DNA of 64,000 nt from Spirometra erinaceieuropaei (lineage: Eukaryota > Platyhelminthes > Cestoda > Diphyllobothriidea > Diphyllobothriidae): contig CACRXP010000010.1 in the NCBI GenBank assembly GCA_902702965.1, positions 2,169,934 to 2,233,933 on the forward strand, in the 5' to 3' direction. This document shows positions 1 to 64,000 of this stretch, in pieces. Position numbers and translations under genes: made by a program. Every line of letters begins with the position of its first letter. The first letter of the stretch is position 1. Under the pieces are notes generated by a model. That model saw nothing but the letters and a program-made list of their open reading frames with translations. It had not been told where the DNA came from and made no database searches.

Positions 1-1750
1 GACATAGCTCCAAACAAATTAGCACTTTCCCACCCTCCATCAAATCTTTGAAGTTCCGTCTTTCTAGTAACTGCTTACCTATAAATGCGGACTTTTAGAT
101 GCAGGACGATCTAACTTTTCCCATATTAATACTGCAGATACCTCGAACGGTTTTGCCTCTGTTTATTAGTCCGCAGAGCGTTCCCTCTTAATTATTGTCT
201 GACTTCGAAGGCCAACGACTCAACCAAGTGGGACGCTCAAAGTTTGTGTAAGAAGCAAGCGCAGCAGATGGTCGGACAGCGGGAACGATTAGATATGCAA
301 GCGAACCGTGCACGATAATCTTCCTTCTGGACCTTTTTGAATTCCTAGTCTATTCCAAATTCGGCATTGCTCTATACTACACAAATGCGAAAACGGGTAT
401 GTATGCGGTTAGATGAGCCTCCGGATATGGAATCGATTTTTCTTGTCGCAGGAATCACTATTGACGTGGAGAGTAGTGCGCATCAACAAGACGGTCTCAG
501 ACAACGTGCTGACTGTTAACTTGACATGGCGCATGAATGAACGGGATTCAGCTGCACAAGCAGGCGAATGCCCATGACGACGATCGAAGTTCAATAATGG
601 GACGACCAGACAGTTCTTTGACTTGCATCTGTATCTCTGGGTACGTCCACTTATTCCCCGTACTTTATTAGCGCAGTTAAGCTTCGTTTCTCATTCCTAC
701 AGATGGGCGATATTGATGAGGGACCAGTAAACTCGAACAGTTGTGGTCTGCTAAATCTTACAGTCAAAGTAAAACCACGACCAGAAAAGACCGAACTAAC
801 TGCGAGAAAAACATACGACGATCGGATTAATTCTTGCCTGAAATGGAGAAAATGAGGGAATAAAGGTGTTTGTCGTTGCGAAAGATCCGGAAGATGGGTC
901 CCAGATCCATGCAAAAGATTTTTTACCTTCACTGGTTCGTGGGGCAACTGATGCAACCTCCAAGGATTGTCGGGCGATCATTTTTATTTCTAAGACGTTT
1001 CTGACTAGAGTGGGTATTGGCTGGGAACCAAAGAGTAGTCTAGATTTGGTGTGCCGAAAGATCCAGGTGTCACGCCTAATCCATATAGACTGCGTTTGCC
1101 AATAGCCTATCCGAAATTATTCACTTTTCAATTTACTTAGAAATCAAGTCCGCAGATATGCCTTCGGGTGGACACATTTGTTACGCACGGAATGTAATAT
1201 CAAGAGCTGCGCCGGCGGACTTCCTCAGGTCGTCGTCCGGTAGCTTCTCGATTCCCTCAACAAATACTCACAATTATCCCTCTGATCTGAGTGAGGGCCT
1301 CAAGGTATGCGCATACTGCAATGGCAAGTTTACACTAGCGACCAGAGCCTGCGTACATAACTTTGCATCGTGAAGGTTAAACGTTTCCAGTCCGGTTGTC
1401 GGATTTCTGAACTCCGCTGTCAACAGTCCGACCTCCAGGACGAATAACTGGACCTTAAAAATACGGTCCTGTTTGCTTTGAGTGATAGCAGAGTTGCCGT
1501 TGAAAACTGTATACTAACGGAGCTAGGCGGATACCAATAACTTAATAACCACCCAGCGACTAGTACTGGACGCTTACACAGAACATATCCGCTGTCCAGG
1601 ACTTGTAGACCATTAAAACATGTCTACAAACTGAATGCAACAGCCTTTGATGACAGTAGCTGCATAAAACAGCTGACATTGAATAAATGTGGTCTGGCAA
1701 GCGGCTCTTCTGCTAACACGTCTTAGTGACTTTAACTGAATCTAGGGAAA
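1..1750. other. Left-edge stretch, no gene assigned
   Basis: No exon could be assigned with confidence. The pore exons of the TRPM gene should lie in this direction on the minus strand, but I did not find one here. A short open stretch at 866-1012 (+) and a 30-codon acidic stretch near 1170-1260 (-) have mildly protein-like composition but match no family I know. The DNA is moderately AT-rich. Confidence 0.4.
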
Positions 1751-1860
1751 CTTTTGGTTGGATACCAGTGTCGCAACACTCCGTTACTGATGCTAGTATT
1801 ATTGCAGTTAGTTACCCATACTGTAAGCGTTGGTAGAGTAGCATTGGCAGCCGTGGTGGC

Positions 1861-1862
<2 letters not shown>

Positions 1863-1891
<29 letters not shown>

Positions 1892-2035
1892 CTAATAGTA
1901 GGATTATTAGTAGTATTCGCCGTATCAGTGGTGGTAGACGGGGGAACAGTTTTCTTCAGTGTTGCGACACTGTATTCCTGCCAGTGGTAGTAATATTAGT
2001 AGTAACAGCGGTAGTAGTGGTAGTAGTAGCAGTAT

Positions 2036-2131
<96 letters not shown>

Positions 2132-2158
2132 TAGTAGTAGTAGTAGTAGTAGTAGTCC
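1863..2158. repeat. (GTA)n microsatellite block
   Basis: About 300 bp of imperfect GTA/AGT trinucleotide repeat, interrupted by GGT units. It is bracketed by a short repeat: TGTCGCAACACT near 1768 is the inverse of AGTGTTGCGACA near 1957 and of a one-mismatch copy near 2198. Reading frames through it encode only poly-Ser, poly-Val or poly-Leu and are not genes. Confidence 0.95.
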
Positions 2159-2289
2159 GCCCGTAAGACAGGCTGGTGGGGGAATAGACAATTCTAAGTG
2201 TTGCGACATTGTATTCCCGCCAAACTTTTAAATTCTATTAGGCGACAACTCAAAGGCTTCCACTTGCCTTTCGACCTTGGTAGAATTTT

Positions 2290-2495
2290 TGCGGCCAGTA
2301 CGTTATTACCGACAAAGACAATGGAGACTGGAATGGCCATTTCCGGCTTATTAGCCGTCGTCAGCCAGTCATACCCAACCCCGAAGTGTGGAACACCCGA
2401 GGCTCGAACTCGCAACCTGTAATTTAAAAGTCCACGCCTCCAACCACTGGGCCACGAGCTCGTTGCCTTGTCGGTTTCGATCGGGAATATACAAA
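2290..2495 (-). mobile_element. tRNA-derived SINE with intact hammerhead motif
   Basis: Read on the minus strand, this starts with a tRNA-like head: an A-box-like GTGGCCCAGTGGTTGGAGGC and a B-box-like GCGAGTTCGAGCCTC. A short GGGGTTGGGTAT linker and then a hammerhead fold at 2326-2370 follow. The body continues with TCCATTGTCTTTGTCGGTAA. The same layout recurs at 15.2, 40.4, 45.3, 45.6, 46.9, 47.2, 53.5 and 53.8 kb, which defines an interspersed family. Ends are approximate. Confidence 0.8.
2326..2370 (-). ncRNA. Hammerhead ribozyme motif (intact core), SINE copy 1
   Basis: On the minus strand, stem I is formed by GACTGG and CCAGTC (6 bp, perfect). The core reads CTGACGA, which fits CUGANGA. 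Stem II is CGGCT/AGCCG with an AATA loop. GAAA follows. Stem III is the very short AT..AT around GGCC. The predicted cleavage site is after ATT, just before CCAGTC. This is the layout of type I hammerheads with minimal stem III known from retroelements such as the schistosome Sm-alpha SINE. All required elements are visible; activity is inferred. Confidence 0.8.
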
Positions 2496-2539
2496 CTGCG
2501 CTAAGTACATCGCATAATCGTCGTTTGCGTCCACAATTC

Positions 2540-3290
2540 GTGTGGAGACGATACTGTAACTTCTACTTTGCTCATCCATCTTTGTTCCTTCAGGTTGCCT
2601 TGCCGTGATTAGCAATGGTTCCGTAACCCTTAGCCCTAACGCTTCATACGCATGTTATGTGATCCACCATACTGACAACACAGGTACTACCTAAAAGTTT
2701 TGATGCGTGTTTAATCGGTATTCCGCGGCTGCATAACACAGCTGTGAAGGAGTTCGACTCATCAGGGTGTCCCTCAGCATTCTTTGTGAGTTTTATTCCG
2801 GACGATTTACTCCAAGTTAGCGCATTGATTTCTGTGTAAGCTAAACAGCTGAAGTTGCTCTCCATGTCATGTCTACGCTGAAAGTTTTTCCAACGTCATC
2901 TAGGACGAGATTATTCATTAGGTCTCTGTGGTAATGAAGTGTCATAACAAAAAAACAAATCGCCGGATCCTCGGCAAACAAAAGATGACTTCAGACATTT
3001 AAAAGTCTCGAATTTTGACAACTTGTAAACATGTTAGTACTGGCAATGAAAAATTGAGCAGCTTGTTGAGCCATTCTTGATACCAACGTATTCGTACTGT
3101 TTGGCTTCTAATGCTTCATATGTAGGCTAAGCAGTAGCAAAGGGGAGCTAAAAAAGCTTCAGAACCTTATGTTGTAAACACTACCCGATGTCTCTCTATC
3201 AACTTAAACAGCCTATAACGCATAACGAGGAGAAAACTAGGTAGGGATAGTTGAAATGTCTCTGTCTTCCAGCTGGACACGAGAAAAGGA
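2540..3290. other. Intronic or intergenic stretch, nothing identified
   Basis: No coding exon, RNA gene or repeat family recognised. The sequence has many stops in all frames and no domain-like peptide. Confidence 0.4.
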
Positions 3291-3324
3291 GCCTCCGTAA
3301 TGCAGGGGAGTTTGCGGTAAGTTT

Positions 3325-3420
3325 GCGGGAGTTTGGGTAACGGTTAAGGTTAGAATTAGAGCTGATGTTAGGTCAAGGGCAAGATTGAAGTTGAAGGCGG
3401 GGCTAGGGTTAGGACATGGA
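3325..3420 (+). repeat. Degenerate telomere-like GGTTAG repeats
   Basis: About 100 bp of imperfect units resembling GGTTAG/GGGTTAG. Similar tracts occur at 43635-43745 (+) and as CCCTAA-like units at 53233-53295. It looks like an old low-complexity or interstitial telomere-like tract, not a chromosome end. Confidence 0.5.
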
Positions 3421-3754
3421 GGCAGGGACCCTTCCTGGAATTTAACGAAAGGTCCCCGTTATTACTGAATTCCTGGCCCGCATTACGCCGGGGAGGTGAC
3501 ACAAAAACGACACCCACCAAAAACTAAGGTATACCTTAAGGAATCTAACTTGTCAATGAACAGTTACCTCTTTTTTAGGTTGAGGTTTTTTGGGTCTCCC
3601 TGTGATAATCAGATTCACTCTATTCGACGCGAATTTCTCGCGGGCGGATATGGTCGTCCGACTGACAAAACCCTCTGTTCGGTTAAAGAGGCCCTAAAAC
3701 CTGGGTGTTTTTTCTATCACAACGAGCAGGACAAGAGATGTCATGGTTACTCAC

Positions 3755-3985
3755 GTGACTAGCTTCATAACACCGGTCCAGAACCCGCACGATGGCGGCC
3801 TCCATTTGCAGTTTCTGTGTTTGCATGCGCAGCCGGCCGTCCGTGTCGTAAAGCGGCAGGTACTTGGCAATCTTGTCGTAGAGGTTGCAGCCAATCAGAC
3901 CCAAGGAGACGGGTTCACGTGCGAGACGCCAGAAGAGGGCAACCATTTTGGGGCGATCGAAGAAGACGGCCCAAATGAAGAGCTC
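3755..3985 (-). CDS. TRPM: TRPM-like channel, exon in TRPM homology region
   Basis: This exon codes for 77 residues in phase 0 at both ends. It opens ELFIWAVFFDRPKMVALFW and continues with LIGCNLYDKIAKY and a closing LDRCYEASH. TRPM channels have the same pattern in the pre-membrane homology region: L-hydrophobic-WAV...MA.FFW, then ACKLYK-type, then LLDQCY. The acceptor is TTCTACCCCACAG and the donor is a consensus GTGAGT. It follows the 12255-12679 exon in phase after an 8.3 kb intron. The next expected segment, leading to the first membrane span, was not found between here and position 1. Base composition is clearly more GC-rich than the flanking intron. Confidence 0.88.
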
Positions 3986-4139
3986 CTGTGGGGTAGAAAA
4001 GTACAGCTCGGCAGGCTGCTTATTAAGGAGGCATTGTGGTCTGGAGAGATTTTAAAATGTCTGTCCCCTAAATAAACGAATTAGGCTCCGTTGGGTTCCC
4101 CTTGCTCCAGGACCTTATTGGAACGTAATCTTTTGTTGT

Positions 4140-4515
4140 CTTTTAAAGCGCTAACAGGACAGACTGGGCGCATGTTCGAATCGCGCATACACGAGCATAA
4201 GCTGGCTGTGCGACAAGGCGACGCATTATCACAAGTGGCCGCCCACACCTACGAAATGGCCCACGAGTTTAACTTCGAAGCCACAAAAATAGTCACCCAA
4301 GCCGGAAACAAAACAGGCCGAGAATGGATTGAAGCCTGGGCCTCGGATGAGAACTCAATCAATCGATCTATCGCTCTGGCGCCGGCGTACAGAGCCCCGC
4401 GTAGTCACCCCCAGTCTTGCGCCGTCGGTCGATGATTGGCCTACATGCCCTATAATTGTCGCTTGTTCTGTTGCTGCTGCTACTACCTCTCACGATGGAC
4501 TCCTGTACGGACCTA
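4140..4515 (+). mobile_element. Penelope-like element fragment, GIY-YIG 3' part
   Basis: The reading frame from about 4150 gives RMFESRIHEHKLAVRQGDAL, then SQVAAHTYEMAHEFNF, EATKIVTQAGNKTGREWIEA and ENSINRSIALAPAYRA. This is the distal part of the GIY-YIG endonuclease domain of flatworm PLEs (R..EH, then RE..EAW, then SINR..L..AYR). The YVGET start of the domain is lost or altered. The tail (4390-4510) is the unit that reappears as the arms of the fold-back at 5179-5654. It is a dead fragment lying inside a TRPM intron on the opposite strand. Confidence 0.75.
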
Positions 4516-5178
4516 GTTACTTTCAGTAGGAAGTGTCAACAGGACAACAGCCCTATTGCTATTCCAATTAGCGAATCTCTCGAGCATTGCAAAAAACACG
4601 ATGTGGATTAGTAAGGAACTAATATCTAGGCAACAGGTAGAACAGCGTAATGGATATTGTTCGTCTTAGCCATACGCGGATGAATTTTACGGAAGTCTGT
4701 CACTCTAATATCCCTGTGACGTTTTAAGCGTAATTATTAAAGCCAGTTGTAAGCACACGAGCCTTTCCTGCAGTCTACGTACATTTCACTGTGCAAAACA
4801 ACTATCCTGACTTCTTTTGATTCCATCTGAGCCTAATTTCTGAGTTTCTGGCGTCAGAACATTCCATCCTATATGCACTCTTCTAAGGCTCCAGAAATGT
4901 CGGACGAAAGTGGATAGTTGGAAGTCCCTTCATTGGCGGTTCTAAAGGGTAAAATAACGCAAGTCTATATGCTGCTCAAACTACGAGACATAGCTGAGGT
5001 CTGGTACAAATAAAGAAGAAGTCTAACATTGTAACCGTTTTGGCCTGATGAAGAGTTACTGAAAACACGTGTTCGCCAATTTGACTTTTCAATTGCAACA
5101 TGGGGAATATTCGCTGAACTTAGAAGTCTAACAGTTAAGAAAGTTTTGGTCGGAAAACATGACACTGAGAATGATGGC

Positions 5179-5654
5179 GAAATTTCGAGTTCCAGGTGTA
5201 TGCATACGTGAAGAAGAAGAGTCGAGCACCGGAACACTTTGTTTATTGTCCTGAACTTTCAGACGCGTGCAGGAGTCCATCGTGAGAGGTAGTAGCAGCA
5301 GCAACAGAACAAGCGACAATTATAGGGCATGTAGGCCAATCATCGACCGACGGCGCAAGACTGGGGGTGACTACGTAGGGCTCTGTACGTCGGCGCCAGA
5401 TCGATAAATCTACTGACCGAGTTCTCATCCGAGGCCCAGGCGCCGACGAACAGAGCCCTGCGTAGTCACCTCCAGTCGTGCGCCGTCGGTCGGTGATTGG
5501 CCTATATGCCCTATACCTGTCGCTTGTTCTGTTGCTGCTACTACCTCTCACGATGGACTCCTGCACGAGTCTGAAAGTTCAGGACAATAAACAAAGTGTT
5601 CCGGTGCTCGACTTTTCTTCTTCACTTATGCATACACCTGGAACTCGAAATTTC
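5179..5654. repeat. Fold-back element from PLE tail
   Basis: Two arms of about 217 bp (5179-5397 and 5439-5654) are inverted copies separated by 41 bp. Both carry the GGCGCCGACG end and the CTCACGATGGACTCCTG segment. A third, direct partial copy lies at 4390-4510 next to a PLE endonuclease fragment. This shows that the arms derive from the 3' part of a PLE. The arms differ by several substitutions and small indels. Confidence 0.85.
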
Positions 5655-5699
5655 ACCTTCATTCGTGAGCTGATGGTATTCGAATCACCAATAAATGCT

Positions 5700-7365
5700 C
5701 ACATCCCCTTACCAAACGAACTGAGCTTTCGTCCGGCTTCCTGCATATCAGGTCTCAGGTGCCTGAGAGAGGGTTTTTGACTAATCACATTATCCATAAA
5801 TCCCAGCAACTTCCCTAAGTCTATCAAGTTTCTGTGTGTGTAGAGCACAATGTTGTGCAGTAGTGTTCACGGATTCCTTCTAAATGCGGAACAGAAACGG
5901 GATTTTCCGTTTTACTTTGGGGTCCGTAGTATAGCCCAGTCCGGCAGTCGCACAATGATTAGCAGTCATTAATCAATAACCAATGGAGACTAAGGAAACG
6001 CAGCCTAACATGACTACTTTAGAATTATTTGCTTTCAGCGGTCAGTTGTGCGCTTGTTCCATGCTGAATATCGCTGGAACTTGAACACAGGTCATCTGAC
6101 CTAAAACCATTTGACTTCCGGAGTTTAAATTACGGTTTTTACACACAGTCCGTTGTACTTGATAATATTCAAAGACACAAAGCGGTGGCTTCAAACCTTT
6201 TCTTCCAGTTGCATAACCGTATGGTCCAGTGACGACGGCATATAAGCCATAAATGATTATTAACGTTTTCCAGCTCTTTGTCTGTAATGTCCGTTAGTTA
6301 GTACTGGACCTTTAAAGACTGTACTGACTACAAGCAAGAAAGGTGTGGCAAAAATTTCTAAGATTTTAAAATTTTAAGAAGGGATTTCACGGCTTATTGA
6401 CGAAAGTGAAAAGACTGTTTCACCCAAAATTTGCTTCGCAACTTCAGAATGTGTACGAAGTCGGTCTTAAGGGTGGACTACTAAGTAGATGCACGTGTGT
6501 ACATGGTTAATCAGCTGTACGGTTTGATTTCCGAATTTCTCACAAAATGATGACCTGAGATGCGATTTTCACGATGTTTATGTGGTTTGTTTGCCATATG
6601 CACCTGTGCATGGTGTTTTATGGAGCAGTGATGCTTATTTAAGGGTTGCCCAGTATAGACTTCAAAGTGACCGAAATACATAATATAAAAATGGATTGTA
6701 TGAAAAAAGACGTAAACTGAATCATCTTCTACCCTTTTGTCAGTCCGTTTGATAGCGGGTTAGGCAAAGATTGTATGTTAAAGGTCTGAATTAAAATTTT
6801 CTTCGTTATTTGTCCCCCTTGGTCATCTCAATTCACTCCCGCTGACGCATAAATAAAAACTTTCAGACGTTCCGTAGTGCGCCAAAATGAAGAGGGATCC
6901 ACGAAAGTAAAACAACGTTCCGCCGTTAATTTTGCTCATAAGATTAATAATTTTTGAAAAGTGCTGTTCCTCATATGTTGGAATTCCTCGCGTTTGACCG
7001 TCATACCATGGATACAATGATCCGTTCACTGAGGTTCCCACTGTATCGGTTTTACAGTGGAATTTACCATTTCTATATGAAGGGATTGTCAAAAGCATTA
7101 CGCCTACCAAACCCGTTCACTGATACTTTCGTTATCATGACCGTCCAGACGGGACTTGCAGTGGCTGGCTTATCTCATGAAACGTTTACCGAAAAGGTTA
7201 CTTCGGTGAGGCTGTAACATTTACGGTCATTCAACACACTTTCAAAATACTTCAGTTACATCACGATACAGTCATCGAATGGGCTTCTTTTCGACTGTCT
7301 GCAAAAACCCATACTCGATAAAAAGTGACTACTTAGTAGTACGGATTTTTCCCATCGATTTTCCA
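5700..7365. other. AT-rich intronic DNA, nothing identified
   Basis: This part of the 8.3 kb TRPM intron contains only short open frames without recognisable domains. Confidence 0.4.
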
Positions 7366-7620
7366 CACCCTCATAAATCCGCATATGTCTTACAGAAAAA
7401 ATGAATGAAAAAGTTTTTCCTGTACTCGTTTGGTATAAAGATACGTCTTATCCGAGGTTTTCACATGAAGAAAAGGTACATTTAGGTTTTTAAACAACGT
7501 CTTCAGTTCCCGGATAATTTTGAACTAGACCTGAAGTTATATTTGCGAACGGAGTTCCTAAACTACACGCAGCATACCTTTCACATAAGGAAAACCATGC
7601 ATTTCTCTACCCTCTCAAAA
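7366..7620 (+). repeat. Diverged copy of the 11.3-12.0 kb inverted-repeat element
   Basis: This stretch aligns by eye with 11400-11640. It shares TACGTCTT, TCCCGGATAATTTTGAAC (compare TCCCGAATAATTTTGAAC), CCTAAACTACA and AAGGAAAACC in the same order and spacing. It therefore belongs to the same non-autonomous repeat family. Ends are approximate. Confidence 0.6.
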
Positions 7621-9900
7621 AGACATCTTATAATGATAATAAGCTTTTGCAATGGACGTGCGCCATGTAACAGTAGTAGACGAACAGGTAAAGTATTATT
7701 TAATTTGATATTTCACGTTCGTAGAAAATTCCAGGATTACATACCTTTTAAACCTGTTTAAACTAGACTTGTATTCTGCTAAAACGCTGTTTAAGTACGC
7801 ATTTGACAGAATTTATCGACAGGAAAGAATGTCTTAGGCATTAGTACCGTTTTTGGTCTAAAGAGTACTTAGATTGAAATTTACCAGATCCCGCTTAATC
7901 AGACGGTGCCTTTTGGTAGCTATAGTAAGCATACGAGAGGGATTCCGGGATACGTGAACGGTTTAGAACAATTTATGGAAATCCTTAAATTGACGCATAT
8001 AGAGTGGTACGTGGTCCATAAAGCGTCTACTAGCTGCTGTTCTCTCTCTTCTCATCATACAATCGGACAAAATATTTTGACCAACGTCAAAGCAGAACTT
8101 ACCCGATATGGATGTACCAGGACTTTTCGTTGGAAAGCAGCCTAGTAAAACAAAGACAGGCAGAATTATAAGTGTGCTGTCCCTGTTTACCGTTCGTATT
8201 TATTTTTTTCAGAATTACAGACAGGATATATTATAGGTACGCAGTCCTTTGCACGATCACTTTTTAACGCGTGGTCCTTACGAAGAGGCAAACAATGCAA
8301 TTAGAAGAACAAAACGAAAATTTAGTAAAATTACAGGCAACTGCGGCTATCAGAACATTTTTAGGGGAGACTATGAAAAGTCGGCATGTGGCGCAATCAG
8401 AATGCACCTGCTGCGAGACGGAGTCCAGGTGCCAACGCGACACCTTACCGCGGAGCCATCGTACAATTTGTCAGTTGTGCTTTTTAGCAGATACTTCTCG
8501 CCACAACGAAAATTCCCTGCGTCCTGCTAGGTAGGTGCAGTCGTGAGACTTTCCATGCATCTACCTCACTCTCTCCCCCCACCCCATCGTGTTCCTAAGA
8601 CGACTGCAGGCGGACGTGTGCACAGTAGCTGACCCAACTAAACAGTCCATCCTCGTCTGCAACAAACGACCTGATCCCTAGCTCACTTTGAACAGGGGGC
8701 TGTTTGTGGGAGCGCTCGTAGCTCACGTAAGCGAGAGATCATATCTAGGAGGAACAACTGTAGCCTAATCTTTGGTCCTGAGTACGAATGTGTAGTCTTA
8801 TCAGCTGGCAACCTTCCAAGCCACGACTGATAGCGCACCTCGGTAGTTTTAAAGCACGTTCGGCTGCTCAAAGGGAGGAAATAAATGCAGGATCCAGGCT
8901 GGGTCTCTACCCTCTTCCGTGAATCAGTGACCCAATCGAGTCAAGAAGACAGGAGATAGGAGTACTCTGGATGACGTTACGAAAACTCACAATTTATTGC
9001 GTGTTCCACGGGCTCCAATCCCACGGAAGTTATACTTGGCATTCGACACTTCGACCTTCCTTTACCACGATCTCCACCGTGTGTCCAACAGCAGGATAGA
9101 CGCAGGGATGGTGAATATCAGGTAAATTAGCTTATAGTAATGTTAGACTTGCGCTGCATCTACCGCACTCCTCTTCTCCCATACCTGGGCTCGGTGTCAT
9201 GACAGTATCAAGAAGGCCGGAGGTGGGCGAGGGCGTAGGTGGCTGCCGTTTCATGAACCTACATCAAGACATGCCACCACATCCCTAGTCTATGCACAAA
9301 CAGCCAGGATTTCACACAACGAGAAAAGGAGTGCTGCTCGAATCTCCCTGGTGTGAGAGTGCCACCGAGGTCATATTAAGCTGGAGTCATCGCAGTCTGA
9401 CTAATAGTCCACCATCTGGCCACTGGACGGACAAGCACACTCTGGACAAATCGCGAGGTCTCAGTTGACTCCTCAGTTGGCACCATTTCAAGCCGTCGCG
9501 GTCCGGCACCTGTTTCAGAGGAGAACCCCGTTATCGCATCAGCCGACCACCTCTCAAGCCACGGCTTTTGGCGCCCTCTAGGAGATTCAAAGGCGTTCGA
9601 GTTACTGAGGCGATGAATGCTCCGATTTACTCTGGGAAACGTATTCCCCGACATCGATCTCACCTCCCCCCACTCTCCTCTCCCCTGTGTCAGTGCGTCG
9701 TCTGAGCACAATGCTCAGTACAGCCCCAAAAAACGCTCGACATGGCACAATATAGCCCCCGTTCTGGAACAAAGCAACATGACACACAGTCAACTGAAGG
9801 ACAGATATCAAATTGCAATCCCTATAAAACCTGCTGAGATCAAAATGTTGGGCTGGAAGCAGTCTGGCAAGTTATTGGGTACCTAGAGGGATTTTTCAAC
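7620..9900. other. Intronic DNA with repeat debris
   Basis: No exon recognised. Pieces near 8555-8690 and 9150-9240 share CATCTACC(T/G)CACTCT and C(A/G)GTCC(A/G)TC-type segments with 39120-39190, 46060-46190 and 55740-55820, which points to an interspersed repeat. The open frame at 8271-8534 (+) has a run of Cys residues but matches no family I know. Confidence 0.4.
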
Positions 9901-10159
9901 CATTCACGCATAATATAACACGATAACAAGTTGCTGATACAAGCGAAGATGCGGGTTTCACGAACTAGTTGAAAAGAAGTAGAACATATCACCAGTGACA
10001 GTCGAAGCAAAGGGTAATGTTGGCACAAGGAGTGTAGTATTTATAGCACATGGCAGCTGTGGGATCATATGTGTGGTGTAATTAACAGCTCTCGCAACCG
10101 CCGCTGGGGTCGTGATTGATGCGATGATGGTTTGTCAGTCCACGTCCGAGTCGTTAATT

Positions 10160-10580
10160 ATCACGTGTTGGATGCTGGTGTGACGATTTCTCGGCAAATT
10201 GGCTCACTGTTACTGGGATTATTGCTCGTCCACGCCCTCCCCACGTGACTGATGCCCCTGTCCAGGGAAAATCTCAGCACGGAATACGGTAACGGGAGGT
10301 CATTGCGCTTGTTGATGGATTGCGGGCCTGAGAACCATGACTCGAGCAGCACGCGGTTCACGCGGTTGTTACCCCCTGCGAGGATTTCGGCCTCTTGAAA
10401 CTTGAAACTATAGCCGGGTCCCGTCGAATGAGCCGCCACCTGGGAGGTAGCGTCTCCCCGCCTCACTGCTGCTGTGTGCTCGGCAATTCGTGTCCGGAAT
10501 AATCTCCCAGTTTCTTCGACGTAGTTGCTTTGTCTGCAACTGCACCAGATCCAGTAAACGTCAGACTAATAAATTTCTTG
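10160..10580 (-). mobile_element. Penelope-like element fragment, GIY-YIG domain
   Basis: On the minus strand the frame reads NYVEETGRLFRTRIAEHTAA, then VRRGDATSQVAAHS, FKFQEAEILAGG, VLLESWFSGPQSINKRNDLP and PYSVLR. These match the PLE GIY-YIG endonuclease: YVGET.R....R..EH, then RELLESW, then SIN. The key Gly of YVGET is Glu here. About 70 residues before the end are frame-interrupted. It is a decayed copy within a TRPM intron. Confidence 0.8.
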
Positions 10581-10700
10581 TTCCAGTGATCGCATCCTTG
10601 TCTTCTGAACTGCTTCCTGGAACTCGCCTGTTCGCTTCTATCCGCTATATAGATCTCTCAGTCACCGCGCCCAGTTCTCTCATCAGACAACTGATTGGCT
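10553..10700 (+). mobile_element. PLE terminal module, plus orientation
   Basis: It starts AAACGTCAGACTAATAAA and continues with TTCTTGTTCCAGTGATCGCA and TCTTCTGAACT. The same module occurs at 33996-34075 (+) and, inverted, at 10890-10985 and 13500-13590. It begins inside the hammerhead-like motif, so only the part after GAAA is present. Confidence 0.6.
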
Positions 10701-10971
10701 AGGAGAGCGGACTGGTTTTTGAAGAGAGAGAGAAGATAGAGTAAGATCGAATGTTTCATTACATGCTTCTCAATGTAACCAATCAGATGCACTTGAATCT
10801 ATCATGATGCGCTATGAGCTGTGACTTTGAGGGCTGCTAACTGATGGGATAACACGGTCCTCCTTCCAGAATGAAAAGTTACACTACAATAGCTCCTAAA
10901 CAGGCAAAAATGCGAGTCCCATGAACTAGTTATTAAGAAATAGAAGCGATCGCTGGAACAAGAGCTTTATT

Positions 10972-11015
10972 TGCTTGACGTTTCGGATTCTCCCTCGAAC
11001 CCATCATCTGAGACA
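10972..11015 (-). ncRNA. PLE hammerhead-like motif, degenerate copy
   Basis: On the minus strand the core is CAGATGA (expected CTGATGA). Stem II is GGGTTC/GAATCC (one G-T type mismatch) around GAGGGA, followed by GAAAC, GTC and AAGCA. The upstream TGTCT can pair partly with AAGCA as stem I. It is the same motif as 33972-34015, with core position 4 changed. Confidence 0.55.
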
Positions 11016-11312
11016 GAGGCAGAAACGAGTCACTGCCTCAACGCACATCATTGAGGCATTGTCAGCGTCTACAGCGCAAGGTCAAAATTACAAAACTTGA
11101 AGAATCTAATATCTCCACACTCCATGGTCTTAATTCGTTTGTCAGTCAGGCGGCACATCGGAAGAACGCAAAGGCAACTGACAACTCGATCAGTCGAACA
11201 CCGGTCAGATGACCGTTCAGAGGAGGAGCATTCGGTACAAGAAACTGGTCATGCTGTCGATCTGGAGTCGAGGGTTAAGGTACGCCTGTACGGAGGCACG
11301 ACCCGCGGGCTT

Positions 11313-12010
11313 TTTAACAAGCTTCTGTCCGGCCGGCCGTAAAAGCAGCACTCTATGGAAATCGACTACTAAATTTGTATGAATTCTTGCCATTGACCTC
11401 CGACGCTCTTATGAAACCAAACGCACTTTGTGAAGGACATGCGCGAAAGTACTTTTCCCTGCGCTTATTAGGTAGCAAATTACGTCTTCTTTAAATTTTT
11501 TACTTGAGGAAGGTGTATCTTTTTATTTTAAAAGATCTTCGCAATTCCCGAATAATTTTGAACCTGACCTGCCGTTGCACTTGTTTTCTGGGCTTCTAAA
11601 CTACAATCTGCATATCTACCCTTCAAGGAAAACCGCAAATTTATATATATACTATTAATAAGATTTCTCATAGGGAGTGAAAAGGTTTGCAGTGAACGTA
11701 GACCACGATGTATGCTTTACAAGCAGTATTACTAAATGTACGGACTCGGCGCCTTATGAGTAGACATTTCACAATCTCAAAAGATTTCATGATTAAAAAC
11801 CTTTTCAAGTGAAAAATGCTCTCCTTCCAAGTTAACGAAGACTTAATTTGCTACCAAATAAGCACAATAACAAGTATTTTCGTGCATTTTTTCTACGGAT
11901 TGCATTTGACTGTATAAGGGCATCAAAAATCAATGGTAAAAATTCATACTTATTAGGCAGCCAATTTTCGCAGAGTGCAGTTTTTGCAGCGGCCGGAGAG
12001 AAGCTTTTTC
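11313..12010. mobile_element. Non-autonomous element with long inverted repeats
   Basis: The left end reads TTTTTAACAAGCTTCTGTCC and GGCCGGCCG. The right end, inverted, reads GAAAAAGCTTCTCTCCGGCC followed by GC. The arms match over about 240 bp, including a shared GGTAGCAAATTA(C/A)GTCTTC segment at 11472-11492 and, inverted, 11845-11865. The centre (about 11560-11770) is AT-rich with a TATATATATA run and no coding capacity. This is a MITE-like or fold-back element. A diverged partial copy is at 7366-7620. Confidence 0.75.
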
Positions 12011-12254
12011 AATAGCTAGCATTCTGACATGACTGAAATATCTTGAGATTATGGTGCGCAACACTTATTCTTACTACCACATTCAAGTAACCTCTCCTAA
12101 TCGAATACACTGTTCAGAATTTCAGTGAGCATGTCATGAGTTAGCTCATTTACTGTGCATGACTTCCAAACGTCATTTTAGTGTGATCTCTAGGCAATTA
12201 ATCTGCCACAGGTCCTATACCTTATGTAACAACTTATCACGTGAGACAACCTAC

Positions 12255-12679
12255 CAGCTCATCCACGTAGACATCCGGAAAGGAGCAGCCTACCATCTCC
12301 TGCAACAGACGACCCACCGTCCTCAGGCAGATCCAGTCCTCACGAGGCTTTCGACGCAGTTTCTTGGCCACGGTTGAGAGGACGAAAAGTTTGGAACTGC
12401 TGTTTGGACCCATTGCCATCTCCGCCAAAGGGTCCACCGTCTTCTCCACCAGACCGGAGGCCACGAGGTTGCGTTTGCGCAGGCTTATGTCCTGCAGGGG
12501 CAGGTTGCAGGCCTTAAGGCAGGTCCTTAGTACGTCCGCCTCATTAGTATTGTTGTAGAGGTAACGCAGACGAATGCGATTGAGAAACCGGTTCACGTCC
12601 AGGCCCATTTCCAGCATGAGCTCCACAAAGTCTGCTTTGTTCTCTACCAGAGCCAGGTTCATCAGAAACTCCAGCTGGC
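12255..12679 (-). CDS. TRPM: TRPM-like channel, exon after the SLOG domain
   Basis: The exon codes for 142 residues counting the split first codon. It begins with QLEFLMNLALVENKADFVEL, then MLEMGLDVNRFLNRIRLRYL and YN. TRPM proteins have the same block after the SLOG domain (L..AL...R.EFV.LLL..G....FL...RL..LY). Downstream come a basic KKLRRKPRED and RLLQEMVGCSFPDVYVDEL. The acceptor is CTTGCCGTCTCCAG. Phase 1 joins the preceding exon exactly, completing a Gly codon. The donor is CTG|GTAGGT in phase 0. Confidence 0.9.
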
Positions 12680-13449
12680 CTGGAGACGGCAAGAAAAGAC
12701 GCGATAGTCCCGGTCAAGAAAAAGGGCGACAAATTAGTTCATAAAATTATCTATTTACTTATCCGAACTTTCAGTTGTGCAAAAAAGATCATCAGCCAGA
12801 TTCTGAACATCTTCCCTCTCTTAGTTTGTGGCCGGCCCAGTGGAAATTTCGGTTCGAACATTAGGATCAATATCAGCTGAGCACATCGGCGCCGGGATTC
12901 GGGGTGGCATTTATTTTGTCCCCTTGGCCAAGTGAATATCAAAGGTTTGAAAAAGTTCCAAATTTTATGTTATTTTAATAGAGAGCGAGAGAACCAATCC
13001 CCCAAAATCTATCCAAAAGTTTTGTGTGTTGGTTCTAAAGGCGCCACTTATATCAGCTGGTGTAGGTGTCGTGGCTATGGGGAAACGCTGGGGGACCCAC
13101 TAATGAGCCGAGCCGCTCGCAGCTCTGCCATACAGCGGCAGAATATCGACGAAACACGCGTGTTTGGGCTTTTGTTTACAACTTGTGCTATTAGTATGGT
13201 ATCACCTTGCCCCAAAAACCTTCAAAAACTGCCATGCATGTTGAGATGTCAAACTGAAGCTCCAGGTAAATACGGAAGTAAAATCTGAGCACTCGGCAAT
13301 TAAACGGGCACAAAGCATTTATAGCGAGTGCAGTTGGTTTTCATGGGGTTCTTAACTGACCTGAATGCGAAATTAAGGTTGTCAGAAGAACGTGCACAGT
13401 GATTCAATGGACACAGGCAATCAGTAAGACAAGTACATTTTATGAAAGG

Positions 13450-14140
13450 AATCAGGAAGTATGGTCGTTTAAAGTCGCTGGCAGATGCAAAGAGTCGAAT
13501 CCCAGGAAAACGTTCGGAGGAAGAAGATTTGATCGCCGGAACAAGAGACCCATTGGGCCGAAGTTTCACATTTTCACTTGAACTCATCGCCAGAGGTAGT
13601 CACAGAAGAGGGTACTGGAGGCAAAAGTAGCGTAATATTTATAGAACGCAGTTGTCAAGCCATCGCATGCCTAGAATAACTATCAGCACTTGATTTCGTC
13701 TCTGGGGGTCGCATTTGATGCAATGGTTATCTATTGGTCCACACAGGAGTCGTTAACTGGTGTGATTTCATCAACGTTATTGATTCTTGGCGTGGCGGTT
13801 ACCCGGCGATTTGTTCCACTGCCAATCTAACAGCTGGTTGCCCATCCCCCCCCTCCAACCCCGGGGGATGGGGTTGATTATTTTAAGCAGACAAAATCAC
13901 ATCACAGAAGATTTCGGCGGAAGATTATTGAGATTTCTGAATGGACTGCAGACCGGAGACACATGACTTAAGCAGTTTGCTACTCACGCGATCGTCATTG
14001 AGATGGTACTTGAATATGTCAGTGCCTGATCTCGTTCGATGACGATGAAAGTGTCATCCACATACCGAGTCCAGATTTTCGGTCTGTGGTGTCGGAAGTG
14101 TAACGACCTTCCTGTCCGGAGATTTTGTCTGAGCAAAATA
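13450..14140 (-). mobile_element. Penelope-like element remnant with RT motif and terminal module
   Basis: On the minus strand, RPKIWTRYVDDTFIVIERDQ (about 14023-14082) is the catalytic YVDD block of a PLE reverse transcriptase. The following sequence is frame-broken. At 13450-13605 lies the PLE terminal module: GGCGATGAGTTCAAGTGAAA is a degenerate version of the hammerhead-like motif, and CTCTTGTTCCGGCGATCAAA is the shared downstream part. The frame upstream of RPKIW is short and poorly conserved. Confidence 0.7.
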
Positions 14141-14249
14141 ATTAGCTGCGTCGGAACGCCGCGAGTGAGCACCTGCTCCGGTACCAACAATCGTCACGCC
14201 GGTGATGAAATTAGGCCAATTAAAAACTCAGGTACCGACCGATAAGCAA

Positions 14250-15150
14250 TAATCGCATCAAATGCAACCAAGCGATGAAGGCTTGTCCTACTAACTAGTG
14301 TAGCCACGTTGTGATCTGACAACTGCGCTTCACATGCTTCCGCTAGCCTTCTTTTCGACTATCTTTGATGATGCACTGGAATGAGAAGGCGAAACTTCCG
14401 CCCAAATTACCTCCTGTTCCGGTGGTCGCGTCTTCTTCTGAGTTACCCAAATCTCTCTTCGCAAGTAATAACTCGTCATTTCCGTGACGTGAATGGAGTT
14501 TGCGTATTTGAAACATCTCTGAAGCCACGGCTCTATGCCATGGAAAACTGGTAGGTCACAACATCTTTCTTGCTCTGGAAAACCTTCTTAGGGGTCAGCG
14601 CTGATCCAGGAAGATTTATGTAACGACATGATAAAAAAAATGTCCGGAGTTTACAGTCATTGAGTGAGGGCACGACAAATCTCATCTTCCCAACTGCCTG
14701 CATCGAGTAGAGTTTGCATTAACCATAAATAACATGCGACAAAGTATGCAACAGGATTCTACGTTCGAATTCAAATCAAATGTGGAAGGACTCTATCGGC
14801 AAGCAGGAAATACGCATGTGTTCATCAAAAAGTCAACTAGGACTTCATTTTAAAGTGCAAAAGGAGATCAGATGACGGGAACGCTCACCAATCGTTTTAC
14901 GGGCCACAGTCGTTCCGCTTTGTGTCTCACCAGCAACCACATAACCGCTGGTAGTATAGGCAGTACTGACCTGATCGCGCTGTCACCGTGCCTACTTCAA
15001 CTAGCTATGGAGCACACGGCGAACATCGTTGGGCACGATGGTGGAACGGCCGCCCGGTCGCAAGTGACAGAAGAAACAACTTGGGGCTCAGTACTTATGG
15101 CGACCAACGGGTCGTGGGAGCGAGTTTCAGGTGTTGCAAAACCAGGGGTT
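14250..15150. other. Intronic stretch, nothing identified
   Basis: No exon or repeat family recognised apart from the SINE remnant that begins at about 15150. Open frames on both strands lack domain features. Confidence 0.4.
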
Positions 15151-15235
15151 GCTCATAGCTAGCTGATGACGACTAACAAGCCGGAAATGGTTATTCCAGT
15201 CTCCCTGGTCTTTGTCAGTTATGTGGTGGTTACAT
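15150..15235 (+). mobile_element. SINE remnant with degenerate hammerhead
   Basis: The hammerhead region spans 15157-15201: CTGATGA and GAAA are intact, stem II has one A-C mismatch, CCAGTC is intact, but the 5' strand of stem I is AGCTAG and pairs poorly. TCCCTGGTCTTTGTCAG follows. The tRNA-like head is not recognisable. Confidence 0.65.
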
Positions 15236-15972
15236 TTATCTTTACTTAATTAACATATCCAATGTGACTGGTGAATAGACAACAGTCGGTTCTACACACC
15301 GTTTTGTCCACTATCAATGGCCCGCACTCTGTGCGCTATATGTGGAGTTTAAACGGTCGGTCCGTCTTTATAGCCAATCCTTTGTGCAACGTTAGTCTCA
15401 TAGCTTGCGACTATATCGCGCATCCCATTCAACTCGACAGTACTCAGCATCCAATCATCTTGAGAATCATTATAGATCGTTGGAATCTTGTACTCCTTTT
15501 AACGTCTTTCAGGGCTTTCCTTCATAAATTCGGCGGCAAAGCTAAATCTCCGAGCAGTAGAATTGACGATCCTGGTTAACATATACCTACGTTTCTGAAC
15601 CGTTGCACCGACTGTAAATTTTACGTCAGTTGAAGAAAGGCACTTTAAACGGTAAACACTGTTTTAAGACACCATCAAAATGTCTAATTTCCTATAACGA
15701 GTATGTGTCATCAAACGCTGTCAAAATATTCAAATGCATGCCAAAGGCCTCTTAGTAGCGTTCAGTAATCTGTTTGAGGTCAAGACTCCGTTGACGAGTT
15801 CCAGGGCCGACTGACTGGTAACAAATGGGCATCGAATGAGATTCGGACAAAAGTGCAAATTTGTCTGACGTCTGATGATGTAGGGATTGCTTAGGTAATC
15901 CCTCTTTCTACTCAGCTTCAATCTGCGTCTATAAAATATGTTTTAAACTCACAGATTTCCCCGCAAACATAC

Positions 15973-16274
15973 CTTTTCTTGCTGTAAAGCGCTTGTCTAG
16001 TGCATTTTCGCGGACAATGTCCACTCTGTCGAATTTGAGCGCAATGTGGATCTGATCAAAAGGCTCTGCCGAGGTCTTGATAAGGGCGTAGAGAATGGCG
16101 CCGTCCAAATCAGTGGACTGTCCCAGATCAACCGTGTTAAGGAGACTCGGCTTCTGTACGATCTGAAGCAATAGCTCAAATCCCTTCTCTGCGCTCTTTG
16201 CCTTTTCTTTGTCTGTAAGGCCCTCCAGGATCTTTGCCAGTCGTTTCTTCTGAGATGGTGTAAAGTCCTCAAAT
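15973..16274 (-). CDS. TRPM: TRPM-like channel, exon ending SLOG region
   Basis: The exon codes for 100 full codons plus one base at each end. It includes FEDFTPSQKKRLAKILEGL, GFELLLQIVQKPSLL, DLDGAILYALIKTS and FDQIHIALKFDRVDIVRENA. TRPM proteins carry the same signature (L..I.....L...F....D..D.DIAIL.ALLK......DQL.LAL.WNRVDIAR). The donor is AAAG|GTATGT and joins 12679 in phase. At the 5' end CTACTGCAG precedes base 16274. This could be an acceptor, but the upstream 72 bases also look coding in another frame (see 16275-16346). Confidence 0.9.
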
Positions 16275-16346
16275 CTGCAGTAGAAAGTCCAGCAAAGTTA
16301 GGAAGGCGTCACGTTCGCGTCGGTTGTCGGGAGGGCAGAAAATGGC
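16275..16346 (-). CDS. TRPM: Probable upstream part of the same TRPM exon, out of frame
   Basis: From an AAG acceptor at 16347 the minus strand reads 24 open codons, AIFCPPDNRRERDAFLTLLD then FLLQ, in phase 0 with the proposed donor at 18732. This fits the SLOG-end segment of TRPM proteins where a helix like LRD.LL..I.K.. stands before the next block. The frame then differs by one base from the TRPM frame that starts at 16273. Either one extra base at about 16274 (assembly error or mutation) or an unseen splice explains it. Confidence 0.5.
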
Positions 16347-16399
16347 CTTAAAACCGTTGGGCGAGTATCTCAATTCGTAATTCATTTGACTACCTGCGT

Positions 16400-18700
16400 T
16401 TTCAAGCACCCCAGTGTTGGGCTGACCCTTATACCGTTGTCATGGCAGTTTGATTGCAAAGGGGATATTAGAGAGTTTGATAAGAAGATGGCGCAGTGGT
16501 CTAGTATCCCTTTGGATGTACTCAGTCTGATTGTTTCATTCTTTAGCACTGGTTTTACAGTTGTGCTCGGGACATGCAATACCTTTATGTACATGAGTCG
16601 TACAGCCTCTAACGACATTGGCCCAAATCCTTTTAAGCTGCTTTCGGATAGAATAGCTTGATGCCGGGTGACACATATAGCACATAGCCTCACGAAATGC
16701 CAACCGAAATTCCTAACTGGGTTTTCGACTAGGAAGGATTACGTAGGTGAGGTTGTCACACTGATTACTTCATAGGTGTTATGGCAGATTTCAACTAATG
16801 CCCTTTAACCCAACCGTGGAAAACTCGGTGTCTCGATGGGAGTAGAACCCACGATAGCAAGAAGAGGCTTTATTAAAACCAACTTTCCGAGCATCTGTGC
16901 TACGAGGCCCCACCGGACGCGGCGAGTTTAATCAAATTTGGGTCAAGTTTACCCGCCCAACATACTGCAACGTCTGGTACCACCAAATCTGATACAGTAA
17001 GCTGACTGCCCACGAGGGCGACTTGTGAATAAGCAGCTTTCTAAACCCTTACAAAAACCACACTTGGGGTAAAATGGCTCCCCAAGTAGCATGTGTTTTT
17101 CCCCGCTTATTTTTGATGCCCTTATTAATATATCTTACAGATAAATTGCACAAACATAGTCTTTCTTGTGCCGATTTTGTTAAAATCGCGTTTTCTTCAA
17201 ACTTTCTACTGAATGAAAGAGTATGTCTTCGGTTAAAAAGATTTCTAACTGTGGGGTTTTTCAAGACCGTGAAAATTTCATTCACGCAACATCGTATCTG
17301 TCCGTCTATTAATGCTGTTGATGAAGTATAGAATATAGTCGACGTCCACTGCAAAGTTTTTTTGACCTCTACGCAACTTCTTCCCAATAGCGTAAAGAAA
17401 CATCTGATCCTTCTTACACTGAAAGTACGCAGCATGGAGTTTCTCAACCCTATGCGCAAGTACAAATGTAGGTTGAGTTTATAATTTCCAGGGAATTAAA
17501 AAAAACTTTTTAAAACCAAAGTACGCTTCTTTTAGGGTATTAACATTGAATAAGACGCATTTTTCTACCAGTTGAGTGTAAGAAAGAGTCCACTTGTTAA
17601 TGGTTTCTACAAAACGTATTTTAAATTACAGGAGGACATTGAAATCGACGAAAATAAACTCATACATTCTACCAAGTACGGTAAAGTTGCAGAAGTGACT
17701 ATCATGGGGCGCTATCCGAAATTGATTCCCGCGCAACAGGATACCGTTTCCTGAACGAGAATATTTTCGGCCGCCCACAGGCCGCACCAAAAATAGTACT
17801 ACTTCTCATGTCTGTTCTAATTTTTTCATTGTTTCTGAATGTGTATGTGCAGAAATCCATCGCTTAAATATCTTATAGCAAAGTACGTCTTCAAAAGGCA
17901 TACTAAACGTTACTTTGTCCCTGACGCATTTTCCACATGAAATTGTGTTTTAAGAAACTACACGCGAAATATGCTTAAGAATCGAAGCACCGCAGAAGAC
18001 AATGGAAGTCTTTTGAGTCTGGTTAGATTCAGCAAATAACTTTTGCAAAGAAATAGTTTGCAAATGGCTAATTCGCAGGAATTCCGACGGATGTAGCAGC
18101 CTGTGGTCATATATTTAACTGCATGCCTGTCAAACTCAGTCTTTAATTCAGCCTAAATTTGATGCTTAGAATAGAAATCCCAAGAGTGAAAACGCCAATA
18201 ATCCGGTTTAGGAGACATCTTAGTTTTAAAATTTAAAATTTTCTATCAGATTTCACTTTTCTCGCCCCGGTGGCCTTACAATTATTTGGCCAAAGTTCAG
18301 AGTACTCCCTATTTTCTGTCGATTTCTGAACTGAACTGAATTCAACTCAGGTGGATGTGTTTAAAATGATCCAAACGCCATCTAAGTCACCTTTTGATTT
18401 CCTTGAGAAAAAGCGACCTATTCGAGCACTGGTCGCCGTTCTCACCGTTTGGTCGAAAACGCAGTGCTCGGTAGTGAAAATATGGAGATGTAGGGACCTA
18501 CGGACAAACATTTGTCAACTGAAAAGACGGGCAATCGGCACAAAAGTACAATTACAAAAGTGCCTCGTGCCACATCAATCAGTCGCGTCACAACCAGCTG
18601 GTGACAAGCCTACTAGTAAACTGCCAGGTTCTGCATCCGTTTTATTATGATTAAACTTACGCCCCAGGGAAAAGCACTGTTGTCATTTAAATAAAATAGC
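16400..18700. other. Intron, AT-rich, nothing identified
   Basis: The 138-codon open frame at 17049-17465 (-) and shorter ones show no domain, splice-bounded exon or repeat match that I recognise. Confidence 0.4.
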
Positions 18701-18731
18701 GTGGAATTTTCAACCAATAAAAACAACAGAC

Positions 18732-18907
18732 TAACGCTTCGTCCTGTCCACGGAATCGGATGGCCGCGTCAAGGAGGTTTGCTGCTCTTCCAGTGCCCGA
18801 GCAGACAACTATTGGAATATTGTGTTCCACACTGTTTCTTGCTTGCACGAGAACATCGTAGCCCCCCTCAACAATAATTTGAATGACGGGAATACCTAGA
18901 CCGCCTT
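18732..18907 (-). CDS. TRPM: TRPM-like channel, SLOG domain exon
   Basis: It carries GIPVIQIIVEGGYDVLVQAR then IPIVVCSGTGRAANLLDAA. This is the most diagnostic part of the TRPM SLOG/LSDAT domain: IPV..VV.EGG, then VVCDGSGRAADLLA, here with C-S-G-T-G-R-A. The acceptor TTCTTGAAATTTTAG at 18908 joins the 21265 exon in phase, completing a Glu codon. The 3' end is uncertain: TTA|GTCTGT at 18732 is the best donor and gives phase 0; C|GTGGAC about 19 bases earlier is the alternative. Known family role: nucleotide-type ligand pocket in the cytosolic assembly. Confidence 0.88.
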
Positions 18908-19359
18908 CTAAAATTTCAAGAAAATATGACTTTCAAGTTTTGTTAACTGATGCTTTCCATGAGTAACGGCAAATGCTCAAGTAGTACCGTGTAGATTCGA
19001 CTCAGGCTCTTCAAACACGACATTTATCATTCAGCAATGACAGAGGAGATCAGTCAAATGGTAAATCTTCGTGACTGTTAAGACAATAGGCACGGCTTGG
19101 ACGAATGATGGGGCCCAACATTACTACCGTCTGAAAACAGTAGAGAGGAGACTGTCGGTGAGGCTAATTATGGTGAAACGTTAATCTGAACAAGCTTACT
19201 CTTATTCGCAAAGTCAATTTCAATAGAGGTTCTTCTGTCCACGAATGCCAGAGGTTCATTTAGAACAGACCTTTAGGTATGGTGACCGTGCTGGAACTAA
19301 TTCTATGAATTTTTGCTGAATAATTTTCATACTTTTCGGATGGAGAAAAACCAATGTTC

Positions 19360-20110
19360 TGGCTCACGATACCCCATGTAAAACACGTTTTAGAAGTGAC
19401 TGCAAAAATCCTAAAACCTTCTGGAATTGGCGTGGCTCATAAGTCAGAATGCACAGTTATGCAGCAAGTCATGAGGCCCAAAGACCCGCTACCCGTAACA
19501 GAACAATTAGCAATGGTTTACAGCATACGATGTCAAAGGTGTGATGCAAAGTATGTTGGTGAAACGGACAAACGCCTTGACACAAAATTGCAAAAACACC
19601 AAATTGTAACCATTTGCAGAGCCAAGCTATCTCTGGCCTATGGTCACATACACAGATGGACCGAAGTTTCATATTGGAGAAAGCAAAGGTGATCGGCTGC
19701 GCCAATGGGAAGATGGCAACACTGGTGCCCGAAAGTTGACACTCGAGTGGCACCCTCAACCGAGCTTTGAGCTGCATTCCGCCTCTCAGGCGCTACGCAC
19801 ACAGCTCGGATCGGTTGTGACAGGGCCAACATAGCAGACGAGCACGAGGGGCCAGCGCTCATGGAAAAGAGTGAAGGGGCGACCGGAGGCCGCATGATCA
19901 ACGTCGAACACTGTCCCACTGACGCGCCAGCGAAGCCGAAGACAAATCACGCGAACACCAGCGACAGATCAATCCGCTGGCTGACGTGACGGAGGCCAAT
20001 AGGCACGCTGACTTGGCTACAAATACGCCGGCCGTAAAGGGGACAAAAGTCACACGAGCCCGCCAGCGGTCAGTCACGTGGAGGTCAAAGTCAGTCAGAG
20101 ACAAGTAGGC
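19360..20110 (+). mobile_element. Penelope-like element, GIY-YIG domain and tail
   Basis: The frame at 19366-19620 gives HVKHVLEVTAKILKPSGIGV, then RPKDPLPVTEQLAMVYSIRC, QRCDAKYVGETDKRLDTKLQ and KHQ. This is the linker plus the GIY-YIG start (Y.I.C..C...YVGET.KRL.T...H) of a PLE, with Cys residues conserved. Frames shift after about 19630. The tail retains SQALRTQL and a G-rich region to about 20110. It lies in a TRPM intron, opposite to that gene. Confidence 0.85.
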
Positions 20111-21250
20111 AGGTCAATGTTCATATATCAGGTACGGATATAATACGAGGACGACGGGGTTCAATAAGTCAACACCATGAATAACAACAATCGCATCACT
20201 CTGATTATGAAAACAGAGATTTGCCGAAAGGCCAATACAAGTACAATTTGGTCCATGGACTCGATATTGCTCCGTCTTCTGGAGGGAATATAAAGTTCAA
20301 TAAGGCATGGTGACCTTGAATTTTTACGCACACGTATAGTAATACAGTTGTTTTCGTGAGTGGAACAAGGCATGAAGCTGAAAATATCCACGAATGCTAC
20401 CATTTAGAACACCGTGAGCCGGAGCTGCTGGGACATTTTGTACAATTTAGTGCACAGAATAAGTAAGCCGGCAAACTTAAGGTGACAGTCAATGAGAGTC
20501 ATAGCACAATGATGTTTCAACCGAAACTTAATCTGTGCTTTAAGAATATGTCAGTCACTAAATGCTCGTAGAATGAATAAAAATAACTCTACAATACAAA
20601 GGACTCATGCAATGAGAGTTTGACCGCACATTCGCCAGGCAACTCGCGTAGTTTCCATAAAAAGGGTAGGCCTTGTCAGATTCCTTCATCTAATATATGC
20701 TCTTGAAGACTGCTTTTCGCCTTTTGTTTTTGGAGCGCATACAGAGGCGGACTTCCTCTGCTCATGGCGACGGCTGTTAATATCCTACCCAAGGAATTTG
20801 CTTATTCTCTTCATTAAGTAAATAAAAAATTGCCAAATGAAATTATCGTACCGTATTTCTGCAGGCTTTTATAGATAAGGGTGAAAAGGTAGAAAATAAC
20901 ACTAGGATGAATAATCCTCAGACACATAAACAGACGGTTTCCTTAAGAAGCAAGCTTTGCTATGCTGCACTCCTCTGACGAATTTTGGCAGGTTAATTCA
21001 TGGTCGCTGGAGAATCACAAGCAGTTGCATTAGATACCGCCGAAGAAGACACTGGTCGCGTTCATCGAGGTAGTTGTATGAGGACTGGAGAGACTTTACT
21101 AATTGCGGCAGCATTCTGCCAATCAACCGATCCGTTACCCTCAACTGAGTATGTTTATACACAGCCAATCCCTAACAACATGTAACGGTAAAATGAGCTG
21201 CAGGGAATTTATTTCTGCAAAGAACCGTTGAAAGAAGGCGAGTTAGCAAG
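20110..21250. other. Intron, nothing identified
   Basis: No coding exon, RNA gene or known repeat seen between the PLE tail and the next TRPM exon. Confidence 0.4.
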
Positions 21251-21264
21251 GAACTTCAACCTAC

Positions 21265-21451
21265 CGAATTCCGGGCGTGAAATAAGTTCCTCCAGAATCG
21301 CACGAACATTCATTGCATGGCTGCGGATAAAACTGTTACGGTAACCTTCATCGACAAACAGGTAGTGAGTGTGGTTTTCATTCAACGAGACAGGTTGACC
21401 GGATTTTAGTTCATCAACAATAGGATATTCCTTGACTTCATTTCTTGTATC
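21265..21451 (-). CDS. TRPM: TRPM-like channel, SLOG domain exon
   Basis: It codes for 62 residues and one base: DTRNEVKEYPIVDELKSGQP then VSLNENHTHYLFVDEGY. TRPM proteins have LDPNHTHFLLVDDG at this point of the SLOG domain, so NENHTHYLFVDEG is a clear match. The acceptor is TATTCTACCCTAG and phase 0 joins 22203. The donor is TTCG|GTAGGT in phase 1 and joins 18907. The C-terminal part (MNVRAILEELISRPEF) corresponds to the helix before the IPV strand. Confidence 0.92.
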
Positions 21452-22202
21452 CTAGGGTAGAATATTTGTTCTTATGAATTCCTCTTCAACTGGTCAATTT
21501 ACATAATAGTGCGGCACTTATGTGCATTGCTATATTCGCATTTTTACATTATTATCTAATATCACTCGATTTCTTCATGTTTTACTTTGCAAAGAAGCCA
21601 TATTTCACGCAAAAATTCCCTATAACTTTAGAAGTCGTATAAGCTTGCTTTTCGTCTGACACAATTTCAATGATGACGAATTTAGCTCCAACAGAACCAA
21701 TTTCGACTTAGAAATTTTTACAATAGTAAAACTCAGAGAACGGTATACGATCCTCTTAACCCTAGCAGGTATATTGAACACGGAACAATATCCCTCATGA
21801 TTTCCCAGGTAAGTCACATATATTTTACACATTCCGTTTTATTGAATAAAGAAGTACTGTGCACGACCTCTGAAACATGGCTCTTACCCTTAGATATGCC
21901 ATTCAGGTTTACCAACCAAATTGTTTGTGCAACATACATGCATTTATCTGTTTATCTGTTTAACGAAAAATTGTGTATTCCAACCAACCTGTTAAATTCA
22001 AGGACAAATATTACAGTGTCATCCACATGGCCGCATGCATAGAATGTTATTTAACGATGACTGACCATGATCCTCGCTAGTAGTAAAAATACTTTTTGTT
22101 TCATAATGATGACTTACATCTTCAATATTATACAAGGCAGAATGAAGAATTTTACGATAAAAATTACTGGAATATAGTTTGGAGCATATGACGTTTACTT
22201 AC

Positions 22203-22403
22203 GCCGTTAATCAGTTGGTGACGGTTTAGTGTGTATCCCCAAGGAGATATTCCAATGCAGTTCAAGTGCGAAGCGGCCGTTTTTTTCTCAAAGTGGTGTG
22301 AATGGGCCTCTTGAACTGCATCGCCCACAACAGATACAATTCCCAAGTTCAGCCCGGATGTAAGGATCCAAGCATTGGTAATCTGAGCAGCTGTTATGAG
22401 ACC
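22203..22403 (-). CDS. TRPM: TRPM-like channel, SLOG domain exon
   Basis: The exon has 67 codons in phase 0 at both ends: GLITAAQITNAWILTSGLNL, GIVSVVGDAVQEAHSHHFEK and CIGISPWGYTLNRHQLING. Family members show GLV.AA..TGAWI.TGG.N.GV...VG.A, then IGIAPWG....R..LI. The donor GGC|GTAAGT is excellent. The acceptor is TTCTTAAAATGTCAAAG. The preceding intron is only 164 bp. Confidence 0.93.
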
Positions 22404-22567
22404 CTTTGACATTTTAAGAAAAATGAAACAGTAGCATCCAAGTCCGCCTAAGACAAATGAGTGCAGATCAATTACAAAATCATTCGGAAAATTTGTCTTA
22501 GTTTGATTCATAGGGGACTTATACTAGGAAAGGGTAAATCACTGAGGGACTGGTGTTTAATCCTTAC

Positions 22568-22729
22568 CTTACAGAACGTTTCACGTTTTTTTCCGTCAAG
22601 CCTGAACCCTTTGGCACCTCCAATAATAGAGAGACATAGGAGCGGTTGACGGGGCTCAAGAAGTTTCCAGTATTTCAAAAAGAGAACTTTGACGTTGTGG
22701 ATATCGTCTGTGTCCGCGATTCGAACGTA
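22568..22729 (-). CDS. TRPM: TRPM-like channel, exon before SLOG core
   Basis: The exon has 54 codons in phase 0 at both ends: YVRIADTDDIHNVKVLFLKY, WKLLEPRQPLLCLSIIGGAK and GFRLDGKKRETFCK. This matches the TRPM pattern (K)YVR...DT, W.L..P.L.ISV.GGAK.F.L......F.K. The donor is AAG|GTAAGG. The acceptor ACGACACTAAG is the first AG after a pyrimidine-rich run. Confidence 0.92.
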
Positions 22730-23295
22730 CTTAGTGTCGTAGACAGATAAATATGAGAGGCAAGAAATAAATTAAACTATAACTCGAAGCTAACACACAT
22801 TTATACGATCACATAAACGTGATAGGAAATCAATTAAACTGGAATCTACTTACCCTATTAGAATTAAATAGGATTGCATTATAAAACCGGACCTCACAAC
22901 AAACCTTGAACGTTCAAGTATTCATAAGCGTCCACGTAATAACCCTACCGATAAATTTTCCCATTCTATGGGCTGGGCCTAAGTTTGTTGAACGGGACAA
23001 AGGGTTGTTCGTCTTTTGCCTTTTAGCCTAGCGGATCAGTAACAATACTAGTTTTACAATACGAATAGCGTGGATACTTTCCACGCGTAAGCCCTCTCAA
23101 ACAAGTAATTACTTCCAATTACTCGTTTTCACATAAATGGGATAGACTGGGACACCCTTTGAAATCTCGGACTAGTCAGTCCATCCCAGTTATCTATAGA
23201 AAAAATGATGCGCAGAAATTTATTGCCACGACAGAATACAATATAAAATGCACACTTAAGTAGAAGGGTTCATCAGAGAAAATTTATAAAAATAC

Positions 23296-23482
23296 CTGTG
23301 CCGTTTTTCGTGTGTCAATTGAGTCTTTGATAAATTTTATCGTCCCAAACGCGTTGGTAGGACCTTGGTTGACAATTAAATCATCCGACCACTTTTCAGC
23401 AGAAGTCTTATCATGTATGGGTGACTGGCCGAGTTGGGATAAAAAGAAGTGCTCCTCCTCTGAGGCTCCACAACAGCATTTT
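23296..23482 (-). CDS. TRPM: TRPM-like channel, Cys-rich N-terminal exon
   Basis: It starts with one base of a split codon, then KCCCGASEEEHFFLSQLGQS, KWSDDLIVNQGPTNAFGTIK and FIKDSIDTRKTAQ. TRPM N-termini show KC.CG...H.....W......PT.AFG.I.F......K. A CTAAT branch-point-like sequence and ACATTCAG acceptor precede it. The donor is CAG|GTATTT in phase 0. The preceding exon must end in phase 2 and was not found. Confidence 0.9.
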
Positions 23483-23649
23483 CTGAATGTTCAATTAGTC
23501 ATTTATATAGGGCAACAAACGATTTTGAGCCCTCAACATAAGTCATGCATTCTTTGAACGTAAATGCTCCTCTTAAAAAGTTTGATCGTTTCTAAATTTT
23601 ATTAAGGCCAAGATTCCAAACCTCTGCGGCAGCTGAGTTTTTACTCAGA

Positions 23650-24830
23650 CTTTTCCGCTTGCTCCTGGACAATAGAAATTGCTCCATTAGTTTTATTTGC
23701 CGCTAAAGCGAGTAAATAACCATTTATGCTGCATTGTTTATGCAGAGATACATTTAAACAAGGTTTCAGTAAAATCTCGGTGGGTTTCCGGGAATGTCCT
23801 TCAGTACCCGTTCTTAAGAGCTCCAGTCTCGGTGGATATAACACATAAAGGTTAAATCTCGAGGCTTTTCAAAATGTCACTATTCCTCTGCAGTAACGAT
23901 CACTGAAAATCGCGGTTTTAGTTGAGAAAAATCTCATGCTCGCCAACGGGTCTTCTGAAATTTGAGGTTATTATGTTCGACGTAAGTGTTTGACAGGATT
24001 CCTTAGACTTCCATATTTTGCGAGAAATTCGTTTATTAAACCATTTTTCCCAATACTTTTCGTCTTAAGTATGTATTCCCTTTTAAAATGCGTATTTTCC
24101 TTAGATGATTTAAAGGATGTATTATTCTTGGAGGGTTCTTCGGGGCCCTTGATGCATTTAGTACTTGCGGAACCAACACACACTCTTTTACGTGATGTAG
24201 CATATTTCGCCACTATGATATAAGATTTGCGCCTCAGCTTACCTCCAACAAAATATGAAGTGTACTCCTTCCTAGTTCTATCAGGTTTCTATAAGAAGCT
24301 TATACATTGAACGAAACACCCACAATTCAGCTTACTCCAAATTCACCTTGGTTAAATCCATTCTTTGATGACTATTAAATATAAATTAACTAAATTGCAG
24401 CCTCATCCTTGGCAGCTCCTTTGCACTACCCAGCAAATCCATCCCTTGAGCTCACTAATTTAAAATATGAATTCGTCAGATAAGGATATTTGGAGAAATC
24501 AAATTTCTGTGTTTATACAACTTTGTCCAAACACTGAACATACAAGTCGACTTAAAAATAAATAGTAAATTATAACCAAGGGCACCCTCTGGAAATATGA
24601 CTCCTGAACTAATCTCCTGAATAGTGTCTGAACGACTTAACGCGAAATAAGAATGATCAAGATTTTAAAAATACCATGTTTAAAAATTTCCATCTCTGTG
24701 GAGCCACAGATTCACATGTCTGCTCTCTTTTTTTATTGGATGGCTTCTTCAATGAAGCTTACTTGTGGGCGTTTTGTTTAAAAATGTTCTTGGATTGGTT
24801 TGAGAACGAAAACTTAGGTCGCCCAATTCG
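23650..24830. other. Upstream of TRPM exons, nothing certain
   Basis: A Lys-rich open frame of about 107 codons (23971-24290, -) contains no Met and has no good splice boundary. The start exon of the TRPM gene could lie here or further right but is not recognisable. Confidence 0.35.
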
Positions 24831-24832
24831 AA

Positions 24833-25015
24833 GTCCGCCTTAAAAATTGTGGAGGTGCAATTGGAAGTCATCCGTGTGAGTGCGCTAGGGCATTCGCAAT
24901 ATCTGTTGTTTTGTATCCTACATGTTTGGAATGGTCCCAACACTCAACCGTCCTTTTGGAGCACATGATTCATAGCCCCATCGAACATATACCGTAGGTT
25001 GTGCCTTTGGAATTG
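24833..25015 (+). repeat. 183-bp direct repeat, copy 1
   Basis: This segment is identical to 26094-26276 except for one base (CCGTAGG against CCTTAGG). It can be read as an open frame containing KNCGGAIGSHPCECARAFAI. Flanks are unrelated. All other repeats in the window are strongly diverged, so this pair is recent. Confidence 0.95.
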
Positions 25016-26093
25016 TTGATATATATTACTCGAGCGCTCCTTGGCCACTTAGAAGACTATTTCACACTTGTGCTACAATGCACGTCTATTCTCCCTTTGT
25101 CGTGCGCATAGTCATTCAAGGTAAACAAATATGATTTTCAACTGCGGTTCTCAGGGTTATGCTTTACTCGAGGAGGGTTGAATAGGCCTGAAGCAATTCC
25201 ATATAGATTTTCACGCATTTTTGTTCTCGCCCCTTCTATTGTCCTAGTTCCACCGACCTCAGTCTGACGGGTCGTCACCTGCTCCTGACCCCTGCTACAT
25301 ATTCGGAACCCCTTTATTTCAAGAAGTCAATTGACCAGCGCACATATTTCTATTTCTGTACCTAAACTGTCCGATTTGTAACCATAGGACATGTGAGTTA
25401 GCGAGACACTGTTAAACTTTAACTCCGTCAAATGCCGTGACCCGTCTGATAGACCGTGTCTGGAAACGGCCCTATCCTTCTGCGTTCTCATTTTCGAGTT
25501 TCTGGTACCGCATGCTGTCCAGGGCAACGATAGAGGGAATGGAGATCGAATACACTCGTAACATCAGTGGGTGCGGCGGCTTCTCTGAAACATCTGCCCC
25601 AACTCCATTAGAGCCGACTGTGGAGCGTCTGGTAGGTCTTCATATTTTTCTGCTGGCTACCCGAAACGATCCTTTACAGGGTAGTTGAGGAGGTTTGTAT
25701 GGCCGGATGCATCGAGTAAAAAGCTAATATTACCAGCGAATCCTTTATTCACATAGGACCCCATAAATAGATTTGGTGGTGAGACCGTCAAAAACGCTCA
25801 CAAAAACTGTCACCTCTTGTTCTCAAAGACAGCAAGTAGGATCAGATGATGCAGTTACCTTATAAGGGTGCCAATGTTTTCTTCTTAAAACGCTAATGCG
25901 TGCCGTTACGTGTAAGAGGCCTATGGTTGGAAATCCATCACGAATGCAATATCTACCGCAAAGAGTTTGTACTTATGTATTTATCCGTGCTTTGTTATGC
26001 CGGGATGAATCCTCGAACTTAAATAAGGGAAAGTTTAAAATGCTTTTCAAGGCAACTCACTCCACCCTGGGAGAACATCACCGGCGATCCGAT
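25015..26093. other. Spacer between the 183-bp repeats, nothing identified
   Basis: No exon or known repeat recognised. Short open frames only. Confidence 0.4.
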
Positions 26094-26276
26094 GTCCGCC
26101 TTAAAAATTGTGGAGGTGCAATTGGAAGTCATCCGTGTGAGTGCGCTAGGGCATTCGCAATATCTGTTGTTTTGTATCCTACATGTTTGGAATGGTCCCA
26201 ACACTCAACCGTCCTTTTGGAGCACATGATTCATAGCCCCATCGAACATATACCTTAGGTTGTGCCTTTGGAATTG
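26094..26276 (+). repeat. 183-bp direct repeat, copy 2
   Basis: Second copy, offset exactly 1261 bp from copy 1, one mismatch. See 24833-25015. Confidence 0.95.
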
Positions 26277-26279
26277 AGC

Positions 26280-28120
26280 CAACATATTTTGTTGTTTTTC
26301 GCGGTACTCTTTCCACAATGCCCACAACAAGTATGAGTTTGAATACTACGGAGGTGAACAAATCTGAAAGGACAGCGGAGCAAAACTGGTATAAGTACAG
26401 CACTTTATAAGTCAATGGAGACAGTAACTCGGTCGAAATCCCTATTGATTGCATCTTAACCTGATTTTTGGTCCGAGATTTGAGTTTCGTCAGCAAATCG
26501 GTGGCCGTCGTTTGCTACTGCCTCCCTCATGCTGTTCATGAAAATGAGTAAAAAATAGACCTTGAAACACCTGTGTGTGCCGTCAACTCTTTTAAAGTGG
26601 CATCACCTACGCATGCAATGCGATTTCCCTCTGCTATGAAACTATACAGTCAGCACGTGCGTTTTGGGCGAGAAGATGGCAGTTTATTTAGCCTCATGCG
26701 TGCTGCTGAACGCGAGAAAATAAGATCCGTCCAATATTTTTTACAAAGAAAGTTTTAACCCCCAGACACCGAAATTCGTCGTACAAAGAACGTTACCTGC
26801 TGCAGGCCTTGATGCTTTTTGGTTTCGTAGATTACAGTGGGGGCTATTTTTATCAGTTAACCTTCTATATAATCGTACGTTTAACCCACAAACTACCTTA
26901 AGACCTCCTGTCTACCCCCGACGTAACAGTCACCGTAAGATCTTTTTATTTCTTCCTCTGGCACGTACCGTTAAATATCGTCAGTTCTTTTCTGTAAATG
27001 CAATTGCTATATGGAACAAACTACTCGGGAATGTGAAAACTGCAAAATTATCCTTTGTTTAAGAGAAATATTACTCGTTGTTTTCATTCAGAAAAACTCC
27101 CACAAACGTTGAGTGATGAATCCGTCGATCGAATATGCTGTAGCGATGGCGTTCGTGATCTCTGACCCCCATGGCCGGTATCATCAGAGACAATTTTAGC
27201 CAACAACGGCAGCTGATCTTCGGTGTTTCAGTTTAGTCCAGTCCCAACTTCATAAAAAGAAATTTCTGCTGGTAATATCTGATGCAGTGCTACCCCTCCC
27301 ATAATTGACTGTCGTTATTTCATGGGCAGCAGTTTTTTTCTCCTGAACCCTCCAAACCATACGAAACCATCATCCTCTTTATTTTTTGCCAGGAGTTTTT
27401 TCACTGTTGACCCCATTTGCGTTTAATCTTTCCCTGACAATGCCTGTAAACTAGCCTTAAATACAATTATTATTAATACGTTTCCTGTGATCACGCAGTT
27501 ACTTAGAGCACTGGAGCTCTTGTCCAGTTGCAGGTGACGATCTCGGTGTCACCAATATTGTCAAGCCTCCTATTCAGGATTTAAGAGTGACAACGTATCT
27601 TTTCAAGAGTAGTTTTCGTTTAATGGAGTCCCATTTGTTGGAAATTAGAGAGAATTCCTGGCTATGAAAGATACTGATTCAAATCTGAATTTCCTCATGT
27701 CTAGGTGCACATTTTATCAAAGGTATCCATGAAAATACGAAATTCATATGATCGTTTTAGGATAAAGTTTTGTGGCTGGGTGAGTTTTGTTTTTCCAAAG
27801 TCCGACGTAATTACAGTTAGTTGCAGCTATAATCAGCAACTGTGTTCACGTGCATTGTTCGCCCTGATTGTGCAGATAACGTGAATCAGTCCGACAGAGT
27901 GGCATTCACTACCCAATCAGATAAAGGTTCCCTTGACCGGCGAATGAGTATTAACAGGCAAAATAGGTGGGATGAATAGAATCAGAGGAACGTAGTTAGA
28001 TAGGGTTTGTCTTCGAAACAGTGGTCCTGTGGTCTTTCTTCAACCAGTGAACTTTTAAAGTCCCCAATTCTGTACCTGCTCAGGAAACAACTGTGAACCC
28101 CTACGCCCATTTATCCCAGG
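26280..28120. other. AT-rich stretch, nothing identified
   Basis: No exon, RNA gene or known repeat seen. Confidence 0.4.
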
Positions 28121-28144
28121 TAAAAATCAGGGCAGGTTACTTAC

Positions 28145-28438
28145 CAAGTAGGGAGGAGGTCCCACATCGTCCTCTGTTGAATTGTCATCTATCCTCAAGA
28201 GTGTGACTGGGAATCTGTTTTCTCTTATCCATATGAATATAGCCGAAATACTTTTGCGCTGAGCATTGCGCTTCCAGCAGACCTGTCTTCGCGGTTCATA
28301 AAGTTCAATCATGCCAAGACGCATGTCCGGTACTTTCTGTATCTTTCCCCGGTGACTTACACCTGCAGCTGTGGAGCTGCTGTCTACCAATTTGGCAATA
28401 TTTGCTTTTAAGTCTCCTAGAAATGGCCGTAACCGCAT
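28145..28438 (-). CDS. Unassigned coding-like exon with strong donor
   Basis: A minus-strand open frame begins MRLRPFLGDLKANIAKLVDS and includes VPDMRLGMIELYEPRRQVCW and IFIWIRENRFPVTLLRIDDN. It runs 98 codons to TTG|GTAAGT, a consensus donor in phase 0. GC content is higher than its surroundings and the peptide is well balanced, both typical of real exons. The frame is open upstream for about 10 more codons, so it may start at this Met or at an acceptor. I do not recognise the family. It has the same strand as the TRPM gene, 4.7 kb upstream, so an N-terminal TRPM exon is possible, but phases require at least one exon in between. Confidence 0.45.
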
Positions 28439-28949
28439 AATTCTTGATTGGGGGATCCAATGGCAATAAGATCAATCTTTTTCAGACGTAAAAATCACTG
28501 GCACAGTCCATGATGTTAATGCCTTAGTGCAATCTAATTTTTGTCTTCGAGAGACACGAGAAAGAAAGACCGATTGTGTCGTTCATTCTTTTCTACAATC
28601 CATTTAAGGCGCCAGCCACCTGCATCAAGGCAGATGACCATCGCCGAAACCAATAAGCATGCTGTGCGGCTCAACGGAGGAGTTTATTGTGTGCTCGTTT
28701 ACTGCTGTTCCAATTTCATGGAAGCTGTCAATTTACGCATCAATAAAATTAAGCAGAATTTTGTGCTCAGTTGGGTTCATTTTATTGGGAAAGACAGGCA
28801 TGAACCTTTTGATATATATTCGCAACGCAAAGTTTGGTGCATTGTACATAGAAGCCAAGTGGGTAGAAATAAGCCAATATGGTTACAATAATATGACAAA
28901 TTTGGCGTGAATCTCAACGGCTGGGTTTAATCTGTCATCGCTCCTGCTC

Positions 28950-30420
28950 GTTTCTGAACACAACAATACAAAGATCCTTTTTAAAACCTTCCATCGATGG
29001 TGACATCACAGCACCTCCGAGGGGGCATCCCATTATTCGACCACTCTGACAAGGAAAGAGAGCTTCAGCATATCAAGCCTTGTCTGCTGAAAGCGCAGTC
29101 CTAATGAGTGATCTTGGACTTTGGTCATGGTGGCAAACTCGGAATTCCTCAAAGATCAGACTGTAATTCAATCTCTTTACAATGCAGAATGCTTTTGCAA
29201 GATCCCTACGAAGTTTAAAGGAAAGAGACTCAGATTTGTTAGACGGATAGCACAGGGAAAGGAGATTCACACGTAACCATTTTCTTGGTCCTTCTTTTCG
29301 ACACTTTTAAGGCTATTTTGATCTCCAACTATCCACGGTCACCTAGCCTGTATGCCGTATTCCACATGCGGCCCCACGAATCATCCAAAGATCTAGGAGA
29401 AGACGTCTTCGTGAAAATCCATAAATGCTCGCATGATGCCCCGCAGTATGGACCTTGATGTTTTTGCCACTCTGAAGTAATGAGCGAACGATCTTAATGA
29501 GTTCGATGCCAACCAAATAAGATCCTTTCACGCTTTCACGTCTTGCAATGCTGCGCCATCAGGAAAGTAGTTTCCTGTACTGACAGATCTGGCTGGGTTG
29601 CATAGGTCAGGTTTTGCCAAATGAGTCGGCGACTTGGCAACTGCTCCAACCGATAAGGGTTGACCAGCAGTCTATTTCTGTTCACAGAGCCCCGAATCAT
29701 ACTTCAAGTTGACATACCGCCAGCAGAAAATGTTATTTTGTAGTTCATATCTCTTACGCTATCGTCTACTTATAGAAAAAAACAAAATGAATCCCAGAAC
29801 TGAACCCTGGGAACACCACTTTCGGCTACATCAGGATTTGATTTTCCTTGACCGACACAAAACCTGCTGCCAAAGCGAAAGAGAGTTTGAGATCCATTCT
29901 AGGGAGTTACCTTTGATCCCTATTTGTTCCAGCTTGCATAATAGTGTTGTATATTTCGAACGCCTTTTGAAAGTCAGTAAAAAAGACGTGAATCGCTTGT
30001 CTGGCGCCAATAACTGGGGTCCAGCTCTGGAGGGGTCTGCAACAAATTTTTCGTGCAGTCCCTTCATTTCCAGGACCCGTAATGTAAGTTTGGTAGCCAG
30101 TTGTGAATTATCAGGAATGACACCAGCTCGCACTTCGTGATTCTATCCGTTACTTTGCTGAGAACGCACGCCATAACTATATATCCCTTATTAGTCGTCC
30201 ACGTCTGCTACCGCCTTTGTTTAGCGAAGATGTATGAGCCAGCTCCCAATCGATAGTAAGTGTTCCGGTGTCAAATGACGTTTAAAAGATCATCGACAGA
30301 GGCATCTAAGGCTCACTTGTAAGTCCTTTCAGAAGTTTGGGAGGAAGCTCGCCTACGTCTGGAGACCTCGACTAATTCAATGTCTCGCAGCCTTTACTGT
30401 CGCCTTCTCGTTTGGACAAT
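28950..30420 (-). mobile_element. CR1/Jockey-like LINE, decayed, minus strand
   Basis: Reading down the minus strand, the frames give FDTGTLTIDWELAHTSSLNK then GGSRR (about 30230), FTSFLLTFKRRSKYTTLLCK then LEQIGIKG (about 29950; compare F.KAFDSVPH.RLL.KL...GI.G), MRAFMDFHEDVFS and VGPHVEYGIQAR (about 29400), and KLRRDLAKAFCIVKRL (about 29210). These are RT and C-terminal blocks of a CR1-like LINE in the right order, split by frameshifts and stops. The endonuclease part was not seen. Confidence 0.75.
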
Positions 30421-30539
30421 AAGTGGACTGTGGTCGATCGTGGTAGATTCCACTATCTCTCCTCCTTGACGGTTACTTCTATAAATAATAAATAAAAAAG
30501 GATATCTAAGACTCCCGTTGTCTAATAAAAATAACAAGA

Positions 30540-32520
30540 CCGTGTGCGCGACCGCCGTGGATCAATCCGACGGCGAAAAAGACCATGAAGAAGAAACAGA
30601 GGCTGTGGAAAAGATATTAGCATCTTCGAAATCCAATGCCATTTTCCGAATATCAGGATCAGCGCAATAAATGCCACAAACAAATACGGGTTGCCAGAAG
30701 TTCTCTCGAGCGCCGACTGATAGCAGAATTCATTACATCTCCTATGAAGTTTTACGCGTATATCCGCAGTTGGAGTAAACATGGCGACGAAATTGTGTGT
30801 CCAAAGGGTAGCCTCGGAAACTTGTTAGTTGAAGAGCCACAGAAAGTGCAATTATTGTTTCAGTTTTTTCAATCGGTTTTTACGGAGGATTCCCCAGAAG
30901 ACGATCAGCAGTTTGAAGTGGACCAATACGGCCGGGAGCTTCAAATGTGCCAAGTTACTGCCGTCATTAAAACCGTTGCCTTTTCCGTCGAAGAAATAAG
31001 ATGCGTCAAATACAGCCTGACAAGTCTCCTGGACCCGACGGAATTCCCGGACTAATAATTAAGGAGCTATAAACGGAGCTGCCAAAGCCTCTTTCGACTG
31101 TCTTTGAGCTGTCAATGTGAACAGAAAGGCTATCATCACAGTGGAAGGCAGTTAACCTCGTTCCCTTACATAAAGAGGTAGAAGGATGGCAGCAAGCAGC
31201 TTCAGGCCCACTAGCTCAACTTGCTTCCCATGCAAAACGATGGAAGCTCTAGTACAGAGTGCTATATATCAATTTCGTGAAGAAAAAAACATCTTGCAGG
31301 ATTTTCAACATGGCTTTTGGAGAGGACGTTCCTGCCTCACAAATCTGCCAACTTGTCTGGAGATCAGGGCCAGGGCTCTACAAGAGGGTTTTGTGGCCGA
31401 TGTCGCATACATCGAGTTCCGCATAGCTTTGACACTGGCCCGCACCAACGCCTTCTTCACAAATTGAGTGCCATCGGCATCCGGGGAGATATGTTAAACT
31501 GGAAAAGGACGTTTCTGGTTGGTCGGAAATAACGTGTCTGTATCGGAGATGATATGTCAGAATGGGTGAACGGGATCAGTGGTGCGCCTGAAGACTCAGT
31601 TCAGGGACCATTGCTCTTCATCGTTTATGTTAATGAGAGACTTCCGGAACTCAACTGCGGCAAAATAATGTTTCCCGGCGACGTTAAGCTCTGGCACGTC
31701 ATTAAGAGTCCTTACGACCCGATAACCCTCCAAAATAATCTGCCTCGACTGCAAGCGTGGTAGGAGAAATATCGTCTAGATTTAAATGTGCAGAGTTGTG
31801 CCGTCATTCATCTGCGTCCAACCGACTCTCGTTCAAATGAGAGCCTGAGGACATACCACCTGAAAGATATAAGGCTCCCGCAGAATCTTCACAGAAGGAT
31901 CTCGGAGTTTAGATACAGAACAACCTGAAACCAAAACTGCAGTGCCACAAGGCTGCAAGAAACGCCATGGGAGTGCTCCATGCAATCAAAAGGGCGTTCG
32001 TGAACTTTGTTCAAGACCTCGCTGGGAGAGTTCATGGTAACCTTGTTCGGCCCAATTTAGAAAATTGCCTACAAGCATGGTGGCCATGGATAGTTAAGGA
32101 CCAAGCATCCCCCGAACGGGTACAACGTCGTGCACCAAAGCTGGTAAACAGTCTTAAAAGCCAATCCTACACAGACAGACTGAATTGCCTTAATTTATTC
32201 CTTCTGTGTTACAGGCAACAAAGAGGTGATCATATCCTCGTTTTCAAGGTAATACATGGTCTTGAGCATGGACTTAGTTTGAGGACGTGTTTCATTGGCA
32301 CCTTTCACCCAATCTTCGTGGTCACTCGATGAATCTACGAACAACAATGTCCGGGCTGAATCTTTGTTCTGAATTTTTCACGCAGAGTGTAGTGGAGAAA
32401 TGGAACGATCTCCCTCAGCCAGTCATGGAGGCGAAGTCGCTGTAACTCTTCAAGAAACGCTTGGATGATGTTTTCTGTCCCCTGTTTTCCCTCGACCGTC
32501 TGAATCTGACCTAAATAATC
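30540..32520 (+). mobile_element. CR1/Jockey-like LINE, decayed, plus strand
   Basis: Blocks appear in order on the plus strand: RRLIAEFITSPMKFYAYIRS with VQLLFQFFQSVFTED (pre-RT region, 30636-31055), PPGPDGIPG-like (31035), HRLLHKLSAIGIRGDMLNW (31420-31500), SGAPEDSVQGPLLFIVYVNE (31577-31650, motif B), MFPGDVKLWHVIKS (motif C), then VRPNLENCLQAWWPW, ERVQRRAPKLV, YRQQRGDHILVFKVIHGLEH and VEKWNDLP. Motif C has FPGD where active copies have FADD, and frames are broken several times. It lies just right of the oppositely oriented LINE at 28950-30420. Confidence 0.88.
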
Positions 32521-32779
32521 CGCGACACCGCAAATATTTTCTCTGAGACAATGCTACTGAAATGAATCAAGTACTGTTTTAATAGCTAATATTTTCATCG
32601 TTCCTGTAGGGTTATTTCTAACGAGCTGACATGTAATCAGTAGGGTTTTCAATGGCTTTGCCTATTATCCTTACCAAATAAACTGAAATTTGAACAGTGT
32701 TCCAGTTAATTTCTGATACGTTGAGGCCGGCAGTGATCATGTCGTTAGGTCGACGTTCCCGCGAAATGTGATGATGGCG

Positions 32780-33000
32780 CGAGCCGCGATTTGTTTGAGT
32801 CATGGTTCACGGTACCCCAGTATATCAGGAAGTGCAACGATATCCCCACTCCATATTCCGTGCGGAAACCATTAACCGGTACCCTAATCCTAACCTCAAA
32901 CGTAAAACGGAAGCCAAATGGGTCAGATGTGATTACGGAGTCCCGCAAAATAGCCCCAGTAAACAAACCCCCCATCCGCCTGTAATACGGGGTCTGGCTA
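32780..33000 (+). mobile_element. PLE GIY-YIG C-terminal fragment
   Basis: The frame at 32791 gives FESWFTVPQYIRKCNDIPTP then YSV, matching LESWFSGPQSINK.NDLP.PYSV of the copy at 10160-10580. A following tail has NGSDVITESRK. Only the end of the endonuclease domain is present. Confidence 0.6.
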
Positions 33001-33960
33001 CCAACTGCGATCTAGCCGCAATGCACACTCAGCCTCAACTTTTCGCCATACTGACAGCACTTGAAAATCACGCATCGATCTGGTTGGTCGCCTGCGGACC
33101 CGGTGCATTAAAACCGGATAATCCGGGCCTGCATCTTCGACCAGATCCTGCCGCGCATTCCTTACCTGCTCACGTCCCCTCAGATGATTCATATATCGCA
33201 TTGGCCTACTCGAATATAAGCGCGTACATGATAGCCTCCCGAAAATTATAACAATTTAGGTTCCCATACAGTACTTCACTTTACCTACACAAACAAACAT
33301 CCGCAGGCTACAAATGGGTCTCTTTGGAAACAGATCACTCATACGACTTACGTGCAATGAATGCGTCTGGGTTGGTGTGACGGCGAAATGTCGTGTGCAA
33401 GAATTTGAACGTGTAGACTGCGACAGAACTGTACTCTATGATGAGATCTGGTCATATCGAGTGGAGGACCGTCATGTGTGTAATATGCAATTGACGGTGG
33501 CTTCAGTTCAAAGCGGAGATTCATCCACATGGTAAACCGGCGCACTTCCCGTCACAATACATTGCTCTGACGCTTATGACCGTCCTCCGGATCCCACTGT
33601 CTGTCAGAATCACACGTATGACTTGGCACTAACGTGGCAAAGGCCCAATATCGATCACCGCTGTATTATACGCTGACTGGTTGCAGGCGAAGAAAGCTCA
33701 GACTCATGCACTTCGGCCGACACAAACTCTCCTGAAGAGACGACTTGCCGTATCTCCCTAATGAACTCCCTATACGCCGTCTGGCCTCAGTTAAGCTTGT
33801 CAAACATGGTTTGTTTTTCCTAATTTATGACTTGGAAACACTCTCGTGGGCGCCCCACCTTCGACAACCCTTTCGGGACGCCTTAACAATCATGATCCAC
33901 AGGTTTGTCAAATCACGAGGTGCCTTGGCTCTACTGAGAACTGACTCATCCTGCAACAGC
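33000..33960. other. Intergenic, nothing identified
   Basis: Open frames on both strands without recognisable domains. Confidence 0.4.
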
Positions 33961-33971
33961 CATTTCTTGAA

Positions 33972-34015
33972 TGTCTCTGATGATGGATTCGAGTGAGAAT
34001 CCGAAACGTCAGGCA
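33972..34015 (+). ncRNA. PLE hammerhead-like motif, best copy
   Basis: TGTCT and AGGCA pair as a 5-bp stem I (one G-T wobble). CTGATGA is intact at 33977-33983. After one extra T, stem II is GGATTC/GAATCC with a GAGTGA loop. GAAA is intact at 34003-34006. A minimal ACGT stem III leads to GTC, the expected cleavage triplet. The single T between CTGATGA and stem II is also present in the minus copy at 10972-11015, so it is a family trait. AATAAA follows 3 bases after stem I. Hammerheads in PLE terminal repeats are known from other eukaryotes. Confidence 0.65.
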
Positions 34016-34075
34016 AATAAACTTCTTGTCCCAGTGATCGCATCTTCATCTTCTGAATTTCTTGAAGTGTCATTT
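34016..34075 (+). mobile_element. PLE terminal module downstream of the hammerhead
   Basis: AAATAAACTTCTTGTCCCAG, TGATCGCATC and TCTTCTGAATT are shared with 10553-10700 (+) and, inverted, with 10890-10965. Confidence 0.6.
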
Positions 34076-34553
34076 ACGGTTGTCTAAGTTACGTGAGATC
34101 CAAAACCACGTCCCCAGGAATGGAGCCTGATGAAAATGGAGTTCGAAACCAGGTCGTGTATGTGGCGCGCATAGACTGCCTATCTAATTTTACCATGCAC
34201 CGTACCCACGCTGTCAGTCAACCAAAGCCCAACCTATGTAAGGAAGACCTCAGAATTGACCACCGACTTAAACAAGGAGACTGAACGATGGATCCACGCT
34301 GTCTCGGCTGTGATCGGTAATATTCAAAGTAACATGGCAGCAACATTCGCCGATTGAACCTTAAAGCAGATCGGCATATGCACGTCTCGTTTTGGCCCCT
34401 AGCTCCTTTTCATCTGGTCTCTTTAGGTAACAACTCATCCAACAGAAGGAGGCTACGTTTTCCACGAATACTCGTTCTATCAGCGAAAACATGGTTCATT
34501 TGTTTCAAACGATCACCTAGGTTTAGTCCTCGTTATGGAAACTTGTCCTCCTA

Positions 34554-34623
34554 ATGGGACCAACATTTCGAACGCTCTTAGCATTGGTGTCATTGTTACT
34601 GGTTGTTGCTGCTCTAAGTGTTG
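34554..34623 (+). CDS. Possible signal-peptide first exon
   Basis: ATG at 34554 opens MGPTFRTLLALVSLLLVVAA then LSV: a short polar start, a hydrophobic core of about 15 residues and small residues near the end, as in a signal peptide. It ends at GTTG|GTAAGAG, a good donor, in phase 1, the usual phase for exons that carry signal peptides. The next exon was not found and no domain can be named. Chance resemblance is possible in a window this large. Confidence 0.35.
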
Positions 34624-34649
34624 GTAAGAGTGACGGTAATATGCAACGG

Positions 34650-36790
34650 GATCTAATAGGCGTTGTTCATGGTCCTGAGCCTTATATTCTGATGTGGAGA
34701 CAGTGGACGCGTTACAGTGGCATAATTCAGCCTAAATGGGTCCATCGACTTTCATGATTGACAACTCTCTGATGTCTAGTTCTCGATAAATTCGCAGTTT
34801 TGTGATGGTAGGAGTGCGCTGTGTTTGGTTTGCTTGCCCACCGGCTTCTACTGTCTTGGTGAAGTTGCTAAAATCAGCTCCAAAAGGCACTTCTAAGACG
34901 ATATTGTTAATGAATGAAGATGCCGTTTGCGTCCAAAATGCGATCAGCCCAGGCCTATGAAGACCACCACAAATATGGTCCAAGTGAAAAGGCTGTGGAG
35001 GCCCTTCTCTGGGTGCCTCCTGCAACACCGCGACTCTTGCGCGCACTTACACGCGCGTGCCATCACCAGTGGGGATTTTGGCCAATCACAGCCATCCAAA
35101 GCGGCCAATTAGCTTCAAGGCCTACTCAGACGTCCTCGCCAAGATGCCCTACCGCACGCCTCACTGACGCACTCGGGACGCCTGCCCTCGCGGCGCTGGA
35201 CGTCTGCCCGCGTCCGGGTGCCAACTTCTTCCACCCTCGGTCTGTACAGAAGGTAGTGCTCTCTATACTGGCGTCCGACCTCTCTATTAGGGACTGGGCC
35301 TGAAGGTGGTGGTGGTGGTGGTGGTGGTGGTGGTGGTGGTGGTGGTGGTGGTGGTGGTGGTGGTGGTGGTGGCTTAAGCTGCCGTGACAAGGCCTAAGCT
35401 CATTAGAACAGACTAAATGAGGGTCTGTCCTCTTGTCATTTGGAGGGTTGCTTTTTTGCTAACAGTACTCGATCAGCGCACATGTAGGAGCCTGTTAGCG
35501 AGTCCACTTCTGTTCAGTTCACCCCTTCGGTTTCGCTCACCCTTCAGCAGATCCGGTACTTCTACAGTACGTCTACAGAAGGTACCTCCATCCAACTCCA
35601 GCCATAGGTTTTTGATGGGGTTTAAATTTTAAAAAGTGCGTCTCCTCTCACTACCGACGTAATATGGGCAAAATCGCGCCACAAAACCGATCACATGTAC
35701 ACTCTGGCTCCTAAGTTCTGCGCAGTGCATTAACTCTTTCAAGGTGACGGATCTGGGGTTCACCATTAGTCATTTAAGTTGCGAAAACCCTGAGCAGATT
35801 AAAAGTTGGTCCTGGAGCCTTTTCCAATTCTCGCACACCAAAAGTATGCAAGTGCACGGCAGGTACGCGGGAATGTGTTTAAAAAGTACGATCTGTCATC
35901 TGCCCCCTCATTCCGAAGTCCCTACTGTGCGTAAACCAACCACTCAGCCACCGCAGACGAGGTTTTTTCGCCTAACACTAGGGCAGGTAGTTGTACAAAC
36001 CGGGCTTTCATGCAAATTGTCATCCCTGGTCTCTCAACTTTGCTAAGCTGAGCACATTTTTGGGGTCATCAGTAATCAGTGCAGCACGCCGTTTGGTGAA
36101 ATTTGTCCTGGGAATAGCGCCAACTCAAGTGCAACTGCACGTTCTTCGCCGCTACCTTGAAAACCAACTGATTGCAAAATGTGTCGCCTACAAATCTCCT
36201 GTGAATTCTACCCTTAACGAGGGAGACTTTAGTGCGACACGGTAGAAGGATGGCTAGGGAACTACAATAAATGCAACATTACAACCTACAAATCGATCGA
36301 TCTAGATCCTGTTTCTTGACATTTACTGGTTAAAAAATGTGTGCCATAAAGAAGGCATCAAAAGCGTCAAGAATTACCAAGAAAATTGGTAACAATGAGG
36401 CTACCTAACTCAGACAACTCACCTGGCATCCTTGTCCATGATCTTCTGTCTAAACCCCTTGCCAGCACACAATTTTCAGTCTCCGAAAAAGGGTCTGGAG
36501 TTGACACAGCAGATGCCTCACCCGCGAAGTTCATTGCTGGTTTTGAAAGTATCAGAAGAAACGCAAGATGCCATCTGCTACCAAACCTTCCCGTTACTCA
36601 TGCTACGCCAAGAGTGTGAAATCCCCTAGTAAAGAATAACAGTAAGTACTAGAAGCTCCAAAGCACATAAGGTCATGATCATCCTACCGGTTTTGCAAAG
36701 ATCGTTCAACGATAGCATTTAACAATCCGGCTTATCATAACATAGCTCCAAGCCCATTCGATAAGGCGTGATCTTGTAAACTATGTCCAG
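34650..36790. other. Intergenic with a simple repeat, nothing else identified
   Basis: Apart from the (GGT)n run at 35305-35372, no gene or known repeat recognised. The segment at 34950-35290 is GC-richer but frames lack domain features. Confidence 0.4.
35305..35372 (+). repeat. (GGT)n microsatellite
   Basis: An almost perfect 67-bp GGT run. The minus-strand poly-Pro frame is an artefact of the repeat. Confidence 0.97.
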
Positions 36791-36792
36791 AC

Positions 36793-36945
36793 ACTGCGAT
36801 TAAACATCTGCTTTCCCAGATATAAAAGGGTCGGGCACAAGTCAGAATCAAAGGGGCAGTCACACTCAGCGGCTGGTTCTCTGTGGAATTCACTGATCAA
36901 CTTCTTCCTACGTGGCACTCCGACATATAGTTTGACAACAATATG
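36793..36945. repeat. Direct repeat flanking a PLE fragment, copy 1
   Basis: It shares CTGCGATTAAA, CTTCCCAGATA-like, GGGGCAGTCAC and AGCGGCTGGTTCTCTGTG in the same order with 37833-37965, about 1040 bp away. Between them lies a PLE GIY-YIG fragment, so the two are probably terminal repeats of one element. Confidence 0.65.
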
Positions 36946-37399
36946 TTTGGAGTTGCGAAAATTCCCATCGAAAAATTTAAAAGGCAATTTGACGATCATA
37001 CGTCTGCTTCGATAAATACTCTTCAGGCCTGTACGTTTATATGACTAGTTATGTAATGATAGAAAAGATACGGGCAAGTAGATAATTATACTGTAGCTCG
37101 GATTTGGGGAGCAGAGGGGAGGGCAAGAGAGAAGCACCAAAATTCCAGTCAGCGCCAGGGATCGATTCATTTCTGAGAGCATAGCCGAAAGACCACTTAA
37201 GACCCCGATACCGACGGCAGGAACGAAAAGGCTCTTCAGCAGGGTCTCATTTAAAGGGGACGCGCCAGGTGAACTTTTACGAAGACACCTAAGTCAATCT
37301 GTGTCATAAACCTCACCAGCAGCTGACACCCGTGTACTGTTCTCCACTAGTCCTATCCTGTACGGAGAGGGCAAGGCCAAATTACCAGCTCAGACCACC

Positions 37400-37780
37400 T
37401 CGATGTGTATTTACTCCTTCACCTTCTCCTGTGGGCAGAATATATTGTTCATACGAGTCGGCGTTTATCCGAAAGAGTAAAAGAACATCTTCCAGCGTGG
37501 TTAGGAAAGGGTCAAATAAAAAACGTCAACAACTCGATCCTCGCGCATATGTTAGGCACGGACCACTGTGTAGACGACAGAGAGGCCTTCTGAGTGATTT
37601 ACAAGGTCCCGGCAAGCTACCCAAAACTACTTGGGCAGCGCCTGTTGGCTACGGTAGAGGCGGCTGCAACCATTTTACGCAAGCCGGTCCCATGCGCACA
37701 GAAGAACTTCATACAGGTCCCGCAGTTACCATGGGTCAAAGCCACCATGCCAGCCACTCGCCACCGAGGCTCCCCTTCCC
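37400..37780 (+). mobile_element. PLE GIY-YIG endonuclease fragment
   Basis: Frames give IVHTSRRLSERVKEHLPAWL (37440-37500), ILAHMLGTDHCVDDREAF and VIYKVPASYPKLLGQRLLAT, then CAQKNFIQVPQLPW. This matches the second flatworm type of PLE endonuclease (YIG.TSRRL..R..EH). One frame shift separates the two main blocks at 37590. Confidence 0.8.
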
Positions 37781-37832
37781 CCTGGCACTGACTGGAATTT
37801 TGGTGTTTCACTCTCCCCCTTTATTCACATCC

Positions 37833-37965
37833 TGCGATTAAAAATCTACCTTCCCAGATAAACAAGGGTCTGATACAACGCGGAATCGAAGGGGCAGTCA
37901 CGTCCAGCGGCTGGTTCTCTGTGAAATCCACTAAACAACGTCTTCCAACGTCATAAAGTTTGATC
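37833..37965. repeat. Direct repeat flanking a PLE fragment, copy 2
   Basis: See 36793-36945. The two copies bracket the GIY-YIG fragment. Confidence 0.65.
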
Positions 37966-38089
37966 GGGTTTGGACAGGGGAATCCATGGTATCTTTTGGT
38001 GTTGTTTCACATTTTCCCCCGATTCCTCAATATCATCTTATGGCTGAACGTCATGACGAGAGAGACAAGCCTCTGAAGTCTCAATATTT

Positions 38090-39060
38090 GCAAGAGTTCC
38101 CGTGACAATGCCCAAAAAACCTACTTCACATTTGGCGGACAAATATATGAATAAATTAAGGGTGCTGTAATGGGCTCCCTTTTGAGGCATGATTACTGAA
38201 GTGGTCCTTCAACGGATAGAACACTTGGTGTTTCTCAAGTACCAACCAAAGTTCTGCACTAGCAATGCCTACGGCACTTCCTCCTTCGTTAAGGCAGCTG
38301 ACATTGAATACCCTGAAGAATTGCTGAACTCCGTTAACCCGAATATCCTATTTACAGTGGAAGTTAAAACAAACAGCCGACTCCCTTTCCTAGCCGTCTT
38401 TCTGCGCCGGTGTGCAACTGTTCAACTGCAAACTATGGTATGCAGAAAAGCCACCGACAAGAGGCAAATCCTATAGTTCAACAGCAATCAACCTTCTGTC
38501 TCACAAACGCAGCTGTGACCCCACTTTATTCCAAAGAGTTGAAACACACTGTAACGAGCCAGTTAAAAGATGCTTGGGCCATTTTATCGGGCAAAGCAGT
38601 CGCCGAAAGAACAGCCAGAGGAACAGCAACCCAAAGTCTGCCGGACCATTCTCCACACCCGCCAGGGCAGGCATAACCTACGCACCCCAGGCAATAACCC
38701 ATTGTCGTTTGGTGCAACCTAAGGACACGCTGTCACTCACTGGGGCCTCTGCAGTTGTCTATAAAAATGCTGCAATGACGAGGACTGCGACTAAGTTTGG
38801 CAGGTCGGGCGAAAACTGCGGACCCGGCTACGCGAGTACAAATTTGCAACGCCGAGGCTAGGCGAAAATTCTCAGCTTCTAACATTGGGAAATCGGTTAT
38901 ACTTTTGACCTTCGAGGGGCGACCATCTTGGGTCGGAGCATCTTAAGGACAGAACGACTAACACCTGAGGTGTGGTGCTCAGATACCGAATCCATCAACA
39001 GGCACCTTAACCGTTCTTTTGCGTATACAGCCCTGTGTCACAACGTACACAACGGCCAGC
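38090..39060 (+). mobile_element. PLE reverse transcriptase and endonuclease remnant
   Basis: In broken frames: KPTSHLADKYMNKLRVL-like (38108-38165; compare YFTFGGQIYEQIKGVAMGSP), MITEVVLQRIEHLVFLKYQP then KF, IEYPEELLNSVNPNILFTVE, RLPFLAVFLRR and YRKATD-like (RT palm and thumb region). Later TESINRHLNRSFAYTALCHN (38985-39045) is the end of a GIY-YIG domain. The catalytic YVDDTF block is replaced by CTSNAYGTSSF, so the enzyme is dead. Same orientation as the fragment at 37400. Confidence 0.82.
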
Positions 39061-39694
39061 ACACAATGCCCGCAGATAACTTAGAAAAACCGAGCAGATA
39101 CGGCCCCAACCACTAGTGGAAAATGGGTGCACTGGTTGACGAACTAAAGAACTCGTCTACGCGGACCACATGCACGACCTGGCCCCCCAAACACACACAC
39201 TCCAGGGTTCCCTACACAGACGTTTGGACTTCAGAGCTGCCAACGCCGTTACCGGCATCACTAACATTTCCATTGTAGGCGCCCTTCCTGGCCGTTTTTA
39301 CGACTCTTTTGAATAAAATACCTAGAAGGAAGAAAGAGCGAAGATTAAATTTCTCCCTGCAAGGATAATAAACCAGTAGAACTGTTTCCAGCCGAAGACA
39401 ACAGGCTCCCTCACTACTGTAGCCAAGACTTTCCACTTGGCTGACCTTAGTGCTCTCTGGTAGGCCCTTAAGCCTGATGGTATGGTTTTCAATCTCCTGC
39501 ATCCAGGCTGGTCATCTTATCGAAGCACACGGAGGTGAGAGCAAGTACTTCGGATCCAATGCCGATGCACATAAGCTGTGTCTCTGTGACTGTTCATTCC
39601 CCTCGCCGGCGACGTTACCTTACGCGTACTGATTTTGGCCCAGTTCACGTCCTCGGTCAGTTGAATGCTTCTGCGGCGAGTGACTCAGACCCTT

Positions 39695-40133
39695 GCTGTG
39701 CTGACAGTGAGACGTTTATCGGCAGTTTTGTCGAAGTAGTACGGTCAACAACACAAAGAGTCTGCGGCAGTTCGCGTCTCCTTGCTCTCCGCCTTTGTCA
39801 TGCTGCCTTCCTGTCCGTCTCACACTCCCCGTTGCTACGCTGCTGGGACGCGCGAGGCTTGTCACTAGCCTCGCGAGTGCTCGAGGTCAGTCAACGTTGT
39901 CCCTTCTCTGATTGGCTGGCGGACGCTGAAACAACGAAAGGCGCACACACGCGTTGGGTCTCAGGACCTCGAAGGCGGACACAGACGGCACAACTTGCTT
40001 GGAGCGCGCTCGCGGCGACTGCCTACAGAGTCTTGGAGTACGCACTTTCGAAACAGTAAAGGTTATCCAACTCCGTCTTCCCTGACTTTTGATTGGGAAT
40101 CTGTCTTGTCGACACATCCCACTTCCGACAGGA
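39695..40133 (+). repeat. 440-bp repeat, copy 1
   Basis: It shares about 93 percent of its first 250 bases by eye with 40913-41368. It starts GCTGTGCTGACAGTGAGACG, has GCGCACACACGCG in the middle and ends near CTTGTCGAC. It is not coding; the 174-codon open frame across it is broken differently in copy 2. Confidence 0.85.
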
Positions 40134-40259
40134 ACTCGATCTTCCGAGTTTTGATACTGCCGTGGCGACTGCAGCTCCTATTTTAAAAGCCAACCGAATA
40201 ACCGCTGTCATGGCAAAAAGAGTCTAGGTGGACTCTGTTATCCCGCATGAACAACGCAG

Positions 40260-40530
40260 GTTCGAGAGGTCCAGGACAAAATGGACGAATGAGTTCCTTA
40301 GCGCGATCGGTGAGCGGCCTCTACCATTTTATGTACCCGATCGCAACCGATGAGACAATGAGCCCGTGTCTCGGTGGTAAGAGGGTTTTGACATTTGACC
40401 AACAGTTCGTGGGATTGATCCCCAGGTGTTCCTCCCCTCGGGGTTCGATATGGCTGGTTGACAACATCTAATAAGCCAGAAATGGCCATTCCAGTCTCAC
40501 TTTTTTGTCGATAATGCTATCTTGTTTTAC
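40260..40530 (+). mobile_element. SINE copy with degenerate hammerhead
   Basis: The tRNA-like head has GTGTCTCGGTGGTAAGAGGG and CGTGGGATTGATCCCCAGGT. The hammerhead region at 40452-40496 has stem I GGCTGG/CCAGTC, but the core is TTGACAA and stem II is broken. The GAAATGGCCATTCCAGTC part is intact. Confidence 0.75.
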
Positions 40531-40912
40531 CAGTGTGTCAACGGACACTCGGAGCACAGAATGGCCTCCTCTGACATCACGGGACCCCGGCGTCCCCACA
40601 TGACCGTCCCGCTTTTCGACTCCCTAAACGCTACCACTGGCCCCGACTCCCAAATTCCATCTGGGTCATTTCGGCCGAATGCACATACATGACGGCTAGA
40701 TCCACTGGAATATCATTCCAATCAACATACTGCCCACACCGAGGAAACATTCCAAGACCACCAATGCTACTAAGGCCCCACCAACTGTATTGCCACCAAC
40801 TCGCCCCCTAAGACACTGTCCCATTTTTGGTCCGCCGCCACCACACATTCACATTGCGATTCGGTCTGGCCCGTCACTTGCAAATCCAACGTTCTAAGAC
40901 TGGCTAGCGGGT

Positions 40913-41368
40913 GCTGTGCTGACAGTGAGACGTTTATCGGCAGTTTTGTCGAAGTAGTACGGTCAACAACACAAAGAGTCTGCGGCAGTTCGCGTCTCCT
41001 TGCTCTCCGCCTTTGTCATGCTGCCTTCCTGTCCGCCTCACACTCCCCGTTGCTACGCTGATGGGACACGCGAGGCTTGTCACTAGCCTCGCGAGTGTTC
41101 GAGGTCAGTCAACGTTGTCCCTCCTCTGAGTGGCTGGCGGACGCTGAAACAACGAAAGGCGCACACACGCGCTGGGTCTGAAATCCTCGAAGGCGGACAC
41201 AGACAACAACAACAGCGACAACTTTCCTGGAGAGCGCGCTCGTGGCGACTGCTTGCGGAGCTTTGTGTAAGCACTTCCTTAGTGGTAAAGGTTGCCCGAG
41301 CCAATCAGTCTTTCCTGACTTCTGATTCTGGGACCTCTGTCTTGTCGACCACACCACTTCTGACAAGT
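40913..41368 (+). repeat. 440-bp repeat, copy 2 and left arm of a hairpin
   Basis: Direct copy of 39695-40133, offset by about 1218 bp, with small indels such as an extra AACAAC near 41208. From about 41090 it is also the left arm of a large inverted repeat with 41369-41640. Confidence 0.85.
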
Positions 41369-41640
41369 CCCAAATCAAAATTCAGGAAAGACGGATTTGG
41401 CTGGAAGACCTTTACTGATTCGAAAGTGCGTACAAGAGGCTCTGCAAGCAGTCGCCGAAAGCTGCCTCTTCGGGCGTGTTGTTCCTTGTCTGTGTCCGCC
41501 GTTGAGGTTATTGACTCCCAGCGCGTGTGTGCGCCTTTCGCTCTGTCTCCGTTGTGTTCGCCTGTAGCCAATCAGCGAAGGAGCGACTGATTACCTTCGA
41601 GCTCTCGCAAGACTAGTGACAAGCCCCGCGTGGTCCCAGT
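41369..41640 (-). repeat. 440-bp repeat, inverted copy 3
   Basis: The reverse strand reads CTTGCGAGAGCTCGAAGGT, CTGATTGGCTACAGGCG, GCGCACACACGCGCTGGG and CGACTGCTTGCAGAG in the same order as copies 1 and 2. With copy 2 it forms a nearly loop-free palindrome centred at about 41368. Confidence 0.8.
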
Positions 41641-42144
41641 GGCGGATCGACAGAGAGCGTGAGGCGGACAGGGGGGCGGTGTGATGACAAAGCAGGAGAG
41701 ATCGAGGGGACGGACAGCCGCGGTTCGGTCCCCGTCGATTGTAGACGGAAGTGGTTTAGATGCCCTCTCATGCCTGGCACCGTGACTAAAAACAATAGCT
41801 GACTCTCAACATGGTTGTGCAGTATCTGCTGTTGAGCTCTCCAGGCCTCAGTGAGGGCTGTCCTATCAGTTCAGTCTCAGTGAATTTTGAGTCGGGCAAC
41901 CTCAGAGCCGTCACGAATTAACATCCGCTAACTATTCATAGTCCTTGGCGCGAGATTCCACGTCTAGGTGGGATAAAAACTCTTTGGCGTGGATTCCGAC
42001 ACTGCCTACAATACTGTCTTGTCAAAGAAATCGTTCGAGAAAGGCCGCTGATGCCACAAACGCTGATTCACAGAATTTCAGTGTGAACTGAACAATGTAA
42101 AAACTAGGAATACCTCCTAGTTAGTTCATAAAACAGAAGGTGTG

Positions 42145-42180
42145 CCTCCTCCTCCTCCTCCTCCTCCTCCTCCTCCTCCC
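42145..42180. repeat. (CTC)n microsatellite
   Basis: A 36-bp run of CTC triplets. Frames through it give poly-Pro only. Confidence 0.95.
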
Positions 42181-42499
42181 TCTTCTCCCAGACGTCAGTT
42201 GTTGCGTCTTCTTTGCTTTTCCCCTACAACGAAGCAACGATTTCAAGCGGAAATGACTCGTTGCAATCTAATTATAAGCAGAATGCGCCGTCATTTCCTA
42301 AAATGCCTGTGGCCCCTCCAGTTTGACATCTGAGGTGCCCCACAGTTAAGTTGATATGGCCACTCAACCATGTCTCGAAAGTGCAAATTCACGGGCCCAC
42401 CTGGAACGGCTGCTTACGAAATCGTGAAATATTGATTTGGCGAGGTCTTGTTCTGCGGCCCCATTTGATTGACAACATATGGTTAGCTTACTATAACAG

Positions 42500-42960
42500 T
42501 TTTAGTTAACATTACCTAACTTAACCACTCGCTGGATTAGGAGGGGAAAGGGAGTGCAAGCAGAGCACGAAGCACGCACAGGAGGGCGAATGACGGTGGC
42601 GTGTTCACACCCCTCCCCGACGCAGTCACTTGCTGGATTAAGAGGATATGGGATACTGGAAGACCACTGAGAGTACGCGTGGTAATTCGTAGTGCATGGC
42701 CATTGTAGTGGAACCGACGGAGTTCAACACGGTCAGAACAATTCCATAAGTAAGTCTACTCGGCAACTCGCTGGATTAGGATAATGAAGAGAGCTCAGGC
42801 AGTGCTCGAACCACGCGGCGGGAAGCACGTGTGAACTGACATCTGAATTAACCGATGCTGGCGTATATGCACTCCACCCCCATGGCACAGTCACTCTCTG
42901 GATTAAAAGGGTAAGGAAGATGCAAATATGTTACATTTATAAATATACGTCACGTTTATA
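42500..42960. repeat. Degenerate tandem repeat, unit 100-136 bp
   Basis: The motif CACT(C/T)(G/T)CTGGATTA recurs at about 42527, 42628, 42765 and 42890. Each is followed by a purine-rich stretch and, in three units, AGCACGAAGCACG-like or CGAACCACGCGG-like segments. Confidence 0.7.
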
Positions 42961-42999
42961 TAGTCGGCGTATTCGCATTTACAATTTTTTTTAGAAAAC

Positions 43000-45260
43000 T
43001 AACCATATGGTATTAATCAAGTGGGAGCTGCAGAACCAAACCTGGCCATTGATTTCCCATCTGGGTTAACAAGACTTTCTATTATCTAGAAGGGCAGCTT
43101 GACCAATACACTCTTTCTTTGAGACGCTGTTCGGGGCTTCGTCCTAGTTGTAGTTCCAGTCATCTGAAAACTAGAAGGACCTCGGCGGAGTGGTCGACTA
43201 ACGCCCTTAGACGTCAGCGCCAGCAAAGGCCTAGACTTTGGAGAGTGAGCCGCACTGGTTCCTGATGTTGCGGACTCAGAGTTTCTGGTTGATCAGTGCT
43301 GACAATTGCCTATGCAAGGGCTATCCAGTGAGGTCCTGAGCGGTTGTGAGTACCTTCAGGCGCTTTCTCGCAACGCATGTCTGAGAGGCGATGGAAGACT
43401 GTTTGAGCGGAAAGGAAAATCATACATAGTGACGTTTGAACACACACACACTGACCAGTGACATTTTCCTTGTTTTTATCCTGACTTCATTGGCGCCACA
43501 TTTCAGTCATCTATATGATAACGACAGGCTAATGACGCAGAGATATGAGCATGCCCCAGACCCTGGCATGGGAACTGGTCGGGCGCGGGAATATGAACAC
43601 CCCTCGCATTACAGATGACCTTGTCCTTACTTCCAGAGGGGAGGGGTTAGAGCTAGGCGCAGTGTAGGGGTCAGAAGGGCTAAGATTAGGGTTATGTTCA
43701 TAAGAGTTAGTTTAAGTGTCGGGTTTACGGCTGGAGGGGTTGGAGTTAGGGCACTGGAATAGGAGCATGAGGTCATCTGTAGCACCGGGGGGTCCATAGT
43801 TCCGTCGTAGAACCAGAAACCCATTGATTAATGAGCTGTCTTATGCAAACTGTCATATGGACCGGGGAAACAAACTCCAACCGCTGCTTTTTCCCCTCGG
43901 TGTGAACAACCAACAATCAAACAGAACTCACTGATTCAATTAGATAAAAATATGACCCAGTGTATCAGAAAGCAGAGCCGCCACCGGGATTATTGCTTAC
44001 TATCAGCCGTCGTAGTTAACCACGCCGCGTTCTGTTGAGCAGTAAGAGGCCGCAGTTATGCAGGTGTGGTGCACGGGTGATTCCCACAAGTACTCACTAA
44101 GTAGATAAACACTCATACCAAGAGCCTACTTGAAGCGGACATCTGAGCATCCACCGTAATGTGGACGTAGAGCTTCTACCATGAACCCCGTCCATCAACC
44201 GTTACGACTATTTAACCTGTCATTTGTTCCGGCACCGCATTTGCCTATTTAAACGCATGCGTGTGCATGAAGACTAAGCATCACCTAGACAACCAGCTGT
44301 GGTAACGTTAGCCATCAATCATGGCGACGGGCGAACGATCATGAGCGCGTGCGTGGGTAGGTGCGGGTGTGGTTTGGTCACACGGTAGATACGCAGAACC
44401 AACGCTGGGGTTGGATCGGGGTCGGACAGACGTTATTGGGAATGCGTATCCACAATGAATGCCAACATTAGGGGTGTGACAGCAGGCCCATGTGCATGTC
44501 CACGCCGCACAAGTGAGGAACCGAGACGCCTCCTCCCCCTTTTGCGTTGTATAGGATCCCAGTCAATGTACTTTATGAGCCAGGGAATGGGGTGATACGT
44601 CAAGGTGTGGGTCTGATCGTGCCACCCACCTGCGCCTTAGCCCACCTTCAGTCTTCTTGACACTGTCTTGATACCAGGCCCAGGTGGGGGAGGAGGAGAG
44701 TGTGCAAAAGATGCCGCGCAAGTCACCGTCCCTGCTCTCATCCTGCTGTGGAGCGCACGGTGGACGTCGTCGGTCACGACGGCCTTGCTGTCGGGTGTGA
44801 CTTGAGTGATAGGTGATGTTCTACTGATGACCGTCATATATGTGGGTAGGGACGAATAGGCCTATGTGGTGAATTAGTTTTCGGAGACACATTGTGCCTA
44901 ACGTTTGTTAGCCAGGACTGTGCGCACCGGTTATCCAGTCGTATTGCAACAGACTTGGAGGTGTCCGACCCGGTCAGCGGTGTACTTGTTTGGCAGTGAT
45001 GTTAGCGTTTATATTGCGGCGAATGTGAAGCAGCACAGCTCTGGACTAACCAATCCGCATTTAGCCCTCCGAATTGAGACACAACCGACTAGGCTGGACA
45101 TGCTGTCCAAACCGCCCTACAGGTTCTGACGCAGTGACATAATTTCTTCTGCAAGTATCTTCTTCCCCTATCGTGGGAAGGGGGTTCACCGAACAGGTTA
45201 CTGGTCATATTCTTCATGTTGCGCCTTGGGGCTTGACCTAGAGCCCACGTAGACAGTCGC
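43000..45260. other. Intergenic, nothing identified except a telomere-like tract
   Basis: No gene recognised. 43635-43745 holds degenerate GGGTTAG-like units. Confidence 0.4.
43635..43745 (+). repeat. Degenerate telomere-like repeats
   Basis: Units such as GGGGTTAG, AGATTAGGGTTA and GGAGTTAGGG, imperfectly spaced. Compare 3325-3420 and 53233-53295. Confidence 0.5.
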
Positions 45261-45269
45261 ATATTGGTC

Positions 45270-45490
45270 AATGATGGTTCAGGGAAGGAAACCGACAAAA
45301 ACACCGCGAGACTGGGATGGCCACTTCTCGTTTGAAAACCGCCCCCAGTCAGCCCTTTCCAGCCCCAGGTTTGCTTGACCTGAGATTTGAACCGGGATAT
45401 TTGGGTCACTGATTGTTGTCAATTCCAGCACCACATCATCGAGACGCAGACCCGCCGTCTTGTCGCTTGCGATCGGGAACAATCCCTATC
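45270..45490 (-). mobile_element. SINE copy, minus strand, hammerhead relic
   Basis: On the minus strand a tRNA-like head has the B-box-like CCCGGTTCAAATCTCAGG. The hammerhead relic at 45310-45350 keeps GACTGG and the CCAGTC partner plus GAGAAGTGGCCATCCCAGTC, but the CTGATGA core is lost. The TTTTTGTCGGTTTCCTTC body follows. Confidence 0.65.
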
Positions 45491-45559
45491 AACTAACGAC
45501 CCATAAATGCCTTACCCACGACAGTGACTATTCTCGATCCCAACCGGTAGGACAACAGA

Positions 45560-45690
45560 GCTGTGACTCAGCAACCATGAATGCACTCTCGAGGCCCAGG
45601 TGTGGAAAACCTGAAGTCGGGCCTGGCTGACTGACGACGGCCGATAAGTCGAAACGGCCATCCATCTCTGGCTTGAATTTGTCGTTAGTT
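45560..45690 (+). mobile_element. SINE remnant with degenerate hammerhead
   Basis: CTGACGA at 45631-45637, stem II CGGCC GATA AGTCG and GAAA are recognisable. Stems I and III are broken. The tRNA-like head is weak (GAGCTGTGACTCAGCAACCA). Confidence 0.55.
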
Positions 45691-45699
45691 CTACCTACA

Positions 45700-46845
45700 T
45701 ACTTTCTTCACTTTTCTGAATTTAGCTGGTTTTAGTTAGTGGCAGTACACGAAGAGATGGATAATGGGAAAGACAGTGCGGATGGAGGAAGGGATTCGAG
45801 TTTCTGCATGAACACTGAAAGAAACTGACGACTATCACGCATGAAACAAGGCCACAGCAACACTTCAGTTTCTTAAAATAAGGACGTTTTCCTTTGTTCC
45901 ATTCTATCCGGTTGATACGCGGAAACTAACATCCTCCCCCTTATTTCCTTGGACATGAACACCCGACAGTCCAACCACCGCAAGCGGTGTCCTCTACAGT
46001 GGCGTGGCGGACACTGAACGGTGAGTAGCACGCGGAATATTTTATAGTGATCGTGGACTTTCACAGCATCTACTACATTCTCTCCTCCCCCATCCCTCCT
46101 GAGTCCGATGACAAGACTGGATCAGGACGACTGGAGGGGACTGATTCCTGTGTCGACCCCGCTCTCCCACGCACCGGTCCGCTGTCCGAGACATTCAACC
46201 ATCGGACATGGAGGTGAGTGGCCGGCGCGGCGTGAGTCTGCGCCCAGGCGTACCGCTACACCCCCACCGGTGGCAGCAGTTCGCTAAACGTATGCCGTGC
46301 CCTAATCCGGTCCTCGTGTCGGTCCGGTGCATCACTGGTCTGATCCGTCGGAGGGAAGAGGCAATGAATACCTACAAGCGTCTTATTGCTAGCTGAGTTT
46401 TTTGGTCGGAGTCTGCAGTCCTTGTTGGAACGCGAGAGACCCAAGAAGACCAGCTTCGACGGAGAAGCCGCGTATTTTTCAAATCCACCAGATCCGCTCT
46501 CAGGAGTACACCACGAGGCCTAAAATCTCACCACAGATCGCACATGTTGATCACTCCAGCTACCAGAGGCTACATCCATGGCGTGTCCTTTTTGGTGTCA
46601 GTGGGCAGTCGGACAGCTGACCTGACAGTCGCGCCATCGCGGGGTTTACGAGGACACCCTGTCCTTAAGTGAAGCACTGGCATCGGTGTCAGACATCGGC
46701 GCACGAGTTAGGCAGTCAGTGCCAGCCTCGTCAACGGACGCGCGTCGTGACAGCACTCGCTCTCCCACACGCCACCGACTGCCTGTGGACATTGTGCTTT
46801 TACTCCGCTGGAGCTGAGACGATTCAGCTCAGATATTCATATCAA
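45700..46845. other. Intergenic repeat debris
   Basis: 46060-46190 shares CATCTAC(T/C)(A/G)CA(T/C)TCTC-type and CCGATGACAAGACTGG-like segments with 9150-9240. No gene seen. Confidence 0.4.
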
Positions 46846-46849
46846 CTCG

Positions 46850-47050
46850 CGTGTTCCACAATTCGGGGTTGGCTATGACTGGCTGATGACGGCTAATAAA
46901 CCACAAATGATCATTCCAGTCTCCCTTATCTTTGTCGGTAATGCCATTCTGCCTATATCATGCGCCGCTGTGCGGCTGCTGGTAGGACTCGAGAGAAAAC
47001 CCGTAAGGCAAAACCGAACGAGTGAGTTTCGTAAGAACGATCAGTGTGCG
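46850..47050 (+). mobile_element. SINE copy, 5' truncated, directly before a second copy
   Basis: It starts in the linker (CACAATTCGGGGTTGGCTAT). The hammerhead at 46877-46921 has a perfect stem I and CTGATGA, but stem II is mismatched and GAAA is CAAA. The body GCCATTCTGCCTATATCATG continues to the head of the next copy. The two share about 130 bp of nearly identical body. Confidence 0.8.
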
Positions 47051-47059
47051 CCCCCCACC

Positions 47060-47370
47060 ATTGTATATTCCCGATCGAAACCGACAGGGCAAAGGGCTCG
47101 TGGCTCAGTGGTTAGACGCGTGGACTTCTAACAGGTCATGAGTTCGAGCCTCGGGTGTCCCACACTTCGGGGTTGGGTACGACTGGCTGACGACGACTAG
47201 TAGGCTAGAAGTGGCCATTCCAGTCTCCCTTGTCTTTGTCGGCAACAGCATTCTGCCTATATCATGCGCCGCTGTGCGGCTGCTGGTTGGGCTCGAGAGA
47301 GAGAGAGCCCGTAAGGCACAACGGCACGAGTGAGTTCCGTAAGAACGATCGGTGAGCGCCCCCCCCCCCC
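47060..47370 (+). mobile_element. SINE copy, most complete
   Basis: The tRNA-like head is GGGCTCGTGGCTCAGTGGTT AGACGC (47094 on), then GGACTTCTAACAGG, which recalls the anticodon arm of tRNA-Arg(TCT), and the B box GAGTTCGAGCC. The hammerhead at 47181-47225 has perfect stem I and CTGACGA, but stem II is weak and GAAA is GAAG. The body runs through GCCTATATCATGCGCCGCTG to about 47370. The acceptor-stem pairing is poor, so this is a SINE head and not a working tRNA gene. Confidence 0.82.
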
Positions 47371-47639
47371 TAGCATTCATATCAACTTTCGGATCGAGCC
47401 TGGAGTTTCGAAGAATTTCCCCAGGCCCACATACTAATTCCCGAGGAAAGTGAAAAGATTGACATTGAAAACTGGAGCGCTTATACGCCAGAAAACGTAC
47501 TAGGGATACTGTAGAACCCACTTGTGGGCCAAACTCCTCGCAGTTGCGTCATGCGGCTGCAGAAAAACGATAAAACGCATGTTCGACCCTCTAGCTAGTA
47601 GTCTGGGTGAATGGCTATTCAGTGAATTCTCACAAAACA

Positions 47640-47685
47640 CATCCCTCCTCCTCCTCCTCTCTCTCCTCTTCCTCCTCCTCCTCCA
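47640..47685. repeat. CTC/CCT-rich simple repeat
   Basis: A 45-bp pyrimidine run of CTC units with CTCT interruptions. Confidence 0.9.
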
Positions 47686-47699
47686 AGGGTTTATTCGCC

Positions 47700-49220
47700 T
47701 CCACCAACTGGAACTCGATCCCGGCCTCGAGAGTTAAAACGCATGCATTATCCTAACTGCCGCGACAGTAGGCATGCACGTCCGTCAAGGAGTTGACCTG
47801 CAGTATATGAGAGGAAGTGGCATCCGCGCCCTAGCACGTACACCTGTAGACGATTCCGATATGGAACACTCAAGGGAAGCGATAGCACCGAATCTCCACG
47901 GCTAAACGGAATCGCTCTCATCCTACAATCAGGATAGATTGGGTAATGCACAGCCCCCGCGCCCAGGTTCCCGATTGAGGTTGACGGGGCGTGAACCCCG
48001 CCGACCGGCTGGTAAGGGCCTCTGGTCTGAGTGTACAGTGGCCCACTGGACTCAGGTCCGGCCTCGGGTGTGTCATCGAGGGTTCGGGGCTCATCATCTA
48101 ATGACGCATGTCCTCAACTGCCACTTCAGTGTCCATCATCCCCGTTCATGATACTTTTTTACTAGGGGCCCGCGTTCCTAAGATGCGATACAGACATGAA
48201 CGGACACCCTCCCCCACAACAGTTCGTCCAGAACCACCGTTCCAGTTGAGTTTGGTCGCCTCAGAGTGAGAGATCGCGATCGACTCCAGCCATTTCGAGG
48301 AGCTACACAACCGTTTTCCATGAAACCGTCATCTTGCGTGCACAAACTGAACTTGCAGTGAACGCAAACGGAGTGGCCCTCGCCAAACAGCGTTAAAGCA
48401 TCGTCTGCTATCCCAAACATGACGTCGACTGAGCTTCGGCGTCTTTTATCGTAACTTCGACGAATCGGGCTGCGCGCACCCGTAACAACGCGATCCTATA
48501 GTTGCTTAAAACACATCCAAGAAAACAAGGAGAACAACTTCTCAGAAAAAAAACGAATCTTGGTCCTTGAAGACCGAAGCAAATTCCCTTCGTCCGAAGA
48601 ATCCAGACAGCCGTATCTCTAAAAGCCAGACTCGGGGCTTTTTGAGATGACGGTGGTTACTCCAGTCCCCAGCAAGATCCCTTCAGCTGCACTGAAACAT
48701 TATGACCGGTAGGCAGCCACCCCACCGACTCTCTGGAGGCCGAATGACATAACTGAGTAGTCTTCACTCTGCTGTCCTACGAACCCACCTCGGACTTTTA
48801 GGGACAAGCGATGGACACACTCACAAATTACGGCCGCCTAGCCCTGTGATCCACAAAAGACGCAGGGTATGGGAAGGAAAGAGATCAGTGCTTGCTTCAC
48901 TACTTCACAACAACAGTTCTGATTATCGAGGCGAAAAATCCGCGTGTGTGTATATATAAAAATAAGAGAGAAAGAGAGATCAGAAGTAGGATGTCTCCGG
49001 CCTCCAAAATCAAAAGGATTTGAGCACGACGGTACGAGAACGCGGACGGGACTTAGACAAGAATGAAGACTGATCATCAAGAGAAATAGGGGGAGAAAGA
49101 GAAGCCGCGGTGACGGCCAAACTGTCATGCACTGGCGAGAGAACTGCAAGTTCGATGGCAGCGGGTGGGTAGTGCCTGAAAAAAAACTCCCCTCCCCTCC
49201 CCATCGACAGCAAGTGGCTG
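47700..49220. other. Downstream region, nothing certain
   Basis: No exon recognised. 48000-48110 has a weak SINE-head-like segment. The part below 49228 on the minus strand could be the 3' UTR of the candidate terminal exon. Confidence 0.35.
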
Positions 49221-49227
49221 CTGACGC

Positions 49228-49425
49228 CTAGAGGCGGAAAATCTCGTCTGGCAGGACGAAGTTGGAGTTCTCGAGACCGTGAAGCTCTGGAAGCGGGGGA
49301 TTGCTGTGCAGCGAGGAGTCTGAGGGACGTGAAACAATGGTTGCCACCCGCGGCTGCATGAGTTCCTCAAGGGACATTTGAGAGGGCCCCGCCGAGGAGT
49401 TCAATGGCCGTTGAAGGGGGTCGGC
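49228..49425 (-). CDS. Candidate terminal exon, unknown protein
   Basis: On the minus strand, the acceptor CTATCCAGTCCTCAG is followed in phase 0 by 65 codons and TAG. The peptide includes ADPLQRPLNSSAGPSQMSLE, ELMQPRVATIVSRPSDSSL and LENSNFVLPDEIFRL at the end. Composition is even and GC-richer than around it. It is on the same strand as the LysM exon 3.2 kb upstream, but that exon ends in phase 2, so a middle exon would be needed to link them. Family not recognised. Confidence 0.4.
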   Translation of the reverse strand, partial: ADPLQRPLNSSAGPSQMSLEELMQPRVATIVSRPSDSSLHSNPPLPELHGLENSNFVLPDEIFRL

Positions 49426-49638
49426 CTGAGGACTGGATAGAAAGAGGGTGGGATGTGTGTAAAGCAATGAGCGTTTTTGTTAGAATGGAATAGACAAATT
49501 TCAGATTATATTTCTGGGGTATGAGAATTTCCCGGCAGGAAAACGACTAGCACCTATGAGGAAACAGGAAGTAACAGTCCCAGAACTACAAAAACTTGGG
49601 TAAGCTTAGCAGCAACGTACGAAAAAGGTCATGGACAA

Positions 49639-49695
<57 letters not shown>

Positions 49696-49696
49696 G
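49639..49696. repeat. (GA)n microsatellite
   Basis: A 58-bp GA run with two GG interruptions. The Arg-Glu and Ser-Leu frames are artefacts. Confidence 0.97.
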
Positions 49697-49699
49697 GCA

Positions 49700-50480
49700 T
49701 TCGTGATTTTGGGCAGCTGTTGCCAACTTGTGTATTGGCCTATGGGTGTACCGACACTCGACGGACGTTGGTCCTGGCAGTTGGGGGACAATCCCGCGGC
49801 CTGGCCTAATCCGGGTGCGACAACTAAACAGTACAGCCCCTTTGACTTAACAGGCATGCGATTAGCTTGTCATCCAGCGGATTAAGTATTCGCATACACA
49901 CACACACTGCATAGGCGATAAGCGTTACACAGATGTGAACGCTCGTGGATATAGGAGGGCATGGTAAAACTGGTAAGCTTATGGTGTGAACTTCGTCTAT
50001 GACGCGTAAGATGGTGACCTAAGGACCATTACGCGTCTCCACAGCAACCAGGTCCCGCAAATGCGCGTTTTTGTACGAGATGGCTACTGTTCATCGTTGA
50101 ACTTGAGCACTGCATCAAAACGCGAAATAAAACAAGCGCTCGGTTAAAGTCGGAGGGACACAGAAACTAAAAGCTAACGAACGAACAGTGCAGACTCTGC
50201 GATCCAAAAGCCGTTAGGCATGATCACGCGCGCTATGGGTGAAAAAGAGTGAAGGATGTAAGGGGGCTGCCCCGATCATGTGACGGCATAAAAACATGCG
50301 ACATCATGGTCGCGATCTTGAGGTCATAGGGAGGAATAGACGATGGCAGCCCCAAAGTGCACACATAACGCACATTCTCTTGGTCGTCACCTGCGTCGAT
50401 AGTCCACCCCATGGTCGATAATTAGTTACTATGGCACCTAAACTCATAAGCCAACTGTGAGTTTGAACGGTATTCGTACA
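49700..50480. other. Nothing identified
   Basis: No exon or known repeat seen between the GA run and the RTE-like LINE. Confidence 0.4.
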
Positions 50481-50484
50481 GACA

Positions 50485-51212
50485 ATGAAGCAACAAGGCT
50501 GCGTCCTGTCGCTAATTCTGCTCAACGACGCCGCTAGCCCGATTACTAGAAGGGCCCTACATGGGTTTGACGGTGTTCAGTTTACACCTGAACGCCGACT
50601 GACTGATCCCGACTACGCTGGCGATACTGCCTTGTTAGCCTCAAGTTTGGGTGATCTAGAGTCTGTAGTGCCACTGGTGAAGGGAGCCGAAAAATACGTC
50701 AGTTTGTCCATAAAAGCTGGGTGGACCAGAGTGTTTTCGAGCTGCATCCCCGACCAGCAGAAGACCATCCTCGGGATAAATGGCTGTTAACTTGAAGAAG
50801 TGGACGGTAAGCGGAGCTCTTTAGACAGATGCTGCTGGCGGGCCTATGGACCCGACGCGAAATCACCGTGCAACGAAGATCTGCATGCACCCTGCAAGCG
50901 GTTATAAAAGTTGGGCTTTGAGCGTGGGAGAAGAGCGAAAACTGGAGGTGTTTGACCACCGCTGTCTGAGAATCATCCTTAGACTGAAGTGCACTGGCCA
51001 CATCTCACATAAGACTGGCAGCACTCGCCATGATAATATTGCACGGATATCCCGGGACATCTAATAAATATAACTGATGCGGTTTGGGCGCGTGTTTCGT
51101 AGTCCGTCTCGTGTTTCTGCTCTCGACTCGGCGCCGTTACCCAGGTGGAGCTGTCGAAGAGGAGGCCAACCCACAATCTGGCTGAACACAGTTCGTCAAA
51201 ACATGCAAGTGT
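50485..51212 (+). mobile_element. RTE-like LINE reverse transcriptase, 5' segment before an insertion
   Basis: The frame gives QQGCVLSLILLNDAASPITR (motif B, QGCVLSP.LFN), LHGFDGVQFTPERRLTDPDY AGDTALLASSLGDLE (motif C), SIKAGWTRVFSSC, then SVGEERKLEVFDHRCLRIIL and FGRVFRSPSRVSALDSAPLP, ending WLNTVRQNMQVL at 51212. This is the RT to C-terminal region of an RTE-type LINE. YAGD replaces the catalytic YADD, and frames are broken several times. It lies in the putative LysM-gene intron, opposite strand. Confidence 0.85.
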
Positions 51213-51710
51213 TGTAGCAGCCGCTCCAGTCCCCCTTTTTTCCTGCCCCGCTTTGTCGGTCGATGGCCGGACAATGGTTGACAGGCCGTTGACACACGAC
51301 CAACCCCGCCGGCTGGAACTGGGCCCCTCCTGTCCAGCTGCAGTGACTCCCGGATGCCCTCACAAACTATTATCACCTCACGCGCGTCGGACGACCCGAC
51401 TGGATACCCGTGAGCCCCTGTGATTATGCGTCCCCCCTAATTCTCCCCTAATCCGTCCAATCACACGACCAACACTCAGCCAGTCACCCCCACCTACTGA
51501 CACAGACATTCACTCCCGCGTAAACTACACACCGCGACTGACACACGCCGTGAACGGACGCTTATCTCTGTTGCAAGCAAACAGCCAACTTACGGCAACC
51601 TGCCCTTTGTAGAGAATAAACCAGTCCTCACAGCTCCCTGACTTCCGACATTAGACGAAACGAGCTTATTGTGTGTGGTTAAAGTTGATCTCACATCCTT
51701 GACCGCCACA
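51213..51710. mobile_element. Probable solo LTR inserted in the RTE-like LINE
   Basis: The 498-bp insert starts TGTAGCAG and ends CCGCCACA (TG...CA ends). It is flanked by GTGT (51209-51212) and GTGG (51711-51714), which fits a 4-bp target duplication with one change. An AATAAA lies at 51615. The LINE frame stops exactly at the left edge (NMQVL) and resumes at the right edge (VVLGPSVFNLRR), which are contiguous in the intact family. No internal coding sequence is present. Confidence 0.7.
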
Positions 51711-51840
51711 GTGGTTCTTGGACCTTCGGTGTTCAATCTCCGTCGCCAAAGGGGAGAGGGGGTCAAGCTGCCCAGATCCGCTGCCGCGGATAATCGGGCA
51801 TGGAGAGGCACAGTCCGTGACATCGTCGAGGTCGGCTTGA
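51711..51840 (+). mobile_element. RTE-like LINE, C-terminal end after the insertion
   Basis: VVLGPSVFNLRRQRGEGVKL then PRSAAADNRAWRGTVRDIVE and VGL closes the LINE protein. It continues 50485-51212 in the family order. Confidence 0.85.
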
Positions 51841-51849
51841 TCAGGTATG

Positions 51850-52640
51850 AGTTAAGTCAAACACCAAATAAGTACCGAAGGGCGCGTGAGAACTGTCAAC
51901 CACCGGCAGGCATGCGGCCGCGCCGCAACCGCAGCCAGTAAATACCACATGCTTTTCGCGTGTACATTTGAAGCTTCAAGCAAAGAAAACCGATGCTCCA
52001 GCCTGCATTCCTGGCATCGAAAACACAGGTGGGGGGATTCAGGTGAGCAAACTTTCACAGACGACGCAGGACAACCTATGGTCCGAAAAGGATAAGATAC
52101 AGGTAGTTGGGCAAAAGTATCAAAAGTGACGGTGGTGGAAAACAATTTCAGAAGTTACTTCCGCATGGAAAACTGACTTTTCAGTCGGCTTACGCACCAT
52201 TAACGCGAACAGCGACAAGAAGTGATTGACATCATGGCGCTTGTGAGAGTAAGACGACAGACTGACCACGCATTACAACCGCTTGTTTACTTGATCGAGC
52301 ACGTGCTGTCCGTAGGACACTGTAAACTATCAACGGTCGGCGCCACAGGCTAAGACTGCACGGGGTTCGTTACGGAGACAGTAGGTCTGTATGGCCGCCA
52401 ACTACGTTCCCATTCAAGCTCCAAGCCACATAGTCGTCCACCGCTTTTTTTTTAATCAGCGACTTCAAAAGTCGAAAGGTTGGTTAACTTTCCTACACGT
52501 GCAGAGCCGCGTAAGGCCGCCAGTAGCTGGAATAACAGGTAATGGCGTGAGTACGCTGACCTCCCGACTGTCGTGTCAGACCACGGGAGACCTCATTTTA
52601 CACAAGAGATGCCACAGACAGAACCATCAAAAGGTGGAAT
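51850..52640. other. Probable intron of the LysM gene, nothing identified
   Basis: No further LysM-gene exon recognised. Plus-strand open frames here and across 52391-52906 have no domain. Confidence 0.4.
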
Positions 52641-52648
52641 ACGCTCAC

Positions 52649-53019
52649 CGAGATCCGCCGAGATGTCTCGCCTGTCTCGAAGCGTCTAGGGAGGAAGTGA
52701 CAGTGGAGACGGCAGCTTTATCGGCTGAGGAGGATGATGTGTTGGTCGACAGTGGCTCTGAGGACGAGGGCGGTATGGGGATGAGAAGGGTGTCAGTCAC
52801 CAGCACGTCATTACTCCACATGCGATTGACCCGTTTCAGCAGGCTCACGCTCACGTCATGGCGCACGGCAATGGAGGAGAGCGTGTCCCCGGGTTGGACA
52901 GTGTAACGGATGCATTTGTGTGCACACGGTGTTACCGCTGCAGACGATGAGGACGCGTCCCTCAGCGTACCATAGTACTTGGGACGCGTTTCTCGCAGTA
53001 TGCAGGCATCCTCGGCCAT
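52649..53019 (-). CDS. LysM-domain protein (LYSMD-like), first coding exon
   Basis: ATG at 53019 starts MAEDACILRETRPKYYGTLR and a Ser-rich stretch follows. Residues about 38-81 form a LysM domain: IRYTVQPGDTLSSIAVRHDV then SVSLLKRVNRMWSNDVLVTD and TLLIPIP (YTVQPGDTL, I.R.N, L.IP signature). A Ser/Thr-rich linker leads to SRQARHLGGS and the donor CG|GTGAGC in phase 2. Animal LYSMD1/2-type proteins are intracellular, and no signal peptide is seen here. The frame is open further upstream through a (GCC)n Ala run, but this ATG is the best start. Later exons were not identified. Confidence 0.85.
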
Positions 53020-53060
53020 GACAACAGCAGCAGCGGCGGCGGCGGTGACAGTTTGGTTAG
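53020..53060 (-). repeat. GC-rich trinucleotide run before the LysM start codon
   Basis: A (GCC/GCT)n run directly upstream of the proposed ATG on the minus strand, likely 5' UTR. Confidence 0.6.
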
Positions 53061-53232
53061 GGTAGGGGATCCTAGTGCCCAATAAAGACGGGAATCAGCC
53101 GCTGTGCCGGATTTTTGTGGGTGTACCTGGGGAGATAAGAAGCAAATGCAGTAAACGTATCTGCTGAGAGGAAAGAGATGCGAAACAATTCGATCGACTT
53201 AGCGTCATCCGCCCCTGAATTTGCTTAACGGT

Positions 53233-53295
53233 ATTTCTAACCCAAGCCGCAACCCTCGCCGTAACCCTAACCCTAGATCAACATTGATCCTCACC
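53233..53295 (-). repeat. Degenerate telomere-like repeats
   Basis: CCGTAACCCTAACCCTAG and related C-rich units. Compare 3325-3420 and 43635-43745. Confidence 0.5.
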
Positions 53296-53464
53296 TGGCC
53301 GTAACCGTAGCTCTCGCCCTGGTCGTAACCAATTGGGGACAAATCTAAGTGCGTTCTTGGCAGATGGACGACAATGAGTCAGGTCGGGTTACGGGACATG
53401 CTCGTCCTGCTGTGCCCTGAAGCTCAATCTGGAACCAACGAAGGCAGCTGCATAGGGGGTCGTG

Positions 53465-53610
53465 GAAATAAGTTGGGAGCAGTACCGACTAAGACAAGGC
53501 AGACTGGGATCCTATCCGGTGACTTTTGGTCATTGAGTTGAAAACTTTACTACTGAGCCACGGGTTTGTCCTGTCGGTTGCTATCGGCGCTCCCTCCCGC
53601 GTGTATGCAT
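53465..53610 (-). mobile_element. SINE copy lacking half of the hammerhead
   Basis: On the minus strand a head ending near 53550 (CCACGGGTTTGTCCTGTCGG on plus) is followed by the 3' part of the hammerhead (GATAGGATCCCAGTC) and TGCCTTGTCTTAGTCGGTA. The CTGATGA half is gone. Confidence 0.6.
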
Positions 53611-53689
53611 GACCGCCATGCAATCGCCTTCGTGGGCTCTAGATTGAGTTCTGCAACCAGACCGATGAACGCAACTCCAGCGTAGCTAA

Positions 53690-53890
53690 TATTCCCAACC
53701 GCAACCGACAGGACAAAAAGCACGTGGCTCAACGGTAGAGAATTCGACTCAATGACCAAATATCCTGGGTTCAAATCTCGGGTGTCACAAACTTGGGGTT
53801 GAGTATGGCTCACTGACGACGATCAACAAGCCCGAAGCGACTATCTCAGTCTCCTTTGTCTTCTTCGGTACTCCTTCCGGAACTTATTTA
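53690..53890 (+). mobile_element. SINE copy with degenerate hammerhead
   Basis: The head has an A-box-like GTGGCTCAACGGTAGAGAAT and a B-box-like TGGGTTCAAATCTCGG. The hammerhead at 53807-53851 keeps CTGACGA and CAGTC, but stems are mismatched and GAAA is GAAG. TCCTTTGTCTTCTTCGGTA follows. Confidence 0.75.
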
Positions 53891-53997
53891 TGGTCGCTAC
53901 GTGACCGTCTTCGCGGGCTCTCGGTTGAGCTTCAAGGCACAATGGAAGAGCATGCCAAGTAACCCGATCGGTGGATGTAACTCCAACATATAGGCTT

Positions 53998-54943
53998 GGA
54001 AGAAAATAAGTCCCTTGGAAATGATAATAAAGTTTATTTCGTAAATTGTCGACTCTAGTCCCCCAGGTCGTCCTCAGATGTGATACAAGTGTGCACATAT
54101 CAGTGTACCAAAAGGGGGGCTTATGCGAGGTTCTTTCACAATACTTATAGCAACCACCCAATCTCTCGCAAACGGGGTGACGTGAACAGCCTCCTTAATC
54201 AAACAAATACTCACTGCTCTGACAACAAAACTTACCAAACAGAATTGAATTATTTGTTCAAACTGCTTTCCCACAATGGGCATCCGGGAGATTTCGTAAA
54301 TCGATGCACAAGACAACAGAAGTTGAAAGAAAAAGACAAGAAAGTAGATTCTTCCGATCAGGCATCCAAACCAATAAAGTGGCGAACGCTTCCGTAAATT
54401 AACGATGTGTTCGAACTAGTTAAAAGACACCTGAGGAATCACCAGATACACATGGCGCACAAACCGACGACTACACTTCGTAACCAGCCAGTACACCCTA
54501 AGAATAGGATTGACTATCGAGTAAAGAAAGAAGTCGTCTGTTAGATACCATGCGATACCCGCAATGTAGTTCATTCTGGTCAAACAAGAAAATCTGCCGC
54601 CACACTTGTCCCAAGTTGACATTCATACGCTGGAAGCTGGTCATAAATTTGCCTTGAACAAGACTCGCATTATAGGTTTCCGTTCCTCCAAGAAAGACCG
54701 AGAATTTTCAGGGGCCATAAATTCCGACAGCTCGTGCATCAACCAGCACATCAAATGATATGGCGATAGCCAAGCAAAATGTGATGCCAGCCTAAAGGCT
54801 GATTGGCAGGAGAGACAGAGCAATACCGATTCCTAGGCACGTTTGAATTTTAACTGTTGTGCACACTTGCTTCATGTTTGAGGACGAATCAAAAATTTAC
54901 GAAATAAATTTTATTATCTTTCCCAAGGAACTTATTTTCTTCG
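53998..54943 (+). mobile_element. PLE fragment enclosed by 48-bp inverted repeats
   Basis: The frame at 54110-54400 gives TYSNHPISRKRGDVNSLLNQ, ANTHC-like, TYQTELNYLFKLLSHNGHPG and FVNRCTRQQKLKEKDKK, then KWRTLP: the RT C-terminal region and linker of the same PLE type as 19360. The unit is bounded by 53998-54048 and 54894-54943, which are inverted copies of each other (GAAGAAAATAAGT..CTTGG..A, GATAATAAA(G/A)TTTATTTCG). The RT core and endonuclease are missing. Confidence 0.75.
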
Positions 54944-54997
54944 AAGTAAACTTCTTCAGATGCCCGTTTTCCACTTCACATATATATATATACATAT

Positions 54998-55085
54998 TTC
55001 AAAGAAAATTGAGTCCTTTGGGAAATTGGGCAAAATTTACGAAATAAATTTTGTACAATTTCCCAAAGGACTCATTTTCTTCGAA
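54998..55085. repeat. Near-perfect 88-bp hairpin of the same terminal repeat
   Basis: 54998-55028 and 55057-55085 are inverted copies (AAAGAAAAT(T)GAGTCCTTTG GGAAATTG), with one substitution and one indel. The loop CAAAATTTACGAAATAAATT TTG is itself palindromic. The right half repeats 54894-54943. Confidence 0.85.
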
Positions 55086-55270
55086 TTAGACTTCTTATGA
55101 TGTCCATCTTCCAGCATATATATTTAGGAATATGGGGTTCTTTGGGAAACGGTAAACTTTATTGTGTAAATTTTCGAGACGGGTTCCCCAGCTCGGTTTC
55201 AGAAGACGGGCGTGCGAGAACAATTAACTTCTAGACCGAGTCCGACAAAGTATTCTATGATTGGCTTAAG

Positions 55271-55470
55271 TTATCTTCTCGAGATTGATTGAGTCAGTTT
55301 GAATCTGTCCTTAACAATTCTGTATGTGGCATCTAGATGGATATGCCGGTTGATGCATGCCTCGTCTGAGTGCATTGCCTCCAGGAATTCGCCGCCCTTC
55401 CTTATTGGGCAGGCGTCAACAACGCGAGTGTTTTCCCATGCTCCAACCCGTTGACGAGTGCCAGACACGA
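55271..55470 (-). mobile_element. PLE GIY-YIG C-terminal fragment
   Basis: The minus strand frame reads WENTRVVDACPIRKGGEFLE then AMHSDEACINRHIHLDATYR, matching R.LLEAWHS...SINRHIDL...Y of PLE endonucleases. Only the end of the domain is present. Confidence 0.65.
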
Positions 55471-55479
55471 CCTGGCTTC

Positions 55480-58400
55480 CACTCCAAATGTGGCAGGATA
55501 AAATAAGGTCGGCTCGAGGCTCGAATAGATGAGAATGCTAGTAAGGCCACACCCCGAAGGAGACATTACAGCCCGACCCTCAATCTTGCGAAGGAGCGTG
55601 GTGTAAGTCAGTCAGCAGCCTTCTAGACTACAGCTCTTAACTCATCCGATTTATTATAGTGCGTTAATTTAACATGGAGATGGATTTCTAAGTGTCGGCT
55701 TCACTCTTTCTATCGTCTCCAACGCACCAGTTGATTGGGCCAGCCTTTTTGTTCATAGTTGATGGCTGGCAGAGCTAAACAGTCCGTCTACGTGTGTCAC
55801 ATGCAAGACCTGATCCCAGCTTCATGAATCAGACCATGTCGAGTGACAGGCTTCTCACGTAAGTTAGATGCGCATATCCTTGTAAGACTCGGAAAGGCAG
55901 GTTTGTTTTACAGGGATAGAAAAAAGGACAAACGGGAAAGAGACTGAAGACGTAGCGACGAAAATTTAGCGCGATTCTTCTTTGATATTTACAGCCGGGA
56001 ATGGTGAATTGTGTCCGGACACGACGCAGCAACCGGTGGATGTCATACTCCCTAGACCGCAACCTTAATCTCCGAGTGTTTCCCTTCTCCTTCTGGTCCG
56101 CCGAACTTATGTGCGTTCACTGACGCTTCTTGTTTAACCCTCCTCCATCTTTACATACTCCTTAATAAACCGTTTAAATTCTAGAATTTCCTTAGTTGCC
56201 CGTTTGAGATACTGTTAAGCCGTATGATGCTGAGATCAAAAATTAACCGTTCAGAAAGGAAGAAACCAACCCTTTCTCTACCCTGTTCCACCAAGACGAC
56301 AGACGTTGACCCAGAGCCGATCCCTACGACAGAGGGACGGGACGGTCCGCCTACTACATCCTTACACGCAACATTTCGCTCGACATACCGGAACTGACAA
56401 AGCGCAAAGCACGTACATACATGGTAGCGCATACGCCGCTTTATCATACAGAAGTGTATTGGCATTGCTGTCGTTGAATTTTTATCGTAGTTGTGCATTT
56501 TGGGAATTTTCGTCTGAAAATTTGCCCAGTTCACGACAGTCTTAAGCATAAAAGTCTTTGGGCGTTGGGAATAAAAAACGACGAACAAGCAATCTGTTCG
56601 ATTTGTAAATGACCATGCGAGTTGTGGACCGCCCGTATGCTCATACGTTGCATGCCGGGTTAATTGGTGCCCAACTCCACCTTTAAAGTGTGTCTGTCCT
56701 ATAAGATAGTCATAGTACCAAAAACGTATGCAATGGCGGTCCATAATCGTCATAATATAGTACCACCATAGAAACTTATAGCCTTTTATGAGGAAGTAGG
56801 CGTGCTCAAACCTCTACGTCATTCTAGCACAGTTACTGATTGCCTTCGAGAGCTTTGTTATCGGTTACGGAAACCTGCTTATAACAATCTGGATCAATTA
56901 AAGGCCGTTTGACTATCTAACACCCTCGAGTGGCAAACAGTTAGGCTACAGAGAAAATTCCGTCTTCTCGAGGTTCCTGTCCTACGACTCAACGCATATC
57001 CAGTGTAACTCCTTGTCAGAAGTGGCATGCGTAGGTCGACTGGACATTTAATTCAGATCTCCTAGTGGTTTTTAGACTTGTAAGGCTCGAACTCTATTAG
57101 TGAAGACTGATCGAGTTGGGTAGGTTCGGAGACAAACTGTCATGCAAGTGGATGCTGTGCGATAGATCAATGCGGTCAATATAATATTGACACATATGAG
57201 TAAATGACATCAGTGTCTCGTCCTTTTTGACTTGAAGATAGAGTATGCTCAGGCATTTCGAGAGGCAAAGGCGAAGGCCGCGTTAATGGTAACCATCGTA
57301 TTACGTGATCATCTCGTTTCTACTTCCACGCGCATCCGAAGTTGGCGGCCAAATGTAAAGCGGACGTCCTCCAGGCATATTAGAAAAGCAAGAGCGGGGG
57401 GCTAGTCAAACTGTGACTTACGGTCACAAATGCCAGATATTATAATTCAGGTCAGGTGTTTGGAAGGGCAACGTTTGACTGCAGTCAGGAACAAGAGCAA
57501 AGAAGTCTCAACTGGCTGGTCAGATTAATCGTCTTGAAAATGAAGAACGCCCCTAGCCTGAGTACCCAATGCAACCGCTCGCGTGATCAGCCACTAAGGT
57601 GTTAATGGAGCGAATAAATACGGCTAAAGCGTGGGAAATTATCCGATAGCAAAGTGTAGGGTGAAGCAGGGGCTGTGTTTTGAGGATTATTATTGTTCAG
57701 CCGCGCATCCTTTAAAAGGTCATCAGTAATTTTGAATCCACGAAGAGAACTATTGGTAACCCTTACTGTCCTTCACCCTCACCCTACTGTCCCATGTGGG
57801 TAACACTAACGCATTAGAACACTCATGAATTTCCCTTTTCGGCACTCGCTGCTGTCTATAGGCGTCAATGTCGCTACTGACCTCTATCATAAGCCGACTG
57901 GTCCATGTTACAGAAAGCACACAAGCGGAAGCAGACAAGAGATGAGTACCGGTCTTCCTTCGCACATGTGTGGACCTTCGCAAAAGCTACGTGAGCACGT
58001 TATTGCCCCATTGGCTGTTCTAGAAATGGAGGATAAGCCTGATGATAGAACACTCATGCTAATGAGAACCGTGCTTTCGAAATTAGATGTGCCTGGGCGC
58101 GGTCTCCAACAGCGGAACGCATAAAGGTATTTAAAGCCTGTTGCACATAATCACTAGATGTGTGCCGGGCCTATCGTTAAAACTGGGACACTTGTGGCAG
58201 AAGTCTTTGAGGAACCTGCTAAACCCAGAATAAGCCGACCCTAGAGGCCAAGGACTCTGTCTAATGGCAATGGTCAATAGCTCAGAAACAGTTTTGTGTG
58301 CCGGCGCAAATGATGCCATGGTTATCGTCAAAACTACGCTTCCGTACGAATTTTCGCACAGTTCATTCTGTGCGCTAATTTTGTGCAAAAAAATCTGTAC

Positions 58401-60940
58401 ATGGACAGCCCCAGAGGTTACCTTTTTACACAATTATTTCTGCCGACTTTCACTGCTATACTATCCTCTATGTGTGTGAATTGGGTGTAAGTATTTGACT
58501 CGCGATGTTTATTTATTTAGTTGATATTCTGTACACAAATGGTTCGGTCCTATGTGCTCGGTAGCGAATTATTAAGAATACTAATGGGACGCAACAGTGT
58601 ATATGCATAGGTGTAAACCGATAAAGTCGGAGTAGAGGTTGGCTTAATGTGATTGCTAGTCATCCACCTCAATAAATTTTCCCTTAGAAGCGAAATATGG
58701 AACGAGTTAGCCGGCCTGGACCAAAGAGCTGAATAGAAAAGTTGAGCCAGCTTTTCTTAAATCAAGTGACGGTAAAAGATCGAATTTGATGAATAAAAAT
58801 AGCAGAACAAGGAACGAACCAAGTGGAAAGAGGTACCCGGCCCATAAAGTGCGCCGACATTTCGACTGAAACAAACACCGTAACCCTTATTCTAGTGGGA
58901 AACTTATTTAAACTTAAAAGAACATCGTTTATCTAAGACTACTGCGGCTGTTTTTAGCAGAACCGGATACAACCCGCCGGAACTTTTGTTCGTAACTACA
59001 AAAACTGCTTCTCTCAGTATTTTATTTGTACTAACGACTTTCTCTGAGCGAACTTAAGCAGTGCGGTGATTAGTCTCCAGGGGGCGGCCACAAAGAATGT
59101 GTCAATTACGGCCGATGACTCAGTATTTCCCCTATTTGTATTACTACGCCTTACGCTTATGTTGAACCCGGATTCCAGAGGATTAATAAGTGTTATATGC
59201 GGGAATTTAGTTTTATGAAGCTCATTTAAAATTCACAAGGCCTATGCGGCTGAAGAATGAACTAAGAACCTTAAGACCTCACAACAGCGACAGAACATTA
59301 TATCAGTGAGGGTGGGCGCAATTTCATGAAAGAAAAAAAAAGAATCAGATCGTGTATAACCCAGCATACCCGGGTGACACAATAGTGGCAGAAAAATCGG
59401 CGAAATCTCCCATTATACGACATCCAGCTGAACCTCCCGTTTCCTCTTTCGCGTTTGCCTCAGTTATTACAGTGAGAGGAAGACTCGATGCCAATTGCTT
59501 TATCGATATTTCTGTCCTAAGAAGAACTTCAGACAGAGCTTATTCGTAAAAACCTCCAATATTTGGCTAACAACCAATTAAGCAAGAAACCAGGTAGTGG
59601 TCTACTACGTTTTCACTTCTTTCGAGATTCACTTAAGTTTACTGAAGGAAATATGCGCGAGCTTTTAAGTGTCCTAGTAAAAATGCAAAAGTGGGTTGGG
59701 TATATTGAGAAATCACGTGGGCTGGGGCAGTTCGAATGGTGGATTTTGAACTATTTCAGTCCACTTGGTTCCTCTTTACACTTCACCTAATTTTTGCATT
59801 TAAAATAGCATACTCAAAAGCTAATGTCATGATACTTGTAATATCGTTGTCGTAAAGAGAGCGCGATGCACTATAAACACAAATTGAACACTGAAACAAA
59901 TGGCAAAATATACACAATAGTCTTGGTTATAGTTCTGCGTGAGCAAGCAACAGTACAGCAAGCTTTAACATAAAAGTTTTATGAAGTCTGTAACGTCTTG
60001 GCGTCAAGCTGAGTTTTTTGGGGTGTTAAATAACACACGCGAATCTTACCGGAGAAAAAAACTATTGCTGAACGTAGATATATGAAAAGAAACTGTTTTG
60101 GAGTAACGCAACTTCACTGCGCATACATTCAGTTCAGTTAGTCCACTCCGTGACTACATAAAAAGACGTCGACAGAGAAAATCGTCTTATTATCCAATGA
60201 CCCCTTGAATCAAGTGCAAATAGGTCAGTAGGTCAGTATATTTTAAGAGTAATAGGCAATGCCTTTGAAAACCAAAGGAGCGGGCTTCGGAAGACCTTTC
60301 ACTCTTCCAAGGTTTTCTGAATAATATTTTGGAATCCACTGAAGCTATTGTAGTGATCAAAGCATTCCGCCTTGGAAAATGAGCAGATAATCCATTGGTG
60401 TCGACTCATCCCCGGTCTCTTAAAGTTTTGCTGACTAGCAGCTACGAAGCCAGTCTCCTTTTCCCAGGCGATTTAGGATTAAAGGCTCCATCCCAGGTGT
60501 TTTTTTAAACCGGACTTCATTCCAGCGGAACGGCTGAAACGCCGTCGACTAGTTCTTGAACTAAGAAAGAGGCTCAGCGAGAGGTGGAAGTTTTGTTATA
60601 CACAACAACCAAGTAGAACGACGTCCGTCACTCTTCTTTTGGACAGGTCAGGCCCGAATGACCACGCAGCTGACATATTAAGTGAAGGCGCCAACCAAAA
60701 TGTAACCACATCTTACCTCAACCGGAAATATTAATTCTTATACACCAATGCGCAGAGTTTGCAGTCAAATTTCGAAAAGCTAAGGATCCACCTCTGAGAT
60801 CTATCCCCTGACGTTATCTTTTTCACAGAACCCTGATTGAGCCAACACTTGGACGGTCGTGAGATAACCTTGCCTTGTTAACAGATGTTTAGAAGGGGTA
60901 GGAAAGGGCGTCAGGGAGGAGAAGTTTTCACGTACGTGAA
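55480..60940. other. 5.4-kb AT-rich stretch, no gene identified
   Basis: No exon, RNA gene or known transposon protein recognised. The longest open frame of the window (190 codons, 56181-56753, -) lacks domain features. 55730-55820 shares the GGC(A/T)GAGCTAAACAGTCCG segment with 8640-8690 and 39130-39190. A 99-codon frame at 57825-58124 (+) contains an acidic MEDKPDDRTLMLMRTVLSKL and is unassigned. Confidence 0.4.
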
Positions 60941-60970
60941 AAATGGAGTAAATGTGTCCGACAAAACCGA

Positions 60971-61180
60971 TCAATTTTCGTGTATTTCCAAGACAGTCTG
61001 ATCGTCTATTAAGGTGCCGGACTCTCCGAGGCTCGATGTCCTCATGGTTTTCCCACCGCCGGCACGGAACAACACGGCCGACGCCCGCCTGCTGGAGGAG
61101 CTCGAAAAGTTTGCTACGCGGCCGATATCCTGACTTAAACGCGCCTCTAATTGACTGGAGCTCGACCCACGCAAATAGCT
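60971..61180 (-). CDS. Weak exon candidate in a GC-rich patch
   Basis: On the minus strand this patch reads SQLEARLSQDIGRVANFSSS then KTMRTSSLGESGTLIDDQTV and LEIHEN before a stop. It is clearly more GC-rich than the AT-rich flanks and Ser-rich. TCGAGCTCCAG could be its acceptor. The family is unknown, and the other strand is also open here. Confidence 0.22.
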   Translation of the reverse strand, partial: SYLRGSSSSQLEARLSQDIGRVANFSSSSSRRASAVLFRAGGGKTMRTSSLGESGTLIDDQTVLEIHEN

Positions 61181-61339
61181 CAGAACACACTTTCGATGGG
61201 AGTTTTGTGAATACGGAACAGAACTTATTTCTCACTAAACACATCGCGTTTTCAATTAAAGTACGCTACGACCAATAGCCCAACTGCCCTGATCTTGCCT
61301 ATACGAAGTCACAAGACAGCATTGATGATGATCACGTGG

Positions 61340-63450
61340 ATTAATCGCTCTTTTCCATGCCCGAGAAACCCATGAGAGTTAGAAGAAGCCTTTGGCGTGA
61401 GGATTTTGACCAAATTAGGGCTGAGATTTCACGTATTGAGTGGGAATCGGTATTTGTTGTAAGCATACTCGAAGACTGGCGACGGTTCCGAGAAATGATG
61501 TACATGCTCATCGCAAACCACTGTCCGCTTTCATGAAAGAGGTCAACTAACACACCTCGATGGCTTACGTAAGCCTTGAAAAGTGAATTAAATAAAAAGA
61601 AAAGGCTGTGGAGAAAATCGCTTCTGACAGGAGTCCCACATCCATAAGTGCGTACAAAGTTCAAAGAAATCGAGTCAAAGGTCTTATCCTCAGGATAGAA
61701 GAGAATTTCAGCGAGATCTGCTTAACCTTGCAGCGGAGAACAGTAACTTATTCTACGGTTACATCAGGCGGTGGACGCGTAACAAGGACCCAATACCACT
61801 GCTAAAGACTGCTGAAGGCGAAAGCTGATCATCTTTCAGAATTTTGCGGTCTATGTCTGGTAGTGAAGCTGGATTCAACTCATCGGCGAGTGACTTATAG
61901 GACACCACAACTATGGACACCATCAGAACCATGCCCTCAATGAACTGAACGGAGTTGAAGAAGCTAAAAGAATCAGCATCACGGGGTCCCGATGAGATTC
62001 TGGCAAAGATTTTGAAGGAACTCGCCCGAGAGTTGGCTAAACCCCCTCTATGCTTTTCCAGAATCATTCGAGACCGGATATCTGCTACCCGATCCGAAAT
62101 CAGCGTGGATTACGCCACTGTATATTGGCAAAAGTCCGGTCTTTGCGAGCAATTACAGACCGGCCAGCCTCATCTCCATTTGCTGCAAGATTATGGAGAA
62201 ATAATTAAGCAACAATTGGTGCAGTTCCTTGAACAAAACCATCTACTTCCTGATTCCCAGCATGAATTCCAAAAGGCAGGTCCTGTGTCACAAACTTGCT
62301 CTACTGTCTTGAACACTGGATTCGGGCTGTTGATAGAGGACACATGGTGCATGTGGTCTATATCGACTTCAGGAAGGCCTTTGACAGTGTGCCTCACCAT
62401 CGCCTTCTGTGCAAACTCAGCCTTATAGGAGTGCGAGGTAAGCTTCTGATGTGGATTCGAAGCTTTTCATTCGACCGTTCTCAAACTGTCCACTTCAGTG
62501 ACCAGAAGTTTGAGGAGTTTGCCGCTGGGGGTGGTGTTCCCCAAGGCTCCGTTCTTTGATCTACGCTGTTCATTATATGCGTCAACGACCGTGCAAACGA
62601 ACTAGATTACGATGCCACAATGTTCGCTGAAGACATAAAGATATGGAGTACCATACGAAATGAAGTTGACAGAGCGCGATTGCAGACAAACATAGTTCGC
62701 CTCGAGCAATGGTTAAACGACCGGCTTCTACCATTTAACATAAACAAGCGTATGTTCCTACGCGTCAGCGAAACCAGTTCTCTTAACCGCACGGTCTACC
62801 GTCTGACTGGCAAACCACTGCAAGAGGTCGACGCTCAGAAGGACTTGGATATATGGATCACAACCTTTCTTAAGCCTTCGCTGCAATGTTCAAAGGTGGA
62901 CAAGTCGGTGATGTCCATTCTATACCTCGTCAAACGGGCGTTCTCCTCCTTTGATGAGGGCTGCTTCGCCAAGGCCTTCCAAACCTTTGTGCGACCGCAT
63001 CTGGAGTTTGCTATCCAAGCATGGAGACCCTGGACCGCTAAAGACTTCGGCATACTTGAAAAAGTTCAACGGCGAGCAACGAAACTTGCATCTGGGTAGT
63101 GGTCACTACCGTACGAAACATTATTAGCTAATTTTGACCTCTTTCCTTTGAGTTACAGACAGCTAGGTGGGGACCTGATACAACCTTTCCGCATCGTGCG
63201 CAATCAGGACTGCTGCCTCGCATCAGGAGACTTCTTCGAGTTGGCGACTACGACTAACCTGAGAAGCCATCCACTCAAACTGCGTGTGACTGGTGCCCGG
63301 CTAGACACACGAAAGTTCTTCTTCTCCAAAAGAGTGGTTGCAGCTTGGAATGCTTTGCCTGAGGATGTTGTTATGTCGGGATCCGTAGACACTTTCAAAC
63401 GGAGGCTAGATCACCATTGGAGCGCGCATCACAATAACGTCGGACAGTAG
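61340..63450 (+). mobile_element. CR1/Jockey-like LINE, longest copy, decayed
   Basis: In order: a pre-RT region (61355-61950, broken frames), LKESASRGPDEILAKILKEL (61960; compare K...SPGPDGIP...LKEL), VVYIDFRKAFDSVPHHRLLC KLSLIGVRG (62350-62440, motif A), GGGVPQGSVL then a stop (62527), TMFAEDIKIWSTI (62615-62650, motif C), FVRPHLEFAIQAWRPW, LEKVQRRATKLASG then a stop, YRQLGGDLIQ and VVAAWNALPEDVV, ending at 63450. Motif C is FAED instead of FADD, and there are stops in frame, so it is inactive. C-terminal blocks match the copy at 30540-32520. Confidence 0.9.
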
Positions 63451-64000
63451 CCACCTTGATAACCAACGCAGTCAATTTAGTATTACGACGATACTACTGC
63501 CAACATTAAAGTAACGTATGTTTATGTAGTTACTATTTTGGACCACGTCGCACGCCCCTGCTCGCATTCACCAAGATGCTTGCAGACTAAAAATCTTGTT
63601 ACTTTTCCCGTATCTTAGGTGTGCTTCAACTCTCTGCTGCATTTAATCAGTAAGCCCAGTTTATTTGCCTCTAAAACGCATGAAATTATGTGCTCATCTG
63701 TACAGTTTGTGATGTTGGGCTTGCATTTATTTCATGTTACTTCCTTTCAACTTTCTCTATATACTTCCTCTGTGTGTAACAAATAGGGATTTCAGAGGTA
63801 AACACCTACTTTCCCCCAAATGCACTGAAGTGGACCTTACAATTATTCGTCATGTTCTGGCGTGTGTGGTAGGAAACTGTAAAATTCATTAGGGAAAGTG
63901 ATTTGCCTCTACCTAGACTGCAATAAACCAACCTACTGGCCGACGAGAGCATTCATCATATTTATGATAAGAAATGAAAATTCCAAAGGGGATATGAGCA
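63451..64000. other. Right-edge stretch after the LINE, nothing identified
   Basis: AT-rich sequence with no exon or repeat recognised. Confidence 0.4.

Follow-up and report, generated by a model that had tools for sequence, protein, structure and literature searches.

The window analysed here, a stretch of 64,000 nucleotides of the Spirometra erinaceieuropaei genome (contig CACRXP010000010.1 of assembly GCA_902702965.1, positions 2,169,934 to 2,233,933 of the forward strand), contains a tRNA-headed SINE copy with a hammerhead-like motif, further copies of the same family, and fragments of Penelope-like elements (PLEs). The SINE-related features are the following:

2296..2494 (-): SINE copy, part A of a 308-bp unit (covering unit 308-198; window position = 2494-u for unit position u)
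2388..2462 (-): tRNA-Arg(tct)-like head, from the sequence and from ARAGORN at a relaxed threshold on the family consensus
2454..2444 (-): A-box-like TGGCCCAGTGG, within the tRNA-like head
2411..2401 (-): B-box-like GAGTTCGAGCC, within the tRNA-like head
2326..2370 (-): hammerhead-like motif, from sequence, alignment and folding; predicted cut between 2332 (H17, a T) and 2331
2296..2325 (-): post-hammerhead tail ending at the A-site, a recurrent 3′ insertion end (unit ~187-205)
6223..6291 (+): SINE fragment including the hammerhead-like part
15053..15223 (+): old copy, with G at 11.1 in its hammerhead-like part
40285..40520 (+): older copy with an A-end
45291..45481 (-): old copy
45526..45689 (+): old copy
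46846..47363 (+): multimeric insertion (1.68 units) whose end is close to the B-site
53689..53871 (+): older copy carrying another tRNA-like head

Long GTA/GTG trinucleotide repeats adjoin the SINE copy at ~1860-2158. Pieces of host genes were also observed, namely a TRPM2-like domain at 12237-12713 (-) and a LysM-domain protein at 52645-53094 (-), the ORF of the latter being 94% identical in Spirometra sp. Aus1, 86% in Sparganum proliferum and 65% in Schistocephalus.

Analysis of the minus strand from 2370 to 2326 (GACTGG-CTGACGA-CGGCT-AATA-AGCCG-GAAA-TGGCCAT-T-CCAGTC) revealed a stem I of 6 bp, a CTGANGA core, a stem II of 5 bp, GAAA, a stem III of 2 bp around GGCC, and ATT before the predicted cut. 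The type I hammerhead traits are all present: the CUGANGA...GAA core, the three stems (I-III) with stem I open, and NUH at the cut. The parts listed in the original prediction were recovered letter for letter. That prediction placed the motif directly after a head with pol III boxes; the A- and B-box-like head does exist at 2462..2388, but a spacer of ~17 nt separates it from the motif in this copy. The base of stem II (10.1-11.1) is C-G here, a minority state within the family. The covariance check suggested for the site turned out negative, with no match to any Rfam family in the window at the gathering score and none in 2000..2800 at E<=10. In nearest-neighbour folding, whose energies give no credit to the non-canonical hammerhead core, the 55-nt stretch preferred another structure (best fold -18.2 vs -10.9 kcal/mol for the hammerhead fold), a deficit of 7.3 kcal/mol in the window copy and 5.3 in the consensus, and folding of 87 nt around the motif gave a z of -0.21.

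We then considered the motif at the level of the whole genome (758.7 Mb in 1932 contigs, one genome). The exact 35-nt motif with A at 11.1 occurs at 5621 places and reversed-pattern controls at none, a count that covers the A-at-11.1 form only, the window copy being of the G-at-11.1 form. The anticipated genome-wide excess of intact motifs was thus observed, and the window motif is more than chance, because it lies within a repeat family with 5621 exact genome copies and no reversed-pattern control. The 199-bp repeat at the site gave 3439 first-look genome candidates, 40 of which were scored and yielded 47 matches. In 20 preset 10-kb stretches (L021-L040, ~177 kb without N), seven matches were found at E<1e-20; scaled from these stretches, the copy number is very roughly 30,000. 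The consulted portion of a previous survey lists 35,223 SINE elements for this species, with Penelope elements making up 10.4% of bases (PMC8166898).

On the consensus, ARAGORN with a relaxed threshold assigned the family head to tRNA-Arg(tct), while at the default threshold it reported no tRNA in the window; the Rfam tRNA model scored 33.3 bits on one old copy in a search at E<=5. Some older copies with other tRNA-like heads retain the hammerhead-like part together with the 20 nt after it. With its A/B-box head and dispersed copies bearing target-site duplications (TSDs; clear for composites, weaker for single-orientation copies), the element has the traits of a tRNA-derived SINE, and the data support the proposal of a separate, very abundant tRNA-headed repeat family with a hammerhead-like module. 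It had also been proposed that the family was perhaps undescribed, and the open-licence literature searched gave no description of this family or of any tapeworm hammerhead; likewise, the consulted portions of the Spirometra genome papers (PMC12249497, PMC8166898) do not describe it.

Comparison of adjoining copies defined a circularly repeating unit of 308 bp, made up of part A (198 bp: head, hammerhead and tail) and part B (110 bp). Copies are often multimeric and insertions reach ~1.75 units; the one at 46846..47363 is flanked on both sides by the 13-nt ATTCATATCAACT, the right one lying 11 nt past the drawn border. The consensus unit contains no TTTT, and only this and the promoter-like sequence point to putative transcription by pol III. 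Folded as a circle, the consensus reached -127.6 kcal/mol against a mean of -100.8 for 100 dinucleotide-shuffled versions, none of which was as low (z -5.1), with the A- and B-sites both in unpaired AC-rich stretches. The real window unit at 46945-47252 folded no better than shuffles (z -0.05).

To follow the hammerhead-like module through the family, 61 of 65 aligned rows were compared (four were too short), 22 of them old (<82% identical) and 39 young. In old copies the fixed core letters were retained in 155/180 cells, vs 619/951 in the tRNA head and 80/123 in the 5′ strand of stem I. Free letters vary in the same copies, the consensus being present at N7 in 10/20 and at H17 in 9/20 of them, and G at H17 was found in none of 59 copies. 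Such retention of the core alongside drift of the free letters would be expected had a hammerhead been selected for in the source genes, although a change at N7 is also a CpG transition. A complete fixed core with H17 other than G was present in 24/39 young and 5/22 old copies.

The base of stem II departs from this picture. A standard pair at 10.1-11.1 is important for hammerheads, and it was found in 4/39 young and 4/18 old copies, C/A occupying these positions in 34/39 young copies and in 13/18 old copies having both letters. Old copies keep the mismatch letters themselves (C in 18/20, A in 15/19). CpG decay is an unlikely source of the A at 11.1, as it should also have produced the mirror form CTGG, which the alignment rows shown do not contain. 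No covariation signal was detected in the hammerhead stems among aligned copies, as is expected if copies decay independently. Rfam hammerhead models found no copy at threshold among the SINE copies searched, the RF00163 gathering score not being reached; at E<=5 the search also picked up foldbacks through microRNA models and gave a single weak match to PhotoRC-I. In this genome the Penelope motif reads CTGATGA-T-GGATTC...GAATCC-GAAACGTC, and by eye an additional pyrimidine separates GA from stem II. Because this additional pyrimidine also occurs in the SINE, its hammerhead may be a Penelope-type variant. Putative self-cleavage of the SINE RNA is plausible, the chances for and against being about balanced.

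A second repeat family carries canonical type I hammerheads, two of which were above threshold among 73 scored of 111,175 genome candidates:

L061:862-935 (-): canonical hammerhead with long loop II, Rfam RF00163, 42.3 bits
L062:552-623 (-): canonical hammerhead with long loop II, Rfam RF00163, 34.5 bits
window 2678-2785 (-) and 13084-13173 (+), L040:4843-4966 and L038:7264-7393: relatives of this family by similarity

Both L061 and L062 also contain inverted neighbouring pieces, and a decayed copy lies ~180 bp from the SINE hammerhead site of the window. The same RF00163 model detects this canonical family yet misses the SINE hammerhead, which counts against the latter. Two other repeats were noted: nested inverted and direct repeats at window 4334-5664, by eye with a second Penelope-like 5′ region (CTCACGATGGACTCC...GAGTCTGAAA), and a repeat marked by GGTTGACATTTCATGAGTTA, neither SINE nor PLE, at six exact places in L022, L025, L027, L035 and L038.

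Insertion ends were determined in 70 pieces of at least 80 nt and at least 85% identity located off the locus edge. The 3′ ends fell at the A-site (unit 187-205) or the B-site (unit 296-10) in 63 of these 70 pieces, 32 at A and 31 at B. This held for 32/36 ends in the first set (window and L002-L040) and for 31/34 in L041-L060, which were taken after the two-site rule had been formulated. In the preset stretches L021-L040, which were not chosen by similarity, 6/8 listed ends were at A or B. Just 4/70 3′ ends lay at unit 206-295, inside B; ends inside A, but not those inside B, were under-sampled, because L002-L020 and L041-L060 had been selected for matching part A best; chance estimates for the end counts presuppose that ends are spread evenly. 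The A-site (...GGTAATAACATACTG(CC)/TATA) and the B-site (...GCGCCCCCTACCATTG/TATA) are 110 nt apart, ~36 nt and ~146 nt beyond the predicted cut, respectively. Regarding 5′ ends, none of the 70 pieces started at 163-168, adjoining the predicted cut, and 5′ ends at the cut were consequently rejected as proof of cleavage. The excess of 5′ ends at 163-200 (8/36 and 10/34) is weak, and this cluster and the one at 292-6 are biased, since most loci were picked by full match to part A.

Neighbouring pieces formed 25 head-to-head, 4 tail-to-tail and 4 direct junctions, a count that skips neighbours more than 30 bp apart and thereby L042 (by eye B/B across a 43-bp gap). In the 24 head-to-head junctions off the locus edge, the outer ends were A/B in 16, A/A in one, B/B in none, A/other in five, B/other in one and other/other in one. 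Both outer ends were therefore at recurrent sites in 17/24 junctions, and 16 of these 17 pair one A with one B; in the sole A/A junction (L011), another piece past its small left one ends at B. The eight of 24 junctions without the A/B pattern are counter-evidence to an A/B rule.

The presence of TSDs was determined in 21 of the 25 head-to-head junctions (omitting L003, L019 and L039, at an edge, and L058) and in 21 single-orientation copies, hand-picked rather than comprising every copy. TSDs of at least 8 nt were found around 12/21 composites and 2/21 single-orientation insertions, vs 0.58% for flank pairs drawn at random; with TSDs of at least 7 nt, the single-orientation copies numbered 4/21. 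The other 9/21 composites had no 8-nt TSD, with just 4-5 nt in L004, L012, L046 and L055, and some of the matches counted lie up to 11 nt off the drawn border, that of L011 being an AT repeat. Terminal repeats measured separately were 4 nt in L019 and 4 nt in L003. TSDs enclose composites, and many composites are therefore single events. Furthermore, among the first 100 listed of the 5621 motifs (contigs C1-C4) there were 16 close pairs, 10 of them head-to-head, 2 tail-to-tail and 4 direct at 308-314 bp. Chance proximity of dispersed motifs was discarded as a source, given that by our own arithmetic less than one pair per 100 copies is expected within 600 bp. Nor are the head-to-head pairs likely to be assembly artefacts: their halves are unlike in sequence and in end, and TSDs enclose many of them.

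PLE fragments, partly inverted in their arrangement, lie at window 10161-11014, 13477-13595, 14362-14439 and 33973-34053. The features identified within them are:

10161..10565 (-): PLE fragment, GIY-YIG endonuclease end of the ORF, with 16 homologues
10556..10645 (+): PLE piece reaching end-2
10904..11014 (-): PLE 5′ region
14362..14439 (+): PLE 5′ region with end-1 terminus
33973..34053 (+): PLE 5′ region that has a hammerhead-like motif of its own; short terminus (end-1)

The ORF at 10161..10565 (-) gave no Pfam match, and its identity as a PLE is based on its homologues, those named being from Spirometra, Sparganum, Dibothriocephalus and Schistocephalus; one of them (P0009) passes the PF01541 GIY-YIG cut-off. 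By eye, the PLE reading frame starts inside the hammerhead-like motif. The 3′ ends of 27 PLE pieces fell at query positions 77-96 (14 pieces), 111-121 (9) or elsewhere (4), corresponding to ~+67 to +86 and ~+101 to +111 relative to the ATG for the two clusters; some of the 111-121 ends may run further, because the query stops at 121. In Anolis PAc, start sites are at 111-118, with a 30-40-nt 'tail' (PMC11167929). Three pure PLE composites were observed, all head-to-head and each with a shorter and a longer end (L021, 87/117; L025, 96/116; L030, 121/81), with terminal repeats of 8, 5 and 13 nt, respectively. The exact PLE motif occurs 5531 times; within the first 100 listed, neighbours less than 3 kb apart were head-to-head in 9 cases, direct in 3 (two of them at ~2.7 kb) and tail-to-tail in none. 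At L029:4319-4812 an inverted PLE is followed by a PLE and then, within 6 nt, by a SINE B-A, with a 5-nt border repeat. This apparent PLE-SINE chimera is possibly the product of a template jump, but the junction could instead reflect insertion beside an existing PLE copy, the terminal repeat being just 5 nt.

The SINE and the PLEs of this genome look alike in design, with two ends and head-to-head composites. In the Anolis PLE, both DNA strands are cut and extended, there are two internal start sites, and a hammerhead and an AC-rich stem loop are present, the hammerhead upstream (PMC11167929). The SINE shows the traits of this route, namely two recurrent internal ends, extension of both strands and TSDs, and its putative products (two cDNAs from recurrent internal sites, pointing away from the target ends) would fit PAc behaviour (PMC11167929). 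A clear PLE or LINE with the SINE tail was not found in ~325 kb of this genome, and the PLE partner is for this reason inferred from insertion structure and not from sequence. We consider it probable that the element is a non-autonomous, tRNA-headed, hammerhead-bearing retroelement mobilised by a PLE enzyme. With somewhat less assurance, we favour a strand rule by which priming would take place at RNA site A on one DNA strand and at site B on the other ('double-ended target-primed reverse transcription'), a dimeric Penelope complex copying in both directions simultaneously from a single structured RNA that may be circular.

According to this model, RNA polymerase III would transcribe runs of SINE units, and a dimeric PLE protein would bind the hammerhead/tail module and cut both DNA strands, the dimer occupying the A-site and the B-site of a single RNA. 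Reverse transcription would be primed at the A-site on one strand and at the B-site on the other, on the same or on sister RNAs, and the two cDNAs would be joined head to head, or one of them lost. The hammerhead may trim multimers or aid RNA folding, perhaps only with protein bound.

Two other readings were each judged to be a minority possibility, worth retaining in second place. One is a classical metazoan retrozyme, in which a fully active hammerhead would cut 308-nt units, tRNA ligase would circularise them and the circles would serve as template for the reverse transcriptase. The ~308-bp tandem units, the highly structured consensus unit lacking internal TTTT, and the type I architecture with short stem III all fit this reading, the unit size being within the 170-400 nt given in the portion of PMC7229834 consulted. 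The C/A at the stem II base in most copies, the missing Rfam match and the absence of ends at the cut argue against it. The halves of L021 have 15 of 18-20 deviations in common, as if one template had been read twice, the only clear positive in our check for variants shared through a circular template, and close pairs agree at the free N7 letter (2/16 discordant, shuffle P 0.015). On the contrary, most multimers and pairs (e.g., window 46846, L012 and L013) contain clearly different units, for which a linear heterogeneous transcript or later decay fits better. Altogether, the shared deviations of L021 fit one common template, and most other pairs are without such a signal.

The other reading, held at the same strength, is that the hammerhead-like fold does not cut and is conserved only for recognition by the PLE protein. 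In the Anolis PLE, insertion proceeds normally with hammerhead mutants, and without protein the ribozyme is inactive (PMC11167929); both results would agree with this possibility, as would the preservation of the 10.1/11.1 mismatch itself in old copies. Retention of the core letters while the catalytically free ones drift speaks against it.

Mobilisation of an ordinary tRNA SINE by an RTE or CR1 LINE through conventional twin priming, with the hammerhead as a decayed passenger, appears unlikely. Twin priming is known for L1 and predicts variable internal ends for the inverted half, unlike the 17/24 junctions in which both outer ends were recurrent. No matching LINE tail was found in the ~325 kb, and a LINE-type RT motif with 176 occurrences showed no close pairs in the first 100 listed, a sparse control in coding sequence, discarded as too sparse to count for head-to-head pairs. 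In favour of a LINE helper, RTE-BovB and CR1 amount to 11.2% and 9.4% of the S. erinaceieuropaei genome in the portion of PMC8166898 consulted. Finally, a chance motif in an unrelated repeat, consistent with the lack of Rfam match and covariation, is hardly credible for ordered and complete parts kept across subfamilies with different tRNA heads and in 5621 exact copies.

The PLE-mobilised SINE resembles the schistosome Sm-alpha/Sj-alpha elements in its tRNA-derived head followed by a type I hammerhead, its high copy number and its flatworm host. Its hammerhead sequence presumably differs from that of Sm-alpha, and most copies differ further in the C/A at 10.1/11.1 and in not being recognised by Rfam. 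As expected from the original prediction, the plan is shared; compared through the consulted parts of published descriptions (PMC2770079, PMC8490949), the head is tRNA-Arg(tct)-like here and tRNA-Gln-TTG in Sm-alpha, ~38,500 hammerhead motif candidates being given for S. mansoni (PMC2770079). Two-site head-to-head insertions are a feature of the Spirometra SINE, Sm-alpha having been compared by plan alone. The metazoan non-LTR retrozymes of Cervera and de la Pena (2020), as presented in the portion of PMC7229834 consulted, share with it small tandem non-coding hammerhead units, TSDs and a stable fold, but have neither its tRNA/pol III-like head nor its non-canonical hammerhead. Retrozymes are recognised by tandem 150-450-bp units with a type I hammerhead, and the SINE has tandem units of 308 bp. 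With PLEs (Poseidon PAc of Anolis, PMC11167929) it shares a hammerhead placed a short way upstream of two recurrent ends, copies that are wholly or partly in tandem, and the use of both DNA strands; it differs from them in that it codes for no protein, its A- and B-sites are 110 nt apart vs ~35 nt for the PLE ends here, and no PLE match to its tail was found in the ~325 kb.

Our best reading is thus a Penelope-mobilised, retrozyme-like SINE with an Sm-alpha-like plan and a new insertion rule, the pairing of unlike sites being the new point of the insertion pattern. The 308-bp unit, the recurrent ends, the head-to-head insertions and the connection to Penelope all go beyond the original prediction. 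The consulted part of PMC7229834 left open which enzyme helps hammerhead elements of animals to move and regarded PLEs as strong candidates, and the paired insertion ends provide structural evidence for such a helper. In vitro, a PLE starts reverse transcription inside its RNA on both strands, with no apparent start-site difference between strands and with later steps still to be validated (PMC11167929). Being numerous, near-identical and clean-ended, the SINE copies are a record of completed insertions and point to the PLE route; their ends suggest a strand rule unseen in vitro (PMC11167929), for whose study the element offers a substrate of ~300 nt. If this is true, PLEs would join LINEs as helpers of SINEs, and the Spirometra SINE would link two kinds of selfish RNA whose connection was previously just suspected.
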